Assembly (NCBI GenBank): GCA_947258885.1
Contig: CAMYKD010000026.1
Location: 1 to 48,626, forward strand
DNA: 48,626 bases
Direction: 5' to 3'
From: an uncultured Kiloniellales bacterium
GTDB lineage: Bacteria > Pseudomonadota > Alphaproteobacteria > Kiloniellales > JAKSDN01
Shown here: one piece after another, positions 1-48,626 of the stretch
Layout: every line of letters begins with the position of its first letter
Position numbering within the stretch: position 1 is the first letter of the stretch
Notes under the pieces: generated by a model
Databases searched by the model: none
What the model was told of the DNA's origin: nothing
Seen by the model: only the letters and a program-made list of their open reading frames with translations
Program-made: the position numbers and the translations under genes

Positions 1-6
1 GTTGTA

Positions 7-24
7 ATAGGGTATATATCCTAT
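7..24. promoter_or_regulatory. AT-rich imperfect palindrome upstream of the first gene
   Basis: The arms ATAGG (7-11) and CCTAT (20-24) are separated by eight A/T-rich bases, about 28 bp before the ATG at 52. Its right half read on the minus strand is ATAGGATA. The same eight bases occur at 4725-4732, just upstream of the related gene at 4779. It could be an operator or part of a -10 region. Only position and symmetry support this. Confidence 0.35.
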
Positions 25-51
25 CATCGGAATCGGAGCGGGAGAAAGCCC

Positions 52-1017
52 ATGGAATCGGACGCGTTTCCGGCCGAGGAGGGCGCGCGCGTCGCGAACT
101 GGCTGGACGGGCTGCAGTTCCGCGGGCTCTGCCTGCCCGAGGGCCTGAGCGTGGATCGGGCCGCCCGGGAGCGCGAGGGCGCGCGGGCGGCGGCGGCGGG
201 CCTCGCCGGCGAAGTGTGGGACGCCGGGGGCACGGGGATCGCCGAACGGGTCCAGGCCGCCCAGTTCGTCTCGGCCCATGCCGCCGCCATGGACTGGCAG
301 GCCGAGGCCAACCGCCGCGACCTGCCGCCCCACGCCCGCGCCACCGCCCAGCGCCTGGCCCGCCAGCTCATGGCGCTGACGACCGCCCAGCTGAACGGCC
401 TCTGCCGCCTCAAGGCCGAGCGCCGCAAGGACCGGGAGCAGGCGATGCGCCTCGCCGAGCAGACCGCCCGCCGGGCCGAGCGGGAGACCGCCGCCAAGGC
501 CGCCGCCAAGGCCGCCGTCGAGTCCAGGGCCTGGAGCGCCGACCGCCGGGCGCTCGTCGCCGACATGGAGCGGACCCTGAAGGCCGGCATCGGCCCGCGG
601 GCGGCCGCCGGCCTCGACCGCGAGCTCGATCCGGGGCTCGACGCCGCGCTCGATCCCGAGGCGATGGCCGATCTGGACCTCGACAAGATGGCCGACGCCG
701 CGATCACCCCGGCCGCCCCCCTGGCTCCTCCGAAGGCTTCGCCGAAGGGAGCGCCGCCGGGCACCGAACCCCCCGGCACGGCGGCCCCCGACCCACTGCC
801 CGCTCCTGGCTCCGCCGGAGGCTTTGCCGAGGCGAGCGCCCCGCCAAGGCCGGCAACGCCAGAGCCCCTTGGCGCCGGCGCGCCCGCCGAGCCCGAGCCC
901 GTCGGCGCCGGCGTGCCGGAGACGACGCCCGAACCCGCGCCGCCCTTGAACCGCCGGCAACGCCGCGCGCTCGAGCGGCTGCGGCGGAAGGGGAGACGGC
1001 GGGAAGGAGTGGGGTGA
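52..1017 (+). CDS. Hypothetical helical protein, paralogue of the gene at 4779
   Basis: I do not recognise the family. The 321-residue product has an Ala/Arg/Glu-rich helical core (about residues 60-155). This is followed by a low-complexity Pro/Ala/Glu region (about 230-300) and a very basic C-terminus (RRQRRALERLRRKGRRR). Residues 65-120 resemble residues 82-135 of the product of 4779-5486: ERVQAAQFVSAHAAAM against EAVLATQMVVSHDAAM, and RLARQLMALTTAQL against RLAAQLMSLFTRQL. The start at 52 is preceded by GGAGCGGGAG, a plausible ribosome site. There is no signal peptide or membrane segment. The basic tail suggests nucleic-acid binding, but that is inference. The two copies flank a block of accessory genes. 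Confidence 0.7.
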   Translation: MESDAFPAEEGARVANWLDGLQFRGLCLPEGLSVDRAAREREGARAAAAGLAGEVWDAGGTGIAERVQAAQFVSAHAAAMDWQAEANRRDLPPHARATAQRLARQLMALTTAQLNGLCRLKAERRKDREQAMRLAEQTARRAERETAAKAAAKAAVESRAWSADRRALVADMERTLKAGIGPRAAAGLDRELDPGLDAALDPEAMADLDLDKMADAAITPAAPLAPPKASPKGAPPGTEPPGTAAPDPLPAPGSAGGFAEASAPPRPATPEPLGAGAPAEPEPVGAGVPETTPEPAPPLNRRQRRALERLRRKGRRREGVG

Positions 1018-1336
1018 GGGATATCGGCCGTGCCGGGCGAGGGTCAGAACTCGCCTATCCAGTAACGCAATAACGCATGCCCTGGTTCTGTTTTGATCCT
1101 GGTTTTGAACTTTCCGATGATGAGACAAGCAAACTGTCGGCGGATCTCGTCACCGGATCTCCAAACCGCTGTTCAGACCGGGCTTGACTTGCTAGCATAA
1201 GCGAACACATGCCAGCGGGTCGGGGATCGCAAAGCCAGCAGTGCATCGTTGTGGCCGGATGGAGGCGTCCGGCCGCAGATCATCGTCGGGGGGACGGCCG
1301 GTGACCGGAGCGCGTCCCCGAAAGGGAGGAGTGATC
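1018..1336. other. Intergenic region, 319 bp, upstream of the four-haem cytochrome gene
   Basis: No convincing gene lies here. Its left half is less GC-rich than the surroundings. A TTGACT at 1184-1189 could be a -35 box, but no good -10 element lies 16-18 bp downstream, so I do not call a promoter. The purine-rich stretch just before 1337 supplies the ribosome site of the next gene. Confidence 0.5.
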
Positions 1337-1948
1337 ATGAACAGGTGGACTACCCGTCTTGCCGCCGGCGTCGTCGGCGCTGCCCTCATTCTCGGCACCG
1401 CCGGCCTCGCCATGGCCAGTGAGGAGGGCACCGGCTTCGATCCCGGTGATACCCGGGGCGGCTTGGCTCTCATGAACCTGGCCCTCGGAACGGACTGGAT
1501 GAATGCGCGGGAGGAGCACCAGGACTATGTCGAGGATTTCGGAATCTTCGATTGCGAGAGCTGCCACATGGTCGAGGCCGTCGGCTACGTCAACAACGTC
1601 GCACCCGGCTGCCTGACCTGCCACGAACCGGAATTCTGCGGCACGCCCGGCACTCGGGATCTCGCGGTCTGCAAGGACGAGGACGACCTCTCCAACGTCG
1701 TGATCAGCGCCGGGACCCAGATCATGAACATGGCTCTGGGCGTCGACTTCACGATCTGGGCGGAGGACCACCAGGACCTGGTCGAGGACACGGGCGTCGC
1801 TGCCTGCGCGGGCTGCCACGACCTCAACTCGGGCGGCAAGCTTTCGGCGAACACCTTCGACGCCCAGGGCTGCCTGTCCTGCCACGATCGGAAGTGGGAC
1901 GACGACGACGACGAGGACGACGAGGACGACTACGACAAGGACGACTAA
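1337..1948 (+). CDS. Secreted four-haem c-type cytochrome with poly-Asp tail
   Basis: The 203-residue precursor starts at ATG 1337 behind GGGAGGAG; an upstream in-frame start at 1241 lacks this site. Residues 1-27 form a Sec signal peptide ending AMA. Four CxxCH haem motifs begin at Cys73, Cys92, Cys157 and Cys179. The mature protein is an internal duplication: residues around 47-100 (LMNLALGTDW, EEHQDYVEDF, CESCH, CLTCH) are repeated around 130-187 (IMNMALGVDF, EDHQDLVEDT, CAGCH, CLSCH), each copy carrying two haem sites. The last 16 residues contain 12 Asp and 2 Glu. The role is probably periplasmic electron transfer. The acidic tail could bind metal or a basic partner. I do not recognise a named family. 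No cytochrome reductase or oxidase gene is adjacent. Confidence 0.85.
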   Translation: MNRWTTRLAAGVVGAALILGTAGLAMASEEGTGFDPGDTRGGLALMNLALGTDWMNAREEHQDYVEDFGIFDCESCHMVEAVGYVNNVAPGCLTCHEPEFCGTPGTRDLAVCKDEDDLSNVVISAGTQIMNMALGVDFTIWAEDHQDLVEDTGVAACAGCHDLNSGGKLSANTFDAQGCLSCHDRKWDDDDDEDDEDDYDKDD

Positions 1949-1974
1949 GGTTCTCGGACTGGCGTGGATGCGGG

Positions 1975-2001
1975 GGCCGAGGACGAACATGTTCCTCGGC
2001 C
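1975..2001 (+). terminator. Hairpin downstream of the cytochrome gene
   Basis: A 9-bp perfect stem (GGCCGAGGA with TCCTCGGCC) encloses a 9-base loop, 26 bp after the stop at 1948. No T-run follows, so it may be a transcript-end stabiliser or a factor-dependent terminator rather than a classical intrinsic one. The loop and inner arm also contain the palindrome GAACATGTTC. Confidence 0.35.
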
Positions 2002-2300
2002 GGCTTGATGCCGCCTTGCTGCGACGACAGCACGCTGCATCATCGCGAGTGACGGCTGCGCGGGAGTTCCGGGGACTCCCTGCGCGGTTACCCCAAACCT
2101 TCCGTTTCCCCAGCCCTGGGCGGGCCACCCCCCTCACCCCCGCCGCGCGGCCGCCTGCCGGACGCGCTCGAGGGTGTCGATCGGCCGGGGGGCGGAGCGG
2201 CGGTGGGCCCGGGCCTTAACCGGGGCCTAATCGGGGTCGGGCGCGTCTTGCGCACCGCCCCCGGAAACGGCCGGTCGAGGCGAGCGCTTCGCCAAGCGAC

Positions 2301-2322
2301 AACCCCGGCCGAAGCCGGGGTT
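2301..2322 (-). terminator. Intrinsic-type hairpin after the HU-like gene
   Basis: On the minus strand a 9-bp stem AACCCCGGC/GCCGGGGTT closes on a TTCG tetraloop, a very stable arrangement. It lies 57 bp beyond the stop codon of the leftward HU-like gene. The following T-run is weak (GTCGCTT). Confidence 0.5.
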
Positions 2323-2378
2323 GGATCGGCGGCCGTCGCCGCCGGGGTCGTCTTGCCGCTCCCGGCGTTCGGGGCGCC

Positions 2379-2747
2379 CTACTTCATCTTCTTCTTGAAG
2401 TACTTGTTGGCCTCGTCCTTGAGCGCCTTGCCGGCGGTGAAGCGCGGCTGCAGGGTCGCGGGCTTGGCCTTGAAGGTGGCCGGCTCGCCGGTGAAGGGGT
2501 TGGTGCCCTTGCGGGCCTTGGTGGCCGCCTTGAAGCGCATCTTGAGGCGGCCGAGATGGCCGAGCGGCACGCTGCCCGGCTTCTTCTTCTTGGTGTCCTT
2601 GAGAGCGAGCTCGGAGACGACCGGCCACAGGAGATCGAGGAACCTGTTCGCGTCCCTGCGGCTGAATTCGCAATCCCACTCGTCGCCGAACTCCTTGGTC
2701 AGGGCCGCGGAGTAGGCGTCGGCAAGCTGGGTTTTCGTCACAGTCAT
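2379..2747 (-). CDS. HU/IHF-like DNA-binding protein
   Basis: The product is small and basic, 122 residues. Its C-terminal half matches the HU arm region: RKGTNPFTGEPATFKAKPA, then PRFTAGKALKDEANKYFKKK, comparable to the HU pattern of RKGRNP-TGE followed by a Pro-x-Phe-x-x-Gly-Lys-x-Leu-Lys segment. The N-terminal 50 residues are longer and more divergent than in standard HU (about 90 residues) and include WDCEFSRRDANRFLDLLWPV. It likely bends or wraps DNA as a nucleoid-associated protein. The start at 2747 follows GAAGGAAA at good spacing. It is a single gene with its own downstream hairpin. An HU-like fold is well supported; the exact subfamily is not. Confidence 0.8.
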   Translation of the reverse strand: MTVTKTQLADAYSAALTKEFGDEWDCEFSRRDANRFLDLLWPVVSELALKDTKKKKPGSVPLGHLGRLKMRFKAATKARKGTNPFTGEPATFKAKPATLQPRFTAGKALKDEANKYFKKKMK

Positions 2748-3066
2748 GGCTTTTCCTTCGTGTTCGACCTTGGAAGAGTATGGAATCGATCCGGATGTTG
2801 GCGGTGATGCCTGGTTCCGCCAGCCTACGCAGCCAGTGGTAAATCAAAGGTAAAGCGGCGCCCCGGGCCGGCTCGGACTTGGCGCCCGCAGCGCCGGTGC
2901 GATACCGCTGGCGGGCGGTAGCGGTGGATCCAGCCATGCGCTGAAATGTCGGCCGAGGGTGTGCCATGTCTGCTCTCGGGGCAGACACCCGAAGAAGGCG
3001 CCTCTTCGGAGGATCGGGGCGGCGTTGGGCGAGGCGGCGAGGGCAATGAAGAAATGGGGACCGTCC
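2748..3066. other. Intergenic region, 319 bp, between two leftward genes
   Basis: Long open frames on both strands cross this stretch, but they look like GC-rich shadows with Arg/Pro-rich translations. The right end holds a REP-like palindrome (3052-3072). I see no other structure. Confidence 0.4.
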
Positions 3067-3072
3067 CTATTT
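3052..3072. repeat. REP-like palindrome overlapping a stop codon
   Basis: Ten-base arms around a single central base (AAATGGGGAC and GTCCCTATTT) pair with one G-T wobble. From memory, the core GGGGAC-GTCCC flanked by A/T runs resembles dispersed palindromes tied to REP-associated (IS200-type) transposases. The TAG stop (3067-3069) of the leftward gene 3067-3636 lies inside it. No transposase is nearby. Confidence 0.45.
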
Positions 3073-3636
3073 TCCGGCGCGGCGCGGTCGGGGCCAGTCC
3101 AGCGAATACACGGCGAATACTCTGTAGGGTCCCGGCTCGCATCTCACGAACTGCCCCGTCTCCAAGAGACCCTTGGCGGCTTCGAACGAGGACAGCAGGC
3201 AATAGCGATTGGTCGCGATGTCCTTCGCCAGGCCGTTGCAGGACAGCGGCGAGCACTCCGGGCTCGTGCCGGCACTGAAGGAAACGACATCGTAGCCTTC
3301 CAGCCGGGCCGCTGCCGGTCTCTCGACCTCCAACGCGAAAGACGGCTCCGGAGCAAAAGAGACCCAGCGTCCCGCCTCTTGGTCGAATTGATAGTCGTGG
3401 ACTTCGTAATAGAACAGCCTGGTGCCTTCCAGGTCTATCGCGTTCCGCTCCGCCACCTGGCCGATGACATCGGGTGAATCGAACAGCCAATAGCCGTTGT
3501 GTTGCCAATAATTTATGTAATCCGCGAAATCTTCGGAGACGCAGGAGCTGACGGAGTAGATGTCGTCCACGTTCGGCGCGCCCAGCCAATCGGGGCTTTT
3601 CTCGACACGCTTGGCCATGTAGCCGGCCGGGATCAT
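3067..3636 (-). CDS. Conserved hypothetical protein
   Basis: The 189-residue product starts MIPAGYMAKRV. A purine-rich site (GTCGGGGGCAG) sits just before ATG 3636; the open frame extends further upstream, but that translation looks like non-coding Arg-rich sequence. Residues 15-60 are aromatic and acidic (DDIYSVSSCVSEDFADYI, YWQHNGYWLFDSPDVI). I have a vague memory of similar uncharacterised proteins, but no function. No signal peptide or membrane helix is visible. The C-terminal residues RRAGK and the stop are contributed by a REP-like palindrome, so the original C-terminus may have been replaced by repeat insertion. Confidence 0.7.
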   Translation of the reverse strand: MIPAGYMAKRVEKSPDWLGAPNVDDIYSVSSCVSEDFADYINYWQHNGYWLFDSPDVIGQVAERNAIDLEGTRLFYYEVHDYQFDQEAGRWVSFAPEPSFALEVERPAAARLEGYDVVSFSAGTSPECSPLSCNGLAKDIATNRYCLLSSFEAAKGLLETGQFVRCEPGPYRVFAVYSLDWPRPRRAGK

Positions 3637-3847
3637 TCTGCCCCCGACGCCGACGGGATGGACGCGTGGAAGATGCGGAAATCCGGTTCGCGGTCCATGT
3701 CCCCGGAACTCTAGCAGGCGCGGCTGCGCTTTGTCTTCTCGGCGCAGCCGCGCCTCGTCTCGCAGGGTCGTCGACAACCTACGGACAGAGAGTTTCGCCC
3801 CGGGCCATAGACCCGCCCGGCAATGCGAAATCCAGCCAACTCGACGG

Positions 3848-4372
3848 CTAGGATTGCGGACCAGGCACCCCGGCGTCGGCGCGGAGACGCAAGACAGTCG
3901 CGTCGTTCTTGCCTTCCGGGACAATGACGAACAGGTTGTCGAAGTCGGTCCGCTCGATCGTGCCGTTCGCCGACTTGCCCAGCTCCTTGACCAGCTTGGG
4001 AATCGTCTTCGTGTGACCGACGATCAAGACGGCCTCGTCGGCATGGCGCGTGCGAATCCGATCCACGAGGCCCGCTACGTCCTTGCGCGAGATGGTCACC
4101 ATCGGAACGTTCAAGGCCCGGGAAATGGGCGCCCCGGTTTGTTGGGTGCGTTGCTTCTTGCTGGTGTAGACGGCCTTGATGCCCGCATCCCGCAGTATGC
4201 CTGCCCAGGCCTTTGCCCGCTGATGCCCCGCCTCCGTGAGCGGCGGGTCCTCGACGCCGGGCACCTTCTCGGCATGCCGTATCACATAGATGACCTGTTG
4301 GGCCTGTGCTGAAGGCAAGACAGAAAAGCTGAACAGGACGGCCAGGGTGATGCCGATCAGTCTGTGTCGCAT
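3848..4372 (-). CDS. Exported histidine phosphatase superfamily protein
   Basis: The 174-residue product has a signal peptide (MRHRLIGITLAVLFSFSVLP, cleavage after AQA). The phosphatase signature VIRHAEK (phosphohistidine His near residue 32) comes next, then LTEAGHQRAKAW, YTSKKQRTQQT, and the second catalytic-site motif VGHTKTIP. This is the SixA/phosphoglycerate-mutase-like branch with a short fold, likely periplasmic. The substrate cannot be predicted. I chose ATG 4372 over an upstream ATG at 4417 because the signal peptide then starts at the N-terminus and AGGTC lies just upstream. Confidence 0.85.
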   Translation of the reverse strand: MRHRLIGITLAVLFSFSVLPSAQAQQVIYVIRHAEKVPGVEDPPLTEAGHQRAKAWAGILRDAGIKAVYTSKKQRTQQTGAPISRALNVPMVTISRKDVAGLVDRIRTRHADEAVLIVGHTKTIPKLVKELGKSANGTIERTDFDNLFVIVPEGKNDATVLRLRADAGVPGPQS

Positions 4373-4406
4373 GTCGGTGACCTCGCTTTGGTGAATGTCA
4401 ATTAAA

Positions 4407-4434
4407 AATAAAGGCATGAAATTGTGCCTTTATT
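4407..4434. repeat. AT-rich perfect hairpin
   Basis: AATAAAGGCA (4407-4416) and TGCCTTTATT (4425-4434) form a perfect 10-bp stem with an 8-base loop. It lies 35 bp upstream of the leftward phosphatase start at 4372. It is a candidate operator or transcript structure, with no family match. Confidence 0.5.
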
Positions 4435-4606
4435 ACTCTCGATTGTAAGGAAATTTTTATTAATGTGTAATTAAAGTAATAAGTTAATTTTCGCCTGATG
4501 TCTGATTTCGGTATTGGAACTCGGCACGTTTGGAGTTCTACTCCACATTTCAACGACGACAACTCCAAATTCAAGCGACGCACCACATTCACCCCAGAAG
4601 CACAGG

Positions 4607-4656
4607 GACAAAGGGAGGCAGGTGTTGCCGCGTTTCGCACACGGAATCCCTTTGTC
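4607..4656. repeat. Inverted repeat with 10-bp arms
   Basis: GACAAAGGGA (4607-4616) and TCCCTTTGTC (4647-4656) are perfect complements separated by 30 bases. With flanking bases the match extends further with one mismatch. It could be the ends of a decayed small element or a protein-binding pair. Confidence 0.5.
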
Positions 4657-4707
4657 TCCGGTGACTCTTTCCGTAGCAGTTCAAGCCGGTGCGACCTTAT
4701 TTTGTTC

Positions 4708-4736
4708 TTGACATTGACCCATAAATAGGATAAAAA
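4708..4736 (+). promoter_or_regulatory. Sigma-70-like promoter for the gene at 4779
   Basis: The consensus -35 TTGACA (4708-4713) is followed after 17 bp by TAAAAA (4731-4736), or after 16 bp by ATAAAA. The start codon is 42 bp downstream. The overlapping ATAGGATA (4725-4732) is shared with the palindrome upstream of the paralogue at 52. Confidence 0.45.
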
Positions 4737-4778
4737 GCATTTTCTCTGCAAAACATCTCCAACAGACGGGGCAGGGCC

Positions 4779-5486
4779 ATGAGCACGGACAGCAAGAGCA
4801 ACGGCGCGGAGCGCGCGCCACGGGACGAGACCGGCCTAGAGGCGGCGACAGTGGAGAAAACGGCGGCCGAGGTCGCCCGCCGCCGCGAGGCCTGGCTCGA
4901 CTCGCACCAGATCGAGGCGCTGCGCAGGCCGCCGGCCGCGACCGAGACGCCGGAGGCGTATGCGCGCCGTGTCGCCGCGGCCCGGGCCCTGCGCGCGGGC
5001 ATCGGCGCCCGCGACCCGCTGGAGGCCGTGCTGGCGACCCAGATGGTCGTCAGCCACGACGCCGCCATGGGCAGCCTCGGGGACGCCCAGAACCGGCACC
5101 TGAAGGACGCGACGCGCCACACCCACCTGCGCCTGGCCGCGCAGCTCATGTCGCTGTTCACCCGGCAGCTCGCCGCCTTGGAGCGCCACCGCGCCCAGGT
5201 CCGCAGCGAACGGCACGCCAGGGCCCTGGACGAACAAGCCAGGCGCTATGCCCGCGAGCGGGCGGACAAGGCGGCCGAGCGCGCCCGCCTCCGCGGCCGC
5301 CCCGTCCCGGACCCCGCGGACAGCGAGTTCGAGGAGGCCGCCCTCGACCGCCTCTGCCTACGTTTCGAGCGCCGCCTGAGCGGCAAGCCGGAGGCAGCCG
5401 CGGCCAAGGGCGGCGCGAACGGCGCGGGCCGGCCGGCCGGCGCGCCCCGCGAAGGTCCGCCCGGCCGGCGCCGGCGTAGTCGGTGA
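4779..5486 (+). CDS. Hypothetical helical protein, paralogue of the gene at 52
   Basis: The 235-residue protein has predicted helices throughout and no signal peptide. Residues 82-135 match residues 65-120 of the gene at 52-1017. The shared ARALDEQARRYARERADKAAERARL-type segment after it is rich in Arg, Ala and Glu and could form a coiled coil. The C-terminal 40 residues are Gly/Ala/Arg-rich and end in RRRRSR. The function is unknown. The basic end and helical core are compatible with DNA or RNA binding, but nothing shows it. It has its own promoter-like element and sits at the edge of an AT-rich spacer, which fits horizontal acquisition. Confidence 0.7.
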   Translation: MSTDSKSNGAERAPRDETGLEAATVEKTAAEVARRREAWLDSHQIEALRRPPAATETPEAYARRVAAARALRAGIGARDPLEAVLATQMVVSHDAAMGSLGDAQNRHLKDATRHTHLRLAAQLMSLFTRQLAALERHRAQVRSERHARALDEQARRYARERADKAAERARLRGRPVPDPADSEFEEAALDRLCLRFERRLSGKPEAAAAKGGANGAGRPAGAPREGPPGRRRRSR

Positions 5487-5508
5487 GGGGGCGGGAGGTC
5501 GAGCCGCC

Positions 5509-5958
5509 CTATTCGGCCCTGATGCGCTTCAGCAGGCTGGCGGTGACCTGGCCGTCGGCCTTCAGGCCCTCGTCCTTCTGGTAGGCGCGGATCGCGGCGC
5601 GGGTCTTCGGGCCCATCTGGCCGTCGGCCGGCCCCGGGTCGTAGCCCAGGTCCTTCAGCCGTGCCTGCAGGTCGCTCAAGGACGCGCGGTCGACCCGGGG
5701 CCCGGCGGGGCGCGCGGCCTGCTTGGCGCCGCTATAGGCCTGCGCCGACTGGCCTGCGGTTCCGCCGCAATCCTGCGCGCGGTCGGACGAGGTGGTGCCG
5801 AACAGGCTGTCGATGCCGGCCGCGGCCGAGCAGGCGGCGTTCTTGGCCCCGCCCGACTCGCAGGCGGCGGTCAGCAGGAGCAGGGCCGCGGCCGCGGCGC
5901 CGAGCGCAAGGCGCGGACGTCCGGCCGTCGGGTCTTTCAGAAGAGCGTGACTGGACAC
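5509..5958 (-). CDS. Peptidoglycan-binding-domain protein, probable lipoprotein
   Basis: The 149-residue product starts at GTG 5958, chosen because GGGAG lies six bases upstream; the longer frame from 6027 has no such site. Residues 17-33 form a hydrophobic segment ending LLLLTAAC, an imperfect lipobox with Cys33 as the likely lipidated residue. Residues 95-149 are a PG_binding_1 domain: LQARLKDLGYDPGPADGQMG followed by KTRAAIRAYQKDEGL. It is likely anchored to a membrane and binds cell-wall glycan. Cys residues at 43 and 65 might form a disulphide. It is not clearly in an operon with its neighbours. Confidence 0.8.
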   Translation of the reverse strand: MSSHALLKDPTAGRPRLALGAAAAALLLLTAACESGGAKNAACSAAAGIDSLFGTTSSDRAQDCGGTAGQSAQAYSGAKQAARPAGPRVDRASLSDLQARLKDLGYDPGPADGQMGPKTRAAIRAYQKDEGLKADGQVTASLLKRIRAE

Positions 5959-6057
5959 AGATGTCTCCCGATTTTGCGATGTCAAAGGGTGGGCAGGACA
6001 CAGTCTGCCCGCACCGCGGTTAAGCAAGCGTAAACCGCCGGCCGCGCCGCGGGCCGC

Positions 6058-7252
6058 TCAGCCGGCCGGCGGCGCGTCCTCGGCGGCGCGCGCGGGCAGC
6101 GGGGCGAAGCGCAGCAGCAGATAGCCGCAGAGCGCCGAGGCCAGCGAGCCCGTGAGCACGCCGAGGCGCACCGGCGCCTCGAAGCTGGAGTGCTCGAAGG
6201 CCAGCGAGCCGACGAAGAGGCTCATCGTAAAGCCGACGCCGCAGAGCAGGGAGACACCGTAGAGCTGGCGCCAGGACACGCCGTCAGGCATGGGCGCCAG
6301 GCCCGTGCGGATCGCCAGCCAGATCATGCCGAAGATGCCCAGCTGCTTGCCGAGGAACAGGCCCAGCGAGATGCCGAGCTTGACCGGCTCGACGAAGCTG
6401 TGAAGGCCGACGCCCGCGAAGGAGACGCCGGCGTTGGCGAAGGCGAAGAGCGGCAGGATGGCGTAGGCGACCCAGGGATGGAGCGCGTGCTCGACATGCC
6501 TGAGCAGCGAAGCCTCGCCCTCGCCCCCGCCCTCTCCCCCGGCCTCGCCCCCGGGCCTGAGCGGGACGGCCAAGGCCGTGACCACGCCGGCCAGGGTCGC
6601 GTGAACCCCCGACTTGAGCACGCAGACCCAGAGCGCGATGCCGAGCAGCACGTAGGGGGCCATACGTCGCACGCCCAGCCGGTTGACGACGGCGAGGCCG
6701 ACGATCGCGACGGCACCCAGGAGGAGCGCCGTGAGCGAGAGGCTGTCCGTGTAGAAGGCCGCGATGATCAGGATCGCGCCCAGGTCGTCGATGATCGCGA
6801 TCGCGGTCAACAGGATCTTGAGCGCCAGCGGCGCGCGCGCGCCGACCAGGGTCGGTGGCCGCCGGGATGGCCCAGCCGTTCAGGTTCTGCGCATCGCCCC
6901 GATTGAGCAGAACGTAGACCAGGGCCGGCAGCGCCACGCCGCCGACGGCCGCCAGGGCGGGCAGGGTCACCTGGGCCGGGCTGGACAGCTCGCCCTCCAG
7001 GAACTCGCGCTTGATCTCGAGGCCGACCAGGAAGAAGAACACCGCCATCAGCCCGTCGTTGATCCACAGCAGCAGGGGCTTGGCGATCTCGAGCGCGCCG
7101 ACCTGCACGGCCACCGGGGTCACGAGAAAGGCCGTGTAGTAGGCGCCGAGCGGCGAGTTCGCCAAGACCAGGGCCAGGGCCGAGGCGAAAACCAGCAGCA
7201 TGCCGCCGGCCGCCTCGAGCTTCAGGAACTCGCGGATCATCGAAACCGGCAT
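6058..7252 (-). pseudogene. nhaA: Na+/H+ antiporter NhaA, frameshifted by a deletion
   Basis: NhaA exchanges Na+ for H+ across the inner membrane. The N-terminal part (7252 to about 6860) reads [36 protein letters not shown] and GWAIPAATD. The last Asp equals E. coli Asp133. The rest continues in another frame from about 6855: [20 protein letters not shown], then DDLGAI (the Asp163/Asp164 pair) to the C-terminus at 6058. From memory of the family, IAFALGVLA should follow the first Asp. Only one base of that stretch remains, so about 26 bases are missing and the frame shifts. The junction lies in a short hairpin (CCGACC-AG-GGTCGG). A Gly/Glu-rich cytoplasmic loop is also longer than usual. It is either a recent pseudogene or an assembly error. 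Confidence 0.85.
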
Positions 7253-7282
7253 CGCCCCACCCCTTCCGCTGCCAAGGACCGC

Positions 7283-7352
7283 GCCGCCGATGGTACCCGA
7301 CCGGCCACGATCGGCAACCCGTTCCAGGAGATCGGCGCTAGAGGACCCGGCC
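7283..7352. repeat. 70-bp direct repeat, copy A
   Basis: The copy begins GCCGCCGATGGTACCCGACC and ends GACCCGGCC. It matches 7930-7999 with about 5 differences in 70 bases. The first 30 bases can fold through GCCGAT/ATCGGC. The two copies flank the small secreted-protein gene 7502-7804. Confidence 0.75.
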
Positions 7353-7501
7353 AGTTATTGCGCCGGCGCTATGGCGGTCGCCATCCCGCGTGTCCGTCCA
7401 TGTCGCCCTCGTCCGGCAAGGCATGGCCGCGTTGACTTGCGGTTGAATTATGGACGAAGGTGCCGGGGCGTTAGCAACGTGACTCTAGGAGGAGACGGCC
7501 C

Positions 7502-7804
7502 ATGCGCTATCAAGCCCTTCTGGTATTCGCTTTCGCGACACTACTGGCATCCGGCCCGGCTGCTGCCCAGACGTCCTGTTTTCCGAGCTCGGCTTGCGAT
7601 CACTATTTTCCGTCGCAACCAAACTGGCTCTACAAACCGAGCTGGCAGGGCCGCCAAGAGATAATGCAGCGACAAAACGAGCAAAACGAGGCCCGGAAAT
7701 CAGAGGGCCAAGACCGCCGCCTCCGCGCGCTTCGCGCCCAGGAGCAGAACGAGCGCCGGCGGGACAGTTCGTTCCGCCTCCATATTCCGAATCGAAAGTG
7801 GTAA
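7502..7804 (+). CDS. Small secreted protein of unknown function
   Basis: The 100-residue precursor has a clear signal peptide (MRYQALLVFAFATLLASG, cleavage after AAA) and a strong ribosome site TAGGAGGAG before ATG 7502. The mature part has two Cys (SCFPSSAC), an aromatic stretch (HYFPSQPNWLYKPSW) and a charged helical region rich in Gln, Asn, Arg and Glu (about 50-90). I do not recognise it. It lies alone between two 70-bp direct repeats, so it may be a small mobile or recently inserted cassette. Confidence 0.65.
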   Translation: MRYQALLVFAFATLLASGPAAAQTSCFPSSACDHYFPSQPNWLYKPSWQGRQEIMQRQNEQNEARKSEGQDRRLRALRAQEQNERRRDSSFRLHIPNRKW

Positions 7805-7929
7805 GGCGTTCCACCTGTCGCCCCAAGCGACCGGTAGGGCTGTCCACCTGCTGCTTTTTCAAGCTTGGAAAGCAGCGTCCCCACCTTCCTCTCGGCCCGC
7901 AGCCATATGCGACCCGCGCGCCCACCCGT

Positions 7930-7999
7930 GCCGCCGATGGTACCCGACCGGTCGCGATCGGCAACCCGTTCCAGGAGATCGGCCCGAGAAGACCCGGCC
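7930..7999. repeat. 70-bp direct repeat, copy B
   Basis: This is the second copy of the element at 7283-7352, in the same orientation, about 93 percent identical by hand count. It is 94 bp from the 3' end of tRNA-Thr. Similarity stops abruptly at both ends of the 70 bases. Confidence 0.75.
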
Positions 8000-8093
8000 C
8001 GCCATCCTGCCGCCGATCGCATTGGTCCACGCGCGGCTCCAGCCGGACGCGGCGCGAAGAACTTTCCGATCGGTTGAAGGTCTGGAGAAGGGC

Positions 8094-8169
<76 letters not shown>

Positions 8170-8240
8170 CCTTGTGCCGTCCAGGCGCGCGGACAGTAAT
8201 GCAGGGCCGGGCGCCCCGTCAATGCCGCGCGAGACGGCCC

Positions 8241-9689
8241 TCAGCCGCGCTGGCCGGTGGCGGTGGCTTGCGGCGGCGCGCCGGGCTTGCCCGGCGCCAG
8301 CGCCCGTCCGCCGCCGTTGCCGCTTCGCGGCAGGATCTCGAGCGCCGGCAACTCGGCCTCGGGCCGTCCCGCGCCGTCGGCCGGCCGCGCCTCGGGGCCG
8401 ACCTGCACCGGCGGGCGCCAGGTGACGCTGTCGAAGGTCTTGCAGGCGCCGCAGTGGGCGGTCCAGCGCCCGGCCAGCGCGCCGCAGGACTCGCAAACCC
8501 AGGCCGGATCGCGGGGCGCGCGGCCGGCGCGCAACAGCCAGGCGCGCGCCTTGGCGCCGTCGCCGTGCTCGGATTCTTCGAGCCGGGCCATCAAGCGGCA
8601 GACCCGCTCGCCGGGCGTCTTGCCCGCCGCCTTGGCCAGGTGACGCCGCGCCTCGCCCCAGAGCTGCGCGTCGAGCGCCGTCTCGGCCCGGGTCAGCTGG
8701 CTCTCCGGATGGTCGGGCGCGCCGGCGACGAGCTCGGCCATGCGGCCGACCTGCGCCAGCGCGTCGGTTTCGGGATCCAGCCCCTTGTAGAGCCGGGCCA
8801 GGTCCGGGTGCGGCTGGTCGGCCCACGCGCGCTGCAGCACGCGCCCCGCCTTGCCCCGGCGCCCGTCGGCGGTCAGCAGCTCGGCCAGGAGGACCGTGGC
8901 CGGCACCAGGCCGGGCGCCAGCTTGTGCGCCTCGCGCGCCAGCTTGAGGGCCTGCTCCGCGTCGCCGGCGGCGCGGGCCGCGGCGGCGCGCTCCAGCGTG
9001 ATCACGGCGCGCTTGCGCTCGCCCTCGGGCGGCGGCAGGGCCTTGTGGCGGACCGCCTGGCGGACCGCCAGCTCGGCCGCCGTCAGATCGCCGGTCTGCT
9101 CCGACAGCTCGACCATGGCGGTCAGCACCCAGGGCGTCTTGGGGCGCAGGTCGTGGGCCTGCTGGGCGTAGTCGAGCGCCGCATCGGTGTCGCCCCGGCG
9201 CAGCGCCTGCATGAGACAGCCGCGCAGGCCCATGAAGCGGGTCTCCTCGCGCTCCAGCATGGCCTCGAAATAGCGCCTGGCGGCCTGGTCGTCGCCGGCG
9301 AGCTGCGCCGCCTGGGCGGAGAGCAGCAGGGTGAGCGGCGGCTCGTCCATCAGGACCTCGGCCTTGCGGGCCCAGCGGCGCGCCTCGTCGGGATCGCCCG
9401 CGGCGACCGCGACCATGCCCTGGGTCAGCGCCTTGTAGCCGCGCCGGCGCCGGTTCTCGCGGAGCACCCGACCGAGGCTGCCCGGCGCGCCGGCCAGAAG
9501 CCGCCAATAGCGGTGGACCAAAACCGCCGCCAGGGTGATCAGGAAGACCGCGAGGATCAGGATGCCGACCGTAGTATCGATCTGATAGCCGAAGATCTCG
9601 ATCGAGACCCGGCTCGGCTGGTAGGCCAACCAGACCGCGGCGGCGACGAGCACCGCCAGCTTAGCGATGAAGATCAGCGAGCGGACCAT
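8241..9689 (-). CDS. hemY: HemY-like membrane protein of haem biosynthesis
   Basis: The 482-residue protein carries an N-terminal HemY domain: two membrane segments (about 2-22, SLIFIAKLAVLVAAAVWLAY, and 38-62, GILILAVFLITLAAVLVHRY). TPR-like helices follow (about 90-380). A C-terminal zinc-ribbon-like motif comes next (CESCG, then CGACK), then a Pro/Gly-rich tail. From family knowledge, this HemY (distinct from protoporphyrinogen oxidase) sits in hem operons and is thought to assist late haem synthesis at the membrane. The start at 9689 is the first Met before the membrane segment. It is the last gene of the leftward set hemC, hemD-mic60, hemY, with a 10-bp gap to its upstream neighbour. Confidence 0.88.
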   Translation of the reverse strand: MVRSLIFIAKLAVLVAAAVWLAYQPSRVSIEIFGYQIDTTVGILILAVFLITLAAVLVHRYWRLLAGAPGSLGRVLRENRRRRGYKALTQGMVAVAAGDPDEARRWARKAEVLMDEPPLTLLLSAQAAQLAGDDQAARRYFEAMLEREETRFMGLRGCLMQALRRGDTDAALDYAQQAHDLRPKTPWVLTAMVELSEQTGDLTAAELAVRQAVRHKALPPPEGERKRAVITLERAAAARAAGDAEQALKLAREAHKLAPGLVPATVLLAELLTADGRRGKAGRVLQRAWADQPHPDLARLYKGLDPETDALAQVGRMAELVAGAPDHPESQLTRAETALDAQLWGEARRHLAKAAGKTPGERVCRLMARLEESEHGDGAKARAWLLRAGRAPRDPAWVCESCGALAGRWTAHCGACKTFDSVTWRPPVQVGPEARPADGAGRPEAELPALEILPRSGNGGGRALAPGKPGAPPQATATGQRG

Positions 9690-9699
9690 GGCCGGCCGC

Positions 9700-12138
9700 C
9701 TAGCCGCCGGCCTGCGTGAGCCGGGCGATCGCCCGGGCGCGCAGGGCCGAGAGCGCGGTTTCGGCGCCGAGCCGCGCTTCGGCCCGGGCCCGCCAGCCGG
9801 CCGCCGCCTCGGCCGCCGGTCCGTCCAGCGCATTCAGCTCCGCCAGCGCCCCCGCCAGGTCGCCGGCCTGGAGCCTATGCTCGGTCCGGGCCACGACCGG
9901 CCCGGGATCGCCGCCCGCGACGTCGCCGACGGGGCGCACGGTGACCACGTCCGAGAGCCGCCGCAGCAAGCCGGACATCAGGCCGTCGCTCTCGCCCCCG
10001 GCGTCGCTCTCGCCCCCGGCGGCGCCGGCGATCACCGCGCGGGCAACCCCGGCAAAATCGCGGATGAGCGCCGCGCGGGTCGCGACGCCCGACGCCGCGT
10101 GGCCCTGGAGCGGCGCCAGGAGCTCCGTTAATTCCGCGTCCTCGCCGACCACGCCGCGCAGCAGGTCGAGCTCGCCGGCGTAGGGGCGGCCCCGGGCCAG
10201 CGCCTCGCGTAGCTGCTCCAGGGCGAGCATGAGCGCCACGTCGCCGCGCGTGGGCGGCGGCCCGGCCTCCTCTCGCGCCATCGCCTCGATCCGCTGCTCG
10301 ATCCGGTCCAGCCCGGCCAGGCGCGCCTCCAGGGCGGCGATCCGCCCGCCCAGGGCCTCCTCGGCGGCGGTCAGCGCGGCGAGCTGGTCCGCGGTGACGG
10401 CCGGGGCCGCGGCCTGGTCCTCGAGCCGGCCGAAGCGCGCCTGGAGCGCGCTCACCTCGGCGCCCAGCGCGTCCAGCGTCTGGGCCAGCTCCGGCGCGAG
10501 CTGCGGCACGCCTAGGGCCGGGGTCGCCGCTGGTTCCGCCTCGGGTTCGGGCGGCACGACGGTCACGCTGGGTTCCGGTTCGGGCTGCGGGATCGCTTCG
10601 CTCGGCGCGGGCTCGGGGACCGCGGCCGATTCGGTCGGTTCGGGCTCGGGCGGTGCTGTGGCATCGCTCGGCTCGGGCGCGGGCTGGACCGGCGCCCCGA
10701 CCGTTTGCGCCGGTTCGTCCGCGGGCGTCGGCGCCTCCGCAGGTGCCGGGCCCGCCTCGGGCTCGTTCGCGGCGATCACCGCCTGATCGGCGTCTTCCGC
10801 CGCGCCGGGATACCAGAGATCGCGCGTCAGGACCGCGCCGGCGGCGGCCAGCGCCAGGACGACGGCCGTCACGACCAAGGCCACGCGGCCGCGTGCCGGC
10901 GGTGCGGCGGGTTCCGGGTGCGGCGGTTCCGATTGTGGCGGTTCCGATTGTGCCGGTTCCGATTGTGGCGGTTCCGGCGCGGGCGTTTCGGGCGCTGCGT
11001 CCTGCTCTTCCGCCCGGTCGAGCGGCGGGAGGATCTCGCCCTCCATCGGAGGCTCCGGGGCTGCGGGCTCCGGGGCTGCGGGCTCCGGTTTCGGCGCTCG
11101 GGCCTTGGCCCGGCGCGGCTTGCCGGGCTTGCCCGCTTTACCGGGCCGCGCGAAGACGGCCTCGTCGATCTCGATACCGGCGGCGTCGGCGGCGGCCAGC
11201 ACCTGCGCCTGGCGGTTGGCGGGAATGGCGCCGCGCTCCTTCCAGCCCTGCACCGTGCTGACGGCCACGCCCAGCTTATGGGCCATGGGCCGGATGCCGC
11301 CGAAGGCCGAAATGACCGTCTCGGCCCGTGACGCGCCGGGCGGCGGCTGGGCCCCCGGCTCCGGGTCTTGCGAAGCGCTGTCCTGCGCCATGATGTCCCC
11401 TTGCCCTACATCCCCGGCCGCGGCCCGGTCCGTGTCGTCGAGGCAGGCCAGAAGCGCCTGCTGGTTGGCCTGGGCCGCGGTCCGCACGCCGCGCCAGGAT
11501 AGCGCCCCCAGGTTGTCCGCCACCGCCGCGCTCAGACAGACCGCCAGGCACCGCTCGCAGTCCGCCGCCAAACCGTGGTCGGCGACCAGCCTAACAAAGG
11601 TCTTCGCGGTCCGGGGAGAGAAAAACAGCACCGCGTCCAAGTCGCCGCCGGCCAGCGCCGCGCGCACCGCTTCCGAGAGCTCCCGCACCGGCTCGGCCTT
11701 GTAGAGGACGCTGCGACGCACTTCGAAGCCCGCGCCCTCCAGCCCGCCCTTGAGGTCGCCGGCCAGCGAGCCGCCGGCGCCGTGCAGCAGGGGCCCGGCC
11801 CCGGGGACGAGACGGTCCCTGACCAGGCGCGCCAGATCCTCGACGTCCCCGCCGGCGCTTTCGACCCCGGTGAAGCCGGCGGCCCGGGCCGCCTCCGCGC
11901 TGGCGTCGCCGACCGCGAAGACCGGCAGGCCGCGCTCCGAGGAGACCTCGGCGAAGGCCCGGACGCCGTTGGCGCTGGTGAACAGCAGCGCCTGCACGCC
12001 GGCCAGGTCCAGCGGCGGCTCGGGCACCGCGGGCTCGATGACGAGCAGCGGCTGGACCAGGGCCTGGTGGCCGCGCGACTCGAGCGCCGCGACCAGCGCC
12101 ACGGCATCGGCTTCGGGCCGGGTGACCAGGACGCGCAT
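9700..12138 (-). CDS. hemD: Uroporphyrinogen-III synthase fused to HTH-mitofilin (Mic60-like) protein
   Basis: A single 812-codon frame starts at ATG 12138 and overlaps the hemC stop (TGATG). Residues 1-235 are HemD (MRVLVTRPEADA, LLFTSANGVRAF, FFSPRTAKTF), which closes hydroxymethylbilane to uroporphyrinogen III. No stop follows. After a linker, residues 275-325 form a Cro-like helix-turn-helix (AFGGIRPMAHKLGVAVSTVQ, GWKERGAIPANRQ). A Pro/Glu/Ala region and one membrane segment come next (about 415-435, VALVVTAVVLALAAAGAVL), then another acidic linker, a coiled coil (about 535-610) and a C-terminal mitofilin-type domain. That second half matches alphaproteobacterial Mic60, which shapes intracytoplasmic membranes. 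Met250 (11391) has AAGGGG upstream, so the Mic60 half may also be made separately. Confidence 0.85.
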   Translation of the reverse strand: MRVLVTRPEADAVALVAALESRGHQALVQPLLVIEPAVPEPPLDLAGVQALLFTSANGVRAFAEVSSERGLPVFAVGDASAEAARAAGFTGVESAGGDVEDLARLVRDRLVPGAGPLLHGAGGSLAGDLKGGLEGAGFEVRRSVLYKAEPVRELSEAVRAALAGGDLDAVLFFSPRTAKTFVRLVADHGLAADCERCLAVCLSAAVADNLGALSWRGVRTAAQANQQALLACLDDTDRAAAGDVGQGDIMAQDSASQDPEPGAQPPPGASRAETVISAFGGIRPMAHKLGVAVSTVQGWKERGAIPANRQAQVLAAADAAGIEIDEAVFARPGKAGKPGKPRRAKARAPKPEPAAPEPAAPEPPMEGEILPPLDRAEEQDAAPETPAPEPPQSEPAQSEPPQSEPPHPEPAAPPARGRVALVVTAVVLALAAAGAVLTRDLWYPGAAEDADQAVIAANEPEAGPAPAEAPTPADEPAQTVGAPVQPAPEPSDATAPPEPEPTESAAVPEPAPSEAIPQPEPEPSVTVVPPEPEAEPAATPALGVPQLAPELAQTLDALGAEVSALQARFGRLEDQAAAPAVTADQLAALTAAEEALGGRIAALEARLAGLDRIEQRIEAMAREEAGPPPTRGDVALMLALEQLREALARGRPYAGELDLLRGVVGEDAELTELLAPLQGHAASGVATRAALIRDFAGVARAVIAGAAGGESDAGGESDGLMSGLLRRLSDVVTVRPVGDVAGGDPGPVVARTEHRLQAGDLAGALAELNALDGPAAEAAAGWRARAEARLGAETALSALRARAIARLTQAGG
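10922..10977. repeat. 15-bp tandem repeat in the hemD-mic60 frame
   Basis: About 3.7 copies of GGCGGTTCCGATTGT encode the minus-strand Ser-Glu-Pro-Pro-Gln / Ser-Glu-Pro-Ala-Gln repeats just before the membrane segment. The period is a multiple of three, so copy-number change would preserve the frame. Confidence 0.75.
11051..11088. repeat. 15-bp tandem repeat encoding Pro-Glu-Pro-Ala-Ala
   Basis: There are two full copies and one partial copy of GGCTCCGGGGCTGCG, in the linker after the helix-turn-helix of the HemD-Mic60 product. The repeat is in frame. Confidence 0.7.
11392..11404 (-). promoter_or_regulatory. Internal ribosome site before Met250 of hemD-mic60
   Basis: Upstream of ATG 11391 the minus strand reads GGCAAGGGGACATC, with AAGGGG six to seven bases from the ATG. 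This is the position where a separate mic60 gene would begin (MAQDSAS). It suggests that the fused frame arose by loss of the hemD stop codon and that both a fusion and a free Mic60 may be made. Confidence 0.5.
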
Positions 12139-13088
12139 CAAATCTCGGCAAGCGCGGCGAAGAAGGCCGGCCCCGCGGCAGCACGCAGCTCGGCGCCGGC
12201 ATCGCGGCCGAGCGCGTCCGCGTCACCCGCCGCCCCGCGGCGCTCGGCCCGTTGCGCCCGGGTGCCGTCGGGCATCGCAACCAGCGCGCGCAGCCACAGC
12301 TCGCCGCCCGAAGGATCCAGCTCGGCCAGGGCCGCGATCGGCGTACGGCACGATCCGTCGAGCACTTCGAGGCACGCGCGCTCGGCGGCGACGCGCGTCG
12401 CCGTGTCCGCGTGATCGAGCGCCGCCAGCCGGGCGGCCGTCTTTTCGTCGTCGGTCCGCGTCTCGAGACCGACGGCGCCCTGTGCCACGGCGGGCAGCAT
12501 CTCTTCGGGTTCCAGCGGCGCCGTGACCCGCGCCGCCTCGCCGAGCCGGTTCAGGCCGGCCATCGCCAGCAGGGTGGCGTCGGCCTCGCCTTCGGCCAAC
12601 TTGCGCAGGCGCGTGCCGACGTTGCCGCGCAACGGCACGACCGTGAGGTCGGGCCGGGCCATCAGCACCTGGGCCTGGCGGCGCAGCGAGGCCGTGCCCA
12701 CGACGGCACCGGCCGGCAGCTCGGCGAGACCCGCGCCCCGGTTCGAAAAGAAGGCGTCGCGCGGATCCTCGCGCGGCAGGATCGCCGTGATCGCGAGGCC
12801 CTCGGGCAGCCAGGTCGGCACGTCCTTCATGGAGTGCACGGCCGCGTCGATCGCGCCGTCCAGGAGCGCCTCTTCGATCTCCTTCGTGAACAGGCCCTTG
12901 CCGCCGATCTCGGCCAGGGTCCGGTCCTGGATCTTGTCGCCGCTGGTCTTGATCACGACGATCTCGACCGCGCCCTCGACGGCGAGGTCCGGATGCGCAT
13001 CGCCCAGGCGCCGGCGCACTTCGTGTGCCTGGGCCAGCGCCAGCGGGCTGCCCCGGGTGCCGAGGCGAAGGAGTGCTGCGGTGCTCAT
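12138..13088 (-). CDS. hemC: Hydroxymethylbilane synthase (porphobilinogen deaminase)
   Basis: The 316-residue enzyme condenses four porphobilinogens into hydroxymethylbilane. The sequence shows LRLGTRGSPLALAQ at the N-terminus, KTSGDKIQDRTLAEIGGKGL, HSMKDVPTW, LRRQAQVL, LRGNVGTRLRKL, and the dipyrromethane-cofactor Cys in DGSCRTPIAA (about residue 246). The start is ATG 13088; the frame is open a little further only through a TTG. The stop overlaps the hemD ATG, so translation is probably coupled. The length is normal for the family. The divergent neighbour is tsaD. Confidence 0.97.
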   Translation of the reverse strand: MSTAALLRLGTRGSPLALAQAHEVRRRLGDAHPDLAVEGAVEIVVIKTSGDKIQDRTLAEIGGKGLFTKEIEEALLDGAIDAAVHSMKDVPTWLPEGLAITAILPREDPRDAFFSNRGAGLAELPAGAVVGTASLRRQAQVLMARPDLTVVPLRGNVGTRLRKLAEGEADATLLAMAGLNRLGEAARVTAPLEPEEMLPAVAQGAVGLETRTDDEKTAARLAALDHADTATRVAAERACLEVLDGSCRTPIAALAELDPSGGELWLRALVAMPDGTRAQRAERRGAAGDADALGRDAGAELRAAAGPAFFAALAEI

Positions 13089-13097
13089 GACACCCAA

Positions 13098-13126
13098 GCT
13101 TTAGGCCCGAAAGGCCCCCTGTGCAA
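13098..13126 (-). promoter_or_regulatory. Possible promoter for the hem operon
   Basis: On the minus strand TTGCAC (13126-13121) and TAAAGC (13103-13098) are separated by exactly 17 bp in the 80-bp gap between divergent hemC and tsaD. The predicted transcript would start only a few bases before the hemC ATG, giving an almost leaderless message. Confidence 0.3.
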
Positions 13127-13168
13127 GGACGGTGGCGCGCGCTGCGGCGACGCGCTAATTTCGCGGGC

Positions 13169-14215
13169 ATGATCGTGCTGGGCATAGAGACGAGCTGTGA
13201 CGAGACGGCGGCGGCGGTGGTCACCGGCGAGCGCGAGATCCGCTCCAACCTGGTGCTCTCGCAGCTGGCCGAACACCGGCCCTACGGCGGCATCGTGCCC
13301 GAGATCGCCGCGCGCAGCCACCTGGACCACCTGGACGGTCTGGTCGCCCGGGCGATGGACGATGCCGGGGCCGGCTTCGACGATCTGGACGGCGTAGCGG
13401 CGACCGCCGGCCCGGGCCTGATCGGCGGCGTCTTCGTCGGGGTGATGACGGCGAAGGCGATCGCGCTGGCGCGCGGCCTGCCGTTTCTCGCGGTCAACCA
13501 CCTGGAGGGCCACGCGCTCTCGGTGCGGCTGACCGAGGACCTCGCCTTTCCCTATCTGCTGTTGCTGATCTCGGGCGGACACTGCCAACTGCTTGCGGTC
13601 GAGGAGGTCGGCCGGTACCGGCGCCTGGGCGGCACGATCGACGATGCGGTCGGCGAGGCCTTCGACAAGTCGGCCAAGCTGCTGGGACTGCCCTACCCGG
13701 GCGGCCCCGCCGTCGAGCGGGCCGCCGAGATGGGTGACCCGGCGCGGTTCGACCTGCCGCGGCCCCTGATCGGACGCGACACCCTGGACTTCTCCTTCTC
13801 CGGTCTCAAGACCGCCGTGCGCCACAAGGCGCGCGAGCTCGGCCTACCGGCCCCCGGGGCCGACCCGCAGGCCGCGAACGATCTCGCCGCCGGGTTCCAG
13901 GCCGCGGTCGGCGACGTGCTCGCCGACCGCTGCCGACGCGCCCTGGCGCGTTTCCAAGAGGATTACGACCGGGCCGGCCCCTTGGTGGTCGCCGGCGGGG
14001 TGGCGGCCAACAGCTTCCTGCGCGGGCGGCTCGCGGACGTGGCCGAGGCGGGCGGCGCGCGGTTGCTGGCGCCGCCGCAGGCGCTCTGCACGGACAACGC
14101 GGCGATGATCGCCTGGGCCGGGATCGAGCGCCTGGCGCGCGGGCTCACCGACCCGCTCGACTTCGCGCCCCGGCCGCGCTGGCCGCTCGAGGAGCTGGTG
14201 GGACGCGCGGCATGA
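13169..14215 (+). CDS. tsaD: tRNA N6-threonylcarbamoyladenosine transferase subunit TsaD
   Basis: The 348-residue protein transfers the threonylcarbamoyl group to A37 of ANN-decoding tRNAs, with TsaB and TsaE. Visible motifs: [18 protein letters not shown] at the start, the metal ligands in HLEGH (His111 and His115), [31 protein letters not shown], and [10 protein letters not shown] near the C-terminus. The start at 13169 is the Met of the family N-terminus; upstream codons read as non-coding. The last codons overlap gpsA (ATGA), a tight arrangement that suggests translational coupling. Confidence 0.97.
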
Positions 14216-15210
14216 TCATCCAGAGCATCGGCGTCATCGGCGCGGGCGCCTGGGGTACCGCGCTCGCCCAAACGGCGCTCCGGGCGGGCCGGGATGTCGT
14301 GCTTTGGGTGCGCGAGCCGGGGTTGGCCGAGACGATCAACCGGGACCACGAGAATCCGGACTATCTGCCAGGAGTCCCGCTCGGTCCGGAGCTTCGGGCG
14401 ACCGGCGACCTGGCCGAGGCGACGGCCGCGGACAGCGTGCTGCTGGTCACCCCGGCGCAGCATCTGCGCGAGACCGCGGGCGCGCTGGAGCCGCATCTGG
14501 CCGAGACGGCCACGATCGTGGTCTGCGCCAAGGGCATCGAGCAGCGGAGCGGCGCCCTGATGACCGAGGTCGTGGCCGAGACCCTGCCCGGCCGGCCCCG
14601 GGCCGTGCTGTCCGGGCCGACCTTTGCCGCCGAGGTGGCGCGGGGCCTGCCGACCGCCGTGACCCTGGCCGCCGACGACGCGGCGCAGGGCGCGGCGCTT
14701 GTCGTGGCCCTCGGCAGCAACCGCTTTCGCCCCTACCTGTCCGACGATCCGATCGGCGCGGAGATCGGCGGCGCGGTCAAGAACGTGATCGCGATCGCCT
14801 GCGGCATCGTCGCCGGGCGCCGGCTCGGGGACAACGCGCGCGCGGCCCTGATTACCCGCGGGCTGGCCGAGATCGTCCGCCTGGGCCTGGCCAAGGGGGG
14901 GCGGAGCGAGACCCTGATGGGCCTGTCCGGCCTGGGCGACCTGACGCTCACCTGCTCGGCCCTGCAGTCGCGCAACTTCTCCCTCGGCGCCGCCCTGGGC
15001 GAGGGCCGCGCGCTCGACGAGATCCTGGCCGAACGCCGTTCGGTCGCCGAGGGCGTTTTTTCGGCCGCGGCGATCACCGGACTCGCGGAGAGCCTTGGGA
15101 TCGAGATGCCGATCGTCGCCGCGGTCGATGCCGTGCTCAACCGCGGCTCCGACATAGACGCGACCATCGAGGGCCTGCTCGCCCGACCGTTTCGCGCCGA
15201 ACTGAGTTGA
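14212..15210 (+). CDS. gpsA: Glycerol-3-phosphate dehydrogenase [NAD(P)+]
   Basis: The 332-residue cytosolic enzyme reduces dihydroxyacetone phosphate to sn-glycerol-3-phosphate for phospholipid synthesis. It shows the Rossmann motif [14 protein letters not shown] at residues 5-18, [19 protein letters not shown], the catalytic-Lys region [14 protein letters not shown], and [12 protein letters not shown]. Its start overlaps the tsaD stop by four bases. Length and motifs are typical; no oddities. Confidence 0.97.
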
Positions 15211-15236
15211 CCCGATACAGCCGAGAGGAAGGTGCC

Positions 15237-15521
15237 ATGCTCTACACGATCCATTGCGTCGACAAGCCCGACCGGGGCGAAGCCCGCAAGGCCAACCGCA
15301 CCGCGCATCTCGGCTACCTGAGCACCTACGGCGACCAGGTGGTGCAGGCCGGGCCATTGCTGAGCGAGGACGGCGAATCCATGATCGGCAGCCTGTTGAT
15401 CATGGATCTCCAAAACCGCGCCGAGGCCGAGGAGTTCGTCGCCGGGGACCCCTACACCATGGCCGGTCTGTTCGAGGCCGTGACCATCGCGCGCTGGAAG
15501 ATCACGGTGCCGCCCGAGTGA
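15237..15521 (+). CDS. YciI-like protein
   Basis: The 94-residue protein belongs to the YCII family: MLYTIHCVDKPDRGEARKAN, then HLGYLSTYGDQVVQAGPLL, with the family His (in the HLGYL segment) and an FVAGDPYTMAGLFEAV stretch. The Asp in GDPY is the other conserved polar residue. The fold is a small ferredoxin-like dimer; the reaction is unknown in most members. It lies 26 bp after gpsA, behind GAGAGGAAGG, likely in the same transcript as tsaD-gpsA. Confidence 0.88.
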   Translation: MLYTIHCVDKPDRGEARKANRTAHLGYLSTYGDQVVQAGPLLSEDGESMIGSLLIMDLQNRAEAEEFVAGDPYTMAGLFEAVTIARWKITVPPE

Positions 15522-15522
15522 T

Positions 15523-16751
15523 CTAACGCCGGCCGCCGGCCAGGCGCGTGGCCTCGGGGTGGGCGCGCAGGCGGGCCATGGCCCAGACTCCGAGGAAGGG
15601 CCCCACGGCGAGCGGCATGAAAGCATAGCGCCAGCCCAGCCAGTCGACCCACAGCGGCATCAGGTGGATCGTGACCAGCGTCAGGGTGAAGCCGAGCGCG
15701 GTCTGCAGGGTCAGCATGGTGCCGACCAGATGACGGTTCGACAGCTCGGCGATGCTGGCGGAGAACTGCGCCGAGTCGGCACCCCCCAGACCAGGCAGAG
15801 CGCGGTCAGGAGCCAGGGGCCGCCGCCGTAGAGCAGCCCCACCGTGGCGGCGCAGAGGCCGCTGACGGCCATGGCCAGCATGGTCAAGGTCGTGCGGCCC
15901 AGCCGGTCGGCGAAGACCCCGCCCGCCAGACAGCCCAGCGCGCCGACGCCGACGGTGGCGAAGGTCACCAGCTTGGCCGCGGGCGCGGCGGTCTCCGGGT
16001 CCAGGCTGAGCGCGAAGCTGGCGTGCAGGAAGACGCCGATCCAGGCCCACATGGCGTAGAGCTCCCACATGTGGCCCAGGTATCCGAGGTTGGCGAGCCG
16101 CACCGGCTTGATCTTCCAGGCCCAGAGCACAGCCCCGGGGTTGAACCGGGGAGCCGCGGCGACCTTGGGGCCGAGCCCCACCAAGTTTATCAGGAGAGCC
16201 GCGAAGAGAGCCGAGACCGAAGCCGCGGCCAGGGTAAAGCGCCAGTCGATGCCACCCAGGGCGTTGAACAGGTGCGGCGTGGCCGAGCCCAGCGTCAGCG
16301 CGCCGACCAGCAGGCCCACGACCAAGCCCATGTCTCCCTTGGCCCAGGTCGCGGCGAGCTTCATGCCGACCGGGTAGATCCCGGCCATGCAGGCCCCGGT
16401 GACGGCACGGGCGAGCAGGGTCCAGCCCGAGTCCGGCCCGACGACGAGGATCGCGGCGTTAGCGGCGGCCGCGATCAGGGCCGCGGCCATGAAAAAGCGC
16501 CGAGGGTCCAGGCGGTCGGCCAGGCCGAGCAGCGCGCTGCCGAGCGATCCCAGAACGAAGCCGGCCTGGACGCTGCTGGTGAAGAGCGACTGGGCGAAGC
16601 CGCCGAGCCCGTATTCGGCGGTCAGCGCCGGCACCACCGCCGAGGCCGAGAACCAGAGCGCCATGGCCGCGACCTGGCAGGCCGAAAGCACGCCCAGCGA
16701 GGCCCATTTCGAGGCCCCGACGACCCGGACCGGCTCCGCAGGATTTGCCAC
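15523..16751 (-). pseudogene. MFS transporter, frameshifted
   Basis: This is a major-facilitator protein of about 405 residues in two frames. The N-terminal part starts at GTG 16751 behind GGGGAGGAAAC. It contains ASLGVLSACQVAAMALWFSA, the loop-2 motif GLADRLDPRR, ARAVTGACMAGIYPVGMKLA and later FADRLGRTTLTMLAM. After LTALCLVWG (about 15795) the frame breaks. The continuation ADSAQFSASIAELSNRHLVG runs in another frame to the stop at 15523. From memory, family members have about four residues between WG and ADSAQF, so roughly ten bases are missing. The substrate is unknown. The stop is two bases from the convergent YciI-like gene. Real inactivation and assembly error cannot be separated here. 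Confidence 0.8.
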
Positions 16752-16832
16752 GCGACGGTTTCCTCCCCCCACGAAACCAGCTAACAGTCTAGGGGCGATT
16801 CGAGGAGTCACATCTTCGCGAGGGGAAGGGGA

Positions 16833-17246
16833 ATGGCCTACTGGTTGATGAAGTCGGAGCCGGGCGCCTGGTCCTGGGAGGACCAGCTGCGCGACGGCGT
16901 GGCCGAATGGGACGGGGTGCGGAACCACCAGGCCGCCAACAACATGAAGGCCATGGTGCCGGGCGACCGGGTCTTCTTCTACCATTCGGTCGACGAGAAG
17001 CGGATCGTCGGCATCGTCGAGGTCGTGAAGACCTACTACCCGGACCCGAGCGATCCCTCGGGCCGCTTCGGCATGGTCGACGTCAAGGCGGTCAAGCCCA
17101 TGGCCCGGCCGGTCACCCTGGCCGAGATCAAGGCCGAGCCCCGGCTCGAGAACCTCGCCCTGGTGCGCCAGTCGCGCCTTTCGGTCCTGCCGGTCGCGCC
17201 CGAGGAATGGGCGCTCATCTGCGCCATGGGCGAGACCGAGGCGTGA
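16833..17246 (+). CDS. EVE domain protein
   Basis: The 137-residue product is essentially one EVE (PUA-like) domain: MAYWLMKSEPGAWSWEDQLR at the N-terminus, WDGVRNHQAANNMKAMVPGD, VFFYHSVDEKRIVGIVEVVK, and YPDPSD with a following VDVKAVKP. EVE proteins are thought to bind modified bases in DNA or RNA. It starts behind AGGGGAAGGGGA. Its TGA overlaps the GTG start of the Rieske gene, so the two are probably co-translated. Confidence 0.93.
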   Translation: MAYWLMKSEPGAWSWEDQLRDGVAEWDGVRNHQAANNMKAMVPGDRVFFYHSVDEKRIVGIVEVVKTYYPDPSDPSGRFGMVDVKAVKPMARPVTLAEIKAEPRLENLALVRQSRLSVLPVAPEEWALICAMGETEA

Positions 17247-17623
17247 CAAAGGCGCCGGGACCCGGCCGCCACGCGCTGTGCCGGCTCGACGAGATCGAGG
17301 ACGGCGAAGGCAAGGGTTTCACCCTCGGCGAGGGCCCGGACGCCCTCGAAATCGTGGTCGTGCGCGAGGGCGAGCGGGTCTACGGCTACGTCAACTCCTG
17401 CCCGCATACCGGCACCCCGCTGGAATGGGTCGAGAACCAGTTCATGAGCGAGGACGGCGGATACATCCTGTGCCATACCCACGGCGCCCTGTTCCGCATC
17501 GAGGACGGCCATTGCGTGGCCGGACCCTGCGCCGGTGACGCTCTACGCCCGGTCGCGGTCGAGCGCGACGGCACGGACCGGGTCGTCCTGGTCCTGGAAC
17601 GGCCCCGCGGGGCCCCGGGCTGA
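17243..17623 (+). CDS. Rieske [2Fe-2S] domain protein
   Basis: The 126-residue soluble protein starts at GTG 17243, overlapping the EVE-gene stop. The cluster ligands are Cys53 and His55 (SCPHTGTPLEW) and Cys77 and His80 (CHTHGALF), 21 residues apart between the pairs. The surrounding sequence (GYVNSCPHTGTPLE, GYILCHTHGALFRIEDGHCV, GPCAGDAL) is typical of stand-alone Rieske ferredoxins related to dioxygenase components. It is likely an electron carrier. The partner is not identifiable here. Its stop lies in a short tandem repeat. Confidence 0.9.
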   Translation: MTKAPGPGRHALCRLDEIEDGEGKGFTLGEGPDALEIVVVREGERVYGYVNSCPHTGTPLEWVENQFMSEDGGYILCHTHGALFRIEDGHCVAGPCAGDALRPVAVERDGTDRVVLVLERPRGAPG

Positions 17624-17652
17624 CCCGCCGCTGACCCTCCGCTGACCCGCCC
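17620..17652. repeat. 11-bp tandem repeat, three copies
   Basis: CTGACCCGCCG, CTGACCCTCCG and CTGACCCGCCC are adjacent. The first copy includes the TGA of the Rieske gene, and each copy contains TGA. Because the period is 11, the copies fall in successive frames and place a stop in all three forward frames. Confidence 0.6.
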
Positions 17653-17690
17653 GGCCGAGGGCCGTCTCCCCGCAAATCAACCGGCGGTCC

Positions 17691-17719
17691 TTGTCTCCCC
17701 CGGAAAATCCGTAAATAAT
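17691..17719 (+). promoter_or_regulatory. Probable promoter of acs
   Basis: TTGTCT (17691-17696), a 17-bp spacer, then AATAAT (17714-17719), in the only A/T-rich patch of the acs upstream region. The predicted leader is about 75 bases and ends with a GGAGGAGGGAG ribosome site before ATG 17802. Confidence 0.4.
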
Positions 17720-17801
17720 CCCAACGAGCCGAATAGGGGGGTCCGCACCGACAGGCGGTGCCCAGGACGCAAACTCACTCTGGAGGAGGGAGCCTCAGAA
17801 G

Positions 17802-19644
<1,843 letters not shown>

Positions 19645-19672
19645 GCCGGCCGGGACAAAGCGGACTTGACGA

Positions 19673-19699
19673 GGGCCGGCCCGAGCGCCGGCCCCTTTT
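19673..19699 (+). terminator. Intrinsic terminator after acs
   Basis: The perfect 8-bp stem GGGCCGGC/GCCGGCCC with a 6-base loop is followed by CTTTT, 28 bp past the acs stop. Confidence 0.75.
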
Positions 19700-19775
19700 C
19701 CTCGCCGGGGCACGGCATGCGGCGGCGGCGGCACCCAGCCCCTAAGAGAGGGCGAACCAACTGCAAGGCGGTTCG

Positions 19776-20450
19776 ATGCGCGAAACGAAACATACGCCCC
19801 AAGACTTCCAGCCGACCCCCCGAACACGGGTGAAACGCTTGGGCTACAGGGCTTGTTACGATCGCGGAACGGTTTACGGCATCCTCGACGCCGGGCTCGT
19901 CTGCCACGTCGGCTACGTCATCGACGGCCAGCCCTATGTCACGGCGACCGCCTACTGGCGCGACGGCGATCGGGTCTACTGGCACGGCTCCTCGGCCAGC
20001 CGCATGCTGCGCCGCCTCGAGGAGGGCGTACCGGTCTGCTTCACCGTGGCCCATCTGGACGGTCTGGTGCTGGCGCGCTCGGGCTTCCACAGCTCGATCA
20101 ACTACCGCTCGGTCATGGCCTTCGGCACGGCCGAGCCGGTCACCGGCGAGGCCGAGAAGCTGGCGGCGCTCGAAGTCTTCAGCGAGCGGATCACGCCGGG
20201 ACGTTGGGCCGAGCAGCGCGCCCCAACCAAGCAGGAGCTCAAGGCGACGCTGGTCATGTCGCTCAAGCTGGAGGAGGTCGCGGCCAAGGTGCGCGACGGT
20301 CCGCCGGCCGACGACGAGGAGGACTACGCGCTGGACGTCTGGGCCGGAGTCGTGCCGATCCGCCGGGTGATCGACCCGCCCGAGGACGACCCCCGCCTCA
20401 AGCCGGGCGTCAACGCGCCGGCGTACCTGGGGGCCATGAAGATCGACTGA
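19776..20450 (+). CDS. Pyridoxamine 5'-phosphate oxidase-fold (flavin-binding) protein
   Basis: The 224-residue protein belongs to the Pyridox_ox_2/NimA-like group of the split-barrel FMN-binding fold: RVKRLGYRACYDRGTVYGIL, GLVCHVGYVIDGQPYVTATA, RVYWHGSSASRMLRRLEEG, then GLVLARSGFHSSINYRSVMA. Such proteins bind FMN or F420-like cofactors; the substrate is unknown. The likely start is ATG 19776; a weak purine site (CAAGGCGG) precedes it. The GNAT gene follows 17 bp later, so the two are likely co-transcribed. Confidence 0.88.
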   Translation: MRETKHTPQDFQPTPRTRVKRLGYRACYDRGTVYGILDAGLVCHVGYVIDGQPYVTATAYWRDGDRVYWHGSSASRMLRRLEEGVPVCFTVAHLDGLVLARSGFHSSINYRSVMAFGTAEPVTGEAEKLAALEVFSERITPGRWAEQRAPTKQELKATLVMSLKLEEVAAKVRDGPPADDEEDYALDVWAGVVPIRRVIDPPEDDPRLKPGVNAPAYLGAMKID

Positions 20451-20467
20451 AGGATCCGGGCAGGATC

Positions 20468-21175
20468 ATGACTCACGTTCGTTCGATCTCGGGCGAGGAT
20501 GTCCAAGACCGCCCGTCGGGACTGTGGCCGGCCAGGTCCGCTCTCTCGGGTCGAGACGTCGAGCTCGAGCCTATCGATCCGCAACGCCATGGGTCCGACC
20601 TGTTTGCGCTGTCCCACGGCGGCGACAAGACGCGTGATCTCTGGGCCTATATGCCTTATGGGCCGTTCGCCGACGCGGTCGCATTCGAGAGCTGGCTGCG
20701 GGGTTGTGCCGCCGCGGCCGATCCCATGTTCTTCGCCGTGCGGGACCGGCGGTCGGGCCGAGCGGCGGGCATGGCCAGCTACCTCAACGTTCATCCCGAA
20801 AACGGCGCGATCGAGATCGGACACATCTGGTTCGCGCCCGTTCTGCAGGGCACGCGCCAATCCACCGAAGCCTTGTTCCTGATGATCGGCCACGCCATCG
20901 ACGATCTCCGCTATCGCCGCGTGGAATGGAAATGCAATGCGCTCAACGAGGCCTCGCGCCGCGCGGCTCTGCGGCTCGGGTTCACATTCGAGGGCATCTT
21001 TCACCAGCACATGATCGTCAAGGGCCGCAACCGGGATACGGCGTGGTTCTCGATCCTCGATCGCGAATGGCCCGACATCAGGGCGAACTTCGAAGCGTGG
21101 CTATCGCCGGAGAACTTCGATCCGCAAGGCCGTCAGCGGCGGTCTCTTTCGGACCTCAATCGGGGGGAGGGGTAG
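20468..21175 (+). CDS. GNAT-family N-acetyltransferase (RimJ/RimL type)
   Basis: The 235-residue protein has the Acetyltransf_3 pattern: VELEPIDPQRHGSDLFALSH, YMPYGPFADAVAFESWL, FFAVRDRRSGRAAGMASYLN, the acetyl-CoA-binding region around FAPVLQGTRQSTEALFLMIG, VEWKCNALNEASRRAALRLG and GFTFEGIFHQHMIVKGRNRD, ending in YxRD-like RDTAWFSILDREW. It probably acetylates a small amine or a protein N-terminus. The start at 20468 has GGATCCGGGCAGG upstream. Confidence 0.88.
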   Translation: MTHVRSISGEDVQDRPSGLWPARSALSGRDVELEPIDPQRHGSDLFALSHGGDKTRDLWAYMPYGPFADAVAFESWLRGCAAAADPMFFAVRDRRSGRAAGMASYLNVHPENGAIEIGHIWFAPVLQGTRQSTEALFLMIGHAIDDLRYRRVEWKCNALNEASRRAALRLGFTFEGIFHQHMIVKGRNRDTAWFSILDREWPDIRANFEAWLSPENFDPQGRQRRSLSDLNRGEG

Positions 21176-21303
21176 ATCCCTTGGATCTGCGACGGCCCGG
21201 ATCTTCGCCGAACCTTTGAGTCTGGTTCGAATGTTTCGGTGCCGAAACGAAGCCGGAGGACCTTAGGGCCGTGTCGCTGCGCGGCCCACTAGAGACCATC
21301 TGA

Positions 21304-22034
21304 ACGACGCTCCTGCCGAGCGTCTTCGTACTGCTCTGGAGCACCGGCTTCATCGGCGCTAAGCTCGGCCTGCCCTATGCCGAGCCGATGACCTTTCTGG
21401 CCCTGCGCTTTGCGATCTCGGGCGGGCTGCTCCTGCTGGTCGTGCTGGCCTTTCGCGCGCCCTGGCCGCGCTCCTGGGCCCAGGCCGGACACATCGCGGT
21501 CGCCGGGCTGTTGCTGCAAGGGGTCTACCTGGGCGGCGTCTTCGCCTCGATCGACCTGGGCGTCGAGGCCGGCGTGTCCGCCTTGATCGTCGGCATCCAG
21601 CCGCTGCTGGTCGCCGCCGCCGTGGCGCCCTCGCTGGGCGAGCGCGTGACGCGTCTTCAGTGGCTCGGCCTGATGCTCGGGCTCACCGGCGTCACCCTGG
21701 TGGTCTGGCGCAAGCTCGAACTCGGCCTGGGCACGCCGCCCTGGCCACCGGCCTCCTGGCCCTTCTGTTCGAAACCCGGACGATCGTCTGGTCCGGCGAG
21801 TTCGTCTTCGCGCTCGTGTGGCTGATCCTCGTGCTGTCGCTGGGTGCCTTCACCCTGCTCTACATCCTGATCCGGCGCGGCGCGGCGGCGCGGGTCGCCA
21901 GCCTGTTCTACCTGGTCCCGGCCTCGACCGCGCTGATCGCATGGGGGCTGTTCGGCGAGCGCTTCGGGCCGGCCGCGCTGGCCGGCATGGCGCGGACCGC
22001 GGTCGGCGTCGCCCTGGTCAACCTCCGCCGCTAA
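21304..22034 (+). pseudogene. EamA/DMT-family exporter, interrupted
   Basis: This is a drug/metabolite-type transporter read in two frames. The first frame gives VFVLLWSTGFIGAKLGLPYA, LRFAISGGLLLLVVLAF and GVEAGVSALIVGIQPLLVAA to KLELGLGTP (about 21738). The second gives LALLFETRTIVWSGEFVFAL, GAFTLLYILIRRGAAARVAS and LYLVPASTALIAWGLFGERF to the stop at 22034. Members normally have one to two membrane helices between these parts (roughly 100 bases or more), so an internal deletion with frameshift is likely. The N-terminus also lacks a start: TGA at 21301 precedes the first helix, and the first usable ATG is 21388, inside helix two. The stop overlaps that of the convergent cytochrome gene. Confidence 0.8.
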
Positions 22035-22486
22035 CTGCCGGCGCGGCGGGTGGCCTCGGCCTGCCTGGTGCGGATGTCCTCGGGCCAGCGCGACTTGATG
22101 TACTCCAGGGTGGCCCGGATCTCCTCGTCGCTCAGCACCTCGGCAAAGCCCATCATGGTCGTGTTGTAGCCGGCCGGCGCGAAGGCGGCGGTCCCCTGCT
22201 TGGTGATGGCGAAGAGCTGTGCGTCCGGGTGATGCCAGGTGTGGCCGGTGGCGTCGTGCGGCGGCGCCGGCAGGGTGCCGTCGGCCCGGCGACTGCGCCA
22301 ATCGGGCTCGCCCTCGAGCTCGGCGCCGTGGCAGGCTGCGCAATGGGCCGCGTAGACCTGCCGGCCGAGCGCCAGGCGTTCCGCGGAGGATTTCCCCTCG
22401 CCGCCGAACAGGCCCAGGACGATCGCGCCGAGGGCGCCGAGGCCGATCAAAACGATGGCGCCGGCAATCCACCAGAATCTCTTCAT
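22031..22486 (-). CDS. Membrane-anchored class I cytochrome c
   Basis: The 151-residue protein has an N-terminal anchor or signal (MKRFWWIAGAIVLIGLGALG) and one haem site CAACH (about residues 49-53) in ALGRQVYAAHCAACHGAELE. The Met ligand is likely in YNTTMMGFAEVLSDEEI, a pattern seen in mono-haem cytochromes of cbb3/alcohol dehydrogenase chains. It probably carries electrons at the outer face of the inner membrane. It starts at 22486 behind GGAGGG. Its stop overlaps the end of the convergent EamA pseudogene. Confidence 0.9.
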   Translation of the reverse strand: MKRFWWIAGAIVLIGLGALGAIVLGLFGGEGKSSAERLALGRQVYAAHCAACHGAELEGEPDWRSRRADGTLPAPPHDATGHTWHHPDAQLFAITKQGTAAFAPAGYNTTMMGFAEVLSDEEIRATLEYIKSRWPEDIRTRQAEATRRAGS

Positions 22487-22550
22487 GCCCCCTCCCTACA
22501 TCTCCTCTGCGCGCTTCGGCCGGACGGACGGCAGCGGCATCGCCACCATA

Positions 22551-23045
22551 TCACTGCACGGAATTCACGCACCAGGGGGCGCGGCGTCCGCCGTCGTAGG
22601 CGCGCGCCAGGCCGGCGGTGAGCAGCGCCCGCCCGAGGTCGAGACCCGCCGCGGACTCGACCCGGGCCAAGACCCGGCCCGCGTACTTGCCATTCCGGAT
22701 GTCGTGCAGCCGGACCGCCGCCGGCGCGCGGGCTCCGGCCGGCCGCAGTCGGGCGCTCAGGAAGGCCCGCGCCCGATCGGCCAGGACGCGCTCGCGCGGA
22801 CAGTCCGACCTGGCCTCGGGCGCGTCGATGCCCGCCAGGCGGACACGGGTCGTGAGCTCCTGGCCCAGCCAGATGCGCGCCCTGACCTCCAGGGTGTCGC
22901 CGTCGACCACGGCGGTGACCACCGCCGGCACCGGCCCGGCCAGGGGCTCGCCGGCGCGGGCCGGAAACCCGGAGCCCGCGAGCAGCCAGACCAGCGCCAG
23001 GACTCCTGCGGCCCAGAACCGCTGCGTCGGCTGCCACAAAGCCAT
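22551..23045 (-). CDS. Secreted thermonuclease-like (SNase) protein
   Basis: The 164-residue precursor has a signal peptide (about 1-32, ending PARAG). A staphylococcal-nuclease fold follows: VVTAVVDGDTLEVRARIWLG, TRVRLAGIDAPEARSDCP and GKYAGRVLARVESAAGLDLG. The conserved Asp of GDT, the Arg of VRLAG, the Asp/Glu of DAPE and the later Arg of GRVLA are present, so it may be active. It probably degrades nucleic acid in the periplasm. The start is ATG 23045 at the signal peptide; the upstream extension is not typical. Neighbours suggest no pathway. Confidence 0.85.
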   Translation of the reverse strand: MALWQPTQRFWAAGVLALVWLLAGSGFPARAGEPLAGPVPAVVTAVVDGDTLEVRARIWLGQELTTRVRLAGIDAPEARSDCPRERVLADRARAFLSARLRPAGARAPAAVRLHDIRNGKYAGRVLARVESAAGLDLGRALLTAGLARAYDGGRRAPWCVNSVQ

Positions 23046-23121
23046 GCCTGGGATTATCGGACAGAAATAGGAACAAATCAAGAACAAAAGGCATTTCGTC
23101 CTGCGCCGGGGAGGCCCCCGG

Positions 23122-23343
23122 TCAGAAATCGACGCAGCGGCCGTTGATCTCCCAGTCGCCGTAGCGGGTCGGCTCCGGCCCGCCGGGACCGCCGATTTCC
23201 TTGGGCTTTTCGGCCTCGGCCTTTGTGGTGGCCGTCCGGACCCCGGCACCGTCCCCGGGCCTCGGCCTGGCCGCCGTCTTCGGCCCGGCACGCGGCGCGG
23301 GCCGTGCGGGTTTCGGGACGTGACGCTTGAAGCGGTCGCTCAT
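23122..23343 (-). CDS. DUF1674 protein, succinate dehydrogenase assembly factor 4 homologue
   Basis: The 73-residue protein ends in the diagnostic motif: [20 protein letters not shown] then RCVDF. In mitochondria SDHAF4 binds flavinylated SdhA and aids complex II assembly; bacterial homologues are assumed to do the same. The N-terminal half is basic and disordered. The start is ATG 23343. It is divergent from htpX (100 bp between starts), a neighbourhood common in alphaproteobacteria. Confidence 0.9.
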
Positions 23344-23443
23344 GGCCTCGGTATCGCACGCCGCCGGCCCCCTGCCAAGGCTTGACGGGCTCTGCCGCCA
23401 GACCCACCTGACAGACGGACGGGAAGGAGCGAAGATCAGGGCC

Positions 23444-24319
23444 ATGAACTATCTGCGCACCGCGATTCTGCTGGCCGCCATGACGGGGCTGTTCCTGGCC
23501 GTCGGCTACATGATCGGCGGCGAGGCCGGCATGGTCATCGCCTTCGCCGTGGCGCTGGGGATGAACGCCTTCGCCTATTGGAACTCGGACAAGCTGGTGC
23601 TGCGCATGTACGGCGCCCAGGAGGTCGGCCGCCGCGACGCGGCGGCGCTCCACGGCATCGTCGAGCAGCTGGCCCACAACGCCGGCCTGCCGATGCCGCG
23701 GGTCTACATAATCGACAACGACCAGCCCAACGCCTTTGCCACCGGGCGCAACCCGGAGAACGCCGCGGTCGCGGCCACCACCGGCCTGCTGCGCCGGCTC
23801 TCCTCGGAGGAGACCGCCGGCGTGCTGGCGCACGAGCTGGCCCACGTCAAGAACCGCGACACGCTCACCATGACGATCACCGCGACCATTGCCGGCGCGA
23901 TCGGCATGCTGGCCAACTTCGGCCTGTTCTTCGGCGCCTTCGGAGGCGGCAACCGCAACAACCCTCTGGGCATCGTCGGCGTGCTTCTGGTCGCGCTCCT
24001 GGCGCCCATGGCCGCGGCGCTCGTCCAGATGGCGATCAGCCGCTCGCGCGAGTACGAAGCCGACCGCATCGGCGCCGAGATCTGCGGCCAGCCGCTCTGG
24101 CTCGCCTCGGCGCTGGAGAAGATCCAGGCCGCCGCCGGCCGGATCGACAACGTGGCGGCCGAGCGCAACCCGGCGACCGCGCACATGTTCATCATCAACC
24201 CGCTGCACGCAAAGGCCATGGACAGCCTGTTCTCGACCCACCCGAGCACGGCCAACCGGGTCGGCCGCCTGCGCCGGATGGCGGCCGAGAAGGGCGGCCA
24301 GCCGCGCCCCTGGGGCTGA
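23444..24319 (+). CDS. htpX: Membrane zinc protease HtpX
   Basis: The 291-residue M48 protease has two N-terminal helices (about 5-45), the zinc motif in [20 protein letters not shown] (HExxH at 130-134), two further helices (about 150-200), and the third zinc ligand Glu in [15 protein letters not shown]. It degrades misfolded inner-membrane proteins, with its active site facing the cytoplasm. The C-terminus [15 protein letters not shown] is typical. The start is ATG 23444; the purine site GGGAAGGAGC is about 20 bases upstream, a longer spacing than usual. Confidence 0.96.
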
Positions 24320-24362
24320 CGGAACCTTAGAGAAGACCGCGATCGCCCGCGGGAGACACGAG

Positions 24363-25295
24363 ATGACGCGAACCGGACGGAACCTGAGTCGCCGCGGATT
24401 CCTGGCGTCGCTGGGCGCGTTCGGGGCGGCCGTCCGTCTCGGGCAGGGCCGCGCGTCCGCCGCTTCCCCGCCGCTGGCGAAGGCCGTGCCGGCGACCGGG
24501 GAGCGTTTGCCGGTGATCGGCATGGGCTCGTGGCTCACCTTCGACGTGGGCGGCGACCGAGGCGCGCGTGCCAGGCGGCTCGAAGTGCTGCAGGCCTTCT
24601 TCGACGGCGGCGGCGCGGTGATCGATTCCTCGCCCATGTATGGCTCGTCGGAGGAGGTCCTCGGCTACTGCCTGGCGCGCGTGGCGAACAAGAACGCGCT
24701 GTTCTCCGCGACCAAGGTGTGGACGCTCTTCCAGTCCCGCGGCGTCCGGCAGATGACGGAGTCGGAGCGCCTCTGGGGCGCGGAGCGCTTCGACCTAATG
24801 CAGATCCACAATCTGCTCGACTGGGAGGCCCACCTGGAGACGCTGATCGACTGGAAGGCGCAGGGCCGAGTGCGCTACATCGGCATCACGACCTCGCACG
24901 GCCGCCGCCACGGCGACTTCGAGAAGGTCATGGCCGGGCAGCCGATCGACTTCGTCCAGTTCACCTACAACATCCTCGACCGGGAGGCCGAAAAGCGCCT
25001 GCTACCCCTGGCCGCCGAGCGCGGCCTCGCGGTGATCATAAATCGGCCCTTCCGGCGGGGGGCGCTCTTCGACTATTTCGAGCATAACCCGCTGCCCGAC
25101 TGGGCGCGCGAGTTCGACTGCGCGAACTGGGCCCAGTTCTTCCTGAAGTTCATCGTCTCCCACCCGGCCGTCACCTGCGCGATCCCCGCGACCACGCGGG
25201 TCGACCACATGCGCGAGAACATGGGCGCGGCCGCTGGCCGCCTGCCCGACCCCGAACTGCGCCGGCGCATGGCCCGCTACGTCGAGGGACTGTGA
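24363..25295 (+). CDS. Tat-exported aldo/keto reductase
   Basis: The 310-residue protein starts with a twin-arginine signal (LSRRGFLASLGAFGAAV, cleavage after ASA around residue 33). The AKR fold follows, with all four catalytic residues visible: Asp88 and Tyr93 (VIDSSPMYGSSEEVLG), Lys118 (FSATKV) and His149 (LMQIHNLLDW). YIGITTSH and FVQFTYNILDREAEKRLLPL follow the family pattern. The Tat signal implies export with a folded cofactor or partner; NADPH is scarce in the periplasm, so the physiological reductant is unclear. It lies between htpX and rsmB on the same strand. Confidence 0.9.
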   Translation: MTRTGRNLSRRGFLASLGAFGAAVRLGQGRASAASPPLAKAVPATGERLPVIGMGSWLTFDVGGDRGARARRLEVLQAFFDGGGAVIDSSPMYGSSEEVLGYCLARVANKNALFSATKVWTLFQSRGVRQMTESERLWGAERFDLMQIHNLLDWEAHLETLIDWKAQGRVRYIGITTSHGRRHGDFEKVMAGQPIDFVQFTYNILDREAEKRLLPLAAERGLAVIINRPFRRGALFDYFEHNPLPDWAREFDCANWAQFFLKFIVSHPAVTCAIPATTRVDHMRENMGAAAGRLPDPELRRRMARYVEGL

Positions 25296-25341
25296 TCGCG
25301 GGGGCGCCCTGCGCTTACCGAGTGTGCTAAACCGTCGGGCC

Positions 25342-26655
25342 ATGACGGGGCGCGACAAGACCACCGAAACCCGGAACCCACGCGCGATTGCCCTGCGGCT
25401 GCTCGGGGCCGTGCTGCGTCGTGGCCGGCCGCTCGACGAGGCGCTGGCCGAGCACAAGGGCCTTGCCGCCCTCGAAGCCCGCGACCGGGCCTTCGCGCGC
25501 ATTCTGGTCGCCACGACCCTGCGCCGCCTGGGCCAGATCGACGCGCTGATCGCGAGCTGTCTGGACCGGCCGCTCAAGGCCCGGGCGGCCGAGGCCCAGG
25601 ACCTGCTGCGCCTCGGCGCCTGTCAGCTCGTGTTTCTCGGCACGCCGGCCCATGCCGCGGTCAGCACCAGCACGACCCTGGCCGGCGGACTGCGTCCGGG
25701 CGGCTACAAGGGGCTCGTGAACGCGGTGCTGCGCCGTCTGGCGCGCGAGGGAGCGGCGCTGGCCGCGGGCCAGGACGCGGCGCGACTCGATACGCCGGAC
25801 TGGCTCTGGCAGTCCTGGCAGGCCGCCTACGGCGCCGAAACCGCCCGGGCCGTCGCCGAGGCGCATCTGGCCGACCCGCCGCTCGACCTCAGCGCCAAGC
25901 ATGACGCCGCGCTCTGGGCCGAGCGTTTGGGGGCCCGGCTGCTGCCGGGCGGCACGCTGCGCCTGCCGCCGGGCGCGGGCGAGGTATCCCGGCTGCCCGG
26001 CTACGACGATGGCGCCTGGTGGGTGCAGGACGCCGCCGCGGCCCTGCCGGCCCGCCTGCTCGGAGACGTGGCCGGCAAGCAGGTTATCGACCTCTGCGCC
26101 GCACCGGGCGGCAAGACCGCGCAATTGGCCGCGGCCGGCGCCAGCGTTACCGCGGTGGAGCGCTCGGAGGCTCGGCTCGCGCGCCTGTCCGAGAACTTGG
26201 CCCGGCTCGGCCTGTCCGCAACGGCGGTCACCGCCGACGCGGCCACGTGGCGGCCCGAGGCGCCGGCCGACGCCGTACTGCTCGACGCGCCCTGCAGCGC
26301 GACCGGCACGCTGCGCCGGCACCCCGACATCGCCCATCTGAAGGGCCCGGACCAGATCGCCACCCTGGCCGCGCTGCAGGACAGGCTGCTCGCCGCCGCC
26401 CTCGACATGGTGAAACGCGGCGGCAGCCTGGTCTACGCCGTCTGCTCCCTGCAGCCCGAGGAGGGCCCGGCGCGGATCGCCCGGCTACTGGCCGCTGGCG
26501 CACCGGCCGCGCGCGCGCCGGTCGAGCCCGCCGAGGTCCAGGGCTTGAGCGACCTGGTCACCGCCGAGGGCGACCTGCGGACCCTGCCCTGCCATCTTGC
26601 CGGGGAGGGCGGCATGGATGGGTTTTATGCTTGCCGGCTGCGCCGCGGCTCCTGA
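25342..26655 (+). CDS. rsmB: 16S rRNA (cytosine967-C5)-methyltransferase
   Basis: The 437-residue protein has an N-terminal NusB-like RNA-binding domain (about 15-145, ARDRAFARILVATTLRRLGQ) and a C-terminal SAM methyltransferase. The motifs are VIDLCAAPGGKTAQLAAAG (about 248-266), VLLDAPCSATGTLRRHPD with one catalytic Cys (about 318), and YAVCSLQPEEG with the second (about 367). It methylates C967 of 16S rRNA. ATG 25342 is preferred; the longer frame uses GTG without a ribosome site. Confidence 0.95.
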   Translation: MTGRDKTTETRNPRAIALRLLGAVLRRGRPLDEALAEHKGLAALEARDRAFARILVATTLRRLGQIDALIASCLDRPLKARAAEAQDLLRLGACQLVFLGTPAHAAVSTSTTLAGGLRPGGYKGLVNAVLRRLAREGAALAAGQDAARLDTPDWLWQSWQAAYGAETARAVAEAHLADPPLDLSAKHDAALWAERLGARLLPGGTLRLPPGAGEVSRLPGYDDGAWWVQDAAAALPARLLGDVAGKQVIDLCAAPGGKTAQLAAAGASVTAVERSEARLARLSENLARLGLSATAVTADAATWRPEAPADAVLLDAPCSATGTLRRHPDIAHLKGPDQIATLAALQDRLLAAALDMVKRGGSLVYAVCSLQPEEGPARIARLLAAGAPAARAPVEPAEVQGLSDLVTAEGDLRTLPCHLAGEGGMDGFYACRLRRGS

Positions 26656-26706
26656 CGCGGGCCGGCATTGCTTGCGGCCCGCCCGGCTTGCTGATACCTA
26701 GAAGGC

Positions 26707-27372
26707 ATGCAGCAATCCATCCGAATCGCGCCCTCGATACTCGCTTCCGACTTCGCCAATCTCGGCGAGGAGGTGCGCGCGATCGAGGAGGCCGGCGCCG
26801 ACTACGCGCACATCGACATCATGGACGGCCACTTCGTGCCGAACCTGACCATCGGGCCGGACGTGGTGCGGGCCTTGCGGCCCCATTCGAATCTGCCGTT
26901 CGACGTACACCTGATGATCTCGCCGGTCGACGCCTTCGTGACGATGTTCGCCGAGGCCGGCGCCGACATCATCACCGTGCACCCCGAGGCCGGGCCGCAC
27001 CTGCACCGCACGATCCAGCTGATCAAGTCGCTCGGCAAGAAGGCCGGGGTGTCGCTCAACCCGGCCACGCCGGTCGAAATCCTGGACCCGGTGCTCGACG
27101 AGATCGACTTGGCGCTGGTGATGAGCGTCAATCCGGGTTTCGGCGGGCAGGGGTTCATCCGCGCGGCGCTCGGCAAGATTGCCGCCCTGCGCACGCGCAT
27201 CGACGCCCTCGGCCGGGCGATCGACCTCGAGGTCGACGGCGGCATCAACTTCGAGACCGCGCCCGAGGCGGTCGCCGCCGGCGCCGACGTGCTGGTCGCC
27301 GGCACCGCGACGTTCCGCGGCGGACCTGCGGCCTATGCCGAAAACATCCGACGGTTGCGCGGCGCGAAATAA
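26707..27372 (+). CDS. rpe: Ribulose-phosphate 3-epimerase
   Basis: The 221-residue TIM-barrel enzyme interconverts ribulose-5-phosphate and xylulose-5-phosphate in the pentose phosphate pathway. Motifs: [36 protein letters not shown] (metal ligands), [27 protein letters not shown], the catalytic Asp in EVDGGIN, and a VAGTATF phosphate site. Full length, no oddities. It lies between rsmB and the heparinase-like gene, which begins within 20 bp. Confidence 0.97.
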
Positions 27373-27387
27373 CCGGTGGCGAACGGC

Positions 27388-29103
27388 ATGGCCGTGGAGA
27401 GCAGGGACAGAGACACCGTGACCGGACACGATCTTCTGCCGGGCCTCGGGACCTTTGGACAGCTACCCCGCGACCAGGTGCTCGGCCGTCTCGGCTATGC
27501 GGTCAAGCGGCCGATCTTCGCGCTGCCCTTCTATCCCGTGAGCCTGGCCGGCCCCGGCCCGACGCGGCTGAACTTCAGCCCGGCCGACGCCTGGCCCGGC
27601 AGCGCCGAGGCAGGCAGTGCCATCATCGCGGGCCGGTTCAGCTTCGCCGGCCAGACCCTCGAGGCTCCCAAGCCGCTATGGCGGCCGCGCGGCGCGAGCG
27701 AACGGTGGCGCGTGGCTCTGCACGGCTTCGCCTGGCTGCGCGACCTGCGCGCCGTCGGCGGCGATCCGGCGCGGCGCGCGGCGCGCGACCTGGTCACGGC
27801 CTGGATCGACCAGAACGCCCGGAGCTGGGACGCGCTTGCCTGGAGCCCGGCGGTCACGGGCCAGCGGCTCGGCCATTGGCTCGGGCACTACGAGTTCTTC
27901 GCCGCCAGCGCCGCCGTCGAGACCCGCCACCGCCTGCTCTACGAAAGCGCCCGCCAGGCCCGGCACCTGGCGCGGGTCCTGCCGGCCGGCCTGGCCGGCG
28001 CCGAGGCGCTCACGGCGCTCAAAGGGCTGATTACCGCCGGCGCCTGCCTGCCTGGCGGCGGGGCCTGGCTCGACCAGGGGCTCGCGCTGCTGCGCCGTGA
28101 GCTGCCGCGCCAGCTGCTGGCCGACGGCGGGCACATGGAGCGCAGCCCGAAACGGCAGTTCGAGGTGCTGCGCGACCTAATCGACCTGCGCGCGACGCTG
28201 CACGCCAGCGAGGCCCCCGTGCCGGCGGACCTGCAGGCCGCCATCACCCAGATGGCGCCGGTGTTGCGCATGCTGCAGCACGGCGACGGCGGACTGGCGC
28301 TGTTCAACGACTCGAACGAGGGCGAGGGCTGGCAGGTCGACATGGTCCTGCAACGCGCCGACGCGCGCGTGCGGCCCCTGATGAGCGCGCCGCAAAGCGG
28401 GTTCCAGCGGCTTCAGGCGGGCCGGACTCTGGTCCTGATCGATGCCGGGACGCCGCCGCCCGGCCCGGACCTGCACGCCCACGCCGGTACGCTCAGCTTC
28501 GAGGTCAGTGTCGGGCGCGAGCGCCTGTTCGTGAACTGCGGGGCGCATCCCGGCGACGCGGCCTGGCGGCAAGCTCAGCGCAGCACGGCCGCCCATTCCA
28601 CCCTGGTGCTCGACGACGTCAACTCCTCGGAACTGGGCCGCGACGGAAACCTGCGCCGCCGCCCGCAGACGGTCTTGTGCCGGCGCGAGGAGTCGGACGG
28701 CAACATCTGGGTCGACACCAGCCACGACGGCTACCGGCGGCGCTTCGGCCAGATTCACCACCGCCGCCTCTACCTCGCGGCGAACGGCGAGGACCTGCGC
28801 GGCGAGGACCGTCTGGAGGGCGAGGGCGGCGAGGGCTTCGCGCTGCGGTTTCATCTGCACCCCGAGGTCCGGGCGAGCCTGACACAGAGCGGCGACGCCG
28901 TTTTGCTGCGCCTGCCGCGGGGCGACGGTTGGCGCCTGCGCGCCCGGGGCGCCGAGCTGCGCCTGGAGGAGAGCGCCTATCTCGGCCACGCAGGCGAAGT
29001 CAAACGCAGCCGGCAAGTGGTGCTGTCCGGCCGGGTCCAGGGCCCCGAGACGACAGTGAAGTGGGCCCTCCGGCACGAGGCCAAGAGCCGCGGCAAATCG
29101 TGA
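27388..29103 (+). CDS. Heparinase II/III-family protein
   Basis: The 571-residue protein has an N-terminal alpha/alpha toroid (about 20-320; LHGFAWLRDLRAVGGDPARR, WSPAVTGQRLGHWLGHYEFF, DGGHMERSPKRQFEVLRDL) and a C-terminal beta-rich Hepar_II_III domain (about 340-570; HAHAGTLSFEVSVGRERLFV, NCGAHPGDAAWRQAQRSTAA, HSTLVLDD). No signal peptide is evident. These are putative polysaccharide lyases widely conserved next to purH in alphaproteobacteria; the substrate is not established. The start is uncertain: ATG 27388 has GGTGG upstream, and GTG 27376 in the same frame is possible. Its stop overlaps the next ATG (TGATG). Confidence 0.88.
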   Translation: MAVESRDRDTVTGHDLLPGLGTFGQLPRDQVLGRLGYAVKRPIFALPFYPVSLAGPGPTRLNFSPADAWPGSAEAGSAIIAGRFSFAGQTLEAPKPLWRPRGASERWRVALHGFAWLRDLRAVGGDPARRAARDLVTAWIDQNARSWDALAWSPAVTGQRLGHWLGHYEFFAASAAVETRHRLLYESARQARHLARVLPAGLAGAEALTALKGLITAGACLPGGGAWLDQGLALLRRELPRQLLADGGHMERSPKRQFEVLRDLIDLRATLHASEAPVPADLQAAITQMAPVLRMLQHGDGGLALFNDSNEGEGWQVDMVLQRADARVRPLMSAPQSGFQRLQAGRTLVLIDAGTPPPGPDLHAHAGTLSFEVSVGRERLFVNCGAHPGDAAWRQAQRSTAAHSTLVLDDVNSSELGRDGNLRRRPQTVLCRREESDGNIWVDTSHDGYRRRFGQIHHRRLYLAANGEDLRGEDRLEGEGGEGFALRFHLHPEVRASLTQSGDAVLLRLPRGDGWRLRARGAELRLEESAYLGHAGEVKRSRQVVLSGRVQGPETTVKWALRHEAKSRGKS

Positions 29104-30119
29104 TGGCGGGCGCCGAGCCGTGGCCGCTGATGGGCGCGGCGGCGGCCCTGGGCCTTGCGGTCTGGGCGGCGACGGGACTGGTCCTTCGGCTCCTGACCCG
29201 CCTCCGGCTTTACGACCGGCCGAACGAGCGCAGCAGCCACGCCGTGGCGACGCCGCGCGGCGGCGGCTTGGCGCTGGTGCCGTTGCTGTTGGCGGCCTGG
29301 ATCGCCTGGGGGCTCTGGTCGGGCACCGCGCCGGCCGGGCTCCAGCCTGTGGTGCTCGGCACGGTCCTGCTGGCTCTGATCTCGCTGGCCGACGACCTGC
29401 GCGGGCTCTCTGCCGTCCTGCGCCTCGCCGTGCAGGCCGGTGCGGTCGCATTGGGGCTGATCGGCCTCGGCGAGGCCGGCCCGGTGTTCCAGGGCCTCCT
29501 GCCGCCGCTCGCCGACCGCTTGGCCGCGGCCTTCCTGTGGCTCTGGTTCCTCAATCTGTTCAACTTCATGGACGGCATCGACGGCATCAGCGGGGTCGAG
29601 GCGGCCTCGGTCGGCCTCGGTCTTGCGCTGGTCGCGGTCCTCGGCGGCCTGGCCGCGGAGCTCGTCGCCCTGCCGGTGTTGCTGGCCGCGGCGGCGCTCG
29701 GGTTCCTGGCCTGGAACCGGCCGCCGGCCAAGCTCTTCCTCGGCGATGTCGGCTCCATACCGCTCGGCTATCTGCTCGGCTGGCTGCTCTTGGCGGCAGC
29801 CGCCCAAGGCCAGTGGGCCGCCGCAATGATCCTGCCGCTCTATTACCTGGCCGACGCCACGGTGACCTTGGCCAAGCGCGGCCTGCGCGGCGAAAAGGTC
29901 TGGCAGGCGCACCGCGGGCACTTCTACCAGCTGGCGGTGCAGGGCGGCCTGTCCCATGGCGCCGTGGTCCTGCGCGTGCTGGCCTGCAACGCCGCGCTCG
30001 TCGGTTTCGCGCTCCTGGCGACGGCCGGCTGGCCCTGGCCGGCGCTGGCCGGCGCGGCGTTCGCCGTGCTGGTCCTCTTGGCCGGGCTCGGGCACCGCGC
30101 GGCGGGTGGGGATATATGA
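29103..30119 (+). CDS. WecA/MraY-family undecaprenyl-phosphate sugar-1-phosphate transferase
   Basis: The 338-residue integral membrane protein has about ten helices. Family motifs: LYDRPNERSSH then ATPRGGG near the N-terminus, ISLADDLRGLS (Asp-Asp, Mg site), NFMDGIDGISG (about 152), LFLGDVGSIPLGYLLG (about 213) and AHRGHFYQ (about 270). It transfers a sugar-1-phosphate from a UDP-sugar to undecaprenyl phosphate, starting O-antigen or a related surface polymer. It is translationally coupled to the heparinase-like gene and lies 79 bp before the NDP-sugar-modifying enzyme, which could make its substrate. Confidence 0.93.
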   Translation: MAGAEPWPLMGAAAALGLAVWAATGLVLRLLTRLRLYDRPNERSSHAVATPRGGGLALVPLLLAAWIAWGLWSGTAPAGLQPVVLGTVLLALISLADDLRGLSAVLRLAVQAGAVALGLIGLGEAGPVFQGLLPPLADRLAAAFLWLWFLNLFNFMDGIDGISGVEAASVGLGLALVAVLGGLAAELVALPVLLAAAALGFLAWNRPPAKLFLGDVGSIPLGYLLGWLLLAAAAQGQWAAAMILPLYYLADATVTLAKRGLRGEKVWQAHRGHFYQLAVQGGLSHGAVVLRVLACNAALVGFALLATAGWPWPALAGAAFAVLVLLAGLGHRAAGGDI

Positions 30120-30198
30120 CGGTCGTCTCTACAACCGCGGGGGCAAGCGTGCTAGGTTGCGCCGAACAGGGTGTATGCCGCCAGAGGATCGGTGCCGG

Positions 30199-32160
30199 AT
30201 GAGGGGTCTATCGCCGCGGATATCGCGTGTGCTCGTCGCCTTCGTCCACGACGTGGCCATGGCGGCGCTGTCCTTCGTCGTCGCGCTCTATCTGCGGCTC
30301 GGCGACGAGGCCTACGACTGGCTTTCTGGCTCGTTGTTTTATCCTTGGGTTCTTTTCATCACGATCTGCGCGGGGGTCTTCTGGTTCACTGGGCTGTACC
30401 GCGGCATCTGGCGCTACGCGTCGCTCAACGACATGTTCGCGATCGCGAGGGCGGTCACGCTCGCGCTTCTGATCTTTCTTCCGGTGACCTTCATGGTGAC
30501 CCGCCTGGAAGGCGTGCCGCGCTCCATGCTGGTGATCAACTGGTTCGTGCTCGCCGCCCTGCTGAGCGTGCCGCGCCTGCTGTACCGCGTGCTCAAGGAT
30601 CACGGCTTCCAGCACCTGCTCGAGCGCGGCGACGCCAACCGGGTGCCGGTACTGCTGGTCGGGGCCGGCGATGCGGCCGAGGTCTTCATTCGGGAGATGG
30701 CGCGCGACCCGGCCGCGCCCTACGAGGTGCTGGGGCTGGTCGACGACAAGGGGACCCGGGTCGGCCGGCAGATGCGCGGCGTGCGGGTGCTCGGCCATCT
30801 GAACGACCTGGAGGGCCTGGTCGAACGGGTGACGCGCCGCAGCCGGCCGCCGCAGCGGATCGTCCTGACCAGGCCCTTGCGGCGCGAGGCGATGGAGCGG
30901 CTCCTGGAGTTGGCCGACGAGCGGGGCATGACCATCGCCCGCCTGCCGCGCCTGGCCGACCTGAAGAGCGGCGAGGGGGAGCGGATCGAGATCCAGCCGG
31001 TCGCGGTCGAGGACCTGCTCGGGCGCACCCAGACCAAACTCGACCGCGGGGCCATGCGGTGCCTGATCGAAGGGCGGCGGATCCTGGTCAGCGGCGCGGG
31101 CGGCACGATCGGCTCGGAGCTCGTGCGCCAGGTGGCGGGCCACGGGCCGGGCGAGCTGACCCTGCTCGATTACTCCGAACACCTTCTCTACGCCGCCGAC
31201 CTGGACCTGAGCGAGCGCCATCCCGCCCTGTCCCGCCAGGCGGTTCTGGCCGACGTGCGCAATCCGATGGCCCTCGACGCGGTCCTGGCCGAGCACAGGC
31301 CCGAGCTCGTCTTTCACGCCGCCGCCCTGAAGCACGTGCCCATGGTGGAGCTCAACCCGGTCGAGGGCGTGCTGACCAACGTCATCGGCACGCGCAACAT
31401 GGCCGACGCCTGCCGCCGCTCCGAGGTGGCCGGTATGGTCTTGGTTTCGACCGACAAGGCAATCAACCCGAACAGCGTGATGGGCGCCAGCAAACGCCTG
31501 GCGGAGTGCTACTGCCAGGCGCTCGACATCGCCGAACGCGACCGGGCACAGCGCAACGGCGGACCCGCGACCCGCTTCGTGACCGTGCGCTTCGGCAATG
31601 TCCTCGGCTCGGCCGGGTCGGTCGTGCCGCTGTTTCAACGGCAGCTCGCGGCGGGCGGCCCGCTGACCGTCACGGACCCGCGGATGACGCGCTATTTCAT
31701 GACCGTCCATGAAGCCGTCGAACTGGTGCTGCAGGCCTCGGCCCTGGGCCTCGGGGATTCGATCGAAGCGACCGGCAAGATCTACGTGCTCGACATGGGC
31801 GAGCCGGTCAAGATCGTCGACTTGGCGAAACAGATGATTAGGCTCGCCGGCCTGCGGCCGGACAAGGACGTGGAGATCGTCTTCACCGGTGCGCGCCCGG
31901 GCGAAAAACTGGTCGAGGAATTGTTCCACGACGGCGAGCCCATGGCGGCGACCGGCCACCCGGGACTGCTTCTGGCGACGCCGCGCACCCTGAACCTGGA
32001 ACTGCTCTCGCGCGGCCTGACCGAGCTGGCCGAATTGGCCGCGGCCCGCAAGCGCGACGAGACCCTGGCCTTCCTCTCCCGCCTGGTTCCGGAGTACCGG
32101 ACGGGTGCGCACGCCCGGGACGACCCTGCGGAGGGCGACCACACCGCCGCGGCATCTTGA
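30199..32160 (+). CDS. Membrane NDP-sugar epimerase/dehydratase (WbpM/FlaA1/CapD family)
   Basis: The 653-residue protein has four N-terminal membrane helices (about 10-125) and a CoA-binding-like Rossmann domain (about 150-270; VPVLLVGAGDAAEVFIREMA). A C-terminal SDR domain follows: ILVSGAGGTIGSELVRQV (NAD site, about 295), HAAALKHVPMVELNPVEG and VSTDKAINPNSVMGASKRLAE. The usual catalytic Tyr is Met here (about residue 425), as described for the WbpM branch (Ser-Met-Lys triad). From the family, it acts on UDP-GlcNAc as a 4,6-dehydratase. The start is ATG 30199. It precedes purH and pairs functionally with the transferase before it. Confidence 0.93.
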   Translation: MRGLSPRISRVLVAFVHDVAMAALSFVVALYLRLGDEAYDWLSGSLFYPWVLFITICAGVFWFTGLYRGIWRYASLNDMFAIARAVTLALLIFLPVTFMVTRLEGVPRSMLVINWFVLAALLSVPRLLYRVLKDHGFQHLLERGDANRVPVLLVGAGDAAEVFIREMARDPAAPYEVLGLVDDKGTRVGRQMRGVRVLGHLNDLEGLVERVTRRSRPPQRIVLTRPLRREAMERLLELADERGMTIARLPRLADLKSGEGERIEIQPVAVEDLLGRTQTKLDRGAMRCLIEGRRILVSGAGGTIGSELVRQVAGHGPGELTLLDYSEHLLYAADLDLSERHPALSRQAVLADVRNPMALDAVLAEHRPELVFHAAALKHVPMVELNPVEGVLTNVIGTRNMADACRRSEVAGMVLVSTDKAINPNSVMGASKRLAECYCQALDIAERDRAQRNGGPATRFVTVRFGNVLGSAGSVVPLFQRQLAAGGPLTVTDPRMTRYFMTVHEAVELVLQASALGLGDSIEATGKIYVLDMGEPVKIVDLAKQMIRLAGLRPDKDVEIVFTGARPGEKLVEELFHDGEPMAATGHPGLLLATPRTLNLELLSRGLTELAELAAARKRDETLAFLSRLVPEYRTGAHARDDPAEGDHTAAAS

Positions 32161-32218
32161 CGGCGCGGGCCGGGGCTCCTAAGACCATCGCGCCAACCCG
32201 AACCGCTGGAGCCTGGCC

Positions 32219-33811
32219 ATGTCCGCCGATGCCGCCCTCTCCCGTGCCCTGATTTCAGTCTCGGACAAGAGCGGTCTGGCGGAGTTCGGCCGCGCGCTCG
32301 CCGAGCGCGGCGTGGAGATCCTGTCGACCGGCGGCTCGGCCCGCGCCCTGCGCGAGACCGGCGTGGCCGTGACCGAGGTTTCGGCCCATACGGGGTTCCC
32401 GGAGATCATGGACGGCCGGGTAAAGACCCTGCATCCGGCGATCCACGGCGGCATCTTGGGGCGCCGCGACCTCGAGGCGCACCGCCAGGCCATGGCCGAA
32501 CACGCGATGGCGCCGATCGACCTGGTGGTGGTCAACCTCTATCCGTTCCGCGAAACGGTCGCCTCGGGCGCCGAGCGCGAGACCTGCATCGAGAACATCG
32601 ACATCGGCGGCCCGGCCCTGATTCGGGCGGCCGCCAAGAACCACGCCTTCGTCACGGTGGTGACCGACCCCGCCGACTACGGCACGGTGGTGGCAGACCT
32701 CCAGGCCAACGGCGGGGCCACGACCGCCGACCTGCGCCGGCGTCTGGCGGCGGCGGCCTATGCCCACACGGCGGCCTACGACAGCGCGATCGCCCATTGG
32801 ATGAGCACGGCCGAAGGCGAGGCCTTTCCGGTCCAGCTATCGCTGGCCGGCCGCCGCGCCGAGCTGCTGCGCTACGGCGAGAACCCCCATCAGGCGGCGG
32901 CCTTCTATCTGACAGAGGGCGGTCCGATCGAGCCGCGCCCCGGAGTCGCGACGGCGCGTCAGCTGCAAGGCAAGGCGCTCAGCTACAACAATCTGAACGA
33001 TACCGACGCGGCCTACGAGTTGGTCGCCGAGTTCGACCGTCCGGCGATCGCCATCATCAAGCACGCCAATCCCTGCGGCGTCGCGGTCGCCGAGACCCTG
33101 CTGGAGGCCTACGAGCGGGCGCTCGCGTCGGACCCGGTCAGCGCCTATGGCGGCATCATCGCGGCCAACCGGCCGCTCGACGAGGCCGCCGCGGCGGAGG
33201 TCGCCAAGCTGTTCTCGGAGGTCGTGATCGCGCCGGGGGTCGAGGAGACGGCGGCCCGGCTGCTGGCCAACAAGCCGAACCTGCGCGTGCTCGTCACCGG
33301 CGCCATGCCGGATCCAGCGGCCCCGGGAATGACCGTCAGGTCGCTCGCGGGCGGGCTGCTCTTGCAGAACCGGGACAACGGCCGGGTCGCTCGCGGCGAG
33401 CTCAAGGTGGTCACCAAGCGCCAGCCGAGCGAGCGCGAGCTGACCGACCTGGTCTTCGCCTTCCAGGTCGCCAAGCACGTCAAGTCGAACGCCATCGTCT
33501 ATGTGCGCGACGAGGCCACGGTCGGCATCGGGGCCGGACAGATGAGCCGGGTCGATTCGTCGCGCATCGCCGCCTTCAAGGGCCTCCAGGCCGCCCAGGC
33601 GGCCGGCGTGGCGACCTCGCGCACCGAGGGCTCGGTGGTCGCCTCGGACGCCTTCTTCCCCTTCGCCGACGGGCTGCTCGCCGCCGCCGAGGCGGGCGCC
33701 ACGGCGGTCATCCAGCCGGGCGGCTCGCTGCGCGACGACGAGGTGATCGAGGCCGCCGACCAGGCCGGTCTCGCCATGGTCTTCACCGGCATGCGCCACT
33801 TCCGGCATTAG
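32219..33811 (+). CDS. purH: Bifunctional AICAR transformylase / IMP cyclohydrolase
   Basis: The 530-residue enzyme of the last two steps of IMP synthesis. The N-terminal IMP cyclohydrolase domain (about 1-195) shows [33 protein letters not shown] and [15 protein letters not shown]. The C-terminal transformylase shows [47 protein letters not shown] (catalytic Lys-His), [25 protein letters not shown] and [11 protein letters not shown]. Full length. The start is ATG 32219; a clear ribosome site is not obvious (CTGGAGCC). Confidence 0.97.
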
Positions 33812-33840
33812 GGCGCGCCGCGAAGCGGGAGGCTGGAGGG

Positions 33841-35136
33841 CTAGGCGCGTCCCGCTCCCGGTTCACGCACCGGGAGCAGAAGGATAAACCCGACCACCAG
33901 GAACACCAGGATCGTCGCCATGCCGAGGCGCTGGCTGCCCGTCCAGAGCGTGACCCAGCCGACCAGAATCGGCCCCAGGAAGGCCGTGGCCTTGCCGGAG
34001 AAGGCATAGAGGCCGAACATCTCGGTCAGCAGTTCCCGGGGCGCAAGGCGCGCCATCAAGGTTCGGCTCGCCGCCTGGGTCGGCCCGGTGAAGATGCCCA
34101 GGGTGCAACCGGTGACGTAGAACCAGAGCTTCGACTCGATCATGAGGATCACGCCGGCGCAGAGCGTCAGACCGGCGACGGCGATCACGATTGTGCGTTT
34201 CGACCCGATCCAGTCGTCGAGCCAGGCGAATCCGAAGGCGCCAAGACCTGCGGTGATATTGAGCAGGATGCCGAAGGTGAGGATCTCCGCGAAGTCCATG
34301 CCGAAGGTGTTGGCCGCGTAGACCCCGCCGAACACGAAGAGCGTGTTGAGCCCGTCCGTGTAGACCATGCGCGCCAGTAGAAAGCGCGCGATGTTGCGAT
34401 AGCGGGGCAGCTGGCGAAACGTGCCGATCAGCGTCACGACGCCCTGCCGCGCCGCCCGGGCGAAGCCCAGGCCGCTGGCCGGGCGGTCGGGTGTCACCAG
34501 AAACAATGGCAGGGCGAAAAGCGCGAACCAGAGGGCCACGAAGGGGCCGGTGATGCGCAGCTGCTCGAAGGACTCCTTGTCGAGCCCGAAAACCGCTTCC
34601 TCGGGCAAGGCGAAGACGAAGAGGCAGACGGTCAGAGCGGCGAGTCCGCCATAGTAACCGCAACTCCAGGCCCAGCCAGAGACGCGCCCCAGCATGTGGC
34701 GCGGCGCAACATCGGGAAGCATCGCGTTATAGAACACCTGGCCGAACTCGAAGGCGGCGTTGCCCGCCGCGACGAGCACAAGGGCCGGCAGGAGCGACGC
34801 CGGCGTCGGCTTGATCGTCCAGAGGCCGAATGTCATGAGAACGCAAAGGCCCGTGAAGGCGAGCAGCCAGGGCTTCCGGCGGCCGCTGTTGTCCGCGATG
34901 GCGCCGAGCAGAGGCGAGAGCATCGCGACGGTCAGAGCCGAAAGGCTGATCGCCGTGCCCCACTGCGCCGTGCCCAGCGCCTCCGACTCGGCGACGTATT
35001 TCGTCACGTAGGCGGAAAAAACGAAGGTGATCACGACGGTGGGGAAGCCCGAATTGGCCCAGTCGTAGAGGCACCAGGCGGCCACGGCGCCGCGGTCGGG
35101 CCGGCGCCCTGCGGCCAGGCGGTCCTTCCGTGTCAT
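33841..35136 (-). CDS. UMF1/Atg22-type MFS transporter
   Basis: The 431-residue protein has about 12 helices: AVAAWCLYDWANSGFPTVVI (the CLYDWANS signature), SPLLGAIADNSGRRKPWLLA (motif A), YNAMLPDVAPRHMLGRVSG, GWAWSCGYYGGL and FGLYAFSGKATAFLGPIL. Members have been linked to efflux or release of metabolites, but the substrate is unknown. The start is ATG 35136; a GTG 18 bases upstream is possible. It runs convergent to purH with 29 bp between stops. Confidence 0.92.
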   Translation of the reverse strand: MTRKDRLAAGRRPDRGAVAAWCLYDWANSGFPTVVITFVFSAYVTKYVAESEALGTAQWGTAISLSALTVAMLSPLLGAIADNSGRRKPWLLAFTGLCVLMTFGLWTIKPTPASLLPALVLVAAGNAAFEFGQVFYNAMLPDVAPRHMLGRVSGWAWSCGYYGGLAALTVCLFVFALPEEAVFGLDKESFEQLRITGPFVALWFALFALPLFLVTPDRPASGLGFARAARQGVVTLIGTFRQLPRYRNIARFLLARMVYTDGLNTLFVFGGVYAANTFGMDFAEILTFGILLNITAGLGAFGFAWLDDWIGSKRTIVIAVAGLTLCAGVILMIESKLWFYVTGCTLGIFTGPTQAASRTLMARLAPRELLTEMFGLYAFSGKATAFLGPILVGWVTLWTGSQRLGMATILVFLVVGFILLLPVREPGAGRA

Positions 35137-35221
35137 GGTGTTGTCCCGGTGCACGCTTCCCGGCTAACAGCTTTCCGGTCCAGGCTCAAGCCACGAGAGG
35201 CGAAAGTGGAGGGCAGAGCGC

Positions 35222-35677
35222 TCACGCCAGTTTCTTGCGCATGTAGACCCGGTCGAAGCCGTCCTCGTGCCGGCGCTCGGTCTCGACGAAGCCGAGGCCG
35301 CTGTAGAACGGGAAGTTTTCGGTCATTTTGGCGTTGGTGTAGAGGTCGAGGGCCGGCAGGCCCCGCTCGCGCGCCGCCGCCTCGGCGAAGGCTATCAGCC
35401 GGTGGCCGAGACCCTGGCCCTGCCAATCCGGACGGACCGCGACGTTCTCTATGAAAAGATGGCCCGGGCCGGGGCGGATCACGATGAAGCCGGCCACGTC
35501 CTCGCCGGTCAGCAGGACGTGGACCTCGCCAGCGGCGACCAGCGCCGAAAAGTCCGCCACCATCGGCGCGGGCTCCCTGCCGATGCGCGATACGTACCGG
35601 GTGTATGCGGCCCGCGCGCAGCTGGCGATCGCTGCGACATCCCCGGCCTCGGCAGGACGCAGGTCGGCTTGGCCCAC
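35222..35677 (-). CDS. GNAT-family N-acetyltransferase
   Basis: The 151-residue protein is a compact Acetyltransf_1 domain: ADLRPAEAGDVAAIASCARA, HLFIENVAVRPDWQGQGLGH (beta4 and the acetyl-CoA Q-x-x-G-x-G loop QGQGLG), LDLYTNAKMTENFPFYSGLG and GFVETERR. The substrate is unknown. It lies between the MFS gene and gdh on the same strand (19 bp after the gdh stop), so it may be read from the gdh transcript. Confidence 0.9.
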   Translation of the reverse strand: MGQADLRPAEAGDVAAIASCARAAYTRYVSRIGREPAPMVADFSALVAAGEVHVLLTGEDVAGFIVIRPGPGHLFIENVAVRPDWQGQGLGHRLIAFAEAAARERGLPALDLYTNAKMTENFPFYSGLGFVETERRHEDGFDRVYMRKKLA

Positions 35678-35696
35678 GGCCGTTTCCTCTCTCGAT

Positions 35697-38600
35697 TTAA
35701 ACCCCGACCATGGTCTTCAGCTGGCGGTTGGCCACCGCGAGCATGGCGAAATCCGGCGTCCCGGTCGACTGCAGCTCGGCCAGCAGCTGTTCGGTGCGCG
35801 CGACGAGCGGCCGGCGCGACTCGGCCCAGTCTTCGATCACATGCTCGGCCGCGCCGGTCCCGGCGACCTCGAGCACCCGCTGGGTCAGCTGAGCCTGGTG
35901 ACCGAACAAGTCGTCGATCACCGCCGTCACCGCCAGCTTGTCCCAGGCCGTGTCGGTGGGCAAATGCCCCGCCGCCCGGCGCAACCAGTCGAAGCCGAAG
36001 CGCGCCCCGATATCGAAGTAGGCCTTCGCCACCTGCTGCGCCGGCTGACCGACGTTCCTGGCGATGCGCACGATGTCGCAGGCCGGCGCCAGGAGCCCCA
36101 GGCTGGCGATGCGGTGTGCCGTGGCCTCCGGCACCCCCTGCTCGATGAAGCCGGCCGCGCGTTGGCCCGTGGCGTCCCGATCGGCCGGCGAGAGGAGGTC
36201 TTCCAAGCCTTCGGCCAGCTCCTTTACGCCGCCTCCGAAGACCTCGATCTCGCCCCTGATATCCAGCGGCCGGGCCGCTTCGCGCAGGAACCAGACGGTC
36301 CCGCGTTCGACCAGCCGGCCGCACTCCATCAGCATCGCGGACTGCGCCGCGGCCGATACCTTGTTGTCGAGGGACTCGATCTGCTGCAACAGGTCCGGAA
36401 TACCGAAAATCTCCCGGCTCACCATATAGGCCCGCGCAATGTCCTCGGCCGGCATGCCGGTCTTTTCCTTGGCCTCGTGTATGAAGGCGAGGCCGACGCG
36501 GTTGACGAGCTCGTTGGTCACTACCGTGGCGACGATCTCGCGGCGCAGCCGGTGGGACGTTATCTGCTTCTGATAGGTCTTGCGCAGCGGACCGGGGAAG
36601 TAGCCGATCAAGTCGTCGCGCAGATAGAGGTCGTCCGGCAGGTCCGAGGACAGGATTTCCTCGTACAGCACGATCTTGGCATAGGACTGAAGCACCGCCA
36701 GCTCGGCACGGGCGAAGCCGACGTCTTGCTTCTGCCGCTCGGCGATCGTTTCGTCGTCGGGCAGGTACTCGACCGCCCGGTCGAGCTGGCCCACCCGCTC
36801 CAGCGCCCGCATGAAACGCGCGGTGCGGTCTATGAGATGCGCGCCCAGCTGATGGGTGACCGTGATCGCCTGGGTCTGCAGATAGTTGTCGCGCAGCACC
36901 AGGTCCGCGACCTCGTCGGTCATCTTTCGCAGGAGCTGGTCGCGCTGCTTGCGGGTCATGTCGCCCGCCGCCTCGATATCGCCGAGGAGGATCTTGATGT
37001 TGACCTCGTGGTCCGAGCAGTCGACGCCGGCCGAGTTGTCGATCGAGTCGGTGTTACAGCGGCCACCGCTGAAGTCGTACTCGATGCGCGCGCGCTGGGT
37101 CACGCCAAGGTTTGCGCCCTCGCCGACGACCTTGGCCCGCAGATCGGTGGCATCGACCCTGAGCGCGTCGTTGGCCCTGTCGCCGACGTCGGCGTGGGTC
37201 TCGTAGCTCGCCTTGACGTAGGTGCCGATGCCGCCGAACCAGAGCAGCTCGGCGTCGGCCTTGAGCATGGCGGCGATCAGCTCGCTCGGCGTCACCTTGT
37301 CCCGCTCGATGCCGAACAGCTTCTTGATCTGCGGCGTCAGCTTTATCGCCTTGGTCCTGCGCTCGAACACGCCCCCGCCCTTGGAGATGAGCTTTGCGTC
37401 GTAGTCGCTCCAAGCCGAGCGTGGCAGGTCGAACAGCCGCTTGCGCTCGGCCCAGCTCGCCGCCGCATCGGGATCGGGATCGACGAAGATGTGCAGGTGG
37501 TTGAACGCGCCTATCAGCTTGATGTGCTTGGAGAGCAGCATGCCGTTGCCGAACACGTCGCCGGCCATGTCGCCGACGCCGACGCAGGTGAAGTTCTCGT
37601 TCTGGATATCCTTGCCGATCTCGCGGAAGTGGCGCTTGACCGATTCCCAGGCGCCGCGGGCGGTGATGGCCATCTTCTTGTGGTCGTAGCCGGCCGAGCC
37701 GCCGGATGCAAAGGCGTCGTCGAGCCAGAAGCCGTACTCCGCCGACACGCCGTTGGCGATGTCGGAGAAGGTCGCCGTGCCCTTGTCGGCGGCGACCACG
37801 AGATAGGGGTCGTCCTCGTCGTGGCGCACGACGGCCCGCGGCGGCACGACCTCGGCACCCCTGAGGTTGTCGGTGATGTCGAGCAGCCCGCGGAGAAAGG
37901 TCTTGTAGCACTCTATCCCCTCGTTCAGCAGTCCCTCCCGTCCGGCGTCCGGGGCCGGCGGACGCTTGACCACGAAGCCGCCTTTCGAGCCGACCGGGAC
38001 GATGACCGCGTTCTTCACCTGCTGGGCCTTGACCAGCCCAAGAACCTCGGTGCGGAAGTCCTCGCGCCGGTCCGACCAGCGCAAGCCGCCGCGCGCCACC
38101 TTGCCGAAACGAAGATGCACGCCCTCGACCCTGGGGCTGTAGACGAAGATCTCGCGAAACGGCCGGGGCAGGGGCAGCTCCTCGATGTTCTGCGAGTTCA
38201 GCTTGAAGGATATGTAGCTCTTTCCCCCGCCGTCGGCGCCCTCCTGGAAGAAGTTGGTTCTGAGCGTCGCCTCGATGACGTTCAGGAAGCGCCGGATGAT
38301 TCGGTCCTCGTCCAGGTTGCTGACCTGCTCCAGGAGGTCCTGGATTTCTTGCGCCAAGTCCTCCGCAGGTGTCCCTTCGCGCGGCGCCGCCGGATCGAAG
38401 CGGCTCACGAAGAGATCGGCCAGCCGGCGTGCGATCTGCGGGTTTCCTTGGAGGGTTTCCTCCATGTAAGCCTGGGAGAAGGGGATCCCGGCTTGGCGCA
38501 GATACTTGCAGTAGGCGCGCAGCACTTTCACCTCGCGAGCGGTAAGACCGGCCCTCAGGACCAGCTTGTTGAACCCGTCGTTCTCCATTTCGCCCCGCCA

Positions 38601-40532
38601 GACCCGGGCGAAACTGTCGTGAAAGGCCTCCTTGGCCCGACCCAGGTCGACCGCGGCCCCGCCTTCGGTGACGGTATCGAAGTCGTGGATCCAAACGGGC
38701 TTGGCGAGGTCTGGAAGATGGACTTGGTAGGGCACCTCGCCGATCACCTTGAGGCCCATGTTCTCCAGCATCGGCAGCACGTCGCTCAACGGCACCGGGT
38801 CGCCGGGCACATAGATCTTGAACCGGAGCTGATTCTCCTCCGCCTCGATGGGACGATACAGGTTCATGGCAAGCTGCCCGGTCTCGAGCGCTTCCTCGAT
38901 TCGGGTAATGTCGAACACCGCGCCCTGGGCGTTGAAATGATCCTGGTAGTTCGCCGGAAAGGCCTTTGCGAAGCGCCGCAGGCCGCGGACACCCTGTTCC
39001 TCGCCGCGCGCCTCCACCAGGGCTTCCTCCAGATCGTCGACCCAGGACCGCGCCGTTTCGACCAGCTTGGCCTCCAGGACCCCCAGGTCGACCTCGGGCA
39101 GCGCGCCCGGCGTGGTCTTGACCGTGATGTGCAATCGCGCGAGCGCGGCATCCGTCAGGTGGGTGTTGAAGGCCTCGACCGATCCGTCGTAGGTCCGGGC
39201 GAGGACGTCCTGGATCCTCAGCCTCAGGTTGGTGTCGTATCGGTCGCGCGGCACGAAGACGAGGGCCGAGACGAAGCGTTCGAAGGGATCGCGGCGCACG
39301 AAGAGCGCGACGCGCTGCCGCTCCTGCAGGTGCAGGATGCCCGTCGCCGTGGCGAACAGCTCGTCCTCGGAGATCTGGAACAGCTCGTCGCGCGGATAGT
39401 TGTCCAGGATGTGCGCCAGGGCCTTGGCGTCGTGGCTGCTGGGTGCGAACCCTGCCCGTTTGACCGTGCGCGCCACCTTCTCGCGCAGCAGCGGAATTTC
39501 CCGCGGGCTGCGCGAATAGGCCACCGAGGTGAAGAGACCCAGGAAGAGCCGTTCTCCGGTCACCTTGCCCTTCTTGTCGAAGGACTTGACGGCGATGGTG
39601 TCCATGTGGACACGGCGATGCACGGTCGCCCGCCGGTTCGCCTTGGTGATGCGGACAAGCTGCGGCTGCCTCAGGAAGTCGCGCACCTCGACCGGCAGTT
39701 TGCCGAAGTTCCGAAGTCCTTCGAAGACCGGGATGCTCTCGTCGCGCAAGACGCCGAGTCCGCCTTCGGCCGGCACCCGCGTGATCGCCTTCGCGCCCGT
39801 GCCCTCGAAGCGGTATTCGCGATAACCGAGGTAGGTGAAGTGATCGTTGTCGAGCCATTCGAGAAAGGGGATGCCGGCCTCGATCTCCTCCCGGGGCAGC
39901 TTCGGCGGATTTTGAATCAACTCGGCGATCACTTCCCGGCAGCGTTGGCGCATGGCCGGCCAGTCCTCGACGGCGGCCCGGACATCGGCGAGGACACTCG
40001 CGAGTCCCTCGCGGATGAGCTCGTGGCGCTCGCTCGGCTGCTCGCTGACCTGCACGTGCATCACGGATTCGTTGAGCGCGCCTTTCGCGCCGCTCCCGGG
40101 CTCGTAGAGCTCGGTCAATCTGCCGTCGGCAGCGCGTTTCAAGGGCAGGATCGGGTGGATGACCAGGTGCACCCTGGCGTCCAGCCGGTGCAGCTCGGCC
40201 GTGACCGAGTCGACCAGGAACGGCATGTCGTCGTTTATGATCTCGACGATCGTATGGGCCGATTTCCAACCCTGTTCCTCGAGCCGCGGGCTGTAGACCC
40301 GGATCTTCGCCTCTCCCGGCTTGCGCCGCTTCGCGAACGCGAGCAGCGCCAACGCGGCGCCATACAGATTGTCCGGCGTGTCGTGGAGAATATCGTCCGG
40401 CGGCACATTTGCGTAGAACTGCTGTATGAAACGGTCGGCTAGCGCGGCGCGCTGCGGCTCGAGCCGCTGGTGCACGCGTTCCTCGATCTTGTCGATCAAT
40501 TCGCTTTTCAGCTGCTGGGCCTTGAACGCCAT
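35697..40532 (-). CDS. Large NAD-specific glutamate dehydrogenase (about 180 kDa)
   Basis: The 1611-residue protein oxidises glutamate to 2-oxoglutarate and ammonia with NAD. It has the L-GDH180 layout: N-terminal regulatory ACT-like parts (about 20-640; VEIINDDMPFLVDSVTAELH and WLDNDHFTYLGYREYRFEG), a catalytic domain (about 740-1200; VARGGLRWSDRREDFRTEVL, VIVPVGSKGGFVVKR with the catalytic Lys near 850, GVGDMAGDVFGNGMLLSKHI), and a long C-terminal helical region. The start is ATG 40532 (MAFKAQQL) behind AGGAC; another ATG lies at 40544. The frame is intact over its full length. Homologues are often controlled by arginine or aspartate. Upstream, the AT-rich gap probably holds its promoter. 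Confidence 0.96.
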   Translation of the reverse strand: MAFKAQQLKSELIDKIEERVHQRLEPQRAALADRFIQQFYANVPPDDILHDTPDNLYGAALALLAFAKRRKPGEAKIRVYSPRLEEQGWKSAHTIVEIINDDMPFLVDSVTAELHRLDARVHLVIHPILPLKRAADGRLTELYEPGSGAKGALNESVMHVQVSEQPSERHELIREGLASVLADVRAAVEDWPAMRQRCREVIAELIQNPPKLPREEIEAGIPFLEWLDNDHFTYLGYREYRFEGTGAKAITRVPAEGGLGVLRDESIPVFEGLRNFGKLPVEVRDFLRQPQLVRITKANRRATVHRRVHMDTIAVKSFDKKGKVTGERLFLGLFTSVAYSRSPREIPLLREKVARTVKRAGFAPSSHDAKALAHILDNYPRDELFQISEDELFATATGILHLQERQRVALFVRRDPFERFVSALVFVPRDRYDTNLRLRIQDVLARTYDGSVEAFNTHLTDAALARLHITVKTTPGALPEVDLGVLEAKLVETARSWVDDLEEALVEARGEEQGVRGLRRFAKAFPANYQDHFNAQGAVFDITRIEEALETGQLAMNLYRPIEAEENQLRFKIYVPGDPVPLSDVLPMLENMGLKVIGEVPYQVHLPDLAKPVWIHDFDTVTEGGAAVDLGRAKEAFHDSFARVWRGEMENDGFNKLVLRAGLTAREVKVLRAYCKYLRQAGIPFSQAYMEETLQGNPQIARRLADLFVSRFDPAAPREGTPAEDLAQEIQDLLEQVSNLDEDRIIRRFLNVIEATLRTNFFQEGADGGGKSYISFKLNSQNIEELPLPRPFREIFVYSPRVEGVHLRFGKVARGGLRWSDRREDFRTEVLGLVKAQQVKNAVIVPVGSKGGFVVKRPPAPDAGREGLLNEGIECYKTFLRGLLDITDNLRGAEVVPPRAVVRHDEDDPYLVVAADKGTATFSDIANGVSAEYGFWLDDAFASGGSAGYDHKKMAITARGAWESVKRHFREIGKDIQNENFTCVGVGDMAGDVFGNGMLLSKHIKLIGAFNHLHIFVDPDPDAAASWAERKRLFDLPRSAWSDYDAKLISKGGGVFERRTKAIKLTPQIKKLFGIERDKVTPSELIAAMLKADAELLWFGGIGTYVKASYETHADVGDRANDALRVDATDLRAKVVGEGANLGVTQRARIEYDFSGGRCNTDSIDNSAGVDCSDHEVNIKILLGDIEAAGDMTRKQRDQLLRKMTDEVADLVLRDNYLQTQAITVTHQLGAHLIDRTARFMRALERVGQLDRAVEYLPDDETIAERQKQDVGFARAELAVLQSYAKIVLYEEILSSDLPDDLYLRDDLIGYFPGPLRKTYQKQITSHRLRREIVATVVTNELVNRVGLAFIHEAKEKTGMPAEDIARAYMVSREIFGIPDLLQQIESLDNKVSAAAQSAMLMECGRLVERGTVWFLREAARPLDIRGEIEVFGGGVKELAEGLEDLLSPADRDATGQRAAGFIEQGVPEATAHRIASLGLLAPACDIVRIARNVGQPAQQVAKAYFDIGARFGFDWLRRAAGHLPTDTAWDKLAVTAVIDDLFGHQAQLTQRVLEVAGTGAAEHVIEDWAESRRPLVARTEQLLAELQSTGTPDFAMLAVANRQLKTMVGV

Positions 40533-40855
40533 GCCGGTCCTCATGCGTGGTCGGCCTACCTGACCGCGGATCCTGTGCTGAAAGCTAAACCATTCCACTA
40601 GCCAAGGGGAAGGGCTCGAAGCGGCGGCGCCCTGACGCGCGCGCCAGGGTGCCCCTCATCCCTCGGACCCGCCGGACTCGGAGGCTTGCGCCTTGAGCGC
40701 CTCATGACCCACCGCTGCCCGTATTAATGCCGGTTTCTCAGTAGGATAATGGCGCAAACCGCTACATGCACTAGGCATAAAACATTAATGAATATGCAAT
40801 GGTGCTCACGTTACATTTGTTGGCATAACCTTATTCGAGCGAGTCCTTTCCCGCC
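40533..40855. other. Divergent intergenic region with hairpin and AT-rich segment, 323 bp
   Basis: It separates leftward gdh from the rightward PAS-like gene. On the gdh side a hairpin at 40626-40653 (9-bp stem with one G-T pair, 10-base loop) would lie in the gdh leader. The right half (about 40720-40840) is A/T-rich and has two ATTAAT palindromes (near 40723 and 40783) and a GATAAT (40745-40750) that could be a -10 box, without a clear -35. No gene is visible. Confidence 0.5.
40626..40653 (-). promoter_or_regulatory. Hairpin in the probable gdh leader
   Basis: GGCGCCCTG (40626-40634) pairs with CAGGGTGCC (40645-40653), with one G-T pair and a 10-base loop. It is 94 bp upstream of the gdh start on the transcribed side. 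There is no T-run, so an attenuator is not shown; it may simply be leader structure. Confidence 0.3.
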
Positions 40856-42127
40856 ATGCCTCCATGGTCAGAACCACCTCTATCTCGTCTTCAGCCGCGC
40901 GAACTGGTCGAACGGCGGATGGCTCCGCAGTTGATGGAGTATTGGGCGCGGCTCTGCGGCCCGGAGCCATACCCACGCATAAACGGGTTCGACGTCGAGG
41001 CCGTCCCGGGGTTCGGACCGCATGCCTTCATGCTGGACCTCGGGCATGATCCGGAAGATCCCCTGGTTCGCCACCTCGGGCAGGGGCTATCCGTCGAATG
41101 CGCGAGAACCGGCGCCGGCAGGAAGCTCTCCGAGGTTCCGCACGGCTCGCTCTTGGCGCGGGTCGCCAACCGGTATCGCGAGGTCCTCGACAGCAAGGGG
41201 CCCTCGGAGTTCGAGTACGAATATGCCAGTGGCCCCGACCGGATGACCCTTTGCCGCGGGCTCCTGCTGCCCTTTACGGCGGAGGGGAAGACCATCGACT
41301 ACATTGTCGGCGCCGTCACGAGCAGGGTCGTCGAAGTGGATGCGCCCTACGCCGGGGCGGAGACGCCGGCGCGGGACGGCCCGGCTCAAGCCCGAGATGC
41401 CCGTGGTCTCCTGGCCGTGGTCGAAACGGAAGTGGCCCGCGACCAGGCACGCGGCAAGAGCCCGGATACCCTGCGCCAGAGCCTGCGGGACTGCCGGACC
41501 GCGGTGCGCAGGTTGGCGGCCGCGGACTCCCGCTCGCACAAGGCGCTCTACGCCGCGCTCGAGCGCGTCTACGCCTTCCACTTTCGGGCCGAAGACGACC
41601 CGGAGGCCTTCGGACAACTACTTGCCGCCGCCGGGCTCAAGTCGCAGGTGCGCGCGCCCTTCATTCCGGTCGTAAAGCTGGCGTTCGGCAGCGGCTACGA
41701 GAAGACACGCCTGTCCGAGTACGCGGCGGCGCTGAGCTATGCGAAACGTTGCGGCCGGACGCCGATCGACTTCAAGAGCTTCTTAGAGTCCCAGCAAGGC
41801 GGCTTAAAGGGCTGTGTCAGGGCCGAGCGGGCGGCCCGGCGGGCGGCGAGCAACGGTCCGAAGGATACGGCGGAACACGCGAAAGACCTTCTGCACACCG
41901 TCGACTCGCTCGGCCTGATCACGGACGTCGAGGGCGGAGCGGACGGTTTCGTCCTGATCCTCGGACGCCGGTCCGTCGGGCGGCCCGGCGTCATCGAGGT
42001 GCTCCGCATCCTGGATGAACTGCCCTCGGTCGTCGACGCCGCCGTTGGACGCGCCGCCAGAACGATCAGCCGGGAGAGGCGGGGTCTGGCGACATCGTCC
42101 GGGACCGTCCCCAAGAGCTCGGAATAG
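40856..42127 (+). CDS. PAS-like domain protein with unknown helical C-terminal region
   Basis: The 423-residue protein is probably cytoplasmic. Residues about 28-160 resemble the PAS_5 (PF07310) type: YWARLCGPEPYPRINGFDVE, HAFMLDLGHDPEDPLVRHLG, GSLLARVANRYREVLDSKGP and a final strand TIDYIVGAVTSRV. Residues 180-420 are mostly helical, with the distinctive VVKLAFGSGYEKTRLSEYAA and SYAKRCGRTPIDFKSFLESQ stretches followed by GGLKGCVRAERAARR. I recall similar unnamed segments in other alphaproteobacteria. No kinase, cyclase or DNA-binding domain is recognisable. The start is uncertain (ATG 40856 or 40919; neither has a strong ribosome site). The bactofilin gene follows at 111 bp, suggesting a functional pair. 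Confidence 0.75.
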   Translation: MPPWSEPPLSRLQPRELVERRMAPQLMEYWARLCGPEPYPRINGFDVEAVPGFGPHAFMLDLGHDPEDPLVRHLGQGLSVECARTGAGRKLSEVPHGSLLARVANRYREVLDSKGPSEFEYEYASGPDRMTLCRGLLLPFTAEGKTIDYIVGAVTSRVVEVDAPYAGAETPARDGPAQARDARGLLAVVETEVARDQARGKSPDTLRQSLRDCRTAVRRLAAADSRSHKALYAALERVYAFHFRAEDDPEAFGQLLAAAGLKSQVRAPFIPVVKLAFGSGYEKTRLSEYAAALSYAKRCGRTPIDFKSFLESQQGGLKGCVRAERAARRAASNGPKDTAEHAKDLLHTVDSLGLITDVEGGADGFVLILGRRSVGRPGVIEVLRILDELPSVVDAAVGRAARTISRERRGLATSSGTVPKSSE

Positions 42128-42237
42128 GGCGAGACGGGGCCGCCCCGGCGCGCATCGGAAGATTCGGCCCGGCCGACAAGCCACTTCGAAATAAGCAGAA
42201 ATTAACCAACTGATGGCAGCTTGGGTCCGGTGCAACC

Positions 42238-43410
42238 ATGGCACCCGCGCCGACGAAGACGACCCTAAGCAACGATGGTGGAACAGTGGACCGGCGAGAG
42301 CAATCCGAATGGACCGAAGCGGCGGCCGATGACTCGACCGACGCTAGGGACTCAGACCTAGATCCGGAAGAGATCCGGGGCGAGGCGACCGTGGCCCATC
42401 GCCTGAGCCGGGTAACCCGCTACGCCACCGGTGCCGCCGACAAGTCCGATCCAGTCACGCCGGACTCCGAGCCGGATCAAGAGGAGCGCCAGGGGCCCTC
42501 GTCCGCGGAGACACCCCAGCCCGGCCCCGCGCCCGCCGGGGAAGCGGGCTTGGACTCCCTGTCGCCCGAGCAGGGTCGCCAGGAGCCCGAGGACGCCCAA
42601 CACGACGCCGAAACCGCCGAAGCAATGCAAGAGGATGCCGTCCAGGGCGAAGAGGCGGAGCCGGGGCTCGTCTTCGCCGACGAGGCGCGGCCTGAGCCCG
42701 CGCCTTATGGGGATCCGCCGCAAACCGCCGCGCCCGCCGAAGAGGCGCTTCAAGACCACGCGGCCTTCGAGGAGGAACAGCCGGATCCGGCGCCCCGCGA
42801 GGCCGCGCCCGAAGAGCTCGTCTTCTCGGACATCGCAGAGCACCTGGGCATCGCAGGGCCGTCGCCATCGGGTCCCGAGCCTGCCGCGCCGGCCTCCGTG
42901 CCGTCGGAACAATCCGAGGTGGCCCCTGCCGCCGCGGCGACCGAGCAACAGCAACCCCAGGCCTTGCAGAACCAGGACGACGGGCCGCCGGCCGGCGCAC
43001 CCGAGCAACAGGCCCCCGTGGCGGAACCGCCCGCCCCGATGGCGCAGACCGGCCCGGACGACAGCGAGGTATTGACCGTCGGCCGCGGCATTCGCCTGGT
43101 CGCCAAGCTTTGCGAATGCGCCGAGCTGCTGGTCGAGGGTCACCTCGAAGCCACCGCCCGGACACGGCAGTTGCAGCTCGCCAAGAGCGGCCGCTTCATC
43201 GGCAGCGCCGAGGTCGAGTACGCCGAGATTCACGGCAATTACGAAGGCGAATTGACCGTCTCGGAGAAGCTCTACATCTCCCCCACGGGCAGCGTCTCCG
43301 GCACGACCCGCTATCGCGAGATCGTCATCGAGGCGGGCGGCCAGATCATGGGCAACACCCAGCACCTGCCGGACGAAGGCGAGGCGGTCGCCGACGGGGC
43401 CGAGGCCTAG
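42238..43410 (+). CDS. Bactofilin with long acidic N-terminal extension
   Basis: The 390-residue protein has a C-terminal bactofilin (polymer-forming cytoskeletal) domain at about 275-375: VLTVGRGIRLVAKLCECAEL, LVEGHLEATARTRQLQLAKS, GRFIGSAEVEYAEIHGNYEG and VSEKLYISPTGSVSGTTRYR, which predict the six-turn right-handed beta-helix. The first 270 residues are Pro/Glu/Ala-rich and predicted disordered, with two related motifs LVFADEA and LVFSDIA. Typical bactofilins are 100-200 residues, so the extension is unusually long. It polymerises without nucleotide and usually scaffolds envelope or shape functions. It has no signal peptide. It is downstream of the PAS-like gene. Confidence 0.88.
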   Translation: MAPAPTKTTLSNDGGTVDRREQSEWTEAAADDSTDARDSDLDPEEIRGEATVAHRLSRVTRYATGAADKSDPVTPDSEPDQEERQGPSSAETPQPGPAPAGEAGLDSLSPEQGRQEPEDAQHDAETAEAMQEDAVQGEEAEPGLVFADEARPEPAPYGDPPQTAAPAEEALQDHAAFEEEQPDPAPREAAPEELVFSDIAEHLGIAGPSPSGPEPAAPASVPSEQSEVAPAAAATEQQQPQALQNQDDGPPAGAPEQQAPVAEPPAPMAQTGPDDSEVLTVGRGIRLVAKLCECAELLVEGHLEATARTRQLQLAKSGRFIGSAEVEYAEIHGNYEGELTVSEKLYISPTGSVSGTTRYREIVIEAGGQIMGNTQHLPDEGEAVADGAEA

Positions 43411-43423
43411 CCCGGATTCGAAA

Positions 43424-43456
43424 CGCCGCCGGGAGCCTCGGGCTCGACCGGCGGCG
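43424..43456. terminator. Two-part hairpin between bactofilin and tRNA-Gly
   Basis: The outer stem CGCCGCCGG/CCGGCGGCG (9 bp) encloses an inner stem GAGCC/GGCTC with a TCG loop. On the minus strand it is followed by TTTCG, placing it 7 bp beyond the 3' end of leftward tRNA-Gly. On the plus strand it lies 14 bp after the bactofilin stop. It is likely a bidirectional terminator. Confidence 0.6.
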
Positions 43457-43462
43457 CTGAAT

Positions 43463-43537
43463 TGGAGCGGGCGATGAGATTCGAACTCACGACTTCAACC
43501 TTGGCAAGGTTGCGCTCTACCCCTGAGCTACGCCCGC
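43463..43537 (-). tRNA. tRNA-Gly (anticodon GCC)
   Basis: On the minus strand: acceptor GCGGGCG/CGCCCGC, discriminator T, encoded CCA; D arm AGCTCAGGGGTAGAGC; anticodon stem CAACC/GGTTG with loop TTGCCAA (anticodon GCC, codon GGC); T arm with GTTCGAATC. Intact. Confidence 0.96.
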
Positions 43538-43651
43538 GTCGTGAACTCTGGACTGTCGGCAGATAGTACCTTTCGGGCCGCATTGCAAGGACGGAGTGGG
43601 CGCGCAGGGGTCGCTTGCGGGCCGGCGGGCCGGCGGTTAAGGTCGCCGGCC

Positions 43652-44191
43652 ATGAACAGCGACGACACTCCCGCGGTCCTGGCCGACGGATCGCCCCCGG
43701 CGACGCCCGACGACCTCTTCGCGCGGCTGGCGGCCCTGGACATCGAGGTGCGCACCGTGGCGCACCCGCCGGTCTTCACCGTGGAGGAGGCCAAGGCCCT
43801 GCGCGGCGAGCTGTCCGGCGCCCACATCAAGAACCTGTTCCTGCGCAACAAGAAGGGGGCCATGTGGCTGGTGACCTGCCTCGAGGACCGGCAGATCGAC
43901 CTGAAGAAGCTGGCCGGGGCGCTGGGGGCGGGTCGGTTCTCCTTCGGCAGCGCCGAGCGCCTCATGACGCATCTCGGCATCCTGCCCGGCGCGGTCACGC
44001 CCTTTGCCGCGATCAACGACAAGACGGGCGCCGTCCAGGTGGTTCTGGACAAGGCGATGCTGGCGCGCAATCCGGTCAACTGCCACCCCCTCGTCAACGA
44101 CATGACGACGGCGCTCGCGGCCGCCGACCTGGTCCGCTTCCTGGAGGCCGTGGACCACGCGCCGGGGATCCTCGACCTGGACGCCCTGTGA
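43652..44191 (+). CDS. YbaK/ProX-type aminoacyl-tRNA deacylase
   Basis: The 179-residue protein hydrolyses mischarged tRNA (Ala-tRNA-Pro or related) in family members. Visible features: DDLFARLAALDIEVRTVAHP, FTVEEAKALRGELSGAHIKN, LFLRNKKGAMWLVTCLEDRQ (catalytic Lys region), SFGSAERLMTHLGILPGAVT and GPFA-like TPFAAIND. The length fits the stand-alone ProX/PrdX group. The start is ATG 43652. It is divergent from tRNA-Gly by about 115 bp. Confidence 0.92.
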   Translation: MNSDDTPAVLADGSPPATPDDLFARLAALDIEVRTVAHPPVFTVEEAKALRGELSGAHIKNLFLRNKKGAMWLVTCLEDRQIDLKKLAGALGAGRFSFGSAERLMTHLGILPGAVTPFAAINDKTGAVQVVLDKAMLARNPVNCHPLVNDMTTALAAADLVRFLEAVDHAPGILDLDAL

Positions 44192-44323
44192 GACCCGGCG
44201 GCCCCGGGGCGGCCCCGACCAGAGACTTGCCTCGGGCGGGCGAAACGGCCATGTATGGACAACAGACATAGAGCCGACAGGACCGCTGTCGCCAGGACAG
44301 ATTCGAAAGAGGACACGCCTTCC

Positions 44324-45247
44324 ATGGAACCCATCATCGGCGGGGACGGCGGCGGCCCGCCGCCCGCGGACGTCATAAAGGACTCCAATACCGCCCGGTT
44401 CGCCCAGGACGTCATCGAGGCGTCGCTGAGCGCGCCGGTGATCGTCGACTTCTGGGCGCCCTGGTGCGGCCCCTGCAAGCAGCTTACGCCGTTGCTGGAG
44501 AAGACGGTCACGGCCGCGCGCGGCGCGGTCCGCCTGGTCAAGATCAACATCGACGAGAACCAAGACCTGGCGGCCCAGATGCGGGTTCAGTCGATTCCGA
44601 CGGTCTACGCCTTCTACCAGGGGCGCCCGGTCGATGCGTTTCAGGGCGCGCTGCCGGAAAGCCAGATCAAGAGCTTCATCGATCGCCTGACCCAGACCGC
44701 CGGCACGGCCGCGGGCGCCAGTCCGGTCGAGCAGGCGCTCGAGGAGGCCGAGGCCGCGTTGGAGGCCGGCGAGACCGGGGCGGCCTCCGCGCTGTTCGGC
44801 CAGGTGCTGCAGCACGAAGCGCAGAACGTCCGGGCCCTCGCGGGCACGCTCCGCTGCCTGCTCGCCACCGGCGACCACGCCGGCGCCAGGCGGACCTTCG
44901 ACGGCCTGTCGGAGGACCTGCGCAAGGATCCGGCGTTTACGCCGGTCGCCGCGGCGCTGGAGCTCGCCGAGGCCGGCGCCGGCGCCGGCGAGATTCCCGA
45001 TCTGATGGCGCGGGTCGCGGAAGACAACGACGACCACCAGGCGCGTTTCGATCTCGCCATGGCGCTCTACGCGGCCGACAAGTCCGAGGCGGCGGCGGAC
45101 GAGCTGCTGGAGATCATCCGCCGGGACCGGGCCTGGAACGACGACGGCGCGCGCAAGCAGCTGGTCAAGTTCTTCGAGGCCTGGGGCGCCACGAACCCCT
45201 TGACCCTCCAGGCCCGCAGGCGACTGTCGTCCCTGCTGTTTTCATGA
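44324..45247 (+). CDS. cnoX: Thioredoxin-TPR co-chaperone (CnoX/YbbN type)
   Basis: The 307-residue protein has an N-terminal thioredoxin domain (about 20-130) with an intact WCGPCK active site (Cys48 and Cys51) in VDFWAPWCGPCKQLTPLLEK. A TPR region follows (about 145-300; ALEEAEAALEAGETGAASAL, FGQVLQHEAQNVRALAGTLR). CnoX-type proteins hold unfolding clients for GroEL or DnaK; members with both Cys can also reduce clients. The start at ATG 44324 has AGAGGA upstream; the frame is open 69 bases further without a ribosome site. Its stop overlaps the next start (ATGA). Confidence 0.93.
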   Translation: MEPIIGGDGGGPPPADVIKDSNTARFAQDVIEASLSAPVIVDFWAPWCGPCKQLTPLLEKTVTAARGAVRLVKINIDENQDLAAQMRVQSIPTVYAFYQGRPVDAFQGALPESQIKSFIDRLTQTAGTAAGASPVEQALEEAEAALEAGETGAASALFGQVLQHEAQNVRALAGTLRCLLATGDHAGARRTFDGLSEDLRKDPAFTPVAAALELAEAGAGAGEIPDLMARVAEDNDDHQARFDLAMALYAADKSEAAADELLEIIRRDRAWNDDGARKQLVKFFEAWGATNPLTLQARRRLSSLLFS

Positions 45248-45900
45248 CCAGGTCCGCTTTCGATCCGGCCTTCGACGACCTGCCCGGGGCCCTGCCGGTA
45301 TTTCCCCTGGAGGGGGCCCTGCTGCTGCCCGGCGGGCGGCTGCCGCTCCGGATCTTCGAGGAGCGCTACCTCAACATGGTTCAGGATGTCCTGGCCGGCG
45401 ACCGGCTGATCGGCATGGTCCAGCCCTGCGAGGAGACCGAGGAGCAGGGCAGCGCCAGGATATACCGGACCGGCTGCGCGGGGCGCATCACGGCTTTCAA
45501 CGAAACCGACGAGGGGCATTTCCTGATCACCCTGTCCGGCCTGATCCGCTTCACCCTGGAGCGCGAGCTGCCGGTGCTCCGGGGCTATCGGCGCGTCGTG
45601 CCGGATTTCGGGCGCTTTCGCGGCGACCTGGACGAGGACGGCGGCTGGATCGACCGGGCCGGCCTGCTCGACGCGCTGAACGGCTATTTCGAGTCGAACG
45701 GCATAGAGGGCGACTGGGATGCCATCGAGGAGACGGCGGACGAGCAGCTCGTGACCTCGCTGGCCATGATCTGTCCCTTCGAGCCGCCGGAAAAGCAGGC
45801 GCTCCTGGAAGCGGCGACCTTGCCCGAGCGCGCCGCGACCATGACGACGATCCTGCAGATGTCGGCCCACGACAAGGACGGCGCCGCGCCACGGCATTGA
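45244..45900 (+). CDS. LON N-terminal substrate-binding domain protein
   Basis: The 218-residue protein consists of a Lon N-domain (PUA-like) without the ATPase or protease parts: LPVFPLEGALLLPGGRLPLR, IFEERYLNMVQDVLAGDRLI, GCAGRITAFNETDEGHFLIT and LSGLIRFTLERELPVLRGYR. Such proteins are conserved but poorly understood; a role in protein quality control is assumed. It is translationally coupled to the CnoX gene, which supports that idea. Confidence 0.92.
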   Translation: MTRSAFDPAFDDLPGALPVFPLEGALLLPGGRLPLRIFEERYLNMVQDVLAGDRLIGMVQPCEETEEQGSARIYRTGCAGRITAFNETDEGHFLITLSGLIRFTLERELPVLRGYRRVVPDFGRFRGDLDEDGGWIDRAGLLDALNGYFESNGIEGDWDAIEETADEQLVTSLAMICPFEPPEKQALLEAATLPERAATMTTILQMSAHDKDGAAPRH

Positions 45901-45936
45901 CCGCCCGCGCGGCCGAATTTCGGAAAAGGAGGCGTT

Positions 45937-46125
45937 ATGACAGGTGGAAAATCGGGGGTCGACCCCAAGCTTCTCGAGATCCTGGTCTGCCCGGTCACCA
46001 AGGCGCCGCTCGAGTACGACGCCGAGGCCCAGGAGCTGATCAGCCGCCAGGCGGGGCTCGCCTACCCGATTCGCGACGGCATCCCGATCATGCTGGCCGA
46101 CGAAGCCCGGCCCCTGGAAGATTGA
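45937..46125 (+). CDS. Trm112-like zinc-ribbon protein (YcaR type)
   Basis: The 62-residue protein has the family pattern [17 protein letters not shown], then [20 protein letters not shown] and LADEARPL. The single visible Cys in LVCPVT means that the full zinc site of eukaryotic Trm112 is incomplete, as in many bacterial members. Homologues activate methyltransferases or act as small chaperones. It starts behind GGAAAAGGAGG and lies in a series with the Lon-domain and DUF971 genes. Confidence 0.9.
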
Positions 46126-46135
46126 GCGCCCGGTC

Positions 46136-46543
46136 ATGACGAGCGACGACGGCTTCGCCGCGGATCCGGGCGGCACCCGGCACTGGCCGACTGAAATCCG
46201 CTACCTGGCGGGCGAGAAGCGTCTCGAGGTCGAATTCGACAACGGCGCGCGGTTTTCCTATCCCGCGGAATACCTGCGGGTCGAAAGCCCCTCCGCCGAG
46301 GTCCAGGGCCACGGGCCGGGCCAGAAGCAACTCGTGACCGGCCGGCGCCATGTCGGCATCATGGAGATCGAGCCGGTCGGCAACTACGCGGTCAAGATCA
46401 AGTTCGACGACCTGCACGACACCGGGCTCTACTCCTGGAGCTATCTCTACCATCTGGGTGAGCGCCAGGAGGAGATCTGGGCGGCCTACCTGGCCGAGCT
46501 GGAGACCCGCGGCCTGGCGCGGGACCCCGCCGGCTCCGGCTGA
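46136..46543 (+). CDS. DUF971 (gamma-butyrobetaine hydroxylase N-terminal-like) protein
   Basis: The 135-residue protein is a single DUF971 domain: WPTEIRYLAGEKRLEVEFDN, FSYPAEYLRVESPSAEVQGH, VGIMEIEPVGNYAVKIKFDD and LHDTGLYSWSYLYHLG. This domain occurs alone in many proteobacteria, often near iron-sulphur assembly factors; its biochemical role is unsettled. It follows the Trm112-like gene by 10 bp, so the genes from cnoX to here likely form one operon. Confidence 0.93.
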   Translation: MTSDDGFAADPGGTRHWPTEIRYLAGEKRLEVEFDNGARFSYPAEYLRVESPSAEVQGHGPGQKQLVTGRRHVGIMEIEPVGNYAVKIKFDDLHDTGLYSWSYLYHLGERQEEIWAAYLAELETRGLARDPAGSG

Positions 46544-46655
46544 GTGAGCGCCTGGGAGTCGCGCCGGGGATACAGATTTTGTCGCATCCTCGTTGGACAG
46601 GACCGCGTCCTCTGGCACAGTATTCTCTCCGAGGCCGGTCCGGAGAGGTGTGTCC

Positions 46656-47906
46656 ATGCCGCGCGATAGCGAGCCGCCCGCCAAGCTCCCCGTCGCGGCC
46701 CTGATCGACACCGAACCGCACATCGACATGGTCGCGCTGCGCGGCTATCGGCTGGGGCGCGTGCGCGAGCAGCTCAGGCAGCGCGACTACGCCGGGGCCG
46801 TGCTCTACGATCCGATCAACATCCGCTACGCGACGGGCAGCCGCAACATGGCGGTCTGGACCCTGCACAACGCCGTGCGCTACTGCTTCGTCGCCACCGA
46901 GGGGCCGGTCGTGGTGTTCGACTTCCACAACTGCGAGCACCTGTCCGCCGGCCTGGAGACGGTCGACGAGGTACGGCCCGCCGTCGCTTGGTACTACTTC
47001 GGCGCCGGCGCGCGGTTCGAGGAGCGCGCCAAGACCTGGGCCGCCGAGATCGCCGACCTGGTGGCGGCCCACGGCGGCGGCAACCGGCGCCTGGCGCTGG
47101 ACCACTGCGATCCGGAGGGCGCCGCGGCGCTGGCGGCGCTCGGCATCGAGGTTCGGAACGGCCAGGAGGTCATGGAACTCGCCCGCGCGATCAAGTCGCC
47201 GGAGGAACTCGCCTGCATGGGCCAGTCGATCGCGGTCTGCGAGGCCGCCATGGCGCGCATGCGCGAGGCGCTCGAGCCCGGCATGACCGAGAACCAGCTC
47301 TGGGCGATCCTGAACCACGTCAACGCGGCCATGGGCGGCGAATGGATCGAGACCCGGCTGCTCGCCTCGGGCGCGCGGACCAACCCCTGGTTCCAGGAAT
47401 CCAGCGACCGCATCATTCGGCCCGGCGAGATGGTCTCCTTCGATACCGATATGATCGGGCCCTACGGCTATTGCGCGGACATCTCGCGCAGTTACTTCTG
47501 CGGCCCGGGGCGGCCGTCGGACGAGCAGCGGCGGCTCTACCGCCTGGCCTGGGAGCAGATCCATTTCAACATGGACCTGCTGAAGGCGGGCCTGAGCTTC
47601 AGGGAGCTGGCGGAGACGGCCTGGAAGATGCCCGAGAGCTGCCGGGCCAACCGCTACTCCGTGGTGATCCACGGCGTCGGCCTCTGCGACGAGTACCCGG
47701 CCTGCGTCTACCTGGAGGATTTCGAGACCAGCGGCTACGACGGCCGCCTGGAGGCCGGCATGACGGTCTGCGTCGAGAGCTTCATCGGCGAGACGGGCGG
47801 CCGCGAGGGGGTCAAGCTGGAGCAGCAGGTGCTGATCACCGAGACCGGCCTCGAGCTCCTCTCCACCTTCCCCTTCGAGGAGGATCTGCTCGGGCGCGAG
47901 CTGTAG
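46656..47906 (+). CDS. dddP: M24-fold protein, probable DMSP lyase DddP
   Basis: The 416-residue protein has a creatinase/aminopeptidase P fold. Sequence blocks match my memory of marine DddP: YDPINIRYATGSRNM, GGEWIETRLLASGARTNPWF, VSFDTDMIGPYGYCADISRS, IHGVGLCDEYP and EQQVLITETG. The six metal ligands are Asp263, Asp265, Asp275, His339, Glu374 and Glu389. Each is exactly 32 less than the published ligands of Ruegeria lacuscaerulensis DddP as I recall them (295, 297, 307, 371, 406, 421). Tyr334 and Asp345 correspond the same way to the reported catalytic Tyr366 and Asp377. DddP splits dimethylsulphoniopropionate into DMS and acrylate. Wider DddP-like M24 proteins may differ. The start follows GGAGAGG. 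It is probably a single gene. Confidence 0.75.
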   Translation: MPRDSEPPAKLPVAALIDTEPHIDMVALRGYRLGRVREQLRQRDYAGAVLYDPINIRYATGSRNMAVWTLHNAVRYCFVATEGPVVVFDFHNCEHLSAGLETVDEVRPAVAWYYFGAGARFEERAKTWAAEIADLVAAHGGGNRRLALDHCDPEGAAALAALGIEVRNGQEVMELARAIKSPEELACMGQSIAVCEAAMARMREALEPGMTENQLWAILNHVNAAMGGEWIETRLLASGARTNPWFQESSDRIIRPGEMVSFDTDMIGPYGYCADISRSYFCGPGRPSDEQRRLYRLAWEQIHFNMDLLKAGLSFRELAETAWKMPESCRANRYSVVIHGVGLCDEYPACVYLEDFETSGYDGRLEAGMTVCVESFIGETGGREGVKLEQQVLITETGLELLSTFPFEEDLLGREL

Positions 47907-47921
47907 CCGCAAAGCCTCGTA

Positions 47922-48626
47922 CTACAGCGCCTCGCCGCGGATCAGGCGCGGCAGATCGCCGAGCAGGCCCATGGCGTGGCCCATGAACAGACGCTTCAGG
48001 GGCGGCAGGCGGTCGACCGCGGCGAGGCCCAGGTCACGGGCCAGGCGCAGCGGCGCCAAGTCGTTCGAGAACAGGCGGTTGAGGCCGTCGGTCGCGGCGA
48101 TCAGCATCAGGGTGTCGAGCCGGCGCCAGCGCTCGTAGCGCGCCAGCACGCCCGCGTCGCCGAGGTCGAGCCCGAGGCGCCGGGCGTCGACGACGACCTC
48201 GGCCAGGGCCGCCACGTCGCGCAGGCCGAGATTGAGGCCCTGGCCGGCGATCGGATGGATGGCGTGGGCCGCGTCGCCGATCAGCGCGAGGCGCCGGTCG
48301 ACGTAGCGCTCGGCATGCAGCAGCGACAGCGGATAGCTCCAGCGCCCGCCGATCGCCTCGAGCCGGCCCAGGCTGCTGCCGAAGCGCCGCGCGATCTCGG
48401 CCGCGAAGTCCTCGGCCTCGAGCGCCATCATGGCCGGCACCAGGTCGCGGCGTTCGGTCCAGACGATCGACGAGCGGTGCGTGCCGTCCTCGGCGTCGGC
48501 CATCGGCAGCATGGCGAAGGGGCCCGCGGGCAGGAAATGCTCGTGCGCCACGCCCTGGTGCGGCCGCTCGTGGGCCACGGTGCAGACGATGCCCGCCTGC
48601 GGGTAGCTCCACGTCGTGGTCCTTAT
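47922..48626 (-). CDS. UbiH/COQ6-family ubiquinone biosynthesis hydroxylase, 5' end outside the window
   Basis: The last 234 residues of an FAD-dependent monooxygenase that hydroxylates the ubiquinone ring. It runs off the right edge in frame (first visible codons give TWSYPQAGIVCTV, joining VAHERPHQGVAHEHFLPAGP and FAMLPM). The second FAD motif is LALIGDAAHAIHPIAGQGLN followed by LGLRDVAALAEVV. The N-terminal FAD GxGxxG motif must lie beyond position 48626. Which of UbiH, UbiF or UbiL it is cannot be decided. It is convergent with the M24 gene, stops 15 bp apart. Confidence 0.93.
   Translation of the reverse strand: MRTTTWSYPQAGIVCTVAHERPHQGVAHEHFLPAGPFAMLPMADAEDGTHRSSIVWTERRDLVPAMMALEAEDFAAEIARRFGSSLGRLEAIGGRWSYPLSLLHAERYVDRRLALIGDAAHAIHPIAGQGLNLGLRDVAALAEVVVDARRLGLDLGDAGVLARYERWRRLDTLMLIAATDGLNRLFSNDLAPLRLARDLGLAAVDRLPPLKRLFMGHAMGLLGDLPRLIRGEAL

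Follow-up and report, generated by a model that had tools for sequence, protein, structure and literature searches.

A DddP-like M24B-fold enzyme on a branch outside the known DddP clade in a Kiloniellales bacterium

The open reading frame at positions 46656-47906 of the window (the whole stretch of 48,626 nucleotides analysed here) encodes a protein that resembles the DMSP lyase DddP in sequence, active-site residues and predicted fold, and that groups outside the known DddP clade. In our preferred reading, to which we assign a probability of about 0.55, the protein is an active DddP-type M24B metal enzyme that catalyses an elimination from a small sulfonium or ammonium carboxylate. This reading is based on the predicted fold, the residues, the phylogeny, the synteny and the observation that paralogs lose W230 and D345 together; the elimination chemistry would carry over from DddP, and the onium-type substrate is suggested by the gene contexts of other groups of the family. 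Naming the protein DddP would be premature because it lies on a different branch of the family.

The frame is a real ORF of 416 amino acids on the forward strand. Its ATG at 46656 has the sequence GGAGAGG 7 nt ahead, and the start is kept in two genomes of the same genus. The Pfam M24 model (PF00557) matches the protein with 117.3 bits, above the cut-off. The nearest named record is from a Rhodospirillales MAG (93%), which bears out the earlier impression of a Rhodospirillales-like genome. The features of the locus are:

44324..45247, + strand: thioredoxin-TPR protein, in the same block as the genes that follow on this strand
45253..45900 (as searched; start codon not fixed), + strand: LON substrate-binding domain protein, same block
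45937..46125, + strand: Trm112-like gene, same block
46136..46543, + strand: stand-alone GBBH-like_N (DUF971) gene, upstream neighbour
46579..46655, + strand: leader, with a motif at 46579-46598 and a stretch at 46613-46648 that is invariant within the genus
46656..47906, + strand: DddP-like M24B-fold enzyme, 416 aa, identified by sequence search, alignment and predicted fold
47922..48626, - strand: FAD-binding monooxygenase, convergent downstream and cut by the window end; we take it to be UbiH-like

The leader motif reads TTGTCGC-N6-GTTRGAC, and visual inspection shows a similar motif in two further families of the order. The 36 nt at 46613-46648 are invariant in three same-genus genomes, and a predicted hairpin in the leader covers the likely ribosome-binding site. 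The motif has a single exact occurrence in its own genome. No regulon sharing it was found there; looser matches numbered 14 compared with 22 for the control.

The best solved relatives in a phmmer search were four DddP chain sequences (E values from 5.5e-98 to 9.9e-97), while the best M24 chain other than DddP reached 1.8e-15; a chance resemblance to DddP is therefore excluded. The solved DddPs are from Ruegeria lacuscaerulensis (4rzy, 4s00, 4s01) and Roseobacter denitrificans (4b28). In the alignment the protein is 42% identical to both chains, with which it shares the fold and the six metal ligands. The original prediction had six ligands and two catalytic residues at a constant offset of 32 from DddP, and all eight indeed match: D263, D265, D275, H339, E374 and E389 correspond to D295, D297, D307, H371, E406 and E421 of DddP, and Y334 and D345 to Y366 and D377. 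All of them lie in the C-terminal domain, to which this offset is confined; ahead of a gap of five residues the offset is about 27. Residue numbers and roles are those in PMC4108388, and the numbering is confirmed by the PDB titles of 4s00 (Y366A) and 4s01 (D377N). The long near-identical blocks that had been reported were also recovered within the overall 42%: GGEWIETRLLASG and HGVGLCDE are identical in this protein and in the DddP chains.

The equivalents of Tyr366, Asp377, Trp262 and Phe278 of DddP are all present. Both M24 histidines are exchanged, for D345 and probably F246. An exchange of these histidines for Asp and Phe is described for DddP in PMC5395565, and the alignment suggests that F246 is the Phe in question; this position holds Phe in 31 of the 37 rows (aligned sequences) of the DddP clade. 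DddP is also described there as binding the sulfonium with a tryptophan, for which Trp 68, 230 and 245 are candidates here; all three are kept in every row of the 24-row own group and of the 37-row DddP clade. With a 90% conservation rule only two positions separate these two sets. Position 76 is Tyr in the present protein and Ala in 36/37 rows of the DddP clade; position 128 is Trp here and Phe in the DddP clade.

Compared with the solved DddPs the protein has an N-terminus about 27 residues shorter, so that the loop-helix appendix (residues 10-50) is largely missing, and a deletion of five residues. The NCBIfam DddP model NF043017 gives 418.8 bits, below the equivalog cut-off of 600 bits, and the match starts at model position 50; the absent appendix probably accounts for part of the shortfall. 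Genome G236, presumably SAR116, likewise stays below 600 with 571.8 bits. In a class-wide search of 289 genomes, matches with E ≤1e-60 occurred in 61 genomes and matches above the NF043017 cut-off in 10.

The AlphaFold2 model was built from 30 rows. It has a mean pLDDT of 86.9 and a pTM of 0.86 and is weak at residues 1-19 and 66-71, the latter including W68 and H71. The top four Foldseek matches were DddP chains (E from about 4e-47 to 3e-46, TM 0.89), and VIA-align gave a Z of 46 for DddP as against 33.6 for the best peptidase. The predicted structure is an M24B pita-bread fold with a DddP-type match over the whole chain. A generic aminopeptidase P is rejected on the sequence, the fold and the histidine exchanges, in agreement with the original prediction; the fold, metal site and Tyr/Asp pair of DddP are kept.

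We analyzed the phylogenetic position of the protein in three trees. Two of them, a FastTree with 193 rows and one under the C20 mixture model with 96, recovered the DddP clade with 100% support and placed the protein outside of it. The clade contains the two solved DddPs, homologs from Oceanimonas, Psychrobacter and some Pseudomonas, and putative SAR116 rows, part of its rows being assigned to SAR116 by us; it has 36 rows in the FastTree and 37 in the conservation comparison, where a plasmid homolog was added. The named enzymes in the clade are only the two solved DddPs, the trees having been computed without the DddPs of fungi, O. doudoroffii and the scallop symbiont HWgs001; the clade also holds relatives of other tested enzymes. 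Three loci with a G+C content near 34%, considered because HWgs001 has 36%, belong to other named isolates. The 53-row tree supports the DddP rows with 100/99, the DddP rows plus four Mesorhizobium/Ahrensia-type rows with 100/98, and a wider set with two more rows with 98/94. The protein is outside all three sets; the deeper intermediate nodes (84/86 to 88/93) are not firm. Forcing the own group together with DddP was rejected (AU p = 4.3e-7), as was forcing the protein and one close relative together with DddP (AU p = 9.7e-5), the groups for both tests having been picked after the tree had been seen. For the sequences in the trees, membership in the verified DddP clade, the check proposed earlier, is thus contradicted.

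The own group comprises 24 rows at 99% in the FastTree and is no resolved clade in the C20 and 53-row trees. Tistlia-type orthologs (L060, L197 and L066) occupy the same syntenic place, with DUF971 upstream and a UbiH-like gene downstream, and stand on a different branch of the trees than the own group, which may reflect gene replacement or tree error. Homologs from Oceanimonas sp. CHS3-5 (629 bits) and Oceanisphaera (annotated dddP) are about 55% identical to the protein and have the same active-site residues; they belong, as the solved enzymes do, to the DddP clade, and the protein does not. The Mesorhizobium/Ahrensia group, 54-59% identical and again with the same active-site residues, is sister to DddP.

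The residue counts that follow describe a sample and not the family: the 80 named loci are the best 80 of 585 by likeness to the protein, and 60 further copies were hand-picked, leaning to divergent ones. Eighteen rows were left out of the 194-row counts, namely two copies from the own genome, 14 duplicates, L071, which is too short, and L004, whose contig is that of L052. A second match in L100, due to chance, was dropped before the trees were computed.

Asp345 is kept in 158/194 aligned rows and Tyr in 187/194, and the metal ligands hardly vary. This sample was partly chosen for divergent copies and includes a distant M24 protein of the own genome as well as one match due to chance. Most of the exceptions form groups with Gly, Val, or Met/Ile/Ala/Cys together with Gly or Asn at the Tyr/Asp pair. 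In the set of 199 rows Asp345 is replaced in 35, which belong to several paralog groups. W230 is kept in 161 of the 164 rows with Asp345 and in 1 of the 35 without it; of the 54 conserved columns, only that of Asp345 itself falls more sharply. Asp345 and W230 are therefore lost together; on the tree this link comes down to 5 changes and 3 independent pairs and with so few events is not significant. The protein studied here keeps the whole set, including Asp345 and W230. The residues argue for an active DddP-type site. They do not identify a DMSP lyase, since the equivalent of Asp377 is common in the wider family, including rows from betaine-catabolism clusters. Hence of the DddP identity proposed originally, the DddP-like sequence, the fold, the metal site and the Tyr/Asp pair stand, and the use of these residues as a mark of DMSP lyase activity is not supported.

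Gene contexts were counted in the 74 loci with at least 8 kb among the best 80 of 585. In the Mesorhizobium/Ahrensia group, MttB-like genes occur in 17/19 of these loci, DMGDH-like genes in 17/19 and BHMT in 16/19, a link that the protein studied here does not have. In Mesorhizobium L-8-3 the assignments as MTTB, DMGDH-type protein and BHMT are borne out by the family models. One Mesorhizobium locus (L107:3953-15238) has the DddP-like gene in a cluster with genes for an MTTB-family protein, a DMGDH-type protein and a betaine-homocysteine methyltransferase. The clusters of this group, the one next to DddP, are thus of a betaine-demethylation kind. Among the 16 DddP clade loci of the same sample none has MttB or BHMT, three have acuI, one has BCCT and five have Rieske-type genes. 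BCCT is found in 6/7 loci of the Pseudomonas/Oceanospirillaceae group (confirmed by family models in P. borbori), and 5 of 24 loci of no named group carry MttB. These neighbours of relatives, MttB-like, betaine-homocysteine, dimethylglycine-type and BCCT, all seen in other groups of the family, point to onium-carboxylate substrates.

Plasmid homologs of Sinorhizobium, Parasedimentitalea and Terrarubrum are near trimethylamine methyltransferase-family genes. The Sinorhizobium homolog has Gly for Asp; those of Parasedimentitalea and Terrarubrum keep Tyr and Asp, and enzymes with the intact pair therefore occur in betaine-type catabolism. The Sinorhizobium meliloti plasmid homolog, with Gly at the Asp377 position, is annotated as an Xaa-Pro peptidase and is flanked by a trimethylamine methyltransferase-family gene on one side and a glycine betaine ABC transporter on the other (L217:6320-14520). 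Two plasmid homologs, one of them annotated dddP, are near genes for an FAD oxidoreductase, a (2Fe-2S) protein, a further FAD oxidoreductase and RidA (L219:1221-4472 and L218:1-2266), a set that suggests amino-acid or opine oxidation and not DMSP. The literature searched, judged from listings, yielded nothing on DddP-like M24 enzymes in betaine clusters, and no assay of the Mesorhizobium/Ahrensia DddP-like enzymes was found in it.

At the locus itself, a DUF971 gene is upstream on the same strand, 105 to 1,307 bp off, in 20 of 25 loci of the own and Tistlia groups; it is missing upstream at L010, L042, L058, L198 and L200/L055. The FAD-binding monooxygenase is convergent downstream in 17/27 loci. 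These counts take one locus per duplicate pair (27), and two loci with less than 490 bp upstream were left out for DUF971 (25). Because of this synteny the gene looks like a vertically inherited part of a core locus. The spread of the gene, raised in the original prediction, finds no backing in a locus that is syntenic in most related loci, and a recent horizontal gain of dddP is rejected, the locus being syntenic across families of the order. Homologs with E ≤1e-40 are present in 48/58 genomes (own included), often in several copies. MttB, BHMT, BCCT, acuI and dmdA were searched for in the flanks of the own and Tistlia groups and were found in 0/8 loci.

The genome was also searched for genes of DMSP and acrylate metabolism. 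AcuI reaches 449.1 bits, above the curated cut-off of 440. It matches in 53/56 genomes of the order (own included), 28 of them above the cut-off, and also in genomes without a homolog of the protein, such as G029; being nearly universal, AcuI is a weak sign of DMSP use and was dropped as evidence for it. A propionate/acetate-CoA ligase-type ORF at 17802-19745 of the window, about 27 kb away, scores 503 bits against a PrpE cut-off of 827 and is presumably an acetyl-CoA synthetase. The genome furthermore has two BCCT transporter genes, six MttB-family genes and a DmdA-like gene that is cut by the contig start (369 bits, cut-off 410). Three of six near relatives of the latter are above the cut-off and the same-genus copies score 412 and 396; the gene is probably DmdA. 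In a same-family genome (L230, G003:C329) a DmdA above the cut-off and an AcuI homolog share a contig, at a distance of about 1.8 kb. The lineage may well be exposed to DMSP. No link of AcuI, BCCT or the putative DmdA to the locus was found in the own genome.

By analogy with DddP, the protein would be a soluble M24B-fold enzyme, probably homodimeric, with a binuclear metal site. The metal pair would grip the carboxylate of a small zwitterion, and aromatic residues (Y334 and tryptophans such as W230) would hold its positively charged sulfonium or ammonium group. D345 would take the alpha proton; the leaving group would be eliminated and an unsaturated acid such as acrylate left. DMSP may be what it acts on, alone or among other substrates.

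That the protein is a genuine DMSP lyase, with DMSP as the physiological substrate, DMS and acrylate as products and AcuI handling the acrylate, is possible and in our view doubtful. At the positions compared the predicted active site is as in DddP, and the AcuI, BCCT and DmdA-like genes of the genome would fit. Lyase activity moreover reaches far in the family: according to PMC4108388, a Fusarium DddP with 32% identity to a Roseobacter one enables E. coli to produce DMS, and PMC10989825 reports an active scallop-symbiont DddP on an independent branch, 55% identical to Oceanimonas doudoroffii DddP2. The activity of these two enzymes keeps the DMSP reading alive. Against it are the position outside the known clade, the 418.8 bits compared with 600, the absence of any linked DMSP or acrylate gene among those found, with AcuI uninformative, and the conserved core position, which is unusual for an accessory catabolic trait.

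Other relatives with the M24 fold act on small non-peptide substrates. Creatinase and ectoine hydrolase carry out hydrolysis and not elimination; they share the fold with Z values of 31 to 32 and only about 20% identity, and their catalytic residues presumably differ from those seen here. A hydrolase of a small amide or amidine, similar to these two, with a product that enters betaine or amino-acid catabolism, would agree with the common fold and with family members that adjoin methylated-amine catabolism genes. It is nevertheless unlikely: the M24 histidine is replaced by Asp at 345, sequence and fold are far nearer to DddP, and the locus has no methylated-amine neighbours. An ordinary Xaa-Pro peptidase or dipeptidase is very improbable in spite of the Pfam M24 match and the database entries that name several relatives 'Xaa-Pro peptidase family protein'. 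Both substrate-binding M24 histidines are replaced (Asp, Phe), in the sequence search the best peptidase chain trails by about 80 orders of magnitude, and according to PMC5395565 no activity on Val-Pro could be measured for RlDddP, which carries these exchanges too.

The active DddP-type enzyme that we favor bears on how dddP is counted. According to PMC7494906 and PMC13360808, no bacterial DMSP lyase gene is more abundant in surface seawater than dddP. The published inclusion rules range from E values up to 1e-50, with sequences that group with non-functional ones in a tree then discarded (PMC7494906), and E below 1e-70 (PMC5395565) to at least 68% identity to tested enzymes for amplicons (PMC6309047). 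With an E value of 5.5e-98, albeit obtained in another database, the protein would probably pass the E-value rules; it fails the 68% identity rule and belongs to a branch outside the known DddP clade. A tentative, wider idea is that DddP is one twig of a large and old family of M24-fold onium-carboxylate eliminases whose Asp-Trp-Tyr site predates DMSP use. The present protein could then be a core-genome, Rhodospirillales-type branch acting on another onium acid, e.g., beta-alanine betaine, to yield trimethylamine and acrylate. If this is true, metagenome surveys that define dddP loosely also count enzymes that release no DMS.
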